Source of the DNA: Ichthyophthirius multifiliis
Lineage: Eukaryota; Ciliophora; Oligohymenophorea; Hymenostomatida
NCBI RefSeq assembly: GCF_000220395.1
Contig: NW_004086411.1
Location: 62,001-126,000, forward strand
Reading direction: 5' to 3'
DNA length: 64,000 nucleotides
A model generated the notes under the pieces. It did not search any database. It saw only the letters and a program-made list of their open reading frames with translations, and had not been told where the DNA came from. The position numbers and the translations under genes are program-made. Below, in pieces: positions 1-64,000 of this stretch (the first letter of the stretch is position 1; each line of letters starts with the position of its first letter).

Positions 1-53
1 ACTTAATCATAACTGCTTAAATTTTAAATTTCATTACAGTTATTTTATTTTTT

Positions 54-1176
54 TCAATACTTTTTATAGAATTAGTTAAAATATTATTTTTATTACGTGG
101 GGAATTTTCGTAACTTTTACTTTTTAAAGTATTTAAATTTAATTTTAGTTATTCTTTTAATTATATTTTAGATAGGTTTGGACATTATATTTTTTATTTA
201 TTTAAAATGTTTACCATATTTTACACTTTTTATTTTAATTTACTCATATTATTTTTTGTGTATAATTCGTCAATTTTTTTTTAAAAAAAGATTGGGTAAT
301 TTGATGTCCGTTTTTTTAATTTTCTTTATTTAATTTTTATTTCAAAATCAAGTTTTCTTTAATTAATCCACTTATTTGCATATTTTTTTGGTATAGTTAT
401 TGTATTATTTTTAGATTTTCTTATTTTAATGTTTATATCTAGTCCATTAATTATTTGAATATATTTTTAGGACTGATATTAAGTTATTATTTTTAATTTG
501 TTTGTTTTAATACATTAATATTTTAGAATATATTTTATACTTGTTTTTTTATTATGTTTTTATGTAAACTTATATTTTATATAATTTAATTTTTTAAGAT
601 TTTATTATTTTCTTTAATTAAAATTTTCTTATTTTTGTTTAAAATTTTATTATAATTTTGCATATTTTCAAATAACGACTAAGCTTTTGTCACTTTAATA
701 TTATTTTTAAAGTTATCTTTTAAAAAAATACATGTTTTACTTTATTTATGACTTTAATTAACTTCTTTTATATTTTATTAACTATTAGCATTATTTTATA
801 ATTTAATATTTTTCATATAATAATCCATTTATTTAGGATAAATTAATGATTTAAACTTTTAATTATCAATTATTTTATATTTAAATTATTTTTTTATAAT
901 TGTTAAATTAGGATTACTTTTATTTTACTTTTATTATTATTTTATATTATTACATTAACTATTAGTTTCTTATGTTTATGATTATTAAAAATTATGAAAG
1001 GAATTTAGAAAATATTCGCAAAGATAATTTTTATTAAAATCTTCATTTTAAGATACAATTTATTATTGAGTTTTTTATTGATTGTTTTAAATGTTTTTTT
1101 TGTATAATTTTATATTTTAGGTCTTCGTTATTTAAGCTAATTTTTAAGCTATAATTTACAAATCATTTATATTCAT
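54..1176 (-). CDS. hypothetical Gln/Asn/Lys-rich coiled-coil protein, one frameshift
   Basis: Read with TAA/TAG as Gln this is an open frame of about 374 codons from the ATG at 1176 to a TGA at 54-56. Composition is Gln, Asn, Lys, Ile and Leu rich, with heptad-like stretches in the C-terminal half suggesting coiled coil. I recognise no catalytic motif or family. The frame shifts by one base at a 9-A run (about 272-280, minus sense), so either one A is miscounted in the assembly or the gene is damaged. The frame stays open upstream of the chosen ATG, so an earlier exon cannot be excluded. The function is unknown; coding potential is inferred from codon composition only. Confidence 0.5.
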
Positions 1177-2226
1177 TTTTTATTTTATTTTATTTAGTTT
1201 TTTCTTTTTATTTTTTTTACAAAATTATATATTAAATAAAATGTTGTTTAGAATTTATTTTTTTATTATTTTTGTATAATAAAGTAAAAGCTTTAATTTT
1301 TATATTAAGTAATATTATATAATTTGTTATATTAATATAAGTATTTTTACTAAATAATATATGTATTAGAAATAAATATTGAAAAATTATATTTTATTTT
1401 TATTTATAAATAAAAAAATTTATATTATATAATGTTTTAAATAACTAAAAAAATAAATATAAACAACTTTTTTTTATTAAATTAAAAATATTTATAAACA
1501 AAATAATAAATTTTTTAATAATTATATAGTTAAAATAATAATATTTTTTTTTTTAACTTTATTATTAATTTAAATTATAAATATTATTATTCAAATAATA
1601 ATACAAATTTACTAACATCTTATTTATTTAAATTAATTTATTTTATATTTTAATCATAATTTTATTCTTATTAATTATTATATTATGTTTATAATTTTAA
1701 TTTACTTTTTTTTTTAAATATTATATTTAAAATTATTACTTTTTTATTTAATATATTTATAAATATACTTTTATAAGCTATTTTTTCATTATTATTTTAG
1801 TATTTTTTATACTTAACCTGTTTATTTATATTTTATGGAAATACTTATTTTTAAAATTTACATTAAACACCATTTTTAATAATATTATATAATTATATAC
1901 AAATATGTTAAAAATTAACTTATTAACTTATTTGACATTTTTTTTCTAACAATTTTAATTAATATTTTAATTATATGATTATTTAATTAAATTTTAATAC
2001 TTAAAAATAAAAATGATAATCAAAGAAAATATTATTTACAATAATTAAAATGCTAAATTTTATATTTAAATTAATATTCTATAATTATCTAAATATTATT
2101 AATATTTCTTTTTTTCTAAAAAGAAAAAACTAAAAAAAACTAAAGTTTTTAAACATTAAAACTCTTATTTTCCATTCTAATTAATTATTATTTATTCTCC
2201 TTTTTCACATTATATAATTAACTGAT
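1177..2226. other. AT-rich intergenic stretch
   Basis: Nearly pure A/T with T-runs. On minus, an ATG at 1873 opens a frame running below 1560 with some Gln/Asn-rich coding-like sequence. TGA is rare by chance in such DNA, so I do not call a gene. Nothing else is recognisable. Confidence 0.3.
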
Positions 2227-2640
2227 TCATATTTTTTATCTAAAATATATGCCTTTATTTTTAATATTTTACATTTTATACAATTTTAGTCCTGCACTTA
2301 TTAATTTTTCTAATATTTATATGATTTCTTAATATTCTTTATTTGAAAAAAATATAAATTTTTCCGTATTAGTATTTTTACATTTTTTCCTATTTTTTAA
2401 TCATTATATTCTAATCTAATTTTCAAAGATAAATCAAAATTATTTAAAAAGAAATTCCATTGTGAGATTATAAAATAAATTTAAGAATTTTTTTTTATTT
2501 ATATAGAAAAATTAATAACTCTCTAAATTATTTTTATTAATCTTTATGAATAATATATAAGTCTCCTTATAATTGATATAAAATGCTATAATATTTTTTT
2601 TTTTATGAAGTTTCTTAAACTATTTTTAATCCATTTTCAT
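2227..2640 (-). CDS. small hypothetical protein, two compensating frameshifts
   Basis: A coding-like stretch of about 137 codons from ATG 2640 to TGA 2227-2229. The start reads MKMDQKQFKKLHKK. After an 11-A run the coding signal moves to the next frame, with hydrophobic and basic residues around 2590-2420. It returns to the first frame at a second A-run near 2395 for the C-terminal part, which contains ISAGLKLYKM. The two shifts cancel, consistent with homopolymer miscounts. No known domain is recognised. Codon choice and residue mix resemble the real genes here, but this could also be a decayed gene. Confidence 0.35.
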
Positions 2641-3278
2641 ATTTAATTTTATTAAAAATACATTTACCCTAAAAAAAATAACACTACAAATCATTTTAAA
2701 TATTTTTATTTTGTTTAGTATAATAGTAAAATTCTATAATTTACTTTATATAAAAAAAAATGAGTTAAGTTTTTTAAAATTAAATATTTTTATCTAAATT
2801 TTAATATTTTTTTGGAAATATAAAAAAATTATTTTTGAATAGTTTATATATTTTTTTAATTTCTTAGATAAAATATTAATTTATTAATAAATTAATTTAA
2901 GTCCATTACTAAAAATATATTATTTTTTATATTTTTGCTTAAACAAAAAAATTAAATTTAAATAACTTTTTAAGAAAATTAATTTTTTATTTTAATAAAA
3001 ATGAAATTATTTAAATATGTTTTTGATTATTTAATCTTTTAAAGCTTTTTATTATATATTTATATTAAATAATAAGTTTATTTTAATTATAAAATATTTA
3101 TAAATACTATAAACTTATAAAATAAGCATGTATTCTATAATTTAATCAAATAATATTTATTTTCTAAAAATAAAAATAAGATATCTTATCTTATATATTA
3201 AACATAAAATAAAAAAAAATTAAAATTAAAATAAATTTAAAATAAAAGAAAAGACAGACCAAAAAAAAAAAAAAACAC
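2641..3278. other. AT-rich intergenic region upstream of uL22m
   Basis: No coding signal seen. It presumably holds the divergent 5' regions of the small minus gene and the plus-strand ribosomal protein gene. Poly-A tracts precede the ATG. Confidence 0.4.
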
Positions 3279-4506
3279 ATGATATTAAGCAAAATAAAAT
3301 AAATATATCCTTAAGCTTCTAATATAACATAAAAAATAACTTTCAACATGCGAACATACTAAGAGACAGTTATATACCCAAAAAACCATTTAACAAAAAA
3401 AGTATTTACTCGTGAAGATTTCGAAATAAAAAAATAATATGGTGAAAATTATGAATAATTAAAACTACAAAAAGAATTAGAAAAATAACAATTTTAAAAA
3501 GAAGTTCAAATAAAATAAATCTCATCAAATGATAGAAATCCATTAAATCACATAAAAGTTAAAATAAACTCCAATATCCATACAAATGCAGACTTAAAAT
3601 AATAAATTGTAACCCAGTACCCTCTTATAATATAATAATAGACCGAAGATCCTATTTTTTTGAAAGTATTACCAAAAGAATAGCCTGTATTAGTTAGTTC
3701 TTATACACGAGATGTTCAAAGTTCTATAAAAAGATTATGGCTACCAGCCAGATTATGTAGAAGAAAACACGTATATGATGCTTTGACAGAATTGCAATCC
3801 ATAAGAACCAAAGCTTCAGGTTTAATTTAAGAGGCTTTGGAAAAAACTTTAAGAAAAGCACGAGTGAAATAAATGGATTAAAATAGATTATACATCCATT
3901 CTGTACAAATTGGAAGACATAAAAAAACATAAGGAATTTGGTACAGAGGAAAAGGGAGAGCAGGAACAAAACATAGATAAACTTCAATTATAAAAGTTTA
4001 TTTAAAGGAAAAAAGTGTAAAAGATATGTATAAAGATATGTTATAGGGAAAAAGTGCGCCGGTTATGGCATATTTTATGAGATAAAAATTAATCTAAAAT
4101 AATGCAGGATATAAAGAAATTAAAGAAGCTTAGAGAGTTATTACAGCAAAAGGAAGATAATAATAAAGATTAATGTTAAAAAGAACTGTATAATGTCTTT
4201 ATATGAAGTTTAAGGTATATTAAAAATAAATATAATAAAATATAATATTAGTTTATATATATATAAAATTAAATATTTATTTAAAATATATAATAAATAA
4301 TTTTTTATGCATATAAATATATATATATTCATATTTTTCAGTTAAAAGGAAGAACTATAAATAAAAATTTAATTGAAGAAAGAATTTTAGAAAAAGAATC
4401 TTCTGAATTCGCTGAAAAATATGATGAATAATAACTTAAAGTTTAAGACGAACCTATTAGAAAAAGAATGGAAGTTTTTAAAAAAAATTAGGAATTAACA
4501 GGATGA
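3279..4506 (+). CDS. MRPL22: mitochondrial large-subunit ribosomal protein uL22m (L22)
   Basis: Two exons, 3279-4214 and 4342-4506, split by a 127-nt GT-AG intron, encode 366 aa ending at TGA. The core matches the uL22 fold: SSIKRLWLPARLCRRKHVYD, then the C-terminal hairpin region with IHSVQIGRHKKTQGIWYRGK and GRAGTKHRQTSII, where bacterial L22 binds 23S rRNA and lines the exit tunnel. I take the first ATG at 3279 over the in-frame ATG at 3348 because the extra residues (MILSKIKQIYPQASN) look like a mitochondrial presequence. The long N-terminal extension and ~55-residue charged tail are typical of enlarged ciliate mitoribosomal proteins. Family assignment is firm; mitochondrial location is inferred from the presequence and divergence from cytosolic uL22. 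Confidence 0.85.
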
Positions 4507-4944
4507 ATAATATTTAAACAGAAGAATATATTTAATATTATTTTTAATTCTTTTTATTATATATTTTTTTCTAAAAAAAACAAATAAAAATTATTTAAAT
4601 ATTTTTTTTTTTTTTTCTAATAATAAAATATGAGATTTATAAATTATTTTTTATGGTATCAAATTTAATATTTTATATATATATTTTTTTTTTTTTAAAT
4701 AAAATTAAGAATACATATTTAAATAAAAAGCTTTAAATATATAAATATATAAATATAATAAAAAAAACAAATTTAGCTAAATCAATATTTATTATTATTT
4801 AAAAAAAAAAAAATTATTATTTAAAAATATGAATTATAATTTATTTTAATATTAAATATAGTAATAATATATTTATTATTAAAAAATATTTATTTATAAA
4901 ATAAAATAATTCATATTAAAAAAGAAAAATTAAAGTTATAAGAT
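4507..4944. other. AT-rich spacer
   Basis: Poly-A/T and TA-rich DNA with no open coding signal; it separates uL22m from the next plus-strand gene. Confidence 0.4.
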
Positions 4945-6201
4945 ATGACTTCAAACAATCAACCAGAAGATTTTGATCTTTTCGATGATTTCTAAGATGC
5001 CAATATTGTAAATAATTAATAATAACAATAAAAACCGATAAACTTGAATGTATTAGAAAAATATCAGCAAGATAAATAAGATAATACTAATAATGGTAAT
5101 TAAAATATCGAAAAAAATCAAAATGATGGTGATTTTGATTTATTCAGTGATTTCTAAACCCCTTAATAAAATAATAACGAATTTAAATAAAATTAAAATG
5201 AAATTAATATAAAATAAGAAATAAATTAATAAAAAAATAATAACGATAATTTTTAAAATAATGATATTACATAATAATTTAATTAAAATGAATCAGGATT
5301 AGATTAATAAAATATTAAAAATTAATATTAAAAACAAAATAATGATTTATAATAAGAAATTAAAGAAGATATTTAGTATATATAATAGGCAAATTAAAAT
5401 AATAATTAAGATTAATAATAATTAAGTGATTATAGAGAAAATTTAAAATAGAATAATTAAAATTATTTATAAGATATATAAAATGAAAATGAAAATTTTA
5501 ATAATATAGAAGAAAATAAATATGAAAAATAAATATAATATTAAGAAGAAATAAATAATTAAAGTTAAAAAGATTTATAATTTAAATAATAATAATAAAT
5601 ATATTAAGTATAAGAATAAGAATAAGAATAAGAATAAGAATAAGAATAAGAATAAGAATAAGAATAAGAATAAGAATAAGAATAAGAATAAGAATAAGAA
5701 TAAGAATAAGAATAAGAATAAGAATAAGAATAAGAATAAGAATAAGAATAAGAATAAGAATAAGAATAAGAATAAGAATAAGAATAAGAATAAGAATAAG
5801 AATAAGAATAAGAATAAGAATAAGAATAAGAATAAGAATAAGAATAAGAATAAGAATAAGAATAAGAATAAGAATAAGAATAAGAATAAGAATAAGAATA
5901 AGAATAAGAATAAGAATAAGAATAAGAATAAGAATAAGAATAAGAATAAGAATAAGAATAAGAATAAGAATAAGAATAAGAATAAGAATAAGAATAAGAA
6001 TAAATGAATGAATAAGAATAAATGAATGAATAAGAATAAGAATAAGAATAAGAATAAGAATAAGAATAAGAATAAGAATAAGAATAAGAATAAGAATAAG
6101 AATAAATGAATGAATAAGAATAAATGAATGAATAAGAATAAGAATAAGAATAAGAATAAGAATAAGAATAAGAATAAGAATAAGAATAAGAATAAGAATA
6201 A

Positions 6202-6240
<39 letters not shown>

Positions 6241-7666
6241 GAATAATAATAATAATAATATTAATAATATAATGATTTTTATTAAAATTAAGAATTTGGA
6301 AATAATGTTTAAAATTAAGTTTTTTAAAGTATTAACAAAGATTAAATAAATTAAAACTAAAATAACGAATAAAATTTAATAAATTAATTAGAAAATAATT
6401 AAAATGAATTTGATTTGTTTGAAAATTAAAATAATTAATAATTTTTACAAAATGTTTAATAAGATTAAATATAAATAAATGAAAATAATTAATAATATGT
6501 TTAAAAATAATAAAATCTAAATTAAGATAAAGCTGAATTTTAAGTTTAATAAATTCATTAAGAACCTTTATAATAAGAACATATTAATTAATAAAAAAAC
6601 GAAAATATATATCATAATCAAAATTCTTAAAATGAAGATGAACTTTTTGGAGAATTTGATAATAATGATAATTAAAATAAAGAAAAAAATAATAATATTA
6701 GCAATTCTGAATATAATTAATAACCTAATATTGAATAAACTAATTAAATTTAAAATGAATTTGAAGAAAATAATAATAAAAATGAAGATATAGAATGTTA
6801 AGATGATTTTCTTTTTAAATAAATAAATATAAAAAATATAGAAAATTCAATTATTTAAAATAATAATTAATTTGATAATTTTTAACAAATTTAAAATATT
6901 TAAAAACATGAAAAAGTTAATGATAATAATATTTAAAATAAAGAAAATATAAATAAATAATAGACTGATAATAATGACGATTTTGATTTCGGAGATTTCG
7001 GAGAATCTTAATGTACAAAATAATAATAATCAATTATCTTAATATAGAGTTAAGAAAAAAAATTCAAGAATAATAATAAGATTTATATAAAAATTAAAAT
7101 AATGAGTTTAATAATATTTAATAAGAAAATTAATAATAAGAAAAAATAATTATTAATTAAATAATAATAATAATCAAGATGATTTTGATGAGTTTGGCAA
7201 TTTCGAATAAGTACATACAAAAATTAATCAAAATTATTAAGATGTTCCAGAAACAACTTAAAATTAAGAAGATTATGTATAATAAAATGTATAGTAAGTA
7301 AACGAATAAGATTAAGAAGATGAATTTGGTGATTTTAATGAAATATAGCCTTAAAATCAAAATTAATTACCATAATAATAATAAAATATTTAGCAAGAAG
7401 AAGTTACAAATTAATGTAAAAATCAAGAAGAAGAAGAAGAATTTGGAGATTTCGAAGAAGCATAAGAAGAAAAAGAAAAAAATATATAAAAATAAGAAAT
7501 TAAACATAATTATGAAAATGATGATAATTTTGGTGATTTCGAAGAAGTTTAACCTAATTAATAAATATAAAATAATTTAAAATAATATTCGAATTAGTAA
7601 CCATAAAATGAATAAGATTTTGTAAATTCTTAATTATTTAAAAATTATTTAAAAAATAATAAATAT

Positions 7667-7706
<40 letters not shown>

Positions 7707-8807
7707 TTACATATATAAAAAAAAAAAATTGTATATATATATATTTACTTTTTTTAATAGACTATTATTGGTAGAGATTAAAATTATTTATAATATTTAA
7801 ACTTTTCTATAATTTAAAATTTAAATATAATTTCAACATAAAGTTTAATGCGAATTAACTTAAAAGAAAATAATGAAATTATTATAAATAAATAATAAAA
7901 TATTCTTAAGTAATTATTTAGTTAATTTATAAAATAAAAAAAATAAGATTTGAAGATATTTATAATGAATTAAATAAAAAATCTTAAGGAAATGAAAACT
8001 AAAGAATAATTACTGAATTATATAATGATAAAAAATAGACTATAGGAAAACCAAGATATAAACATGAAAAAAGTAACTAAAACAAATATTAGAAAACATT
8101 TTATTTTTATTAAAAAAAGAATACATAGAAGATCCAATAAAAAGTACATAAATATAATATCTAAAAACAAATAAACTTATTTGGTAAAATTCGTATTGCA
8201 GAAAATAGTAAATATTATATATTTATTGCAATATTATATTGTATTTAATATTTAATATAATAAAAGATTATTTGATAATTTAAGATTAAAAATAGAAGAT
8301 AATTTTAATAAACAAGAGATGATTCAAAAGTACAACATAATATTGAAGAAGCATAAGAAATATCATATAATGATGATTATAAATAAAATGTTTATTTATA
8401 ACAAAAAAATTCAGATAATGAAATATCAAATATAAAAATTGAAAAAAAAATGCTTTAAATATAATAATAATAAAATCAAAAAATAATATAAGATTAAAAA
8501 ATAATAATAATAATAATAATAAAATTAAAAATAAATATAAGATAATTTAATTTAAAATTAATAATAATAAGCTACTTATGCGTAATAAAATAACTTATAT
8601 GAAAATAATATTAATTAGAATAAAAATGAATTATAATAAAATAATAACTATATATAATAAGATTTTGATTATTATGCTGATTTTAACGAATAAAAGTAAT
8701 AAGCTATATAAATAGATTCTTAAGCACTAGAATATATAAAATAATTACCAAATTTAAAATTTGTATATTCGAAATCAATAAGTTATCCACCAGCTTTATT
8801 TTCATGA
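4945..8807 (+). CDS. large Gln/Asn-rich protein with repeated acidic FxxF/FGDF motifs and a (Gln-Glu)n expansion
   Basis: Starts MTSNNQPEDFDLFDDFQD and is extremely Gln/Asn rich. Short acidic-aromatic motifs recur: DFDLFDDF, DFDLFSDF, EFDLFEN, DELFGEF, DFDFGDFGES, DFDEFGNFE, DEFGDFNE, EEFGDFEE and DNFGDFEE. [DE]FGxF peptides of this type bind adaptin-ear domains in clathrin-associated proteins such as aftiphilin, so a membrane-traffic adaptor role is an inference. The middle is a hexanucleotide repeat encoding Gln-Glu, then poly-Gln. The frame moves near 7060 and 7145 at A-runs. A probable intron lies at 7622-7760, and another begins at 8208 whose acceptor I could not place. The tail (to TGA 8805-8807) ends YPPALFS. 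Exons beyond 7760 may belong to a separate gene; the 3' model is uncertain. Confidence 0.5.
5611..6234 (+). repeat. TAAGAA hexanucleotide array encoding (Gln-Glu)n, ending in TAA triplets (poly-Gln)
   Basis: From 5611 to 6000 the unit TAAGAA repeats without error, 65 copies. There are then short interruptions (TAAATGAATGAA near 6001, 6019, 6103 and 6121) and further copies, followed by pure TAA triplets from about 6202. The whole array stays in the reading frame of the host gene, so under the ciliate code it encodes a long alternating Gln-Glu tract followed by poly-Gln. Confidence 0.95.
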
Positions 8808-8874
8808 TATTTTTATTCTTTTATATTAAAAAATTTTTATTTATTTATATCTTTTATGTTTTTTTTTTTTTTTT

Positions 8875-9255
8875 TCAATATGAAATTAAATATTAAGTAT
8901 CATCTTTAACAAATATATTATATATTTTTTTAGAAAGTACTTTTCCTAATTTCTTTTCTACTTTGCCTTTTTATCCTTTATAAATTATATTAACTAGTAA
9001 TTTTTCTCTTAATTTTTCTTCTAAAAAATAAAAAAAACATGAAAAAAATTATTATTATTTATATAAATAATTCTCAAAAAAAAAAAAATACCTTATAATT
9101 CTAAATAAGCATTCATTAATTTTTTATAACTATTATATATTTTAGCTATCCCTACAGCTTTTTTTTCACTTATTTAATTAATTGACATTAGCATTTTTAT
9201 CCAAATTTATTCATAAAATCCATTTAAACCTTTAAAAATAAATAAAAAAAAAGAA

Positions 9256-9310
<55 letters not shown>

Positions 9311-10083
9311 TATTTACCTTCTGCTGTAGCTAATTCTAGATTTTCTTTTGTTTTAGTATCGTACATTCCTAATTATTTTTTATATTTTGATTTAATAATG
9401 GACTAAACACATTAATTTAAATACTCTTAACTTTCTTTATAACCATAAGTAATTTTCTAGTCTATATCATATAAAATTCCTAATTAACATAACCAATCTT
9501 ATAAATCACTATCTGTTGCAATATTTTCTTATTCTGAATCGATAAAAATTTTTTTTAAAAAACCATTTTTTTATTCTTCATTTGTCATTTATAAAATTTA
9601 ATTTTGCAATTATAATGAAATAAACATGTCTTTAATGTCTTCTAAAAGTAGTACATTTTTACAATTTTATTCTTTTTTTTTAACTATTTAGTTAGTTAAT
9701 TCTTCCAAGGTATTATATTGACTAAATTATTATCTGTTATAGTATAATATATTTAATTTTAATGTTTATTCTATAATTTCTTCATATTCTTTTTAATTTT
9801 TCTCAATTTATTATTCTTCATTAAGGCCATATTTTTAAAATATATCACTTAATGCTTTTGATTGTTAGCTTTTATCACTACATTTTTTTGTTTTTTGATC
9901 TTTTTTTCTTTTTATGGTGTAAAATTTTAATTAGTTATACTCTAAGTAAGGCATTTTTTATACTTCTATATCGGTTTCAAGGCATTAGTTATAGAAATCT
10001 TGAAATTATTGAAGAATATTAAAGTTTTCACCAAATTGTAAAAGAATGTCTTCTGTTTTTCCTGAATTTATAGATATTTTCAT
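8875..10083 (-). CDS. EME1: EME1-like subunit of the MUS81 structure-specific endonuclease
   Basis: Three exons, 9318-10083, 9092-9229 and 8875-9020, with introns of 88 and 71 nt, give 349 aa that close exactly in frame. The C-terminal third aligns by eye with the helix-hairpin-helix end of EME1: IWIKMLMSINQISEKKAVG, then a conserved spacing to VEKKLGKVLSKKIYNIF, paralleling human EME1's VGPDLSRRI region. The N-terminal part is where the ERCC4 nuclease fold should be, but the ERKxxxD catalytic signature of MUS81 is not visible, as expected for the inactive EME1 partner. With MUS81 it would cut branched recombination intermediates in the nucleus. A divergent MUS81 is the main alternative. The gene converges on the FGDF gene, with 67 nt between stops. 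Confidence 0.6.
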
Positions 10084-10371
10084 TTTTTACTTTTTCTTTT
10101 TTTTATTTTTTAAACAGTATTTTTTTTATTTTATAAAATTTGGAATGTATTTTTTTTATTTTATAAAATTTGGAAGGTATTTTTTTTATTTTTTGAATTC
10201 AAAATTAAAAAAGTGTGCTTTTTTTTAATTTCAAAAAATATGTATATGATATTATTTATAAAATAAAAAATTAGTATATTAAAAATTTATATGTTATTAT
10301 TTTTTAAATTTAAAAATAAAACATTTTCAAAATAAAAGCTTATTTTATTTTCTTTGTATAATTGGGGAATT
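10084..10371. other. AT-rich spacer 5' of the EME1-like gene
   Basis: Contains a tandem pair of short T-rich segments (about 10115-10190, the unit TTTTATAAAATTTGGAA repeated). No gene is supported. Confidence 0.35.
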
Positions 10372-10640
10372 TCAGATATATAAACTATTAGCTTTTAATC
10401 TTTAACATTATTTAAATTCACTAATGTAAATTGAAACTCTTTCTTTTAAATTTTAGTAATCATCTATTTTTTAAGAAGGGTTAGTAATATAAATATTCAT
10501 ATTATCTAGCCAATTATGTAATCTTTGTTTAAATTAGTTATTTTTTATATATTTCTATTAAAATTATGTTTTAAATTAATTTAAATAATTGAATAATATT
10601 AAGAATTTAAATTTAATAGAAGATTGTTTTTATTTAATTT
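10372..10640 (-). CDS. 3' part of a small hypothetical gene
   Basis: A coding-like minus frame ends at TGA 10372-10374. Its last ~70 residues include QRLHNWLDNMNIYITNPS and NLKERVSIYISEFKQCQR, with a residue mix typical of real genes here rather than intergenic DNA. The frame stays open upstream past 10640, but no ATG in this frame is convincing and an intron may separate the first exon. I do not recognise the family. The length (<120 aa) and lack of a clear start keep confidence low. Confidence 0.35.
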
Positions 10641-10737
10641 CAAATAATGAAAATTTATAAATAGATAATTTTAGGAAAAAATAAAAAAAAATTGCTTAAA
10701 AATATTGTGGAAAAAAATTTGCATTATTTATATATAA

Positions 10738-10769
<32 letters not shown>

Positions 10770-11032
10770 TATATATATATATATTATATATTATTTATTA
10801 TTTAAAATTAAAATTTTAATTTATTTTCATATATATTTTAATTTTATATGTTATATTAATTTTTATATGCTTATTTAAATATATAAATAATGTAATTTAA
10901 TATTATGTTAATTATTTTTTTATAAAAATCATAAATTAATATATATATAAATATTATATATTTTTTTGAGATATTATATATGTAAATTCTATAAAAAAAA
11001 GTAATTATATTTTATTTTTTTATAAAAAAATG
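10641..11032. other. TA-rich intergenic region
   Basis: Alternating TA tracts (10733-10800) and poly-T; no gene signal. Confidence 0.4.
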
Positions 11033-12087
11033 TCAATTATCATGAAATTTTGATAGAGATTTTTAAATATATGAATTATCATTACTATTAACTTCAGTTT
11101 TCTTATTTTCACCTCCTTCATAGCTTTCATTTTCTCTTTTTAGTTATTTTATTTGAGCATTTAATTTGTAATTTTCACTATTTAATTTATTAATGAGTTT
11201 TAATATTCTGGCATATATTTTATCAGGTTCAAATTTTTCATTTACAGATTCAGGTAAATATTTTCTTTATAAAATATTAGCTGAAACAATAATTTTTCTT
11301 AAATATTCTTATAATTTATCAGCAGTGGAAATTTTTACAATTCCTTCCATTGTTTTAAGCATTTCTATTGGATCTCTAATTTCAGCTTGTGGACCATTAT
11401 CTTTTTTTCCTAGAGGATAAACCTTTTAAATATAAAAGATATATAAAAATTTAATAAATATTTATTTATTTTTAATTACTTCTTTACTTTATGAATGCCA
11501 TTTAATAAAAACTTATTATAATTTTTTTTATAAAAGCATATAATTAATTTTATATTCTTCAGCATCTCTTAATTCCATTTCTTTTTCTTTTAATTTTTCT
11601 AAATTTAATTTCATTAATTTATCTCTAGTAGTATCATTTTATCTAAATTAATCAATTTATTTATCAAATTTTTCCTTTATTTATTATTTTTCTATTTCTA
11701 TCATAATATTTTTTTCTTCTAATTCAGTTATTTTTTTATTCAATTCCAAACATAAATTCTCTAACTTTTCGTATTTATTTATAAATTATTTAGAATCTAG
11801 TTCAGGAAATTTAGAATGTAATAAAAGATATTAGGGAATAAATTTCTCTAATTCAGATGAGTCTTTCTTTAAAACATTAAATTAAGTGTTTATTTAATCT
11901 ATATCTTTTTTGAAACATGAGTTTTTCCAGTTTTAGTTTTCGTTCTAAGTTTAAAGTTCAACTATGGTATCTTTTAATTATTCGGATTCTTTTCTTAAAA
12001 TTTCATTTTCTCTTAATAATTTTTCAACTTCAGAAATCATTTCACCAGCCTATTAATTTATATATGTTTAATAAAATATATAAATAA

Positions 12088-12134
<47 letters not shown>

Positions 12135-12906
12135 TTATATTTTTACTGATTTCTAAATTTCATTCTGTGCATTTTCAATTATTTTTTATTTAACTTTTAA
12201 ATTTAACATTTCATTTAAAGTTTTAAATGATTTTTCTTTAATTTCTTATATAGCTTTTTTCCTTGGATGCATACTAGCTTATTCTTATGAAGACTTAACC
12301 AAAACTCCTATAATTTTTTCAGGTTTAAAATTTTTTTGGTGTTCATTTAGGCCTTTTCGTAATTTTTACGAAGTATTTTTTGATTAAAAAATTTCTTTTA
12401 TAGATCTTTGTTAATCTTCGGTTTATGGTTCTAATTTAGTATATAAATAATTTCCTTTTTTATCAAAAACCATTCGATGATATTTTCGTTTGAATTCTAA
12501 ATATTCTTCTTCAGATATTTTCATTTCTTTATCCATTAAATCTTCAAAAGCATATTCGGCTAAAGAATTAGTTATTCGAATATTATTTGAATTATTTACA
12601 TTATTAGGGTTTATTCTATTAATATTACTATTATTATTTAAATTTTTATTATTATATACATTATTATTATTATCATTATTTATTTTTTAAAATTCAGAAA
12701 AACAATTTTTTTAACTGTCTTTTTTCAACTTTTATATTGATCGAGGACTAACACATGTTACTTTTGTAAATTTTTCCCTTAAATTTTATTATTTTTGTGT
12801 TAACGAATCATGTATTAAACTATTTTAAATTGCAGTTTATGGCCTAGTTGAATGAGATAAATTTTTTTACACTTTAAGATATATTTATTTTTAAATTATT
12901 ATCCAT
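11033..12906 (-). CDS. coiled-coil protein, ~572 aa, function unknown
   Basis: Three exons: 12147-12906, 11480-12049 and 11033-11422, with introns of 97 and 57 nt. Exons 2 and 3 are exact multiples of three. Exon 1 carries one extra base, placed at the 7-A run near 12867, so its first few codons are uncertain. The N-terminal ~120 residues are Asn-rich and basic. The middle is long amphipathic coiled coil (e.g. EVEKLLRENEILRKESEQLK). The last 130 residues begin YPLGKKDNGPQAEIRDPIEM and look like the best-conserved part, ending in an acidic Asn/Ser tail. No catalytic domain is visible. A cytoskeletal or basal-body role is plausible for such proteins in ciliates but is only inference. Confidence 0.65.
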
Positions 12907-13238
12907 TTTTTTTATTAAAAATGCTGTTTTTTTTTATATATATATATATATTAAAAAATAAGAAACTGTTTATTTGAAAAATTCTTTATTTTTTTCTTAA
13001 TTCAAACAAAAAAAAATACTTTTTTTATATATGTTTTGATAAAATTTATCAAAAAATATATATTATATTATAAAATAAATATATAAAAATTTAAGAAAAA
13101 TACAATTAAAAAAAAAGATTATCTTTATATTTAAAAACAATTATAAAATAATTGTATATCTTTGTAAATAATAAATAATAAAAAATTTTATATATAAGAT
13201 ATGTAATTAATATTACTATTATTATAATTATTATTATA

Positions 13239-13277
<39 letters not shown>

Positions 13278-13431
13278 AATAATAAATAAGTTCATTTTCT
13301 TTTATTTTTACAAATAATATAAAATTATTAAAAATATTCAATATTAATAAAAAAAACTAAATCTATACATTCAATATAAAAAAATTAAATAAAATTTTTT
13401 TTAATATATTTTTTGAGTTTATATATTATTA
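12907..13431. other. AT-rich spacer with ATT/AAT microsatellite
   Basis: Holds an (ATT)n-type tract at about 13220-13275 plus poly-A/T. No gene is seen. It contains the 5' side of the coiled-coil gene and the 3' side of the next minus gene. Confidence 0.5.
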
Positions 13432-14151
13432 TCATTTAAACCTACTTAAATAAGATTATTTATCTAATACTTTTTCTATATTTTAACTTTCTTTTTATAA
13501 ATACTATTGTTTTTTCTAATTTATTTCATAAACTCTGGCTTCTTTCATTTAAACTTCCCTTTATTTTACTTTTTAAAAACAATTTTCACTACCTCCCATT
13601 AAAAAAGAATCTTCGAATTCATCCATGTCATCTTTAGGACCATTTAAATTTCTATTAAGACCTCTCTTTTTTTCCAAAATAGCTTCCTTGCCAATTTTTT
13701 TAGGTATTAGTTCATCCAACAATTCTTAGTTTTTTCTAGCCTCTTATTTTTTATGAATTTTCTATAGATCTATTTATTATTCTTAATCATATTTAAGTTC
13801 ATTTTTAGTTTTATTAAAATTTATGTCCATTTATTCAATAGGTTTTTTAAAAATTTCTTAGTGAATTTTATCGTCTTTGGAAAAATCATATTCTTAAAAT
13901 TAATCTTAAATTTGAATTTTCCATTTATCTTTTTAACTCAATAAATTTCCATATTTTTAAAGTAGTTTATCCTAATCATAAAATATAGATTTTAACTTTT
14001 TTTTATTCCATTTTTTAACAAATTTGGCAAAATATTTATATGCTTTATTTGTTGAAATATCTTCAAAATTTTTTTTTTTCTTTTTTTTTAACCATATTGA
14101 AAATGTTTTATTCATTCGAAAATAATCGTCAATTTTGTCTAACTTTTACAT
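13432..14151 (-). CDS. conserved-looking basic hypothetical protein, 239 aa
   Basis: A single uninterrupted exon of 240 codons from ATG 14151 to TGA 13432-13434. The upstream in-frame ATG (MQKLDKIDDYFRMNKTFS) is preferred over the one twelve codons later. The protein is Lys/Gln-rich. Its centre reads LLDELIPKKIGKEAILEKKR, followed by an acidic patch with DDMDEFEDSFLMGG and a basic helical tail. The GKEAxLEKKR segment followed by a DxxxLMGG-like patch resembles a conserved eukaryotic pattern, but I cannot name the family with confidence. No membrane segment or catalytic motif is seen. A nuclear or RNA-related role would be a guess. Confidence 0.7.
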
Positions 14152-14265
14152 TCTTGTATTGTTTCAAAAATATTTTATTTATATATAATATTAAATATTA
14201 TAATTTAATATAAATAATTTATTTATTTATCTTAATAAATTTTTAATTGAAATTTATTAAATAAT

Positions 14266-15649
14266 ATGAGTTAAAATATAAAAGAGTATAAATTTTAATT
14301 TATTATAAGTCTTTAAAAAATTATTTTAGCAATTTCTTTTCCTTGTTAAATATAAGTTTTGTGGAAAAGAGGTTTTTTATTTATAATTATAAATAATACA
14401 AATTTAATTTTAGGAACTAAAAAACTTGAAAGTCAACCATCTAATTTAGAAAATGGAATTGTTAATTTTAATGAAAAATTAAATTTATAAACAAATTTAT
14501 ATTTAGATGTTGAGAAATAGTATTATATGGAAAAAAAAGTATTAATAATTTATTAAATAAAATCTATAATAAAATATAATAAAGACAACTTTTACTATAG
14601 TTATAAATAGTACAAAAGGTTAAAAAGTTGCAGGATAATGTTCATTAGATTTAGCTTCATATGCAAATAATTTTTTAAAAGAAAAGCAAGAATAATTAAA
14701 ATTATAAAAATGTCCAGATAAAAATGCTTTTTTTGAATTTTTTATGTAAATTTAATTAATTGGTTAAGTAGATTTTGACGCTATGAGGTTTTTTTTTTAT
14801 TATTATTTTTAAATTAATAAAATTAAATATAAATTAGTGTATAATCTTCGGCTATATAATAAGGAAATTATTAAGGTTAAATATTTGAGAATAATTTAAA
14901 TACAGAATAGGAAGTTAATATTTAGATGAGAGATATTAAAAATTTAAAAGAATAAAAAAGTGAAGGAGATGAAGAAATAAAAAAATAAAAAAAGAAAATT
15001 AAATTTTGCTTGATAAATGCTAAAAATATGAATTAAATATTAAAAAAATAAATGAAGAAAATTTGAAATTAAAAAAATAAATTTTTAATTATTAAAAAGA
15101 AAAAGAATAAGAAAAATAAAATTCAGAAAAAGAAAATTTTTAGTAAAATAAAGAAGAAGAAATTAAATTATTAAAAATACATTTGGAATAAATTTAAAAA
15201 GAAAATGAAGAAATTTCAATATAAATGCAATAATTAGAAGATTAAGAAAGAAATAACCTTTAAAATTATGAACAAACTATAAATTAATATGTTGAAAAAG
15301 CGCAAGAAGATGAAGAGAATATTGAAAATTTGTATAAATAATATAAAATTCTAAATGTAAATATAAAAATATATATATATATATATATATAATAATATAT
15401 ATATAGATATATCTTATATTAAATAATAATAATAAAAAGGACGAATTAACATTAAAATAAAATCTAATATTAGATCTAAATAAAGAATTAAAAAAATAAG
15501 AAAAATCTTTATAAAAAATGGATGATATGAAAAAAACTATTGATTTTTTATAATAAGAACTTGTAAAATCAAAATAAAAATTAGGAGAAATATATAATAA
15601 AACGATATAAATTGGAGGACCTTAACTTTTAGAAAAAATAACAGTTTGA
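14266..15649 (+). CDS. NT-C2 domain protein with coiled-coil tail
   Basis: Five exons: 14266-14371, 14414-14538, 14585-14787, 14838-15356 and 15440-15649, with introns of 42, 46, 50 and 83 nt. Residues 1 to about 130 match the N-terminal C2 (NT-C2) domain of EEIG1/EHBP1-type proteins: VLWKRGTKKLESQPSNLENG, then TFTIVINSTKGQKVAGQCSL leading into DLASYANNF, and KCPDKNAFFEFF. The rest is Glu/Lys/Gln coiled coil ending LLEKITV. NT-C2 proteins link membranes to cytoskeleton or endocytic machinery in other eukaryotes. Exon 4 needs one extra A in the A-runs near 14978-14995 to keep frame, so an assembly indel is likely. Domain identity is well supported; the exact role is not. Confidence 0.75.
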
Positions 15650-16320
15650 ATTTGTTTAAATATTAAGAAATCAAAAATTATATATAAATTATTTTAAATA
15701 AATATTTATTTATTAATAAATTTTTTTTTTTGAAAAATGAAAATATTTAATATTTCTATATTAAAATTTAATTATAATAAAAAATATATATAGAAAATTA
15801 GAAAATTAATAATTTTTTAAAAATTATAATAAGATAATATATATTAAAAAAAATATGGAAAAATATCACTATTATTTAAAATTTATGAAATATGTTAAAC
15901 AAAATTATTTATTATATATGTATTTTTTAATTTTAAAATATTAATATATAAAATAAAATAAAACAAAAATCTATATAAAAATATCTTTTAATGTTTATTC
16001 ATTTACTAAAAATTATAATAAAAATAATAATTAAAAAAATATTAAAATAAATAATAATTAAAAAAATAATCGATATGTAAAGCGACTTATAGCCCAGTGC
16101 GACTTATATGTCTTTTAAGATTGATATATATATATAAATATTTATATATAAATAAATAAATAATATATATATATATATATATATATTTAAATATATTTTT
16201 ATAAATATTTGAAGGTTTTTGTGTTTAATATTTTATTATTAAATTAAAAAGTTAAGCAAAATTTATTTTAAATATTACACACTAATAATCACAATATCTA
16301 TTTATTTAAAAACAGATTTA
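15650..16320. other. AT-rich intergenic region with a short GC-richer island
   Basis: Mostly A/T and TA tracts. At 16079-16118 a GC-richer segment contains the 10-mer GCGACTTATA twice, 17 nt apart. No promoter, ncRNA fold or gene could be assigned. Confidence 0.4.
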
Positions 16321-16690
16321 ATGTCTCATAAAAATTAATAATTATATTAAATTAGAAAATAACTATTAAATCAGTTAAGTTGGTAATGATTAATTAAAGC
16401 TTTCTTTTACCCTATTCATGGTTGTTTTACCCAAATCAAACATCTTCGGTATATCCACCTTATATTCATTTCATAAAAAGGAAAGGGTTTATTCTGTACA
16501 CTTTAATTATCCAGCTCAAATAAGATTTTATTGTCTAAACACTACAGTTGTGTACTACCTGGATGGTTATAACGGTCTTCCCTTTCAAAGTTTAAATTTG
16601 CAATATTTTAAGAAGTCATAGTAACATAAGAGGGGATCAAATAATTAATTTCCCCTATATTTTAAAAGAGACAGATTATGATACTTCGAT
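16321..16690. other. GC-richer island open on both strands, coding strand unresolved
   Basis: This stretch stands out by base composition. On plus, a frame through the ATG at 16418 gives YSVHFNYPAQIRFYCLNTTV and runs to TGA at about 16679. On minus, an ATG at about 16621 gives MTSQNIANLNFEREDRYN and HPGSTQLQCLDNKILFELDN before TGA at about 16417. Both look coding, only one can be, and neither matches a family I know. It may be one exon of a spliced gene or a relic of a decayed one. Confidence 0.3.
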
Positions 16691-16958
16691 GAGAATAACT
16701 TATAAATAAAATAAGTTGAAAGAGATGGAGCCGATAATAAATTATGATATTTAGTATTATATTTATAATAAAATAAAATGGTTCTATTATATTTTATTTT
16801 TTAAATATACAATATATATTTACATATATTTTTTTTTTTTTAATATATATATATATATTCAAACAAAAAAATATTTTAAGAAAATATCATAAATTTTATA
16901 ATTTTCTTTTCATATGTCATTAATTATTTTACTTGAGTATATATTTTTTCTTATTTAG

Positions 16959-17678
16959 TCAATTTAAAATAATATTATTATCTTTTTTTTATGAATTTTT
17001 CATTGTATTAACTAAATAATAACAAGTTTCATAAGAAATATGATATTTTTCGGAAATATCTTTATATGATTAACCTTATTAAATTTCTTTAAAAAGTTAA
17101 AATTTATATTCATCGCTGTATTTAGTAGGTCTTAAATTATCTTGATTTCCGTTATTTTAATTACTATCTTTCTCTTTATTATTTTTTAATTGATATTTTT
17201 ATGAATGTAATAAATAATATGCAGTTCCATAATTAATTCCATATTTTTTACATAATTTTCTATATGAAATATTATCTTTTTAAGCCTCTTAGATTAATTT
17301 TTTGCGTAAACTATTTGAATATTTCTTCCTTCTTACCTTCCTATTTGTATTTTGTTGATTTTCTGTTTATTTTTCATCTGATTCTATTGTATTTGATACT
17401 TAATTTTAGGAAAAATATTCTTATTCGTCATTCGATACGGATTCTATTTTCATTGATTCTTCTTTTTTTTGAAAAGAAGTCAAATCATAATTTATATCGG
17501 ATACTATTTTAGTTAGAAATTTATATTCTTTTGTTATAAAATCCCATGAGGATCTTCTTTCATTTTAATCTGTTAACAAATATTGAATTTTTTATAAGGA
17601 AAATGTTATTTATGTGGCTTTTTATTCAAATTTCTGAATGTTTATGTTTTAGTTTTCTTTATTTTTAATTAAATTCAT
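16959..17678 (-). CDS. protein with two tandem helix-turn-helix units
   Basis: A single exon of 240 codons, ATG 17678 to TGA 16959-16961, 239 aa. The N-terminal ~110 residues are acidic and Gln/Ser-rich. Two related units follow, at about residues 118-160 and 185-228. Unit 1 has KKYSNSLRKKLIQEAQ and YRKLCKKYGINYGTAYYLL; unit 2 has KYSDEYKFQLFKEIQQG and YKDISEKYHISYETCYYLV. The spacing and the YxxIxxKYxISYxTxYYL turn resemble pipsqueak/transposase-type helix-turn-helix domains. The protein is likely a DNA-binding regulator, possibly domesticated from a transposase; no transposase catalytic domain is attached. Neighbours give no further clue. Confidence 0.7.
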
Positions 17679-19305
17679 TTTTTTTATTATATTTGTAAAA
17701 TAATTTTTATTATAACAAAGTTATATTTTTATATATATATATATATATATTAAATTTTAAATGTTATTTAAATTAATTATTTTAAAAAGTGTAAGGTTAA
17801 TAATATATTCAGTTAAATAATATATTTATAATTTTTTTTTTTAATTTAATTTTAAATTATTTAATTTAATATAAATAAGGAAATTTTAAATTATTAAATT
17901 GAAAATTTTTATTTAAATGAAATTATTTTTTTATTCCAGATTTTTTCTTTTTATTTTTGTTATTAAATTAATTAATTTAATTTAAAAACAACAAATACAG
18001 AAAAAATTTAAACTTATGATTGTTTAAAAATTTAATATTTAGAATTTTATAATATAATATTACAATATTTATATTTATTTTTATATTTTCTTTGCTTATT
18101 TTGATAAATAAATATTATTTGAAGAATTTTGTAGAATTTTATTAATAATTTTAATTTTTTTAAAAAAAATAGATATACATTTAATATCATATTAAATAAT
18201 ATTTTGAATATTTAAAGATTTTTTAAAAATAACTTTTTTTAATAAATATAAATACGTATTTAAAAAAATATATATATATTTTATGTTTTTGTCATTATTT
18301 TTTTTAAAAAATTTAATGATATAAATAGATATGATAATAATAAAAAAAATAAGTTATTTTTATAATTAATTTTATAAACAAAATCATGTTTAAATTTATA
18401 GTTTTATACTATTAATTTATAATATGTATTATTTTTTATTTATAAATATATTTTATTATTAAAAATTTAAAATTAAATATTTATTTTATTAATTTTTTTA
18501 CTTAAAAATAAAATTATTTAATAATTTATCATATAAAAAATATTTTTATTTAATAAAATTTGTAAAAATATTAAAAAACAATATTTATTTTTTTCTATTT
18601 TGTTTATAAATCTAAATATCATTAAATTAAATATTTTTTTTTTTTAAGAAAAATACATTATATAGATTTAAATATCATATTCTATATTTTTTTTTATAAA
18701 ATAAACTAATAAATAATATATATTTAACTTAAAATATGTATTATTAGATTTTAAATTAATATTTAATATTTTATTATAATATTAATTTATCTATATATAT
18801 TAATATTTATAATAATAAATTTATTTTATTAATTTAAATTAATTCAAAAAAGAATTTTTAAATTAAAATAAAATAATATAATTTAAAAATCAATATATTT
18901 AAATAATTAATAATTTAATATATTAATTATAAATTTATTTTAAAAATTATATAATAATCAAATAAAATAAAAACTAAAAACATTTAAATATTATATATAT
19001 TAATAAATAAATAAAATAAAAATAAATATCTAATAAAAAAATAAAATTATATCAATTTTTATAAATATTTTTAATTTATAAATTATTATTTTATTAATAA
19101 TAGAATAAAATGTATTGAAAATTAATATAATTAATTTATTTATATATTTAATAAAAATATTTTTTTTGTTTAATATTAAATATGCAATAATTCTAATTCT
19201 AATTATTATTATTATTATATTTTTTTTAAATATAATTATAAATAATTTTTTTATACTAAATATTTAATATAAAATTAATTAATTATATATTATTTACCAA
19301 AAAAA
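17679..19305. other. long AT-rich intergenic region
   Basis: About 1.6 kb of near-pure A/T. I see no coding stretch, RNA gene or repeat family beyond TA and poly-A/T tracts. Confidence 0.5.
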
Positions 19306-19686
19306 ATGATTATACCTGTTAGATGTTTTACCTGTGGCAAAGTTTTTTTTTATATATAATTTTATATATGCTTAAATATTAAATATAAAAAAATAGGTTG
19401 TAGGTCATATGTGGAATGACTTTTTGTAAATGGTTAGTGAAGATAATCCAAACAAAAGAGATATGAAGTAGCAAATAAAAATAATAATAATAAATATATA
19501 TGTAAAAATAATTAAGAGCAGCATTGGATGAATTATAACTAAAAAGGTATTGCTGTAGAAGAATGATTTTAACACATTGTGATTTAATTGATAAACTTTT
19601 AAATTATAATAGTATATTTTTTTTAATTGATACAATTTTAATTATTTTTTATTATAAAAATAATAGTATACAAGGGATAAAGTTGA
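19306..19686 (+). CDS. RPB10: RNA polymerase I/II/III common subunit RPB10 (RPABC5)
   Basis: Four tiny exons, 19306-19341, 19397-19467, 19517-19611 and 19667-19686, with introns of 55, 49 and 55 nt, give 73 aa that close in frame. The zinc-binding signature [12 protein letters not shown] is complete, followed by [10 protein letters not shown], then [20 protein letters not shown] carrying the second Cys pair, as in all RPB10 proteins. The length (yeast 70 aa) and the short divergent end (LLNYNIYKGQS) fit the family. RPB10 is a structural zinc protein shared by the three nuclear RNA polymerases. Introns make up about two fifths of the gene. Confidence 0.95.
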
Positions 19687-20065
19687 TGAAAATAAAAAAA
19701 TCAAATTATAATTATAAAAAATTATATTTTATAAATGTAATTAGTGTAAAATTTGAAATGTATTAAATTTAATTTTTTTTTAAGATTTATAATCATTTAT
19801 ATTTTCATTTATAGAATTTTTTATTTATATATATAGATATATAGGATAATATATATATATATATATATATATTTATATTTGTTTATATATATTTATAATC
19901 ATTTACATATTTGCATATAAATCAAAAATATAATTAAAATAATATATTTTAAATAATAATTTATATATTTATATTTTTAAAAAAACTAATCCCAAAAAAA
20001 AAAAACAAAAATAAAACTACATTTATAAAAATAAAATAAAATAAATATTCAAAGTACAATAAAAA
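19687..20065. other. AT-rich spacer
   Basis: TA tract at about 19848-19872 and poly-A/T; no gene evident between RPB10 and the coiled-coil gene. Confidence 0.4.
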
Positions 20066-21284
20066 ATGGAATAATAAAACTAATTAAAACCTTATAATAA
20101 TGAATAAATGTAATAAAAAGATGAAAAAATAATTCTTTTAGAAAATGAAATAAACAGCTTAAAAAAACAACATAGAGAAACTATAGCAAATTTTGAAAAA
20201 GAAATTGCAATTTTAAATTAAAAAGTTGAATTTTTAATATTAGAATTGGAAGAATCTAGGTAAAAAAACATCCAAAATTAGGAACTTTTTAAGCTTTTGG
20301 AAACTTCTTCTAACGATGAAAAGAAAGAAGAAGAAAAAGTAAATTTGAACGAATAATATAAGTAAGAAATTTAAGATTTAAATGAAAAAAATATGTAAAA
20401 TATTTAAGATTTGAACGAAAAGCATATGTAAGAAATTTAAGATTTAAAATAAATCTATGAGAAAGATCTTAAATTATGCCAAGAATAATTCTCAGAAAAA
20501 GAAATTAATTATGAGAGGCAAATTAGGAATCTAAAAGAATAAATAAATAACTAAACTGATAAAAACGAAGAGAAATTAAATCTTATTATTTCTTAAAATG
20601 AACTTATTTTGAAGAAAAATCTCGCCCATACATAAAATATTGAAAATGAATATAAAAAATAATTGGAAAAATAAAAATAAGGTAATTGTGAATTAATAGA
20701 AAGGGTTAAGAATTTTTAGAAACAAGAAAAAGCTTAAAAATAAGAAATTTCTACTTTATAAGATCACATAAAACAACTCTAGAATTTAATTATTGAAAAT
20801 AGAAATGCTTATTATAAAGAAAGGGAAATTCTTGAATTAAAAAGCAAATTAATATAAGAAGAAAATGAAGAAAAATAGAATTAAAGTTTAAAATAAACTA
20901 AGGAATTTAATGAAAAGATAGAATAAATTTTAAAAAATTAAGAAAATATAGAAAAAATGAATTTGAGTAATTTTGAAAAAGAAAAGGAGTAACTTTAAAT
21001 TGATTTTTAAGCAAAAATATACAATTTAGAAAAAGAAAAAGAAAATAATTAATTTAATTATGATGAAAAAATAATAAAATTTGAATAAATAAAAGAAAAT
21101 GCTAATTAATAAATTAAGGAATTAGAAAATTAAAATAATGAATTTTTATAATAAAAATAAAACTTTATTAATTAAATAGAAGATTTATAATAATAAATAG
21201 AAAATTTAAATTAAAAAAATTTTTAATTAATTTAATCTTATTAATAACTAGAATAAGAAGAATGTAAAAAAATATATATATAAT

Positions 21285-21327
<43 letters not shown>

Positions 21328-22481
21328 ATATAATATTTTTTTTTATACTTAATATATTATTATATATAATTTTATTTTAAAAAAAGAAAATTTATAAAAT
21401 TAATAACAGAAAATATAGAATTTAGAAAATTAAATTAAAGAAAATGAATAACTTTATTCGAAAGAAATATAAAAAAAAGAAAAAATTTAAAAAGAACTAC
21501 TAAATCAAATTAATATTAATGAATTGAATAGAAAATAAATATTCGAGTAAGTTGAAGAAGAATAAAAACGATATTTAGAACAGATTTAACTTTCAAAATA
21601 AAACTAATAATTGATTATTGAAGATTGTGAACGTTTAAAATAATAAGTTTTATATTTATAAGAAGAAAATAGATTACTATATTAATAATAAGATAACGAA
21701 ATAAATAATAAGTCGATTTAGAATTCAATCATAATTAATAATTCTTTGAGAAGTAGTGAATGTAATAATAGTAATTTTAATTATTTAAATAATAGCAATT
21801 AGACTTAATTTGGAAATTTGAATATGAATTCTTTAATTGGACTTAATCAAAAATAAATAATAGAAGTTGTTGAAAACACTTACATATAAAAATTATAAGA
21901 ACAATAGCATTTTTATTAAAATTAATTAGAATAATAAAATAAAGAGTTTGAAAAAATTGTAAAAAATAAACAAGAATATGTCGTATCAAGAGAAAAACTT
22001 AAATAATCATAAATTTAGTCTGATTAATAATAATAATAAAAATATTAATAGTAATTTTAAAGTTTTTAGTAATCATTTATAAATAAAAATAAAGAAAATT
22101 TAGATGAAAAGAGTAATATTCATAAAAAATAAATGAGTTAATGTAATTTCTAAAATAATATACAGGTTTAATATGTAAATAATAATTTTAATACTAATTT
22201 TAATAGTATTTATTCTATGAAAAATATATACGAAAAAAACGATTAATAAAATAATAATCTTTATAATAATAATAATTAAAATAATATACCAGAAAAGAAT
22301 GATAGCTTTTTATCTAATTATAAACTTTTTTAATCAAACGTAAGTATAGATAATGATTTCTTGTTAAAAGATAACACTTTAAAATTAAATTAAAAAAAAA
22401 ATTATATAAGTTTAAATGAAAATGATGAAATTGGAAATAGTAATATAAATACAAACAATAATATAAGCAATAGTATTAATT

Positions 22482-22541
<60 letters not shown>

Positions 22542-22624
22542 CATTTAACAATAGATATTAAAGAAGTATTACAGAAAATAAAATATTTTTTACTTAAAAA
22601 TTTAATAATAACAAATAAAATTGA
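20066..22624 (+). CDS. large coiled-coil protein, 811 aa
   Basis: Two exons, 20066-21263 and 21387-22624, around a 123-nt TA-rich intron, form an exact frame of 812 codons. About the first 550 residues are near-continuous Glu/Lys/Gln/Leu coiled coil. An early part repeats a short unit (EIQDLNEKNMQ, NIQDLNEKHMQ, EIQDLKQ). The last ~250 residues are Asn/Ser-rich and low in heptads, with a run of 19 Asn near the end. No motor, membrane or enzymatic domain is seen. Proteins of this build are common ciliate cytoskeletal or basal-body components, but similarity searches would be dominated by composition, so the role is unassigned. Confidence 0.75.
22484..22540 (+). repeat. AAT trinucleotide run encoding poly-Asn
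   Basis: Eighteen AAT codons followed by AAC, in frame near the 3' end of the 811-aa coiled-coil gene, encode 19 consecutive Asn residues. Confidence 0.95.
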
Positions 22625-23336
22625 AAATAAATTAAATATAAATAATTTCAATTATTTTAGATTTATTTTTCTCTTTTTTTATAAATAAATAGTAATATAT
22701 TTATTAATTTATTTGTTTTTTACTTATTATCTGATATGTGATTTTTTTTTATAAAGTATTAATTTTAACTTAATTTAATTTTAATTTTTTTTAATTTTAG
22801 TTTTATATTTTTTGTTTTAATATTAACGAAATATATTCATTAATATAATTAAAAAATATATATAGATATTATCTTATTTACTACAATTTAATTAATTATT
22901 TTAAATAAATTGATATTATATGATTATTTTATATTTTAATTTTATAATTTTATTTTTTTAATTATAAAATAGCTATATCTTTTTTATCATTTTTAATATA
23001 AAAAATGTTAAAAAAAATTAATTGCAAATAACTTGTTCAAATCCTAATTTGAATTACGGAATTTAATATTGTATATTTAAGTATTTTATATTATTTTTAT
23101 AATAATATTATAATTTATTTAAAAAATAATTAAAATCAATTTATCCCTTGATTTTTTTAATAAAATGTAATAAAATAAAAGCTTTATATACTAATTTTTT
23201 AATGCTAATATAATCAAGTTTAATTTTGTATTTTTTCGATATCTTTATTTCAAATATAAAAAAATTGCTTACATAATTAAAATATATTTTTAATCTTTAA
23301 ATTAATTAAAAATAAGGAAAATTAAAAATACTTAAA
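22625..23336. other. AT-rich intergenic region
   Basis: No coding or RNA gene signal seen; poly-T and TA-rich. Confidence 0.45.
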
Positions 23337-23628
23337 ATGGAAGTTGAACTAATACAAGAATGTGATGATAGAAATAGAAAATCAAATAAAAAAGATTGAA
23401 TTTTAAAGAAAAGAAATTAAGAGAAGAAAAAATTATAATAAGAAATTAATAAAGATAATAAGCTATAGAATCTAGTGAAGAATTAGAACCAATTGAATAA
23501 TAAAAAGTTCCTAAAAAATAGAAAAAAACTCTATCAAAAGAAGAAAAAAAAAAAATTATGAATAAGATATGGCATAAAATATGCCTTAATCAAGATCTAA
23601 AAAAATGAAATGCTTTTAAAAATAATGA
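23337..23628 (+). CDS. small basic Lys/Glu-rich protein, ~96 aa, one frameshift
   Basis: Opens MEVELIQECDDRNRKSNKK. After the 6-A run near 23391 the coding signal continues in the next frame with LNFKEKKLREEKIIIRNQQR, IESSEELEPIEQQKVPKKQK and a basic C-terminus QSRSKKMKCF before TGA 23626-23628. Read literally, the first frame stops after about 20 residues, so a one-base homopolymer error is the simplest explanation. The protein is hydrophilic with no known domain. The charged, lysine-rich nature suggests a nuclear or nucleolar protein, but this is a guess. Confidence 0.45.
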
Positions 23629-24766
23629 AAAAAAAAATATTATGATATCATTTATTTTTAAATTAATTATAATTTTTTATTTTTATGTAAAAAGGTTGAA
23701 TTATATATTTTCTTTTATAAAAATATTTATTTTTATAAAATAATAAATAATATGCATTTCTTTATATAAAATAATAATGCTTGTAAATATTTTATTTTTA
23801 AATAATTTAAAGTACATTAACTTACAAAAACATTTTTTTAATAAAAAATTTAATTTCCTTATTTTCGTAAACATAAAATTTAAAAACACTAAATTCATTT
23901 CTTTATTATTAATTGCTTTATTACTAGTATTAATAGTTTAGGATATTCCTTGTCAATATTTAATATAAAAAGTAATTTCAATATATGCTAATTGTAAGAA
24001 CTTTCATTATTTTTTGGAAAGTGCTTATTGCTTACATATTAAATATATTAAAAATATGTATATAAAATCATAATAAATATTTATAAATAAAAATATAATC
24101 ATTTTTAGCTTATGTATTCAAAATTTTTTATTTTTAATTCCTTTATTTTTAAAAAATTATAAATATTGATAAAATTTTTTTTTTTCTATTAAATTATTGG
24201 GTTTTATGGGTAGTATATGAATAAAAATATTTGTTGTTGTTTATTTATTTAGCTTTAAAATTTTAAAATTTATTAATTTCGTATAAAGATTCTATTACTA
24301 AAGAAATTTTACTGCTTTCATAAAAAGTTTTAATTTTGTTCAATTATAATAGGCGGCTTTTTATCTTGAAATTTTTATATTGTAATTTTATGGATTTAAT
24401 CTAGCATATTATATAAATGGGTTTATTTTGTTTTTTTTTCTTTTATTTTGTTTTATGAATAAAAATATGAAATAATAGTTTAAATTTAATGTATTTAGTC
24501 ATTAGAATAGTTAAGGTTATTAAATATAAAATGAAAATGATGTTAAATTTAATTTAAAATTAAGAATAATCGTTATATTATTTTTGATAAATAAAAAATA
24601 TATATAGTATTCATTTTTAGGATTATTTTTTTTTATTTGTAAATAATTATTTATTTATTTTATAGTATTTTATTTTTGGTGAATATTTATAATTTTATAT
24701 TGTTTTTGTAAAATATATAAAATCTAAAAAAATAAAAAAAAATAAAAAAAAATTGTTATAATTTCG
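23629..24766. other. AT-rich intergenic region
   Basis: About 1.1 kb with slightly more mixed sequence at 24180-24430, but no frame on either strand gives a convincing protein. It includes the 5' region of the acyltransferase gene. Confidence 0.4.
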
Positions 24767-27092
24767 ATGCAAAGGTTCTAAGAATTATGTAGTATCTATT
24801 TTAATAAGTATTTTAAAATATTATTTTATTTATTTAAAATAATTATTTATATAAAGAATTGTAACAAACATATTTTTCAGAGAAATCTTAATAATTGGAC
24901 AAGAAAATATTCCTAAAGTAATATTTTTTTTTATTTTATTTTAAATAAATAATCATTAGTATTTAATAATCATAAAAAAAAGGATGCCCCAGTAATAATA
25001 TGTGGAAATCATAATAATTAATTTATTGACGCATTAGTAAAAAAAATATAAAATATTCAATTATTTCTTTTTATATTTATTTTCATAATATTTTTTTTTT
25101 ACTAAATAATTCTAATTTTTTAAAAAATTCAGCTTATAGGTTCTACAGCCAGTCGAAAAGTTCGTTTTATAATGGCAGCATCAGTAAAAATATTTTAATA
25201 TTTTTACATAAACAAAATAAATCTTTCTTTTTATTATTTCCAAACTAGAGTATGAGACGTCTTTTACATGGCACTTTAGCTAAATTTTAAGGTTGTATAC
25301 CAGTAGAAAGACCCCGTGATTTAGCCAAATTAGGAAAAGGCTAAATAATAGAGATAAAAGACAATATAATGAAAGTATAAAAAATTAAAATTTATATTTT
25401 CATTAAAAAAAAAAGGGAAAAAATACGTAATTTACATAAGAAATCAATAAAGGGACTTAAATAATTTTAAAAATAATTTAGGAATAAATAAGAGTCCAAG
25501 AAGTCATAAATGATATCGAGTTAAAATTAACATATGAAGGAGTTTTAGAATCTTTCGAAAATATAAATGAAAGTTTCAAAATATGTCCAGAAATAGATTA
25601 GTCTCGTTTATTCGGATATGTATGGAAAGCTCTGAGTAGAAAACAATGTATAGGAATATTCCCAGAAGGTGTTTCTCATGATTCTACTGATTTGTTTCCT
25701 TTAAAAGCTGGTGTATGTATTATGGCATTAGGCTCAATGTAAAAATATAGAAATAAAGTTTATATTGTACCTTGTGGTTTAAATTATTTTAAAGGACATC
25801 GTTTTAGATCAAAAGTAACAATCGAATATGGATAAGTATTTGAAGTTCCTTATGAATTAGTAGAGTTATATTAGACTAATAAAAGGGAGGCTATATCTAC
25901 TTTAATAATGGAAATTGAAAGTAGGATGAGATAAGTAGTTTATACAGCAAAAAATACATCAGAAATATAGGCTATTTTATTAGCGAAAAGACTTTATGTT
26001 TAATCTTATGAATAAAAGGATAAATCTCATCTACTTTCAAAATAGTTTATGAATGGATATAGAAATATTAAATCACATCCTGAGTTTTTGTAGTTGATGG
26101 CTTAGTGTAAAAATTATAATTAAATTATGGATAGCTTCTCTTTGACAGATGAGGAAACTGTTAAAGATTTCAAAAAGGGATATTTTTTGGGAATTTTAGG
26201 AATTCTTTATTCTGTTTTTAGAATTATGATTTCTTTATTATTTGTAAAAGAAAAAAAACTAATATATTAATATATTGTTTTTTTTTTATTATTAAAAATA
26301 ATTAGTCTTTCCCTGGTATTATTTCAAATGCACCTATAGGTTATTTTTTAAGGTATAAAGCTGAATAAGCAAGAGCTAAAGAAGCTTAAGGATGGCCTTC
26401 TCCATGTTTGGATGTGGTAGCATCTTATAAACTTTCCTTTGGACTTATTTTGGTACCTGTTTGGTTTTGGATTTATTATATTTTTTTGTATTTTATTTTG
26501 AAAAATTATGTATTTTCGGAAGAAGATTAATAATATTTAGTTTATTTAATTGTTGGCTTGTTTGTTTTTATATATCCATTCTATTCTTATAGTATTTTTT
26601 TTAATTTAATTAAAATTAATTATTTTAATATTTTAATATTTAATTTTAGTTGTACTTAAATTTTTTGATAGTATTAAAAAACACTTAAAATTTATAAGAG
26701 CAAGTTTTATTTTTATGACTAAAAATGTGAAATTGGAAGAGCAAGAAAATCAAATTAAAAATTAAATTAGAAAAATGATTGATTAATTTTAACAAGAATA
26801 TTAATAAAACTTAAGTTAAGAAGAAAAAGTAGAAAGTAAAACAGAAAAAGCTATTTTTAAATAATTGCATAAAGTTAAAGAAATCTTTAGTTATCCTTTA
26901 AAAAGGTATATTTTTTATATTATAATAAAAAAAAAAACAATAAATTTATTATTATTTAGAATTGCATAAAAAATTTAATAGAAAATTTATTTGGATATGT
27001 ATATGGATGATATTTATAAATATTTAGATAAAAAATGTTAACATTCTTTAAATAGTGAATCTGAATACGAATTAGAATCAGATTATTATTGA
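24767..27092 (+). CDS. glycerol-3-phosphate / DHAP acyltransferase, SCT1/GPT2 type
   Basis: Nine exons: 24767-24807, 24881-24917, 24983-25036, 25133-25183, 25249-25374, 25416-26243, 26306-26591, 26650-26905 and 26960-27092. Every junction is in phase, giving 603 aa. The PlsC-type active site is clear: motif I CGNHNNQFIDA (NHx4D form), a substrate region with GCIPVERPRDLAK, motif III IGIFPEGVSHDSTDLFPLKA, and VYIVPCGLNYFKGHRFRSK. This layout matches fungal and plant SCT1/GPT2-like enzymes, which put the first acyl chain on glycerol-3-phosphate in the ER. Two or more hydrophobic segments follow in exons 6-7, and a charged, acidic tail ends the protein. The PAP2 phosphatase gene lies 222 bp downstream on the same strand. 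Confidence 0.9.
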
Positions 27093-27314
27093 TTAAATTA
27101 TATAAAAAATAAAAATAAATATACATAAAAAAATTAAAAAAAAAATTTATTCATATGTTAGTATTATTTTTATTTTATCCATAAATTATTAATTTAAAAC
27201 TAAAACTTTTAATTAAAAAAATAACCATGTATTTAATAAGAACATTATTAAAATCACATATATCTGTCAAATAAAAATATACAATTTTATAAAAGTTAAA
27301 TAATAAATAAAAAT

Positions 27315-28578
27315 ATGGAAGTATTCAAGACTTTTATAATATATTTAATCCATTTATTATTTATAAGTTACGTGCTTTTTGATTATTTCTACTTAAGAGA
27401 AAAGTTATTTCCTATAACCCTACCTGTTATAAAATATATTTAATAGAACTTTTCCACCTATTATTTTATAAAATTCAACTAATTTATAGCTTTACTTATA
27501 AAACCAGACTTTTGTGCTTTATTTAGTGTATTTTATATAAGTATAACCAGCAATAAATATAAAGCTGTTAAAACATTATTATTTTAAATTTTTGGTTTAT
27601 ATATGCTTCTTTTCTTCAAAATATTAATGAATGATCCTCGTCCATATTTTGTTGATAATGAAATTAAATGTTATGAATGTTATGCTGATTTTGGAAATCC
27701 GTCAGGTATTTTAATTTATTAATATATATATAAAAAAATTTATTATATAATAAAAAATAGGACATGCAACATGCGTGTGGATGTTTTATGGTATTTTACT
27801 AACTGATATATATAATGATGTCAAATTTAGTAAAAACAAGTCTTTAGTAAATATTTGCAAGTATTTATTTTTGGGTATTTTCTTGTTTTTGTAAGTATCG
27901 ATTGTTTTTTGTAGAATTTTTCTAGGTGTACATTCTTTTAACTAGGTTCTTTTAGGAACTGTATTTGGGATTTATATATATTTGATTTACCTCTTATAAT
28001 GTAATGATTTAGTGGAACATGTATTTAACTTTTTGAGAAATACTAAAATTTCTAAAGTTAAAAAATTCATAAGATTATTTTTTGGATTTGTTTTAGCAAT
28101 CTAAGTACCAGTTTTTATTTACTAATATTTAGAAAAAGATGTACCCGAACTTTGGGTGTAAAATGTATTAACTTAATGTCCTAATATGAAGGAATATAAT
28201 AAGTTTTATAAAGCTTGTTTCAGGGGATGTGCGGCTATTTCATTTGGATTTGGTTGTTTATATGGTCTTATTTTATTGGATAAAACTAGAAAACTTATTT
28301 TAGAAGATTATAGAATTTAAGAAGAAAATAAAAAAACTCATAATAATATTTTAAATTTAAGTAATTTATTGAAGGCTTTTTTAGTAATGTTTATTTTTAT
28401 TTTCATATTTTTGATATTTACACATGTTTACAATATTGGAAGGTTTGTGGATATGCCGGTTATTTATGATAAATATTATTCAATGGTTATAGGAGGATTT
28501 ATTTCCATTTTGATAATAATTTTTATATTTCCTTTAATTTATTAAGCTGACTAAGGAAAAAAAATAAAAAAAGAATGA
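27315..28578 (+). CDS. PAP2-superfamily membrane phosphatase
   Basis: Two exons, 27315-27705 and 27761-28578 (55-nt intron), give 402 aa in exact frame. The three phosphatase signatures are present: KILMNDPRP (KxxxxxxRP), GNPSGH (PSGH), and RIFLGVHSFNQ. The third has Gln where many PAP2 enzymes have Asp; glucose-6-phosphatase and dolichyl-diphosphatase also use Gln there. The catalytic histidines of motifs 2 and 3 are kept. Many hydrophobic segments indicate a polytopic ER-type membrane protein. Substrate could be a lipid phosphate, dolichyl diphosphate or a sugar phosphate; sequence alone does not decide. Its place after an acyltransferase fits lipid metabolism but may be chance. Confidence 0.85.
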
Positions 28579-29726
28579 AAAGCATATATAATAATTATAT
28601 ATTTATTTGTTTTTCTATATATTAAAATAAAATCATATCTATTTTCTTTGATAAAAAAAAATTTTATTAATCAAATATTTTACAATAATAAATAAAATTA
28701 TATTTAATATCTTAATATCTAATAATATATATTTTTTTTTATTTAGAAAAAACAATATTATTTTTTAATTAATATATATTTTTTTTAATTTAGGTATTAT
28801 TATTATCATATCATATTTTTTTTAAATTTAATTAAATCTAAATTATATAATATAATTAATTATTAATAAATAATTTTTTCATTTTTTTAAAATTTTTATA
28901 TAATATTTTTCTATCAAATATTATATTTATTACTAAAAATCTTAATAATGAAAATTACTTTTTTAAAATTAATATTTGAAATAAATATAATTCATAATTT
29001 TATATGAGTTTTTCATTATATTAGTCAAATTTAACTCTTGATTTATAAGATTATTATTTATTTAAAATCTTAAATCAGTTATAATACTTTAAAAGATATT
29101 TTTTATTTAAATTATTAAGAATCTTTAATTAAGTATAATCAAATCTAAAAATATATTCAGTTTTAATTTATTTTAGAGTTATTCTTTATTTTTATTAAAA
29201 AAAAAAAATATTTATTATATTAAATATATTATTTTTTAATTTATATTATCAAGTTTTTCATTTTTTTTAAGAACTTATTTTTATTTTTATAATTTTAAAA
29301 AATAAAAATAATTTGATATTTCTTATTCTTATTGCATTATATTATTTAATATTAAATATATATTATTAATTTCATTATTATTTTTAATATAGATCTGTAT
29401 CTTATATAATTATATTTTTATTAAATTTATTATATTTTTACTTAGAAATACAATTATGAACTTTTTATTTTTTTATAATTCAATTAATTTAATTATTAAA
29501 TACATTCAAAAAAAAAAACCATAACTTATAAAAATATTTAATAAATCAAAAGAATTTATTTTTTCTATTTTATTTTTTATTTTTTAATTTTAATTTTAAA
29601 CATTAATTTTTTATTAAAAAAAAAATTATTTATAATAAATAAATATAAATTTTTTAATGATTGCGTTTTTTATTTAAAATATTGTGTTAAAAATTATTAT
29701 AAAATACTAATATTACTTTAGCAATT
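28579..29726. other. AT-rich intergenic region
   Basis: More than 1.1 kb of A/T-rich DNA; nothing recognisable on either strand. Confidence 0.5.
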
Positions 29727-29900
29727 TCAGTAAGTCATAATAAACTAATATATTCCGAAATTACAAGGGATTAAATTTTCTCCATCTCCTTGTCCATATA
29801 ATGCATTCCTTAAAGACTTTCTAGATCTATACAAAAACCTATTATGTTTACTAGTTTCAAATTTTGAATTCACATAATATCCAAAGCTTTTTATTAACTT
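29727..29900 (-). CDS. isolated exon-like segment, 57 codons
   Basis: GC content rises here. A minus frame begins after a TTATTCAG splice-acceptor-like sequence (29901-29903) and runs to TGA 29727-29729. It encodes KLIKSFGYYVNSKFETSKHN, then LYRSRKSLRNALYGQGDGE and LIPCNFGIYQF. It looks like a last exon, but no upstream exon was found between 29901 and 31205 and I do not recognise the peptide. It may be an orphan exon of a decayed gene. Confidence 0.3.
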
Positions 29901-31205
29901 CTGAATAATAAACTAGATCTATATTTTAAAAATATTAAAATAAATAATAATTTTATATGCATTATTATAAATATTTTTATATGTGATTTTAAATATAAAT
30001 ATAATTTTATATTTATTGATTTAAATATATTTTTATATATAAATTTATATATATTTTTATAAAAATATATGAAAGTACTATTTTTAATTTTAATCACTTT
30101 TTAATATTTATTAATTAATACACCATATACTGTATTCCTATATTTGAAAAAAAAAAAAAATTTTCAACTTTTCGTTAAGGTATTAGCTTTATTATAATAA
30201 AAAATTGTAAGGGTGTTTTTTTTATATTCCACCTTTTTAATATTTTATATAATTTTTTATTATTATTATTTAATTTCTTATTATTTAAATTTACCTATTT
30301 TTGGCGTATTTTATCTCTTTTTATATGTTATAATGCATATTAAATTATTATATTTATAAGGCGGGCGAAAAATTATTTTTATTTTCATATTAAATTGCTC
30401 CAAATTCGATTAAATAATTTTATTTTAAATAAATTAATTAAAAATTTTTTAGTTTATAATAAATACTTTTAATATTTTATAAATTTCGGTTTAAACTAAA
30501 TTAATATGAGTCAATTTTTGTAAATATGGAACAGATTTTATTATTATTTGATGCAATTTGGTTTTGATTTTCATTTATCTGTTTTTAACCAATTAAAATC
30601 CTAAACTTATTATAAAAACTATCAATTATTTTTTATAATTAATTTATTATTTATTAAACACATCTATGGATTATTTTGTTTATTTATTTTTAAAAAGTCA
30701 ATTAACTTCAAATAAAAAAAAGACTGAAAAAAATAGTTAATGATTTACCTATTTTTTTGCTTATTGGTTTTTTTTAAAATAAAACAACAGATAAAAAATT
30801 ACAAAAAGTATTTATTTATATACGCACTTTATTTATTTAATAAAGAAATGATTGTTTACATAATTTTTTTGGATTTTAAAATATTTTAGTTCTTGGTATT
30901 CAATCAATATAGTTATTTTGATTTTAATATAACTATAGTATGAAATAAATCGTAACATATAACTAATATTTTTTACAGTTTTTTATTTTTATATAAAAAA
31001 ATTAGAGAAAAAATAAGTATTTTTTTTATAAAGACTAAAAATAAATTGAAACAATAAATAATACACTTACTATATATTTATTTATTTTTTTTTAAATCAA
31101 AAAAAATATTAAATTATTTAATAGTTTGCTTTTTTTCAAAAAATAAATAAACTTTCTATTGAAAATTAAGAAAAAAAAAAAAAAAATATTATTAAACAAA
31201 TATAT
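29901..31205. other. AT-rich intergenic region
   Basis: Mostly A/T. A minus frame at about 30720-30960 (containing IEYQELKYFKIQKNYV) is mildly coding-like but has no start or splice context. Otherwise nothing supported. Confidence 0.35.
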
Positions 31206-32165
31206 TCATTCATCATCAAATTCTTTAATTTAACTTTTTTCTTAACCTAAAGGTTTATAATCTTTAATTAAAGGATAAGTTTTATTTGATTGTAAATTTT
31301 ATTAATATTTTTAAATGAATTATTTATATTCTTAACTTTTTATTAAATTCCTAGATGATTCATCATAAGGATTATAATCTTCTTTTAATTCTTCTAATTT
31401 ATCTTTATTTAACATATGATATATTGCAACTTCTTATTTTTATTAAATATCTTTTGTATTTCCTTTAGCTCTAATAAAAAAAAGTGAAATAAAAAAATTA
31501 AATAAAAAAAGTACAAAAAAGTAATTAAAAAAACAAATAATCCAATTAAAATTAAAATTAGAAAATTAGAATCTTCAGGCAACAAGGAAATCCTTTTTTT
31601 AAGTGAATCTAAATTAAATCTTTCTAATATTTATATATTTTATTTTTTTATTATAAAATATTATACTTGATGCATCTGGTATTTCAGCATCAATAGGTTC
31701 GAATTTTTCATCTTTTAAATCATTTAAATTCTAAAAAGATTCTTTAAAATTCTTATATTCTTCTCCTTCTGGAGTTTTATGAATAAATTCTTAAAAGTCC
31801 ATTTTTATTGTATCATCTATATTTTCTTAATATCGTTATTATTCAGGTCTTACGGACTTAAATTGTTCGTCGTCAGACTGTTTTTGCCGTTATTCATATG
31901 ACATTTTTTATTCTTGACCCTCTAAACGTTTTATTTCATCAAAAGCTTCTTTAATTAAAATAAATCTCTTTTTGGCATCTGGAGAGGGGTTTTTGTCAGG
32001 ATGATATTATGCTATTAAACGAAAATATGCCCTTTTTATTTCTTTGAAATCAGACTTTTTATCAACTCCTAGAAGATAATAAGGATCATATGTTGTAAAT
32101 TTATATTTTTAAATATTTAAAATGGGATTTTTAAAGGTTTTTTTGAATAATTTTTATATAAACAT
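31206..32165 (-). CDS. membrane-anchored DnaJ (Hsp40) protein, probably mitochondrial
   Basis: Three exons, 31667-32165, 31515-31623 and 31206-31470, with 43- and 44-nt introns, give 290 aa in exact frame. The J domain lies at about residues 26-90: DPYYLLGVDKKSDFKEIKRA, the invariant HPD in AQYHPDKNPS, then FILIKEAFDEIKR. A single hydrophobic helix (NFLILILIGLFVFLITFL) comes from exon 2, and an acidic end follows. The N-terminus MFIQKLFKKTFKNPILNI is basic and amphipathic like a mitochondrial presequence. It would recruit and stimulate an Hsp70 at a membrane. There is no Gly/Phe or zinc region, so it is a class C J protein. The J domain is certain; location is inferred. Confidence 0.85.
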
Positions 32166-32445
32166 TATTAATGGTTTTATTTTTATTTTTTTAATTTTTA
32201 TATTTATTTGAGACTTTTTTATTGTGAATATTAAAATGTGTAAAATAGTAATATTGAATTTTATTTATAAAAAATATAATTTTTTTTTCAAAAATAATAA
32301 ATAAAAAAAGTTATATATAATATTAAATAAGTATTATCAAAAAAAAAAAAAATTATCCTAATAAAAATAAAATAATGTATATTTTTATTAAATAATAAAA
32401 TGATTTCTAATTTAAACCATTTTTTTTTATTTTAATATTTTTTTT

Positions 32446-33267
32446 TCATGGAATACTACTCATCTTTTAACTTTGTATAAAGTAACCAACAAAAAGTGCA
32501 ATAATCCAAATATGATAAGATAATTCAGATAATCCTTAAAGATGTGGTTTTCCAATTTTTTCTAATAAATAAAGATAGTTGAATAGAATTAATTAAATTG
32601 AAATGAAAAAAATACAAATAGTCGCAAATATATAACTTGCCCAATTTTAAATAAGATAAACAAAAATCACTAAAATAACTATATGTTTTTCCACCATATA
32701 ATCAATAGTTTTACAAAAATGATATGGAAATCCTTTTTAATCTTCTTGTATTTAATTATTAATGGCTTCTATTTATTTTTTTTAAATATTTTGTTGTTCT
32801 GTTTCTACTGGTTGATTTGGTTAAACTTCATTTTCATATTAAATCTAAATATTAATGTTTCCATCTTCGGATATTTATTATTGATTATTTTATTATTAAT
32901 TCTTATCTTAATTTTATTATGTTTTCATCTTCTCTTTTTTTTTATTTTCAGTTTAATATTTTAAATAAATTTGCTTACATTCTTAATCATTTTTTTAAGG
33001 CAGCTATTACTTTAAAGCTTATTGTTCGGAATGACAATCTACTTTCATAACAAAAATTCTATAAACAGCAACTAAAATAGTTAAAAATGAAACAAATAAC
33101 CTTAATTACAATATTTTATATACAAATAGAATAATTATATATCTAAATATTTTTAGTTTACCAGAAAAATTCTATTATCATAATAGAATGTAAATATTCT
33201 GTATCGATGTTTAAATTTAAAGAAAATTTGTTATTAGTTATTGATATATTTATTATTAAGATGACAT
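32446..33267 (-). CDS. multi-pass membrane protein of unknown family
   Basis: The main exon, 32446-33100, follows an intron at 33101-33161. It encodes a first membrane segment (WLFVSFLTILVAVYRIFVMK), a ~100-residue Gln/Asn/Glu-rich loop, and two further membrane segments (HIVILVIFVYLIQNW region and HIWIIALFVGYFIQ), ending at TGA 32446. The upstream exon (33162-33267) gives IDTEYLHSIMIIEFFW in the needed phase, but its ATG at 33267 is one base out of frame. Translation may begin at the in-frame ATG 33181, or there may be an indel. I recognise no family. The opposite-strand open frame here is a shadow of the membrane helices. Confidence 0.55.
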
Positions 33268-33528
33268 TTTTTATTCTTATATAAATTAATATTTAAATTT
33301 TCAATAAAAGTATTTTATTATATGTTATTTTCAAATTTAAAATATTTAAAATATAATAATTATATAAAATATAATTTTATTTTTTATATTAATTTAAAAT
33401 ATATATAAAAATGCAAATTAAGATTATAATTAAAAAAAAATTAATACGTAATATATGAAAATAAAAATATTATATTATTTTATAATAAAACTGAAATGTA
33501 TAAATAATGTAAATAAAATATATCTATA

Positions 33529-33578
<50 letters not shown>

Positions 33579-33607
33579 TATTTATATATTTAAAAAAATT
33601 TATTTAT
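33268..33607. other. AT-rich spacer with TA microsatellite
   Basis: Contains a (TA)n tract at about 33534-33574; no gene. Confidence 0.5.
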
Positions 33608-35239
33608 TCATTTAGGAATAATTTCGAATGTTGATTTATATTATTTACATTTATCGTGTATATTTTTAATTTTATTATACAAATCATTTATACCAAAAGG
33701 TTTTTCCAGAACATAATCAAACCCAATCTTTAAACATTCATCTTCAAAAATTTTATTTCCTCCGCATCCACTAAGGCAAATAAAAGGCACATATTTATAA
33801 TATTTACTTTATTTAATTTTTGTAATACATTCAAATCCATTAAGTTAAGGCATTTAATTATCTAAAATTACCAAATCTATGTTTAAATAGTTTTAAATAT
33901 ATTTTATATATCCATCTTGACCATTTTCAGCCTATATTACGTTTATTTGGTGTTTTGCAAGTGTTTTTACGATTATAGTTCTTATAAATTCATCATCTTC
34001 CACTAAAAGGATGTTTTTTAGACTTTGGCTATTTTCGTTATTATTATCTAAAGATTCTGTCGTAGAAAAAGAATTAAAACACTATCTTTATGTAATAGGT
34101 TAAGTTTCTGTCTGAATTGTACTGATAAAAATACTTCCTTGATTTTTTCTCGAAAACACAGCGACTTTTCCACCTAAACTTTCCGCTATTTGTTTTGATA
34201 TAAATAAGCCTAAACCATATCCTCCGTGCTTTTCTTTTATTTAAGAATTTGCTTGTTAAAAAGGACAAAATAGTCTTTTTATTTCTTATTCATCCATCCC
34301 TAAGCCAGTGTCGATTATTTCGAATTAGAGAAATCCTTTTTTAGAATTTTCGTGATCGTATATATTGGAGACGCCAATTTTATGGTTATTAAGAATAGAA
34401 TAGAAATTTTCTTTATTAGAAACATTTTGTTTGAAGTTTAAAAATGTTTCCTTTTATAATTTCATTATTTAAGCTTATTTTATGTGATTAAATTATTATG
34501 TAGGCTTTAATTGTATGTCTATCTATTTTTTTAGTTTTTTATCTAATAATTTATATATGTATATATATTTTTTTTTTTCTAATAATTTATATATATATAT
34601 TTTTTTAATTTTTATTATTTACAATCTAGCTTTATTTTAATATTTTATTAAAAATATAAATACTTTCGAATATTAAAAAGTCAAAGATTTATAATTTAAT
34701 AATTAAAAAAAAAAAAATAGTATAATTAAAAAAGTAAAAATATTTACCTTATTTGTTAAAAAATTAGATTCTTTTAAAAATTCATCTTAAAAAGGCATAA
34801 AAGAAACAATTAATTTAATAGCGCCTTTATCAGTAAATTTAATAGAATTTCCAATAAAATTCATTAAAATTTATTAGGTTTTCTTTATATCAACTGATTA
34901 AAATTAAGGAGTACCTTATTTGACTAAAATATCAAAATCAACCTATTACTTATTTTTATTTTTAATTTAATTCTAAGTATATTTTCCAATTTCTATTAAG
35001 AATGCGTCTATATCAGTTTTTTCTTTTTATATATTTGTCTTATTCTCATTTTTTTATAAATTTAATAATCTACTGATTAAATTATTCATAAAATCCTAGC
35101 AATAATTAATATGATCAATAATTTCTCTTTATTCACTTTATAAAAGGTTAATGGAAGCTTGAATACTTGATATAGGGGATTTTAAGTCATGTAAAACTGA
35201 TAAAAATTCAATATTATTTTAATCAATACTTAAATACAT
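33608..35239 (-). CDS. hybrid sensor histidine kinase (kinase plus receiver, no sensor domain)
   Basis: Two exons, 34748-35239 and 33608-34522, around a 225-nt intron give 468 aa in exact frame. The dimerisation helix carries the phospho-acceptor His in FLSVLHDLKSPISSIQASIN (His17). ATPase motifs follow: N box LMNFIGNSIKFTDKGAIKL, G1 FEIIDTGLGMDEQEIKRLF, G2 HGGYGLGLFISKQIAESLGG. The C-terminal receiver has the acidic pair VEDDEFI, the phospho-acceptor Asp in LVILDNQMPQLNGFE and the conserved Lys in LEKPF. Autophosphorylation on His and relay to the receiver Asp is the known chemistry. The open frame begins directly before the H box, so no input domain is visible; an upstream exon could lie in 35240-36000, but I see none. 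Two-component kinases are retained in many ciliates. Confidence 0.9.
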
Positions 35240-36203
35240 TATTATTTATTTTATTGAAAAAAAAAAAAAATACTATATTTTAATATTTTTTTTTGTTATT
35301 ATTAATTATTTTTAATTTTATGATTTAATTTGTTAATTAAGTACCAATTTTATAAAAAATACCATTTAATAAAAATATATTTTTAATTGTTTATAAAATC
35401 TAATTTTTTTAATTTTATGCTATATAAATTAAAAAAAATTATAATAATTTAATATTTCTGTATTCTTATTTAGATTTTTATGGTGAAATAAATTATTAAA
35501 GTTTTTATATATATTTTTTTATATTAAAAATATTTCAATCATTAAAATAATTAACTTAATATTAAAAAGAAATAAAAAAACATATTACTTTTATGAAATT
35601 AAAAATATTTTAATTAATTTAACTTTATGGATTAGTAAATTAAAAGCATTCAATCATGATTTAAAATTTAGACTAAATTATATAAAGAAAATTATGAGCA
35701 TTGTTTATCTTTATATATACAATATATATTTAAGTTTTTTGTATTAATTAGTTTAATAAAAAATATATTTACTTAATATATTTAAAAATATTAAATTTGT
35801 ATATAATGAAATCCTTTAATATAAATATTTTTTATTTTTTTATATTAATTTTAATTTATTAAAAATCTAAAAATAAAAAACTCTTATGTTAAAAAAAATC
35901 TAATATAAATAGTAAAAATATACATATAAATATTAAAATATTGTGAATATAATAATTTTTTATTTTAGTGTATTATTTTTTAAGTATTAATATTATCATA
36001 AAAAAATTATTTTATCCTATTATATAATATTTGATTATTTATTAATCAATAAACTCTTTACCTTATTATAATATCTATTAATTCTGTTAATTAGTTTTCT
36101 AAATTATTTTTTATTAGAAATTTTTAATACTTTGCTAGAAATTATATATATTTGATTATTATTTTCTTCTTCATCTTCATCATCTTCCTCAGAATCCTGT
36201 ATT
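35240..36203. other. AT-rich region with one acidic coding-like stretch
   Basis: Mostly A/T. On minus, 36195 to about 36040 encodes DSEEDDEDEEENNNQIYI followed by basic residues. It sits just beyond the kinesin stop but no donor site joins it. Otherwise no feature. Confidence 0.3.
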
Positions 36204-39200
36204 TCATATTATTATTATCATTTAGAGATATTTTTTAAATATTAATTAATCCTTTATTTAATATTCATCATCTAAATGCATTTAAAATAGTAGTTAATTA
36301 TTTTTTTAAAAATTTTATATGTTTCCTCCTCCTATTTTAAAAATAAAAATATTTTTATATATAAAAATAGAATATTAAAATTTTGATTAATAAAATATCA
36401 TATAAAATAAAAGATATGTAAATAAAGAATATATTAAAAATAAATAAACTAATAATAAAAATATATATTTTACCTCCTCTAATACATGGTTTTATTAAAT
36501 TATTTATTTATAATTTAAGTTCTTATTAATTAATATTATTAAGTGTATTCTATTGACTAAATGAATTCGTACTATTTTAAAGATTTGTTTATATAATTTA
36601 ATTTTGACTATTTTTAAGTAAATAGTTCTATTCTTAACTATTTTTATAGTGATTTTATTTCTCTTCTATTTATTAATCTATTTGAACTTTGTAATTTTAA
36701 AGTTTTTAAAATAAAATATTTTTATCTTTTATTAATTCTGCATTTTGTTTTTATATATCTACTATATTATTAATGATATCTTTATTTTGAGAATTCCTAG
36801 AAGTTTAATTATTTTATTTTTTATATATATTTTTTTTACTATTTTAATTAATTTATTTATTATTTTAAGTTTGTTATTTCTTCGTTTTTTTCAAAAATTT
36901 ATTTTTCTTTTTCTTATTCGAATTAAATTCTTTAAGTTTTTTATTTTTTCTAATTTTATAATTTTTTAATTAAAAAAATATATATTATTTATTTTTACAA
37001 TAATTTAGTTTTTAATAATTATTTAATTTTAATTCTCTTATATTTTTTCAAAAGAATATTTTTTCAATTTAGAAATAATTTATTAATATTTAAATACAAT
37101 TTAATTTATTTAATTTTTTAATATGTTTATTTAATTTGTTTATTGTTCATTTTCTATACTCAAATTATGTATTTTCTTACCTTAATTATGTATGATTTCT
37201 TATAATTATAATAGCTATTCTTCTAATTTTTTCTCATAATTTCCCTCTATATTTTCATTTATTATTGTATTTGCTATATCTTCCACTATTTTAACGACAT
37301 CGCCCTATATTTTTTTTATATTTTTTTTAACATATATATATATATATACTTCATCCGAAAAAGAATATTTGTTAGAATCAAATATATTACTTTTATCAAC
37401 ACTTTCTTCTGTTTAAAATAGAATTTCTTCATTTTTTTCGAAAAAATCTTTAAAGGAATTATCAATTTAATCTTATTCCAGTAAAAAATTATCACTTTTG
37501 CTCTTCTAAAATATTAAAATATAAATAAAAAAATATTTAAAGTATAAAAAAAATCTTATACTTCAATATTCCCTAAACAATCTTTATAAGAATGTAATTC
37601 ATTTTTAATAATATTTTCATTCAAAGTATCAATATATTATATATATTAATTAATTTTTTAAAATATATTATGTGATTATTCAATATAGGAATTTTTACAA
37701 AACTTTTCATCATCATCATTTTAATCTGCAAAAAATTTCTATCTTATATTAAAAAAGTCTAACTATTATTTAATCAATTCGAATTATTCTAAAAACTAGG
37801 CCAAATTTTACTAAATAATATATTTTTCTTGTCTTTCTTTTTATAAATTAATTTGGAAGTATTTATTTTATTCTTCTAGTTATTTTTTAGATTCTTCTAT
37901 ATTATCTTTAAGCTTTTTTTTTAAAAAAAATAAATAAATTGGAAATATTTAAAAACGAAATCTAATTAAATAAAATATTATATAATATAAATACTTAATT
38001 ACTATTTAATTTTCATTTTATTTATTTATTAGTTCAATCTCTAAATCTAATTTAATTTAATTTACTTATTCGAATTTTTATTTAAATTTTAAATATTCGA
38101 GGTGTATTTAAAGAATTTTCTTTGATTAACTTTATCCTCCTATATTATTTTAAAAATTTAAAATTTTACTTCCTCTTCTCTCACCTTCTTATAATTTTTT
38201 TCCATTAGATCCTTCTTCCATTATTTAAATCTAAAGTGCCTAAATAACTTCTTCTTAATATTTAATTTTATTGCTTGCTTAATCCAATAATGTATATAAC
38301 TCTTTAGAACTTTTCTCCTCGTTTTTTTTAGCTTAATTTTTAATACTTTTAGCCCTAAACCCAAACCTTAAAGTTTATAAAATTTCTTTATCATTATATG
38401 TACACATAGAAATATTTATTACAAGAGTTGTTTTTGCATTTCCTCCTAAAGATTCTTGAAGAATTCTTGTAAGTTTTGAATCTCTGTATGGGACATGTTC
38501 TTTTCCACCTGATGTTAGGGCATTTATTACCATTCCTAAACATGTTAATGACTTATTTATATTTTTAGCCTCTTCTAATTATTAGCCTGATACATTTGTT
38601 TTACTTAACTTTTTTTTTATATTATATTATTTAGTTATTTTTTTTAAAAAAAAATCGGACTTTTTCACTTCCTGCTAAATCTACGAAATATAATTTACTT
38701 ATGGTAGTAGTATCTGTACTTGTATTTTTTTTAAATATTTGTAAATAGAACAAGCTGTGAGACCGTGAAGATCGCTCATTCATTCTTGTTGCAGCTTAAG
38801 TTCTATTCGATGAGCCTGTTTTCATTACTTCACGCATTTCTTCGACTGAAGTAACAAATATTTCCGAAGCATCTTATATGTAAATTCCCTTTGTTTTACT
38901 TTCTTTGACTTGAAGATTAGATTTCTTCGCTTTTTTTTTTTTTTTTTTTTTTTAACGTATTTTTTTTACTGTCTACTAGATCCACAATTTTTTCATTGTA
39001 TATTTCTATGAAAGAAACTCGTATTTAAAATTCTAAATCTTCACTAGAATTTATAATTATATCGAATATTTTTTCCATCATCCTTGGTATTAAACCTTTT
39101 TTTATTTTCTTAATAATTTATTTTTATTAAAAAAACCTTTTGTTTCTTCTGTAAAATTATCAGGACCCTTTTTTTAAAAATCAAATATTTAAACAAAAAT

Positions 39201-39639
39201 AATGTGTTTAAAAAATAAAAGTATTTTATGAATAAATTTCAAAATAAATAAATGAATTACTTCCATTGTAAAAGTTTTTCCTGAGCAAGTTTATCCATAA
39301 CAAAATATTGTTCCATTGTAACCGGCCATAACGCCTATATTTATTTATTTATATATTATAATATTGTTAAAAAAGTTTTATAAAATTCAATTTTTTTAAA
39401 AAAATAGAACTTTCTATAACAGGAATTGCAATAGTTTCAAATGCTTCTTTTTGGCAAATATTAGGATCTAAAATTCTATCAAATGTAAATTCTTACGGTT
39501 TTTCGTTTCCAACTGTAATTGTTATATTTTTATCGTCATACACTACGCATTATTCACCCCCTGTTGATTTTTCTAATTAATTTAATGGTCTCATTCTACA
39601 TATAACTCTTATGTTTGCTGAATCATCATTGTTGATCAT
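36204..39639 (-). CDS. N-terminal-motor kinesin, kinesin-1-like
   Basis: Twelve exons join in perfect phase to 902 aa. Exons: 39411-39639, 39261-39334, 39137-39167, 38970-39095, 38661-38929, 38003-38608, 37562-37912, 37350-37505, 36999-37304, 36840-36949, 36474-36796, 36204-36331. The motor spans residues 1 to about 335: [11 protein letters not shown] start, P-loop [11 protein letters not shown] (Cys replaces the usual Gly), switch [10 protein letters not shown], switch II DLAGSEK and [19 protein letters not shown]. The loop [20 protein letters not shown] closely resembles conventional kinesin heavy chain. The rest is coiled coil with acidic, Ser/Asn-rich breaks. It should walk toward microtubule plus ends. 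No clear light-chain or IAK tail motif is seen, so kinesin-1 membership rests on the motor. Intron 4 (38930-38969) contains a 23-A run. Confidence 0.92.
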
Positions 39640-39841
39640 TTTATGCTTTATTTTTTGTGTAAAAATTAATGTTTTAAATATTTAATTATAGAAAATTTAC
39701 TTTGTATTATAAAAAAATTATAAAAATACTAAATTAATTTTTTAAAAAAAATTTAAAAATTTTATTTATTATGTAATATACTAAAAATTATTTTTTATTA
39801 AAATTAAAATATATAAATTAAAATAATACAGAAGAAAAATA

Positions 39842-41060
39842 AAAATATAAATAATTACTAGTGCAAATTCCTTTTCCATAACATAAATTTGGTCAAGCAA
39901 ATTAATTATTACAGAATTTAATATAATCAGAAGGAATTTTTTTTACCTTGTTTCATTAACTTAATTACTATAAAAACACTCTTATCATTAATTGTATGCT
40001 TAATTGCAAGATAATTATTTTTTACAAAGCATTGATTTTCAAGATATAAATTGCCAAAAAGCATATTATTTATCTTTTAAGATACTAGTATTAAAGCATC
40101 TTGACTATAGTCCTGTATATTCTCCTGCTTTAGTCAAAGAATTCGATTTTTTCATAACTTATCATCCATCACATGCTGCTTCATATTCATTATTGACACA
40201 CTAATTACTAAAAAGACAACAAAATCTATTTATTTACCATAATTTAAATATTAGTATTAATTCCAATGAAGAAAAATCATTCAGAATACCAATAAACCAA
40301 AAAAGGTGAATTTTAAAACAAATAAATTGCATGAATCCATATTTTTTTTTTTTTCTTAAAATTTAGTAAACTAAGAGATGGAAAATCCTTAAAATGCTTT
40401 TCCGGAAAAACGAGAGTTTAATTAATTTTATAAATAAATGTATTTACCCATAAAATTACTTGATCTTAAGCAAATTGCTTGATCTTAAACTGTAGTCTTT
40501 AGATTACGAGCACAATCCTGCCTATGCTAATTCAGGCTCTATTGTAATATGCTGCTAATATATAAAACAAATTCAGTATTTAATATATGATTGTAATGCG
40601 AGAATAGGGATTTTAACATTTTATTTAGAACCGCAATAATTAATTTGATAATAAGAATCTAATTTTAAGTATTATGTTAATAATTTTACATTAAACATTA
40701 ATTATAATTATCCGCAAGAAGCATGAATCAAATATTTTTCAATGAATTTCTTGCAGATAAGTGATTTTTATTTAAGTTAGAATAATCGAAAAGTATTATT
40801 ATGGGTATTCATTCATTATCGTTATCTACTTATTTATAATAAGTCTGAAATTTTAACGATTAATGATATTTCTTGATATATACAGTATCTAAAACATAAT
40901 CGTTGGACTAACCCATATTTATCAAAAGTATCTATCTTATGACAATGTTATTAATTCTTTTTAAGATTTTCATTTAATATGGTAAAACTTTATTAGAACT
41001 ATAAAATTGTTAAAAACAGAATAGAAATGATTGCTATCTTTTTAATTCTATTAATTTTTT
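39842..41060 (+). pseudogene. ~400-codon open frame interrupted only by five TGA codons
   Basis: One plus frame runs for about 1.2 kb with protein-like content, e.g. DFQDINCQKAYYLSFKILVL, SPALVKEFDFFITYHPSHAA, DYEHNPAYANSGSIVICC and NRKVLLWVFIHYRYLLIYNK. TAA/TAG appear at Gln-like positions, as in the real genes. The only interruptions are TGA at 40307, 40646, 40724, 40874 and 40940, and all stay in the same frame. Such a pattern fits a formerly coding sequence in which Trp TGG decayed to TGA, or a gene whose TGA is read through. I recognise no family. No intron is needed to keep the frame. It is annotated as a pseudogene because all other genes here stop at TGA. Confidence 0.45.
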
Positions 41061-41681
41061 TTTTTAATAATTTTTTTATTTAATTTTCTAGATTAAATAA
41101 TTAAAATTTTAAAAATATACAACTAATAGTTTCTAAATTAAGAATTCAAGTGTCTATTTTTAAATAAAATGTTTAAAGATTTGTTAATATATAAATAATT
41201 TAAATCACTCAAAAAAAAAAAGTTCGAATTTTATTTTTTAAAATATAAAAAAAAATATTTATTATAATTGATAACTATTAATAAAAAGTAATGTTTATTT
41301 TAAAATACATTTACTTATATAATAAAAAAAAGATAAAAAATTTAAATAAATTTAAAATATAAATAAAAATACTATAAATAAAATATTTTAATTCATTAAA
41401 AAGAAAAATATTAAATAGTTTAAAAAAATAATTAAATCGATAAGTAAATTGTTTAAATACTAAATACAAAAAAAAAATATATGTATATAATTTAAATTAA
41501 TTGAAATTTAACAAATAATAATAAAAATAAAATATTAAAATAATAATAAAGAAAAAATATAAATTTATATTTAACATTTATAAATAAAATATCTTTTTTC
41601 TTTTTAATAATTAAATAAATAAATATTTTGTAAAAGAAAAAAATAGCTAATATTTATTAAAATATAAAAATAAATATAATA

Positions 41682-41713
<32 letters not shown>

Positions 41714-42568
41714 ATAAAACTATATTTATATATATAGATATTTTTAATTTACTTTATATTTTAAACTTTTTAAATTTAAAAAAACATTATTATTATTTAA
41801 ATATTAATATTTTTTTATTAAATTATTATCAATATATTTGAAAACATTAAAAATTAATAATTAAAATTTAGTTTTTTAAGTTCGAAATAATAAAGTAAAA
41901 TAAATTTTTAGTCCATAATATAAATATTATATCTTAATTAATAATAATTTTTTTTGAAATATTATATGACATCGAAGTATATATTTATTTTTTATAATTA
42001 TTTAACAATATATTTATTAATATTTATTTTTTATTTTTATCCATATTGTATAATAGTTTTCATTTTTTTTTTCTTTAAAATTATAAATATTTCTATTTTT
42101 TTTTTATATAATTTTTTGAACAATTTAATATTTTTACTTTTAATTTAACTCGAAATTAAAATGTATATAGTATTAATAACAAAAAATGTATTATGGAATT
42201 TTTTTTTAATTGATTATGTCTTTAAAAAAAATTAAACAAATATAATAAAAATACATTAAATTAATTTATATAAAATATATAAAAATACAAAAATAAAAAA
42301 AATTATTTAAAAAAATATTAATTTATATACTTTTTTCTAAGGATAATGTAAAAATATTTATGATACTAATAATTTTATTAATATAAAATATATATTAAAT
42401 CAATTATAAATTTAGAAAAGTGTCATAATATTAATTTTAGCAACCTTTTTTAAAAATAATTAATACTTCTTTTTACAATATAAAACTTATGTTATATAAT
42501 TAAGATATTTTATTTAATATTGGTGTTGTAATTTATTCACATAAATACATTAATTATTTTAAATATAT

Positions 42569-42613
<45 letters not shown>

Positions 42614-42682
42614 AATTATATTTCTTTATTATAGATTTCTTTCTTGTTTATTTATTATATTCTATATATGAAATCGTATTTT
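41061..42682. other. long AT-rich intergenic region
   Basis: About 1.6 kb of A/T, with TA microsatellites at about 41680-41720 and 42568-42612. No coding signal is convincing. Confidence 0.5.
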
Positions 42683-44916
42683 TCATTCCAAATTTTTCAA
42701 TAGTTTTTAAGACATCTAATTATTCCACAAATTTTAAGAATATTCCTACAAATTTTACAAAATCCACTTGTCATTTATTATTTCCTAAATTTTCATCCTT
42801 TTTTAAGATTCTTTTTATAATAATTTTTTAATAAAATCTTATGCAATTAATGTAATATATCCAGGTATAAATAAAATTGCCTTTTTAATAATATATATAT
42901 ATATATAATTATAAAAAATAAATATATAAATGAATTACTTATTCAATATAAAAATATGTTTATTGACTTGATTCTTAACAAAAAGGAGCTTTTCCTGTCA
43001 AAAGCTCATAAGTTAAAACTCCTAAGCTCCACACATCAACACTTTAATCATAGGTTTCTCCCCTTACCATTTCAGGGCTTATATAATCCAGAGTACCACA
43101 AAAAGTTTTACGACCATCTTTATGGCAAAAAACACTGCAGCCGAAATCGGCTAATTTTAATACTCCAAAAGACATTAGAATATTTTCAGGTTTTAGATCG
43201 CGATGAATTATATGATTTTTATGTAAATAAAGTAATACTTCCGCTATTTATTTTATGAAATAGGCTACTTGATTTTCTTAATATCTTTTATTTGGTTGTT
43301 ATTGTAATCCTTAATATAATTCCCCGTCAGCTGCATATTCTTGTACAAGGTATATAGAGCCTTTGGTTTAGTAAAAACCGTAGAGTTTTATAACATTAGG
43401 GTGGTTTAAGAAAGATTAAATTTTTATTTCGTTTTGTAAGTAATCTTCATTTTTGTATTTGAAAAAACTCTCTTTTTTTATCTTTTTTATTGCTACAATT
43501 AATCCAGTTTTTATATCTCTTTTTAAAATAAAAATAAAAATAATTATATATAATAAAATTAATCATAATTAATGAAAAAATATTGTATATAAAAAGAAAT
43601 ATAGTTTTTGTATTGATATAAAACAAATTACTAAGCCATATGTACAGTCGAGAATTTTCCTTTTCCTAAGAACTTTTCTATTTTGAAATTTTCTTTTTTG
43701 AAATAATTTTAAAAGAACTAATTTCTAATTTAAATTTGTTAACTATTATCAATATTATTTTTATCTAAAAGTGATTATATTTTGCGATTTTTTTACATTA
43801 TTTTTTCTATATTTTTCTTTATTACATGATTACTATTTAATATATTATTTGTTTAATTTATTTAATTATTTAATGGATAACTACTAATATTAATTTGATT
43901 TTTCTCTTCTATTTTTTCATTATTATTCATACAATTTGAATAAAAATTTTTTTCGTATTCTTATATAACAAATAAGTTATTTTATGAACTTTAAATGTTT
44001 TACAAATATCTATCCATAATACTTTAAGAATATTGAGAAGTTTACAAAGAAATCGATTTGGATTTATTTATTTAATTTTATTTAATTTATGAATTATTTA
44101 TTTAATTTTATTAACTAAAATCTCCTTAATTAATGTACTTTTAAATAATATTATTTACATCTTAATTATCATAAACTAAATTTTGATTATTATCTTATTA
44201 GTTACTATACAAATTTAAAGAATAATTATTTATTAGATTAAAGTTTTTAAAAATATTATTTTAAGATTTACTTCTATTAAAATTATTATCATTTACTATC
44301 TATTATTTTAATAAAGATTAGTTTATTTAAATATTTAAATTATCTTTTTATAATTTTTAGTTATTTTATTAATTATTTTATAATAAATTATAATTTATCT
44401 AAACATTTAATTGTCAATTATTTTTTATTATTCATTATTATTTAAAATTTTATTTTCTAAAGGTAATTTTTTATTTTCTTCATTTTTAGATTATTTGTTT
44501 GAGTTTTAACAGTTTTAGCTTAATGTTTTTTCTACAGTTTCTTATTTTATATACTATTGTAAAATGTTTTAGGACAAATCATATTTTGAAGTTATATTTG
44601 ATGAATTTTTATCTTCTTTCTATGATATTTAAATTTATTTGTTTTCTGTTAAGTTCTTTTTTTACTATTGTATGATTTTATTTTATATTTTTTCGTTATT
44701 TTTTTTAATTTGCTTTATTATTTTGGATAATGACATATTTCTATAATCATATGAAAGGCTACTTTCCGATATTTATGTGTTAGTTTCTAAATTGTTTTGA
44801 CTATTTTTAGTTTCTTGAATAAGCATAAATTAATCTTAACTTTGTTTATTATTTTTGATATTTTCTTTATCAAGAAACTATTCTTAGTTAAAATGATTTG
44901 ATATCTTTATATTCAT
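42683..44916 (-). CDS. Aurora-like serine/threonine protein kinase with Asn/Gln-rich N-terminus
   Basis: Exons 43632-44916, 42939-43518 and 42683-42880, with introns of 113 and 58 nt. The catalytic domain is complete: glycine loop [13 protein letters not shown], Lys in [46 protein letters not shown], and the activation segment [16 protein letters not shown], which is the Aurora-type CGTLDY.PEM pattern. It ends with [13 protein letters not shown] and TGA. The first ~400 residues are Asn/Gln/Ser low-complexity sequence containing at least one apparent one-base shift, so the N-terminus is approximate. Auroras act in mitosis and, in ciliates and algae, also in cilium control; the exact paralogue is not resolved. 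Cys replaces the usual Trp after DFG. Confidence 0.85.
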
Positions 44917-45109
44917 TATTTATATTTATTTTTAATTTTTAAATATTCAAAACTTTTTTAAATTTATTTTTTTAATAAAAATTCAATTTATTAATATTTT
45001 TTTAAAAAAAACTAAAATAAAAATAATTTTATTATAATTAAATTAAAAAAATAAAACATAAAATATATATTTATCTATTTAATTAATATTTTATATATAG
45101 ATTTATATC

Positions 45110-46163
45110 GTTTCATATTATCCTATTTATTTTTAATGCTCTTAATTAATATTTTCTAATATTACAACTATATTATCTACAAATTTAAATATAAACTAAA
45201 AGTTAAATAAATCTATATTTTAATTATAAGAAAAATATAACTATTATATAATTTCTAATTATATTTTAATTTTATATATAAGTTTGATATCTTTTATAAT
45301 CTTCTCTTCTAATTAATTTTTTAAATTTATTGTATACTTATTTAATTTTTAAAATTATTGCTATTATTGCTTAATAATTTTTTAATTTATTTTTAATAAA
45401 ATCATATAAATATTTTTTTTAAATTACTTTACTATAGAATCAGGTTAAAGTATTTTAAAATTATAATTATAATTTATTATTTAGTATGGTTAGAAGTATT
45501 CATGTTCATGTTTTTTAAGAATAACTTAACTATTTAAATTATTATATTATTAAATGCATTATTTAGATTTATTTTAATTTAAGATTTATATTAGAAATAA
45601 TTTTATTTAAAATTATTTTAATTAAAGTAATGTTATTATAATTATTTATCCTTCTCAGTTATTTTTTTTTATATAAATATTTTTTATCTTTTTAAAGTTT
45701 AATTTTGTTTTTCTAATTTTATTATTTATTCATCATATTTTTTAGGTTTTTAATTTAATTAATTTGTTTTTTCCTTAAACTATTTGATTTTATTATAAAA
45801 ATTGCTAATCAAATTTAACAAGTATGCTTATTTATTCAGAAATAATTTTTATTGTATTATTTATTTTTGCTTATCATTATTATTTTTAAATATAATGATT
45901 ATATTTATAAATGCTTAAATTAAATTGTAATATAAATTAATTATTGATTTAATTTCTATTATTTTTTACTTATAATTCTTATATTTTATATTTTTTTTTA
46001 ATAAATAATTTTTTTATCTTTTAATTTCGATTTTTTATTTAATTATTATACTTATTCTTTTAAATTCGGTATAATAGAACCTTATTAAACTTTTAATTAT
46101 TTAAATTTAATTTTTTTAAAAAATAAATATTTAAGTATCTTTTTATTGAAGTTGAAAATCCAT
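45110..46163 (-). CDS. hypothetical Gln/Lys-rich protein, frameshifted
   Basis: From ATG 46163 a minus frame begins MDFQLQQKDTQIFIFQ and stays open about 130 codons. After an A-run near 45750 the coding signal moves one frame and continues with KKYDEQIIKLEKQNQTLKRQ and later Gln/Asn-rich basic sequence to roughly 45110. Coiled-coil-like heptads are short. No domain or family is recognised, and the exact stop was not fixed. The sequence may be a real gene with homopolymer miscounts or a decaying one. Confidence 0.35.
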
Positions 46164-46460
46164 AAATGTTAGGTTAGAAGGCAATTTTTTAAACAAAAAA
46201 TAATATTTATGTATTTTTTCATAATTAAATATTAAAATATATTTATTATTTAATCATAAATTACAATTACAATATTATTTTAATTCTTAATATAATTTAT
46301 GTTAATAATTTTTATATTTGATAATTGTAATTATTACTCATTTTATCTTTGCATAGGATTTGATATTAAATGTATTTTTTATTGTTTTTTTATAGTAAAG
46401 AAATATAATATTAAATAATATATTTAAATTTATAAATTATTATAAAAAATAAATAAGTAT

Positions 46461-48071
46461 TCAATATATATTATTTTAATTATGAATAATTATTTATTAT
46501 AAATATTTATTTATTTTTAAAGTTAATTTTACTAATTATTTTCTATAAACTTTTACTCTTTTAATTAAAAATATATATTAAATAATACAAAAATTTTATT
46601 AGTAAGAAAGTAAATAATAAATATCTTCTATCAATTTAATTTCATTCTTATTTTATTAATCTTATGATTCTTGTAATTTTTTATTTTCAATACTATCATC
46701 ACTTAACCTTTTTTTATTTTAAAATAAAAATGTCCAATATTTAAAAGGTTAAAAAACACATTAAAATTTACCATTTTTCTCTTTTACCATTTTTCCATTC
46801 ACCTTTTTTCTCATCCCCTTCTGGATTAGTAAACCATCCTATCCCATGTTATTTTCCATTGAACCAATTTCCTTTATAAACTCTTCCTAAATAAAAAATT
46901 ATATTTTTTTTTATAAAAAAAATAAAAACAAAAATTATATACCATCAGGCCAAGTAAAAACTCCATATCCATGTTTTTTATCATCCAAATATTCTCCTTC
47001 ATATTTTCTCCCATCAGTCCACGTGAAAAACCCTTTTCCTTCCATTCTATTATCTTTCCAATCTCCAACATACATTCTATTATCTGGCCAAACATACCTT
47101 CCTTTACCATTTATATGATTTTTATAAAATTCCCCGTCATAATAAGATCCGTCTGCCCATTTGAAAATTCCTCTCCCTTCTTTTTTCCCATCTAAATACT
47201 ATCCCGTATATATAGCCCCGTCAGGCCAACATTCAGTGCCAATTCCATTTTATTTATCTTCAACCCATTCGCCTTCATATTTTGCATTATCTATATGTAA
47301 ATAAATGCCTTTTCCATTTGCTTTATCTTTTGACCATCTTCCAATATACACATCTCCATCTGCATGTATTAATCTTCCTTTACCTTCAGCCATATCTATT
47401 GAAAAATTATTTAAAAAAAATAAAAATAAAATACTATTTCTCCAATAGCCTTCATATAAACTTCCATCATTCCAATATTATTTTCCGCGCCCGTGTCTAT
47501 TTCCATTTTTCCATTAACCAATATATATAGAACTATTTTCGAATTCATAAGGACCTTAATACGGTAAGGCTTGATCTTCAGATTCATCTTCGTCATATAT
47601 AAATTCTCCTTATTGTTTTAATGTTTATTTTGCATTTATATTTAAGAAATCAGGAATTTATTTTATTAACTTTGCTACTTATGGCGGTGGTAAATGTGGA
47701 TTTTATTATATTTAATATGATGATTATGATTATTATGATTTTACTATTTCTACTTATATATTTTCGTAATTATCTTTGTTTTAAATTGATTATTTTCTTT
47801 GAATTGTTAAAGGGGGTTAAGTTTTATTTTGTTCATCTTCATTTTAGAGTGAAGCTGTGTATACTTTTGATTTATTTAAAAACAAAAAAATTAAAAAATA
47901 ATGAGAAAAAATTGTTTATGGAAAATTTAAAATTAAACCTTGTATTTATGATATACATTTGATATTATCATTATCTAAATTTTCGGCATTGTTTTCGGGC
48001 ATTTCAGGTTTTCCTTCTGTTTGTATTTAATCATTTTAAGTTTAATTGTTGCAGCAACAACTATTTCCCAT
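46461..48071 (-). CDS. MORN-repeat protein with N-terminal acylation motif
   Basis: Five exons, 47957-48071, 47435-47863, 46943-47395, 46772-46886 and 46461-46707, with introns of 93, 39, 56 and 64 nt, give 452 aa in exact frame. It begins MGNSCCC: Gly2 is a classic N-myristoylation site and the cysteines are palmitoylation candidates, so membrane anchoring is likely. After a Gln/Pro-rich linker come nine or ten MORN repeats of about 23 residues, such as [36 protein letters not shown] and [22 protein letters not shown] arrays bind phospholipids or build membrane-associated scaffolds, and ciliates carry many of them in cilia and cortex. The C-terminus beyond the repeats is basic and unassigned. 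No kinase or other catalytic domain is attached. Confidence 0.92.
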
Positions 48072-48933
48072 ATAATAAAATATTATTATTAACAAAAAAA
48101 AAAAACTATTAATAAATTTTTTTTATTATATATATTTATTTATATGTGAAATTTTAATACGTTAATTTTATTATTAAAATTTTTAATTTGAGTTTATTAA
48201 AATAAAATTAAATGCATATTTGTAATTTTTATAAAAATAAAAGTAAAATTATATTCTTTAAATATATATATATATATATATATCTATCTATTTTTTAACT
48301 CATTTGTGTAGAAATAATTGAAATAAAAAAATAGGATAATATAGTTTATATTTGAGAAAAATTTATATATTATTTTAATTATTTAATTAATAATATTATT
48401 AAATTAAAAAATTCATATTTATTATTATAAATTAACCAATAATTTTGTAAAAATAATAATTACAATAAGAAAAATTATTTAGTAAAAGATACTTAAAAAT
48501 AATTATTTTTATTTTATATATATATTAATTTTAATAAGTTATTTTTTTAATAAAATTTAATTATCTAAGTTAAAATAAAATTTAAATATCCGTTATAATT
48601 AATGAGTATTAATTTAAATATATTCTTATTTTACTAATTTTAATTTAATTTAATTATATTCTTTTATAAATTTTAATATTTTTTTATAAATAATATATGT
48701 ATATTTTTTTAATCTATTATTTTCTTTCTTATTATTTATTAATTTGTTATAATTGTACCATAGAAAAATAAAAGAAAAATAATAGAAAAATAATAAATGT
48801 AAAAAAGAAAAAATAAATTTATATAAATTAATTATAAAAAAAATATATTATATAAATGTTTAATACATTTTTATAATCATTAAAAATAAATAAAAAAATA
48901 AAATTCAATAATAAATTGCTTTTTAATATAATT
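48072..48933. other. AT-rich intergenic region between divergent genes
   Basis: About 860 bp of A/T-rich DNA between the start of the MORN gene (minus) and the start of the selenoprotein gene (plus). It should contain both promoters; no element could be named. Confidence 0.4.
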
Positions 48934-49536
48934 ATGGAATAAAATACTACTACTAAGCTTGTTGACAAAGAATTACTCGAATATGAGATATTTAAAGAAG
49001 GTGAAACCCCAGTTAAATTCAAGAGTCTGTTTGCAAACAAACCTTCTATAATAATTTTTATCCGTCATTTTAATTGATATGTTTGTCTAGACTTCGTAAA
49101 TGCCTTAGGAAAAATCGACTATGAAGAGACTTTTTTGAAAAATCAAATAAATCTTCAAGTTATAGGCTGCGCGAAGAAATCAGGGATAAAATCTTTTGCT
49201 AAAGATATAAAGCTCCCTATTTAATATTTATACACTGATTCAGAGAGATTTTCATATAATAAAATGGGATTAATTAGAGCAAATAAATTTAGTTAAATAA
49301 TGGGAGATGGTTAAAAATCTTAAGAAACATAAAGTTCGTTATTTGGTGGGTTTGGATGGAGCATATGGAAAACCGTTTCGAGAGGAATTTAAGGAGATGT
49401 TTATCAACTTGGGGGATGCTTTGTTGTGAATTAAAAGGCTGAAATTTAATTTGAACATGTTGATTAAAGCGCGGAAGGACATATTGGAATTGATTAGATT
49501 AAAGAATTAGCAAATAAATTTGGAAATAAATAGTGA
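48934..49536 (+). CDS. SELENOU-like: peroxiredoxin-like selenoprotein, SelU/PRXL2 (AhpC-TSA_2) family, UGA = selenocysteine
   Basis: An intronless frame of 200 codons runs from ATG 48934 to the terminal TGA at 49534-49536, with one internal TGA at 49075-49077 (codon 48). The context is IIIFIRHFN-U-YVCLDFV: a U-x-x-C redox motif at the position where PRXL2/SelU proteins carry CxxC or UxxC after the first strand. Downstream landmarks match the AhpC/TSA_2 family: LQVIGCAKKSG, LYTDSERFSYNKMGL, and GDVYQLGGCFVVNQ near the C-terminus. The family is thioredoxin-fold redox proteins. A SECIS-like hairpin 57 nt past the stop (49593-49643) supports recoding. A TGT/TGC-to-TGA error or mutation is the alternative, but the hairpin makes it unlikely. 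The stop at 49534 follows the family's natural end. Confidence 0.85.
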
Positions 49537-49592
49537 TATAGATATTTATATATTTTATTTTAAATTTGGTTATTTTTTTTATTTATTGGTTA

Positions 49593-49643
49593 ATGAAGGT
49601 ACTAATTGTAAAAATTATTTTATTAAAACAATTAGTATCTGAT
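49593..49643 (+). promoter_or_regulatory. SECIS-like hairpin in the 3' UTR of the SelU-like gene
   Basis: The 5' core ATGA (49593-49596) is followed by a 12-bp helix: 49598-49609 (GGTACTAATTGT) pairs with 49628-49639 (ACAATTAGTATC), with one G-U. The 3' core TGA(T) begins at 49640. The 18-nt apical loop starts AAAAA, supplying the conserved AA. Quartet, helix length and AA loop fit a eukaryotic SECIS element. Flanking T-rich/A-rich arms can form the lower helix. Found by eye, not folded by software. Confidence 0.8.
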
Positions 49644-49742
49644 AGAATAAATAAATAAAAAAAAAAAAAAAATTATAAAAAAAAAATGTAAATATATGTA
49701 TAATTTATGTTAAATAAGTTTATAAAAGAATTTTTTTTAAAA

Positions 49743-49838
49743 AAAATATTATTTGTAATAAAATTAATATTTTAAAATATTATTTGTAATAAAATTAATA
49801 TTTTAAAATATTATTTGTAATAAAATTAATTTTTTAAA
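49743..49838. repeat. 31-bp tandem repeat, three copies
   Basis: A unit around ATTTGTAATAAAATTAAT recurs at 49751, 49782 and 49813, a period of 31 bp, with the first two copies nearly identical and the third diverging at its end. It lies downstream of the SECIS-like hairpin, in noncoding DNA. Confidence 0.85.
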
Positions 49839-50667
49839 ATAAAAATATAATTAATATAATAAGTATATTTGTATATCAAAATAATTTATATTGATTTTTA
49901 TTTATAATAAAAATTTATACTAAAGAAATATTTAATAATACAAATTTAATTTATTAAAATAATTATAAAACATATATAATTCAATAATGTTTGAAGAAAA
50001 ATGTTAATTAATATATATTTATTTAATAGATAACTATATTTATTATTTATTTTATCTTTGATTAAAAAAATAAGATATTGATATTTTTATTTTATAAATA
50101 TTTTTTATTAATTTTTATGAAGGTATAAATATAAAATATTAAATTAATTTAAAAATTATTTTTAAAATATAAATTTAGATTACAATAGTTTATTTTTAAA
50201 ACAATTAAAATAATTTTTATAAAATATTTTTTTTTCATTTTAGTATAAATTAATAGATGTAATTTCTAATAAAATTATTAATAAAAAACAATTTTAGAAA
50301 AAAATCGATAATTGAGCTAGACAATAGTTAAAAGATAATATTTAATTAAGAAAAAAAACATAAAACTAAATTTTGAGGAATAGTTACAATCGTTATAATA
50401 ATTTTTTCCATATTTTAATTAATTCTAATTTTTAAAAATGAATTTTAAATATTGATTTTTAAATTGAATATAAAGATTTTAATTAAAGATAAATATGTGT
50501 TTTTGAATTCTTGTTTATCTTACAAAAATTATATTAATTTTCTTGACGAACTGTTCACATTTTTTTTTATAATTTTTGTTTTAAAAAGCTCAATCAAAAT
50601 AAAGGGTCAATAATTTTTTTAAAAAATAAAATATAAATAAATAATTAAAAATAAAATAAAAAAATTT
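49839..50667. other. AT-rich intergenic region
   Basis: A/T-rich with scattered mixed sequence around 50300-50600; no frame is convincing. An upstream exon of the next item could lie here. Confidence 0.35.
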
Positions 50668-50985
50668 AGGAAATAGAGATAAACACTTTATGTTTAATAT
50701 AATAATAAAAATTAAGAATTTATAAAAAAATATTTAGATACCAGTGTAATTTAAGATAGTTTATAAATAAAGTATTTAAAAGTTAGATAAATATCCCGAG
50801 ATTTAATTTATAAATTTAATAATTTTTAAAACTATATTAAATAAGATTTTCAAATTAAATGTTCTTTATACAAAATAATTTAATTAGGACAAAATTAAAA
50901 TCAGAAAAGCATTTATGATACTAAAACACCTATTTTTGAAAAAACATAATTTATTATTAGTTTTTATAGAATAAAAAATTATTTT
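50668..50985 (+). CDS. exon-like fragment of unknown gene
   Basis: After a TTTAG acceptor-like sequence at about 50664-50668 a plus frame encodes YNNKNQEFIKKYLDTSVIQD, then LKVRQISRDLIYKFNNFQNY and QNQKSIYDTKTPIFEKT. Residue mix is typical of real genes here. No start codon or upstream exon was placed. The frame has no TGA before it runs into the 3' end of the HemK gene on the other strand, so its end is also unknown. No family is recognised. Confidence 0.35.
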
Positions 50986-50987
50986 TA

Positions 50988-52024
50988 TCATTTTTTGTGG
51001 ATAAAACAAAATCTTTCAACATCATATTAGTCTTTATAAAAAACAGGTTCTTTATAAATTTAACCCCAATTATTTTGAACAAACATTTATTGAATTAATT
51101 CTTTTTATCCTTAATCAGTTTCTAATGCAATAAAACCATTTTAATTTAATATATTTATTCCTTATTAAATAATTTTTTCGATTAAATCTAAGCCTTATAT
51201 CCCTCCATCTAAAGCTACAATGTCTTCATATTTAATAACTGAAAAGTCTAAACTAAATAACAATAAAAATTTAAATTATAATTTTATTAAAATACTCTTT
51301 TATTTTTCTTGAAGGTATATAAGGAGGATTGCTTACAATAAAATCAAACTTTTAGTTACAAGAAGTTACATAATTTTCAAAGTCAACATGTATTAATTAT
51401 AACTTTTATATTTTATTTAATTTTTAATTTTATTTACATAAATGAACACATTATATTTATTTATCAATCGCTATTCCTTCTAAATTAGAATTTTCCTTTT
51501 AAAAAATTAATTTATAAATATTTTTTTTATTTTTTTCATACTTTTAATAAAGATAATGAGATCGCTCCAGTTCCACAGCCTATTTCTAAAAATTTTTTCT
51601 TATCTTTAATTATTTTATTAACATATTCAACTAAATAAGAAGTTTCATCCCGAGGAATAAGCACAGGTATTTTCATTTTTAATTTTAATTATCTTTATAA
51701 ATTTTTAAATTAAATGTTTAATATTTTACGATACCTAAATTCCCATTCTTAAATTACATATTAAATAGGCATTTTTCTTAAATGCATAGTTTACATCTTC
51801 TATATGTTTAAATAATGCGAGAAACTAAGTTATGAAAACATTGTTTTTTTAGTATAAACATTAGGATATGGAATATTTAAGGATTTCTATAATATATTTA
51901 AAGTAGAAAATTCTGGTTAATCAACCTTTTAATTAAAAATAATATTTTTTTTAAATAATATTTTAAAAACATTTTTTCGAATAAAGTTTCTCATTAAACT
52001 CTTGTAAATTCTATAAACCTTCAT
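50988..52024 (-). CDS. HEMK1: HemK/PrmC N5-glutamine methyltransferase of release factors, probably mitochondrial
   Basis: Four exons, 51735-52024, 51542-51692, 51296-51495 and 50988-51252, with introns of only 42, 46 and 43 nt, give 301 aa in exact frame. Signatures in order: MPIQYVIQEWEFR and PVLIPRDETSYLVEYV (substrate region), SAM-binding motif I FLEIGCGTGAISLSLL, catalytic NPPY in DFIVSNPPYIPSRK, and VALDGGIQGLDLIEKI. This family methylates the Gln of the GGQ motif in class I release factors. The N-terminus MKVYRIYKSLMRNFIRKN is basic like a mitochondrial presequence, which fits the organellar HEMK1 branch. Family identity is firm; mitochondrial location is inferred. Confidence 0.92.
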
Positions 52025-52731
52025 TTTATACTTAAAATATAATTTAATATTTATAAAATATTAAGGTAAATCCTAAATTATTTTAATTTTTTATAAATCT
52101 TATTATTTATTAAAAATAATATTAATATAAATATTTAATATTTTTTATAAGTCTTGTTTTTGTATTATATTAATTTTTTAATATTTAAAACTATTAATAT
52201 TATTAATTTATATAAATTATATTATTGAATTTTTGTTTTTATTAATATTATTAAATTATAAGAAAAGTTAATTTTTTTTTTTAAATATGAATAGTAAGCT
52301 ATAAATATTAATCAAATTTATTTTAAATAATTATTTTATTTTATCTATATTATAACTTTATTATATTTTCTTTCTTTTATTTAATTCAATTAAAAAAAGA
52401 TTATATTTTTATAATACTCTTTAGTTAAAATTAATTATTTTATTGTTTTTGATAAATATTTAGATAGCAATTATTTATATATAGACTCAAATTATTTTTA
52501 AAAATTTAAAAATAATTATAAAATGATTTTTTTTACAATTTAAACGATAAAAATTATTAATATAAATCAAAAAATAAAAATAAAAATAATTAAAAAAATA
52601 AATATTTTATATTATAACAAAATTATTAAAATTTAAATTTTTTTAATAAAAATGGTATATTATTAATAAATAATAATTTTATTTTATAAAATAATTAATT
52701 ATTTAAAAAAAACATATATAATTATCATAAA
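52025..52731. other. AT-rich region upstream of tRNA and HemK
   Basis: About 700 bp of A/T-rich sequence; no further gene. It includes the 5' side of HemK on minus. Confidence 0.45.
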
Positions 52732-52805
52732 GCTCGGGTAGCTCAGTTGGTTAGAGCGTGGGTCTAATAAACCCAAGGTCGAGGGTTCAATCCCCTCCTT
52801 GAGCA
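52732..52805 (+). tRNA. tRNA-Ile (anticodon AAU)
   Basis: A 74-nt cloverleaf. The acceptor stem starts GCTCGGG and pairs with CTTGAGC (two G-U pairs), discriminator A. D arm GTAGCTCAGTTGGTTAGAG (A box). Anticodon stem TGGGT/ACCCA encloses the loop CTAATAA, anticodon AAT (read AAU, later inosine), decoding isoleucine AUU/AUC. T arm GAGGGTTCAATCCCCTC (B box). No intron and no encoded CCA, as in nuclear eukaryotic tRNA genes. Its G+C content stands out sharply. Confidence 0.97.
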
Positions 52806-52815
52806 TTTTTTTTTT
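52806..52815 (+). terminator. RNA polymerase III oligo-T terminator
   Basis: Ten consecutive T immediately follow the tRNA discriminator base, the standard Pol III stop. Confidence 0.85.
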
Positions 52816-53118
52816 CTTAATTTTTTTTTTTTCATTAAATAATAATATAAATATATTAATATTATTTATATATTAGCTATTTATTTAGTTATTAAAGCCT
52901 TTTATTATTTATTTGCTTTAAAATTATATATTGATTATACTAGCTTGTAATTTATATACACTTTTCTTTTTTTTTAAAAAAAAAATATATATTTTTATAA
53001 AATTAAAATTTAAGAATTCATATTTTTAAAAAAATATTTTTTATATATTTTTTGTTTTATTATAAATTCTTAAAAATCATAAGAAATATATAAATTATTG
53101 AAAAAAAAAGACATAAAT

Positions 53119-54426
53119 ATGTCTCGTTCAGCAGAAAATAACAATGAAGAATAATTAAAATAAATAACAGCGTATTTTTCTAAGAATTTTTCAAATATAA
53201 TTATTAAAGAAAAAATTGGATAAGGTTCTTTTGGTGATATATTCAAAGCATTTGACACAAATTTAAACACTGAAGTTGCTATAAAATTAGAAAAAAGCGA
53301 AAAAGTACAATAAAAAAATTCTTTAATAAAAAAGGAAGGTTTAATATTAAAATAATTATAAGGGATTTCTAATTTTCCTTAATTATATGATATTTAAGTT
53401 AAAGAAAGTTAATAATATAATTACATTGAAATGTCTTATTTAGGACCAAATTTAGAATTATTGCGAAAAAAATAACCGAAAGGTTATTTTACTCTAAAAA
53501 TAATATTAAAAATTGCCATATAAATGATTGAAGGACTTTGGGAATTACATAAAAAAGGAATAATACACAGAGACATAAAACCGGAAAATTTTGTTATTGG
53601 TTCAAAAGGAAACCGACACAAAGTACTTATTATTGATTTCGGATTATCGAAATAATATATCGAATAAAATTAACATATTCCAGAAAGAAAAAATAAAGGA
53701 CTTGTTGGAACAGCAAGATATACAAGTATAAATTCCCACTTAGGGGTTGAATAGAGTAGAAGGGATGATTTAGAGAGTATTGCTTATTTACTAATTTATT
53801 TTGCAAAAGGAGCTTTATTATGGTAAAATTTGAGTATAAAAGAAAAAAATGAAAGGTTTAAAAAAATTAGCCAAATTAAAATGAGAACTCCTCATTCCAA
53901 AATGTGCGAAGGACTTCCAATACAATTTTTATTATTTCTAAATGATGTAAAGAGCCTTTGCTTTGAATAAGAACCAAATTATGAGAAATATTTAGATCTT
54001 TTTAATTGTTGTTTGTAAGAAAATTTTTCTTTTGATTTTTAATAAAATATATGTTATGATTGGTGTGGGAAAGATTGTGCTTAAAGAAAGTTTTCGATTA
54101 AAATTGCGAAGGCAAATCGGAACGAGGATGAAGAATAGAATGAATGTGACTTTGAAGAAAATAAATAGAATGATTATTCAATGGTGGGGAAAGTGCCTTG
54201 TTTTTTTTCAAAAGACAATTATTTGAAATTAAGTATTGATTTTGAAAATAGTAATATAAATAATTATAATTAAAATAATTTTAGAATTTATAGTAGAAGT
54301 AGTTCTTAGTTTCCTAATTAATATTCTAATGAGTGGAACTCAATATATGATGAAAAAGTTAAAGTATAGTAAATATAAGATATTTATAAAATTAAAAATA
54401 TTAATAGTTAAAAAACTATCTATTGA
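53119..54426 (+). CDS. casein kinase 1 family protein kinase
   Basis: A single intronless frame of 436 codons, 435 aa. CK1 hallmarks: glycine loop [17 protein letters not shown], Lys in [47 protein letters not shown], and the CK1-specific activation/APE region [20 protein letters not shown] followed by [15 protein letters not shown]. The C-terminal ~140 residues beyond the kinase domain are charged and Asn/Ser-rich with Cys clusters (CYDWCGKDC) and no known domain. CK1 enzymes phosphorylate primed or acidic Ser/Thr sites; ciliates have expanded this family, so the specific role cannot be set. The nearest upstream gene is the tRNA. Confidence 0.95.
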
Positions 54427-54877
54427 TAAATATTTTTATTAATAATATTAATTTTTTTTAAATAAAAAATTCTAGTATATTAATAGATTTAATTATTTAT
54501 TTAAAGTATTTTTTTTTAAATGAAATATAATATTTAGATTTTAATTGCAAAAAATATATTATAAATTTAATAATATTATAAAAGTTATATGAAATTAATT
54601 TTATTTAGCAATTAAGATTTATTTTAAACAAAAAAATTTAAATTTAATATAAAAAACATTTTATTAAATAAATTTTAGTATATAATTAAACACAAATTTT
54701 TAAATAAATTTAAAATAAAACAAGAACATAATATATATTAATTAATTATAATTAATTTTTTAAAAGTATCAAAGTATCAACTAAGAATTTATTATTTTTT
54801 AAATTATTATATTTTTTATATATTTATAATTAAATTTATTACTAAAATTTTTAATTTTTATTATTGATTTAAAAAAA
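54427..54877. other. AT-rich spacer
   Basis: No gene signal; A/T tracts between the CK1 and SAM-FHA-RING genes. Confidence 0.45.
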
Positions 54878-56606
54878 ATGGATTTTTTAAAACTAAAAGA
54901 ATTACTTCCAAAAGATCCCATAAAATGGAATATAGATGATATAAAAATTTGGCTTAATTTTATAGGATTAGCATAATATTATTAATTTTTTTGTAAATAT
55001 TTATAATATAAATTAATTAATTTTTTTTTATAGAAATTAACTCTGTTGATGGTTCATGTTTAGTATCTCTTAACGAGACAGATTTAAAGGACGATTTATA
55101 AATATAAAATAATATACATAGGAAAAAAGTATTAAATTGTAAAAAAAGAACAAATATAGTTTTAAAAACTTAATTAATTTTATTATTTTAAAAAGGGTTA
55201 GATTTATTAAATGAATATTCACTTTTTTTAAAAAAAAACAATATAAATGAAAATTAAATTATAATGAGTGATTATCAAAAAATGCAAAAATAGTAAGAAA
55301 AAGAAGAATAAAAAATATAATTTGAAGATTTTTCATATAATTATAATAATAATTCGACAGCAATAGAAATAGAAAACAATAACAATATATAAAAAAAGCC
55401 ATTAAGAATTCCTAATTGCGACATAAATGTTTTAAATTCATCTGAAGATGAAATAAAACAATTAAATAATATATAAGATAATATCGAAATTGAAAAAGAT
55501 TAGATATAAAAAGAATTAGACTATGAACTTATAATAGAACCAGTAGATGGTGTTCAGGCCAATTTTTTCCGAGTAAAAGAATAAGGAGCAAAAATAGGTA
55601 GGCATTCAACAAATTAAATTTTAATTTTAGAAGAATCGATATCTAGATTTCATGCAGAAATCGAATTTTTAAATAAGGAATTTTATGTAAGGGATAAAGG
55701 ATCAACTACAGGAACTTTTATAAAAATAAAGGAAAAATTGGAACTAAAATTAGGAATGGTAATAGAAATGGGATCAAATTAATTTTAAATTAGTAAAATT
55801 TTACTAGAACCAATTTAAATGATTTAATTAACGATATTAGAAGGCGTAGATTAATCAAATCTTCCTTATGATGTATAAAAAAAACAAATAATAATATAAA
55901 AAAAGATATAAAAGAATAAAAATATATATTTATATATATATATATATATATTTAAATTATATATATATTAATATATATATAAATATATATATAAATTTAT
56001 ATAAAAATCAATATTTATTTTTATATATAAATTCATGCACATATATTTATATTTACAAATATTTTATTAAATTAATTTTTTTAGTTATAATTTAGTTAAG
56101 AAATGGTTTTATAATGTGATTATGTTTCTATAGGAAGAAAAAATGGTTGTAAAATATTTTTACCTGATGACTAACATTTGTCTAGTATTCATGCTAAAAT
56201 TTATTTTATTAATTAAAAATTTATTTTAGAAGATTAAGCATCTACTAATGGGTAAACATATTTTTTTAAAACAAACAATTTTTTAATTTTTATTAGTTCT
56301 TGGTTTAGATTAAGTAAAGAAGGATTAATAAGCGATCCTTATAAAATATCGAATAATGTAACATTTAAAGTTGGAACTACAAATACTTATAATTGCAAAA
56401 TTAAATGTGAAGACAAAGTTTAAAATATAAATAATAATTCTTAAATAATAAATTAATTGTGTATTATTTGTTATGAAAATGATAGAAATATAATTATTTT
56501 GCCATGTAGGCACAATTCTGTTTGTATTGGTTGTGTTAAAAATATTTAAGTATGTCCTATTTGTAGGAATAAAATAGCTGATACAATAAAAATATATAAA
56601 TCATGA
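54878..56606 (+). CDS. SAM-FHA-FHA-RING protein, probable E3 ubiquitin ligase
   Basis: Five exons, 54878-54992, 55034-55138, 55196-55872, 56085-56251 and 56297-56606, with introns of 41, 57, 212 and 45 nt, give 457 aa in exact frame. Residues 1-70 form a SAM domain ([19 protein letters not shown], then [19 protein letters not shown]). FHA domain 1: [39 protein letters not shown] domain 2: [35 protein letters not shown]. The C-terminus is a C3HC4 [24 protein letters not shown] then [23 protein letters not shown] domains read phosphothreonine and RINGs recruit E2, so a phospho-directed ubiquitin ligase is a reasonable inference. The order resembles no single well-known ligase I can name. Confidence 0.9.
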
Positions 56607-56806
56607 AAATATTTTATTTCAAATAAAATATATTTTTAAATATATAAATAGTTTGTTTTATTAGTAATTTAGAAAATATAAAATGTTCAAATATAAAAAA
56701 ATTATAAGTGTTTATAAAATAATTAATTATTCTTTTATATTTTAAAATTTTAAATATTATTAATAAAAAATAAGAAAAAAAAAATATAAACAAAAAATTT
56801 AAAGTA

Positions 56807-58204
56807 ATGCCTAGAATTACAAAAGAGCTTTTAAGAAGCAGAAGTGAACATAATGAAATGTGTTTGAGTACATTAGAAGAAGTACAATAATTAAATTTTA
56901 TGTTTTAACTTTTATTTTTAAAAAATAAAGATTACACTTCATTAATTCGAATTAGAAAAAATTGAATTATTAGATGTATATTGTCGCCATTTAAAAATAT
57001 TATATTTATAGAATAATATCATTGAAAAAATGGAAAACCTTAATAAATTAAAAGAACTAGAATATCTAAATTTAGCACTTAATAACATTTCTAAAATCGA
57101 AGGAATAGAAGGTTGTGAGAGCTTAAAAAAATTAGACTTTACTGTCAATTTTATTGACTTAGAAAATTTAGAAGAATCCATGATAAATCTATCTAAATGT
57201 CCTTAAATAAAGGAACTTTATATGACAGGAAATCCAAGTACAGAGTAATTTTTTTAAAAATATATTAATATATATATATATTTTTTTTTAGTTGGGTTGG
57301 ATATAGACCGTTTACAATTGCCACTGTACCTTAATTATAAACTTTAGATGGTAAAGAAATAACACCTGCAGAAAAAATTTAGGCAAATTAAATTTATGAT
57401 GATCTTTTGGTAGATCTAAATTACTAAATAGAAATGAAAGCAATTAAAAAAAAATAAGAATAGGAAGAATAAAAAAAATAAAAATAAGAAGAAAATTAAA
57501 ATGAAAATAAAGAAAATATTGATGATAAAGACCAAAAATAACCATATAACGTAGAAACAAGAAGAAAAATGTACTTAGATTTGGCAGCAGATAAAGAAAA
57601 ACATGATCGAGAAAAATACCCAGAAAAATATAAAGATAAAACAAAACCAGTATCTTCCATGTTCAAACCAGATGGAGATATTAGGTAATGTAATGAAGGT
57701 AAATATAAATTTTCTTTGAGAGAATGGGACGATCCCGAATATTCTTTCTTTATAATTGAAGTTCCTAAATTTATGGATACAAGTTTTATAGATGTAAATT
57801 TAAATCCATGTTGGATTAGTGTTAGAATTAAAGGAAAATTACTTTAATTGAAATTAAATGAAGAAATTTAAGTCGAAAAAAGTGATATTAAAAGATCTTA
57901 ATTAACTGGATTTTTGGAAATTAAAATGCTAAAAATGAAATTTAATCAAGCTTTGAAAGCTTAATAAGAAAAATAAAAAACTGAGTATATGTTTTTTATT
58001 TTATTTTATTTTGTTTATTTTTATTTTTATTTTTATTTTTATTTTTTTAGAAAATCTAAAATCGAAGATGAAAAAAAATAGAAAATTAAATTAGAAGAGG
58101 AAGAAAGAATTAAAAGATTAAAATTATGTGATAAAATAGAATAAAAAGCAATTTAAAAACAATAAGATTATATTACTTTTGATAAAATACCGGATTTAGA
58201 ATGA
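56807..58204 (+). CDS. DNAAF11 (LRRC6): LRRC6/TILB, dynein axonemal assembly factor 11
   Basis: Four exons, 56807-56881, 56931-57244, 57292-57990 and 58051-58204, with introns of 49, 47 and 60 nt, give 413 aa in exact frame. Residues 1-150 carry the TILB leucine-rich repeats: [62 protein letters not shown], then the LRR cap with [21 protein letters not shown] Lys/Glu coiled region follows. The C-terminal CS-like domain is recognisable: [30 protein letters not shown] and [18 protein letters not shown]6 works in the cytoplasm with R2TP-type chaperones to preassemble axonemal dynein arms, as expected in a ciliated cell. The alignment to the human protein as remembered is strong throughout. Confidence 0.95.
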
Positions 58205-58319
58205 ATAATTAAAAATTATTTTTTATATTAAAAAAAATTATATATATTTTAATTTTTTTATATCAATTTGTTTATTAATATAAATTAAACGATAAAATTT
58301 ATTTATTATTAGAGTTTTA

Positions 58320-59303
58320 TTAATTTTAATTATTTATTATATAAGCGTTAGGTTTTTAACTTTCGATGAATTTTTTATATTATATTTTTTCTTAACTATT
58401 TACTTAATATGAGTTTATAGAGTCTATTTTTCTTTTAAAAAATAAATAAATAAAAATAATGTTAAAATTCTTTCTTACTCAAAAGTTGCAGAGTTGATTT
58501 TATGATGCTAAAAATTATTAATTTTTTTATTTTATTATAACTTTCTTCATTTATTTATTAAATTCTAAAAATATGTTATTCGAAATCTTAATAACTTCGA
58601 CTTATAATTTATTTTATATTTATAAGTATTTTTATTTTTTAAAAAAATACTTATTCTTCTTTATCATTATTTTTTTATAATATTGATATTTCTTTTGATA
58701 AAAACTCATTATTTTATTCTAAAAAACTCGTCCTATTTATAAGATTTTATAAAATTTCTTATAATTAGTTTATTTTTTCAAAATTTTTTTTCGTATTTTT
58801 CATTTCATCTGTATTATCAAAAGTTGTTTCCATTTTTTTTTAATACTTATTATTATTGAAATTCGGATTATTACTTATTTAGTTCATTGCTTATTCAACA
58901 TTTAAATATAATTAAGAATTATTTGATAATTTTTTTTATTTATTGATGAAAGGTCATTAAGTTCATTTTAATTCCAACTTTAATGTTTCTTCATATGAAA
59001 CGAAGTTGCATGAGAAGAAACATTCTAAAAATCAATGGAACCAACAAAATCACAAATTTAATCAGGAAAATTTAACAAATTTTAGTTTATATTTAAATTT
59101 TTAAATATTTCGCTCTATGTTTTTTTCATTTTATCTTTTTATAAAATATTTTCTTTCTGATTTTCATGTTTTTAATTATTATTAACAAAATTTACTTATT
59201 TTTAATTCTGTATATTATTGCTTTTTAAATGTTTCTTTTATTAGTTTTTAATGTAATCTTAAAATTCGAATTCTGATTAAGTTTTTCTATGGTAATTCTT
59301 CAT
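58320..59303 (-). CDS. hypothetical Gln/Asn-rich protein with coiled coil, frameshifted
   Basis: ATG 59303 begins MKNYHRKTQSEFEFQDYIKN; the frame contains NFPDQICDFVGSIDFQNVSS and stays open to about 58930. Coding signal continues one frame away with NNSQLYLNVEQAMNQISNN, METTFDNTDEMKNTKKNFEK and a coiled-coil and basic tail down to about 58350. A one-base indel in an A/T run around 58940 would join them. No family or domain is recognised, and the true stop was not located; 58320 is approximate. The gene converges on LRRC6, whose stop is at 58204. Confidence 0.4.
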
Positions 59304-59649
59304 TTTTTAATAAAAATATTTAAGAACAAAAGCACTTTTTTTTATTTAAAAAGATATAAAAAAATTTTTGAGAAAGAAAATTACAAAATTACAAATTTAA
59401 ATAATTTTTAATATTTATTTTATAAATTATTAAATTTTGAAGAATAAAAACATAAATGTATCCTTATTTTGCGCTTTTTTATATAATTTAAAAAAAAATT
59501 AAAAAAAAAGTTATAAAATTAAATATTAAAAATATATATATATTAGAATATTAAATATTTAGTTTATATAAATATTATTAATTAATATGCGATTAATTAT
59601 ATCAAAAAAATATATAAAATAACAATTAATTAGAAAAAATTAAAATATT
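59304..59649. other. AT-rich spacer
   Basis: No gene seen; A/T tracts between two minus-strand genes. Confidence 0.4.
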
Positions 59650-62466
59650 TCATTTTATATTATCAATATCTATCTCAATTTAATCAAAAAAGTATTTTTC
59701 TTTTGCTTCTAAGCTCAATTATTCCCAATCTTTTTAATTAACAACAATAACTTCCCACAGAAGTAAATCTTGCATAATTTAAATTTTATTTTATATTTAT
59801 AAAAGCATATTTCCATTATCTTTTTACGGCTCCCTATTAGAATAATGATGATCATTAATAATAAGAACTCCTATTTTCATCAATTCTTCATTATATTGAA
59901 TAAAAAGGGCACAATCAATCACATTCAAGAAATCATCAATAAAGTTTTCTTTAATATAAAAATCTATTTTACCTTCTAAATAATCCATTCTTTTTTTCAA
60001 AAAATCTTATATTTCTACTTTTAATCCACTAAATTAAATCAAATCTCTTTTTGTAAATTCTTCTTTTAATGATTCATTTACAGTATTCACTTTTTCGAGT
60101 AATTCTTTAAATAGGCCGTCTTATTTTTTGGATTTTTATTTATTTTTAGTTAGGTTAGCATACATATGGTTTATATCCATAAGGGAAGAACCTAAAATGT
60201 CATCACATTTGGATTTAAAGAAAACATCGCTTCAAATGCATCAGATAACCAAAAATTTTATTTTTAAAAATATACGTCTTCATCATGTTAATCGATTTCT
60301 TAACTATTTTTAATAGTTTGTTCTAAAAGTAATGAACTCCAACAAATCCTTATATAATCTTCATGTGAAAAAAAGTATTTAATATCCCCATATTTCATTA
60401 ATTCTTTTATTATAGGTATTAGAGGTAAAGCTTGTGAAAACTTCATATGTTGTGTAAATGAATATATTATTTTTGCAAAATAGGGTTTTGGAATTGAAGT
60501 TGGAGTTAATTATTATTCAATAAATGACAAAAATTCCGAAGAAGACCCGAAATTATTTTAACAAAAAGCATAATAAATTTAACAAGTTTCGTCTATTTTG
60601 TACTTGTATTGTGCTTTTTTGTAGTAGGAATATTCAAACTCTACAAAAAGTTTATCATATTCTTCTTAAATATTTCTTCTTTAGCCATCTTCATTAATTA
60701 AATGATATGGTGGAACTTCTACTAGTGTATAAAGGAAATTTAAAGCTTCTGAATATTTGCATTTTCCGATTTGGCTTTTCATGTATTTTAGTATGGGAGT
60801 TAAAAGCTGTTCGTTGAGGCTTTAAAAAGCGTTTCGTATGTTCATTCCTGTAAGAATCTTTACTAAGTAATGAGATTAGAATTTTTCTATACCAATTTCG
60901 AGGATTCTTTCTTCCAGTTTTTTATATAAGTCTAAACTTCCTATTTATTGAAATAAAAAATAATTTTAATAATAAAAATATGTATTATTTATAAAAAATA
61001 TAAATTTTGTAAAAAAAAATATTTATTTTTAAAAAAATAAAATATGTATATTTTAATAAAAATAATCTACCTTTACAAACAAATGAAAATTAATAATAAG
61101 CAAACGCTACACCTCTTGAATTTAAAAGTTTCGCATTTTTCAAAAAAGACTTTTCAATTTAATCATAAAGTTCTTAATTACCTCTTCTTGCCCTCGAGTA
61201 ACTCCAAAGAATAGTCAAAACCTACTAAGAAGTTAAAAAAGGTATTAATTTAATGGCATCAGCTTCTAATTTATGAAAAAGAGCCTTATCATTATACTAG
61301 AAGTAATGTTTTGAAGTATACTTGATTAATTTAACTAAATAGCCGGGTGGAATACCTCCCATATCATTTCCTGGATATTATTTCATCAACGATTTCTCCA
61401 CTAATTCTAAAAAGGCATTACTTCCGATATTTTATGAAACAAAGTATTTTACAATTTTAATAATATCCTCAAAATCAGTCACTTCTAAAATATTTTTTAA
61501 TTTATCTTCAGCTATTTTATATACACCGAATCCCCCTTTTATATTTTCATTAGTTTTACTAAAATAAAAGGCATATTTTGCCAATTCTAAAGGATGAATT
61601 TCATGTTAGGCAATTTTTATGGTATTTGCAAGTGAATTATATAAAGTTGCAGAACCTAAATTTGAATGTGAAAATCCTTCCAAAAGTGTACCTACTACTC
61701 TGTAGTTTACAACGTCTAATTCTCGTTCAAAAAGTTCGTTTTCGATTAATCGGAAAAAATCTGGATTGCTACGATTCGAATGGGCATATAGTTTCACTGT
61801 ACGAGCGATTTCTTCAATAGACATATATTTCAATCGTCTTTAGAATTCATTTTCAAAGGAATTCCATATTGATTTGCACATTAATTTTATTTCTTAAGGA
61901 AGATTATTTTTTTGTTCATTCTCATTATCTGAGTTTTCATCTTATTTATCTTTTGGAGTTTTCTCGTCTTTTTCTTTATATAGAGTTGTGATATTTTCCT
62001 CTAAATTATATATTTATTTTAATATTCTTAAAGCTTGGAATGTTGGAATTGTTTTTATTCTCCTTTTTATATTATCTTTCCATAATGAAGTATTGATTGG
62101 AAGTCTATTTTATATTTAATGTATTAATATATCTTCCGGTGTTTCAGTTGCTTTTTGGACAGCTTTATATACATCAGTTTCAGTTAATGTATCAGAATAT
62201 GTAATAATTTAATATTTTTATTTTAATTATTCTTTTTTTTCAATTTCATCTAAAATTTTGGAAATTTAGTTAATTTTTTAAGGATCTTTTGTATTTTAGA
62301 TTTATAAAATTAAATTATCAAGTAATTCTTCTTCTTACTTTTAATTTTATGCATTTTTTTTGGGATTTTCTATTTATTTTCCAGTAGGTTTTATTTGTTT
62401 AGTTGAAAATTAATAAAATTAATAAAATTATATAAAATTTCTTCTTAAAAATTTAATATTATTCAT
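59650..62466 (-). CDS. RAP-domain protein, probably mitochondrial RNA-binding
   Basis: Three exons, 61071-62466, 60164-60940 and 59650-60119, with introns of 130 and 44 nt, give 880 aa in exact frame. The second intron is easily missed because its frame is open. The N-terminus MNNIKFLRRNFIQFYQFYQF is Arg-rich and lacks acidic residues like a mitochondrial presequence. The middle is helical-repeat-like (EEIARTVKLYAHSNR; LYNSLANTIKIAQHEI; TILWSYSRARRGNQELYDQI), recalling FASTK/OPR-type organellar RNA factors. The C-terminus is a RAP domain: KIGVLIINDHHYSNRE, LLWEVIVVNQKDWEQL and AKEKYFFDQI. Such proteins stabilise or process organellar transcripts; ciliates and apicomplexans have many. Which RNA it serves is unknown. 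Confidence 0.85.
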
Positions 62467-63162
62467 TTATTTATTTATTTTTATTATTTTTGTTTTTTAT
62501 AATTTTATGTTTATTTGTATATTTTTTTAAAGAAAGATATTTAATTTATAATTATATTTTTAAAATACAAATAAACTAATTTATAAATAAATATGTATTT
62601 AAGAATATATAAAAAAATGTTTAAAAAATTTTATTATATATTTTGATTCTTGAAATTTTTTTTTATTTTTTAAACCATAATGACATTCGATTTTTAATAT
62701 TTTATATTTAATAAAATAGTAGTAATTTACACATAGATTTCTTATTTAGATTATTAAATTTTTATACATAATTTAAGATTATTGTCAATTATAATTTAAA
62801 TAAGTTTAATTGTAAATATTATATTTTAATAATCAAATATTTATAAAAATAAAAATACTTATTTGTGGTATATTTATTATTTCTTTTACTAAATATAATA
62901 AAGAATATTTTATGAGAATTATTTTTGTGATGATTTAATTTTAAAAATTAAATATATTAATGTTTTTATATTTATTATAAAAAATAATATATTTTTTATT
63001 TTTTTATATTTATGTTGTTTTTTTATATATAAATTCACTTTATTTTGTTAATTAGTTTTTAAGAATTTCTTTTATTTTTAAATTTAATTTTATTTTAAAA
63101 AAAACTTGATATAAATTATTTCATTTAGAAATAAAGATTTGAAAAAGTTAAAATTATTTTAA
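62467..63162. other. AT-rich intergenic region
   Basis: Upstream region of the RAP gene on minus; poly-A/T, no gene signal. Confidence 0.45.
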
Positions 63163-63560
63163 ATGAACAATATACGAAGAATTTGGTTAAAAACTAATTT
63201 TAGTACTAATATTTGGCGGATTATAGGAAAAATAATGTTAATTTTATGAGGTTATTCATTATAGATTGCTTAAGAAGGTATATTTTAATTTAGTTAAGTA
63301 TTTTTTTATAAAATTAAATTGCTCATTCATTATAAATTGAATATTTTGGAATTATAAAATTATAATTTAAAGGGATTTTAATTTATTATGATTTTATTAG
63401 AATAATCAAATAAGTTAAAACTTTTGAAATTTTGTATTAAATTTCGATTTAGTTAAATTAAATGCAAAACAATTCTTTTAAAAGTATTAGATTAATTTTA
63501 ATTAATAATTATTATTTTGAATTTAAAATAATATAAAATTTAAAAAGTTTTATAAGAAAA
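63163..63560 (+). CDS. partial coding-like sequence near the right edge
   Basis: A plus frame encodes EEFGQKLILVLIFGGLQEKQ then YEVIHYRLLKK, ending at a GT donor (63278). After a 95-nt AT-rich intron (63278-63372) it continues in phase with GFQFIMILLEQSNKLKLLKF and IKFRFSQIKCKTILLKVL. The ATG at 63163 lies just upstream but one frame away, so the start needs an indel or another exon. The 3' end is undefined. No family is recognised. Confidence 0.35.
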
Positions 63561-64000
63561 TTTTTATTATTTTTAGCTATTTAATTATAAATTTTTGATA
63601 AAACCATTATTTAATATATATTTTCTAAAAAGATTGATTTATATAAACTATTTATAAATTATTGTGTTATTATTTTATTAAATTACTAAAAAATAAAAAA
63701 AAAATTATTTATTAATAAAATTATTATATAGTTTGATTAATATTTATAATTTAATAATTTTTATATTCAGTAAATTTTTAATTTTTTAAGCATAAAAATT
63801 TAAAATAATTGAGTTTTTTTATATATTTATTAGAAATAAAATCAATATAAATATAAATATTAATTAAGAGCTAAATAAACAAAATAGTTTTTTATTTATA
63901 TTTTATTATAATATAAATATAAAATTACAAAAAATATTTTAAAATATTAATATATTAGTAGAGTATATATAATTTTTTATATATTTAAATACAATGTGTA
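63561..64000. other. AT-rich right end
   Basis: No independent feature; it could contain the remainder of the partial gene at 63163. Confidence 0.35.

Follow-up and report, generated by a model that had tools for sequence, protein, structure and literature searches.

The window, by which we mean the whole 64-kb stretch of Ichthyophthirius multifiliis DNA analysed here, holds an intronless gene of the SelU/PRXL2 type that is followed by a SECIS-like hairpin (Table 1). The gene was read with genetic code table 6, in which TAA and TAG encode Gln. Codon 48 is its sole internal TGA. An earlier note on this DNA had described a frame of 200 aa with one internal TGA and a natural TGA end, and the translation confirmed this in all but one detail: the stop lies 153 codons past the internal TGA, not 155.

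Table 1. Coordinates of the gene and of the downstream hairpin (window numbering)
Feature	Position	Strand	Basis
Intronless CDS, predicted SelU/PRXL2-type selenoprotein, 200 residues plus terminal TGA	48934..49536	+	Table 6 translation, PF13911, second copy, P. bursaria homologue, GC
In-frame TGA, codon 48, predicted Sec of the U-x-x-C redox site (RHFN-U-YVC)	49075..49077	+	Aligned with C44 of PRXL2B, Cys homologues, TGA in L002
TGT, codon 51, presumed resolving Cys of U-x-x-C	49084..49086	+	Cys in four aligned proteins; aligned with C47 of PRXL2B
Terminal TGA stop, codon 201	49534..49536	+	Table 6 translation
SECIS element, type I-like	49592..49643	+	Model R1, motif scan, fold z-score
SECIS part: ATGA	49593-49596	+	Motif scan/by sequence
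SECIS part: helix	49598-49609 / 49628-49639	+	Motif scan/by sequence
SECIS part: apical loop beginning AAAAA	49610-49627	+
SECIS part: 3′ core T-GA-T	49640-49643	+

Because long inter-TGA stretches are common in the window (250 of 1487 reach at least 154 codons), the open frame is weak evidence by itself, and we dropped its length as an argument for a gene. Base composition is telling: coding-like GC on both sides of the internal TGA (28.4% before, 30.0% after, versus 7.6% in each 500-base flank) marks the gene. GC over the whole window is 15.8%. According to the accessible text of the genome paper (PMC3341644), the Ichthyophthirius genome has ~15% GC and 13 predicted 5S genes; our genome scan gave at least 17 5S matches, at least 13 of them full-length (105–114 bits). 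Elsewhere in the window, a tRNA-Ile(AAT) lies at 52732-52805 (+; 69.1 bits), and by eye, the neighbouring frames seem to encode a MORN-repeat protein at 46461-48071 (−) and a protein kinase of the casein-kinase type at 53119-54426 (+).

Homologues and the redox site

The product had been described as an AhpC/TSA_2 protein, and the Pfam model PF13911 (AhpC-TSA_2) indeed matches it above its cut-off (53.1 versus 27 bits). The match spans residues 65–178, with the U-x-x-C site just upstream. Since it begins only at residue 65, the placing of codon 48 rests on PRXL2B, two Cys homologues and a second gene copy. The NCBIfam model SelL_rel_redox (NF040769) scores 71.2 bits over residues 15–189, below its curated cut-off of 120. 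We considered and rejected an assignment to SelL, which we take to carry two Sec in a U-x-x-U arrangement: the window protein has one Sec codon only, with TGT (Cys) at the second position, and NF040769 stays below its cut-off.

The second copy (locus L002 on C756) was found in the same genome. It is 34% identical to the window gene and carries TGA at the identical codon (RHFN-U-FVC), again just upstream of the stretch matched by PF13911. A whole-genome PF13911 scan returned these two genes only, with 31.6 bits for the second copy. Searching the PDB with a profile of both copies gave two sequences at E ≤ 10, both human PRXL2B (9us9 and 9usa; best E 4.3e-8), the latter entitled a C44S/C47S double mutant. 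Identity to PRXL2B is 21.9% over 160 residues. In 9us9, the residue aligned with codon 48 is C44, which opens the CVVC motif (RHFN-U-YVC versus RRFG-C-VVC). The internal TGA thus stands, as had been claimed, at the first position of the family's C-x-x-C site, the C44/C47 pair of PRXL2B.

In the protein database, a single-sequence search found no homologue at E ≤ 0.001; the two-copy profile retrieved two proteins at E ≤ 10, and a four-sequence profile returned the same two at E ≤ 1. The homologue from Paramecium bursaria (E 1.7e-42 with the two-copy profile) and an unnamed 118-residue piece both carry Cys in the codon-48 column (RHFN-C-FVC). The Cys at codon 51 is invariant in the four aligned proteins, that is, both SelU copies and the two Cys homologues. 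The homology check proposed for codon 48 therefore came out with Cys in PRXL2B and both Cys homologues and TGA in the second copy: an in-frame UGA stands where homologues have Cys or Sec, the mark of a selenoprotein gene.

Could the gene once have encoded a Cys form and now show a premature stop, as a pseudogene or through a base error? A change of one base suffices to turn TGT or TGC into TGA. Because two copies as diverged as these share the TGA at the same codon, however, a base error at 49075 is unlikely, and error or decay is hard to invoke. The sequence after the TGA is conserved relative to the second copy and P. bursaria, the coding-like GC continues past it, and a SECIS recognised by the covariance model described below follows both copies. 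Taken together, these observations make a pseudogene or base error highly improbable.

Predicted SECIS elements in the window and beyond

A hairpin with an ATGA core, a 12-bp helix, a loop starting with AA and a TGA core had been noted after the stop and was found as described. Its helix comprises 11 Watson-Crick pairs and one G-U pair, its loop measures 18 nt, and 56 nt separate the stop from the ATGA. For the stretch that runs from ATGA to TGAT (51 nt), the folding energy is −13.8 kcal/mol (z −5.25), and none of 200 shuffled sequences was as stable. The hairpin thus presents the AUGA/GA core, helix and A-rich apical loop in the 3′ UTR by which a SECIS is recognised.

To score it, we used a covariance model, R1. 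The accessible part of PMC2612030 gives six SECIS elements of Tetrahymena thermophila, and five of these served to build the model. The underlying alignment (A3) leaves out the Tetrahymena SPS2 element and has TtGPx1 and TtGPx2 out of register by 1–2 positions in part of the helix. Being trained on Tetrahymena only, R1 is independent of the finding in the window; our motif scans were written with the finding known and are not. Across the 64-kb window, hairpin 49592-49643 obtained the highest R1 score (23.5 bits), with the runner-up at 16.1 bits. When the window and four other loci, two of them overlapping, were scanned on both strands (77,338 bases), the top three matches lay in the 3′ UTR of the second copy (25.9 bits), in the 3′ UTR of a glutathione peroxidase (GPx) gene (23.7 bits) and at the window hairpin, again followed by 16.1 bits. 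Within 1 kb after the stop of the window gene, the hairpin reached E 5.6e-4 and the next match 0.32.

A wider scan over 35 sources (176,030 bases) gave eight matches at E ≤ 3. Besides the three above, these were the thioredoxin reductase (TrxR) loci L036 (25.3 bits) and L038 (20.6 bits), L007 (20.7 bits), L018 (17.3 bits) and L037 (17.1 bits, upstream of that gene's end). The match in L007, near a tRNA-Ser, was taken as chance. An R1 element follows five of the eight genes read as UGA-bearing, two of which (L034 and L037) are uncertain; after SPS2 and the putative TrxR genes L034 and L037, R1 gave no match at E ≤ 3. With filters off, the gene strand in the 1 kb after the stop yielded 8.7 bits for SPS2, 12.8 for L034 and 15.9 for L037, the last of which (E 0.024) possibly marks a weak element.

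The motif scan, run on both strands, likewise placed the window hairpin best among 13 matches (25.5 versus 18.5). Of the six published Tetrahymena elements it failed to pick up Tt3, and it gave nothing after SPS2. A search of 49500-49760 with Rfam yielded no SECIS, even with the threshold relaxed to E 10. The proposed scoring of the hairpin by SECIS models was therefore borne out by the Tetrahymena-trained model and not by Rfam. Fold stability does not set the SECIS hairpins of L002, L011, L036 and L038 apart (z −0.8 to −1.6), and at L002 the fold of minimum energy consists of two other hairpins. Directly 3′ of the Sec codon, no hairpin was found in either SelU copy (z +0.74 and +0.84).

For SPS2, whose Sec UGA is present, no R1 SECIS was seen in the ~1 kb past the stop. 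The published Tetrahymena SPS2 SECIS differs in form from the other Tetrahymena elements (accessible text of PMC2612030), and eleven Sec-containing GPx of ciliates were reported to have no detectable SECIS in the part of PMC7409322 available to us.

UGA usage and selenocysteine machinery

Some ciliates have reassigned UGA. In principle, codon 48 could be decoded independently of any SECIS, either as plain Cys or Trp or through general read-through, and a Cys reading would suit the Cys homologues. UGA usage in this genome argues against it: none of 32 domain matches (SepSecS, GTPase, L7Ae and Pyr_redox_dim) contains a TGA, so TGA is not a general sense codon here. The internal TGAs seen elsewhere in the genome coincide with positions known to hold Sec in GPx, SPS2 and TrxR; the GPx gene reads NVACK-U-GLT, and the thioredoxin reductases L036 and L038 end in GC-U-G. 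Genes of the Sec machinery are present as well. We regard an ordinary or general reading of UGA as very improbable.

Several observations concern the TrxR genes themselves. L036 (C720) and L038 (C921) end in Gly-Cys-TGA-GGT-TGA, with the Sec UGA and the stop UGA one codon apart. In both, a strong hairpin starts within ~10 nt past the Sec UGA (z −3.3 and −3.9; 0 of 300 shuffles each); its stem contains CCAACT/AGTTGG in either gene, and its position resembles that of a Sec redefinition element. Two further TrxR-like genes, L034 (C906) and L037 (C584), end in Cys-TGA-GCT-TGA, possibly Cys-Sec-Ala. These lack a hairpin after the first TGA and a clear R1 SECIS, and their first TGA may be a stop instead of Sec.

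The earlier note had made the reading depend on tRNA-Sec(UCA), eEFSec and SBP2, and all three were found in the genome. For tRNA-Sec, a single one of 13 matches exceeds the Rfam cut-off (62.9 versus 47 bits), and its anticodon was identified by eye as TCA; ARAGORN called no gene at this locus (L003). SelD, also to be looked for, is represented by SPS2 (L013–L015 on C838), with three exon matches and the site KG-TGA-GCK (KG-U-GCK). A G-domain piece of eEFSec lies on C735 (L019/L020); its L019 part scores 147.2 bits with human eEFSec versus 95.6 with archaeal SelB. Each SPS2 match falls below the selD cut-off, and the eEFSec pieces fall below that of their NCBIfam model, which is expected because the matches are exon pieces. 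L016, which bacterial selB as query ranked first, was rejected as eEFSec after comparison with the PDB, in which it proved to be an EF-Tu of organelle or bacterial type.

SepSecS was recovered at 359.6 bits in a domain search of the genome. The SBP2 locus on C842 was located with a provisional human SBP2 domain sequence as query and then compared with the PDB, where its SBP2-like domain matched SBP2 at E 3.2e-9; the only other entry at E ≤ 1 was a designed protein (0.021). Seven L7Ae matches (PF01248) were discarded as SBP2 candidates; by eye they looked like ribosomal and snoRNP proteins, and none was C842. tRNA-Sec, SepSecS, SPS2, eEFSec and SBP2 are thus all represented in the genome.

The claim of a SelU/PRXL2-family selenoprotein with UGA recoding is supported by the paired TGA codons, the SECIS-like hairpin and the machinery genes. 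In view of the TGA shared with the second copy, the Cys in homologues, the rank of the SECIS and the machinery genes, the window gene very probably encodes a real selenoprotein of this family, with UGA read as Sec at codon 48 and as stop at codon 201; from the sequence evidence, we put the probability at roughly 0.94. By analogy with the established eukaryotic pathway, SBP2 would bind the core of the 3′ SECIS and recruit eEFSec carrying Sec-tRNA(UCA); codon 48 would then give Sec, and the UGA at codon 201 termination.

Sec insertion is generally inefficient and depends on selenium, and UGA is the sole stop here. This would fit a regulated dual outcome, in which UGA often terminates to give a 47-residue product and Sec read-through takes place when selenium is ample. 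Such regulation is a variant of the selenoprotein explanation and not its denial. None of the results obtained favours a function for the 47-residue product, and the protein is conserved on both sides of the UGA (alignment with the second copy and P. bursaria), which makes a dual outcome unlikely.

Family placement and biological meaning

An AlphaFold2 model of moderate quality, computed from three sequences (pLDDT 74.6, pTM 0.74; residues 117–156 below 50) places residues 48–51 between a strand (38–45) and the start of a helix (49–58). In thioredoxin folds, the redox pair usually sits at such a junction of strand and helix. A C/U-x-x-C pair after the first core strand, as in SelU/PRXL2 proteins, is thus predicted. 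In a Foldseek search, the top rank went to an archaeal Bcp and the next two ranks to the PRXL2B entries (TM 0.59–0.60 by query length), and the best 50 matches listed were mostly peroxiredoxins. With its thioredoxin fold, the product would use the U48 selenol for attack and C51 as resolving thiol; the substrate may be a peroxide, disulfide or lipid endoperoxide, with electrons supplied by the thioredoxin or glutathione system. Human PRXL2B, the prostamide/prostaglandin F synthase, presumably reduces prostamide/prostaglandin endoperoxides; it has C-x-x-C where the window protein would have U-x-x-C.

The window gene shares with SelU/PRXL2 proteins the AhpC-TSA_2 domain and the redox pair aligned with C44/C47 of PRXL2B, and differs in belonging to a ciliate with UGA as sole stop. 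In BLAST comparisons, human PRXL2C scored 83.6 bits, PRXL2B 37.4 and PRXL2A 25.0, with PRXL2A and PRXL2C represented by provisional sequences; as a lead, the branch seems nearer to PRXL2C (SelU3-like) than to SelU1. We take human PRXL2B and PRXL2C to be SelU2 and SelU3 of the vertebrate SelU classification. The vertebrate Sec forms, in contrast, were all assigned to SelU1 in the accessible text of PMC3316567. We lean slightly towards a scenario in which ciliates hold a Sec-containing PRXL2C-like (SelU3-like) branch, whose vertebrate members are Cys forms, and in which this branch was kept and duplicated in Ichthyophthirius, where the only stop codon is also the Sec codon, with Paramecium having a Cys form.

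Fish, birds, diatoms and green algae are known to have Sec forms of SelU (PMC2375036, in part). Of 36 algal genomes, more than half have SELENOU in Sec form; the one alveolate among them is Symbiodinium, for which 29 or 26 selenoprotein genes are given (PMC7539508, in part). For Tetrahymena thermophila, the accessible text of PMC2612030 gives six putative selenoproteins (two GPx, three TrxR and SPS2) with UGA as both Sec and sole stop. They resemble the window gene in this double use and in their ATGA-type 3′ UTR SECIS; unlike in the window genome, no SelU is listed among the six. The queries named there were human, Drosophila, Chlamydomonas, C. elegans, Plasmodium and Emiliania sequences, with fish and birds not among them. 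The dual role of UGA proposed for this genome is therefore supported here but not new. PMC7409322 counts five Tetrahymena selenoproteins and expects few in other ciliates, as far as its accessible text goes. The Ichthyophthirius genome paper (PMC3341644) reports a Sec tRNA, and its main text, in the part available, uses the word 'selenoprotein' zero times. Among the accessible portions of open-licence PMC papers on SelU in ciliates or on Ichthyophthirius selenoproteins, we found no report of the window gene.

With SelU, the short list of selenoproteins reported from ciliates thus very probably gains a family. Gene prediction that terminates at every UGA would miss genes such as this one. Together with the TrxR genes ending in Cys-TGA-GGT-TGA, the SelU gene would offer a clean case for asking how the ribosome separates a Sec UGA from a stop UGA, a distinction that is needed here without any other stop codon and even where the two are one codon apart.
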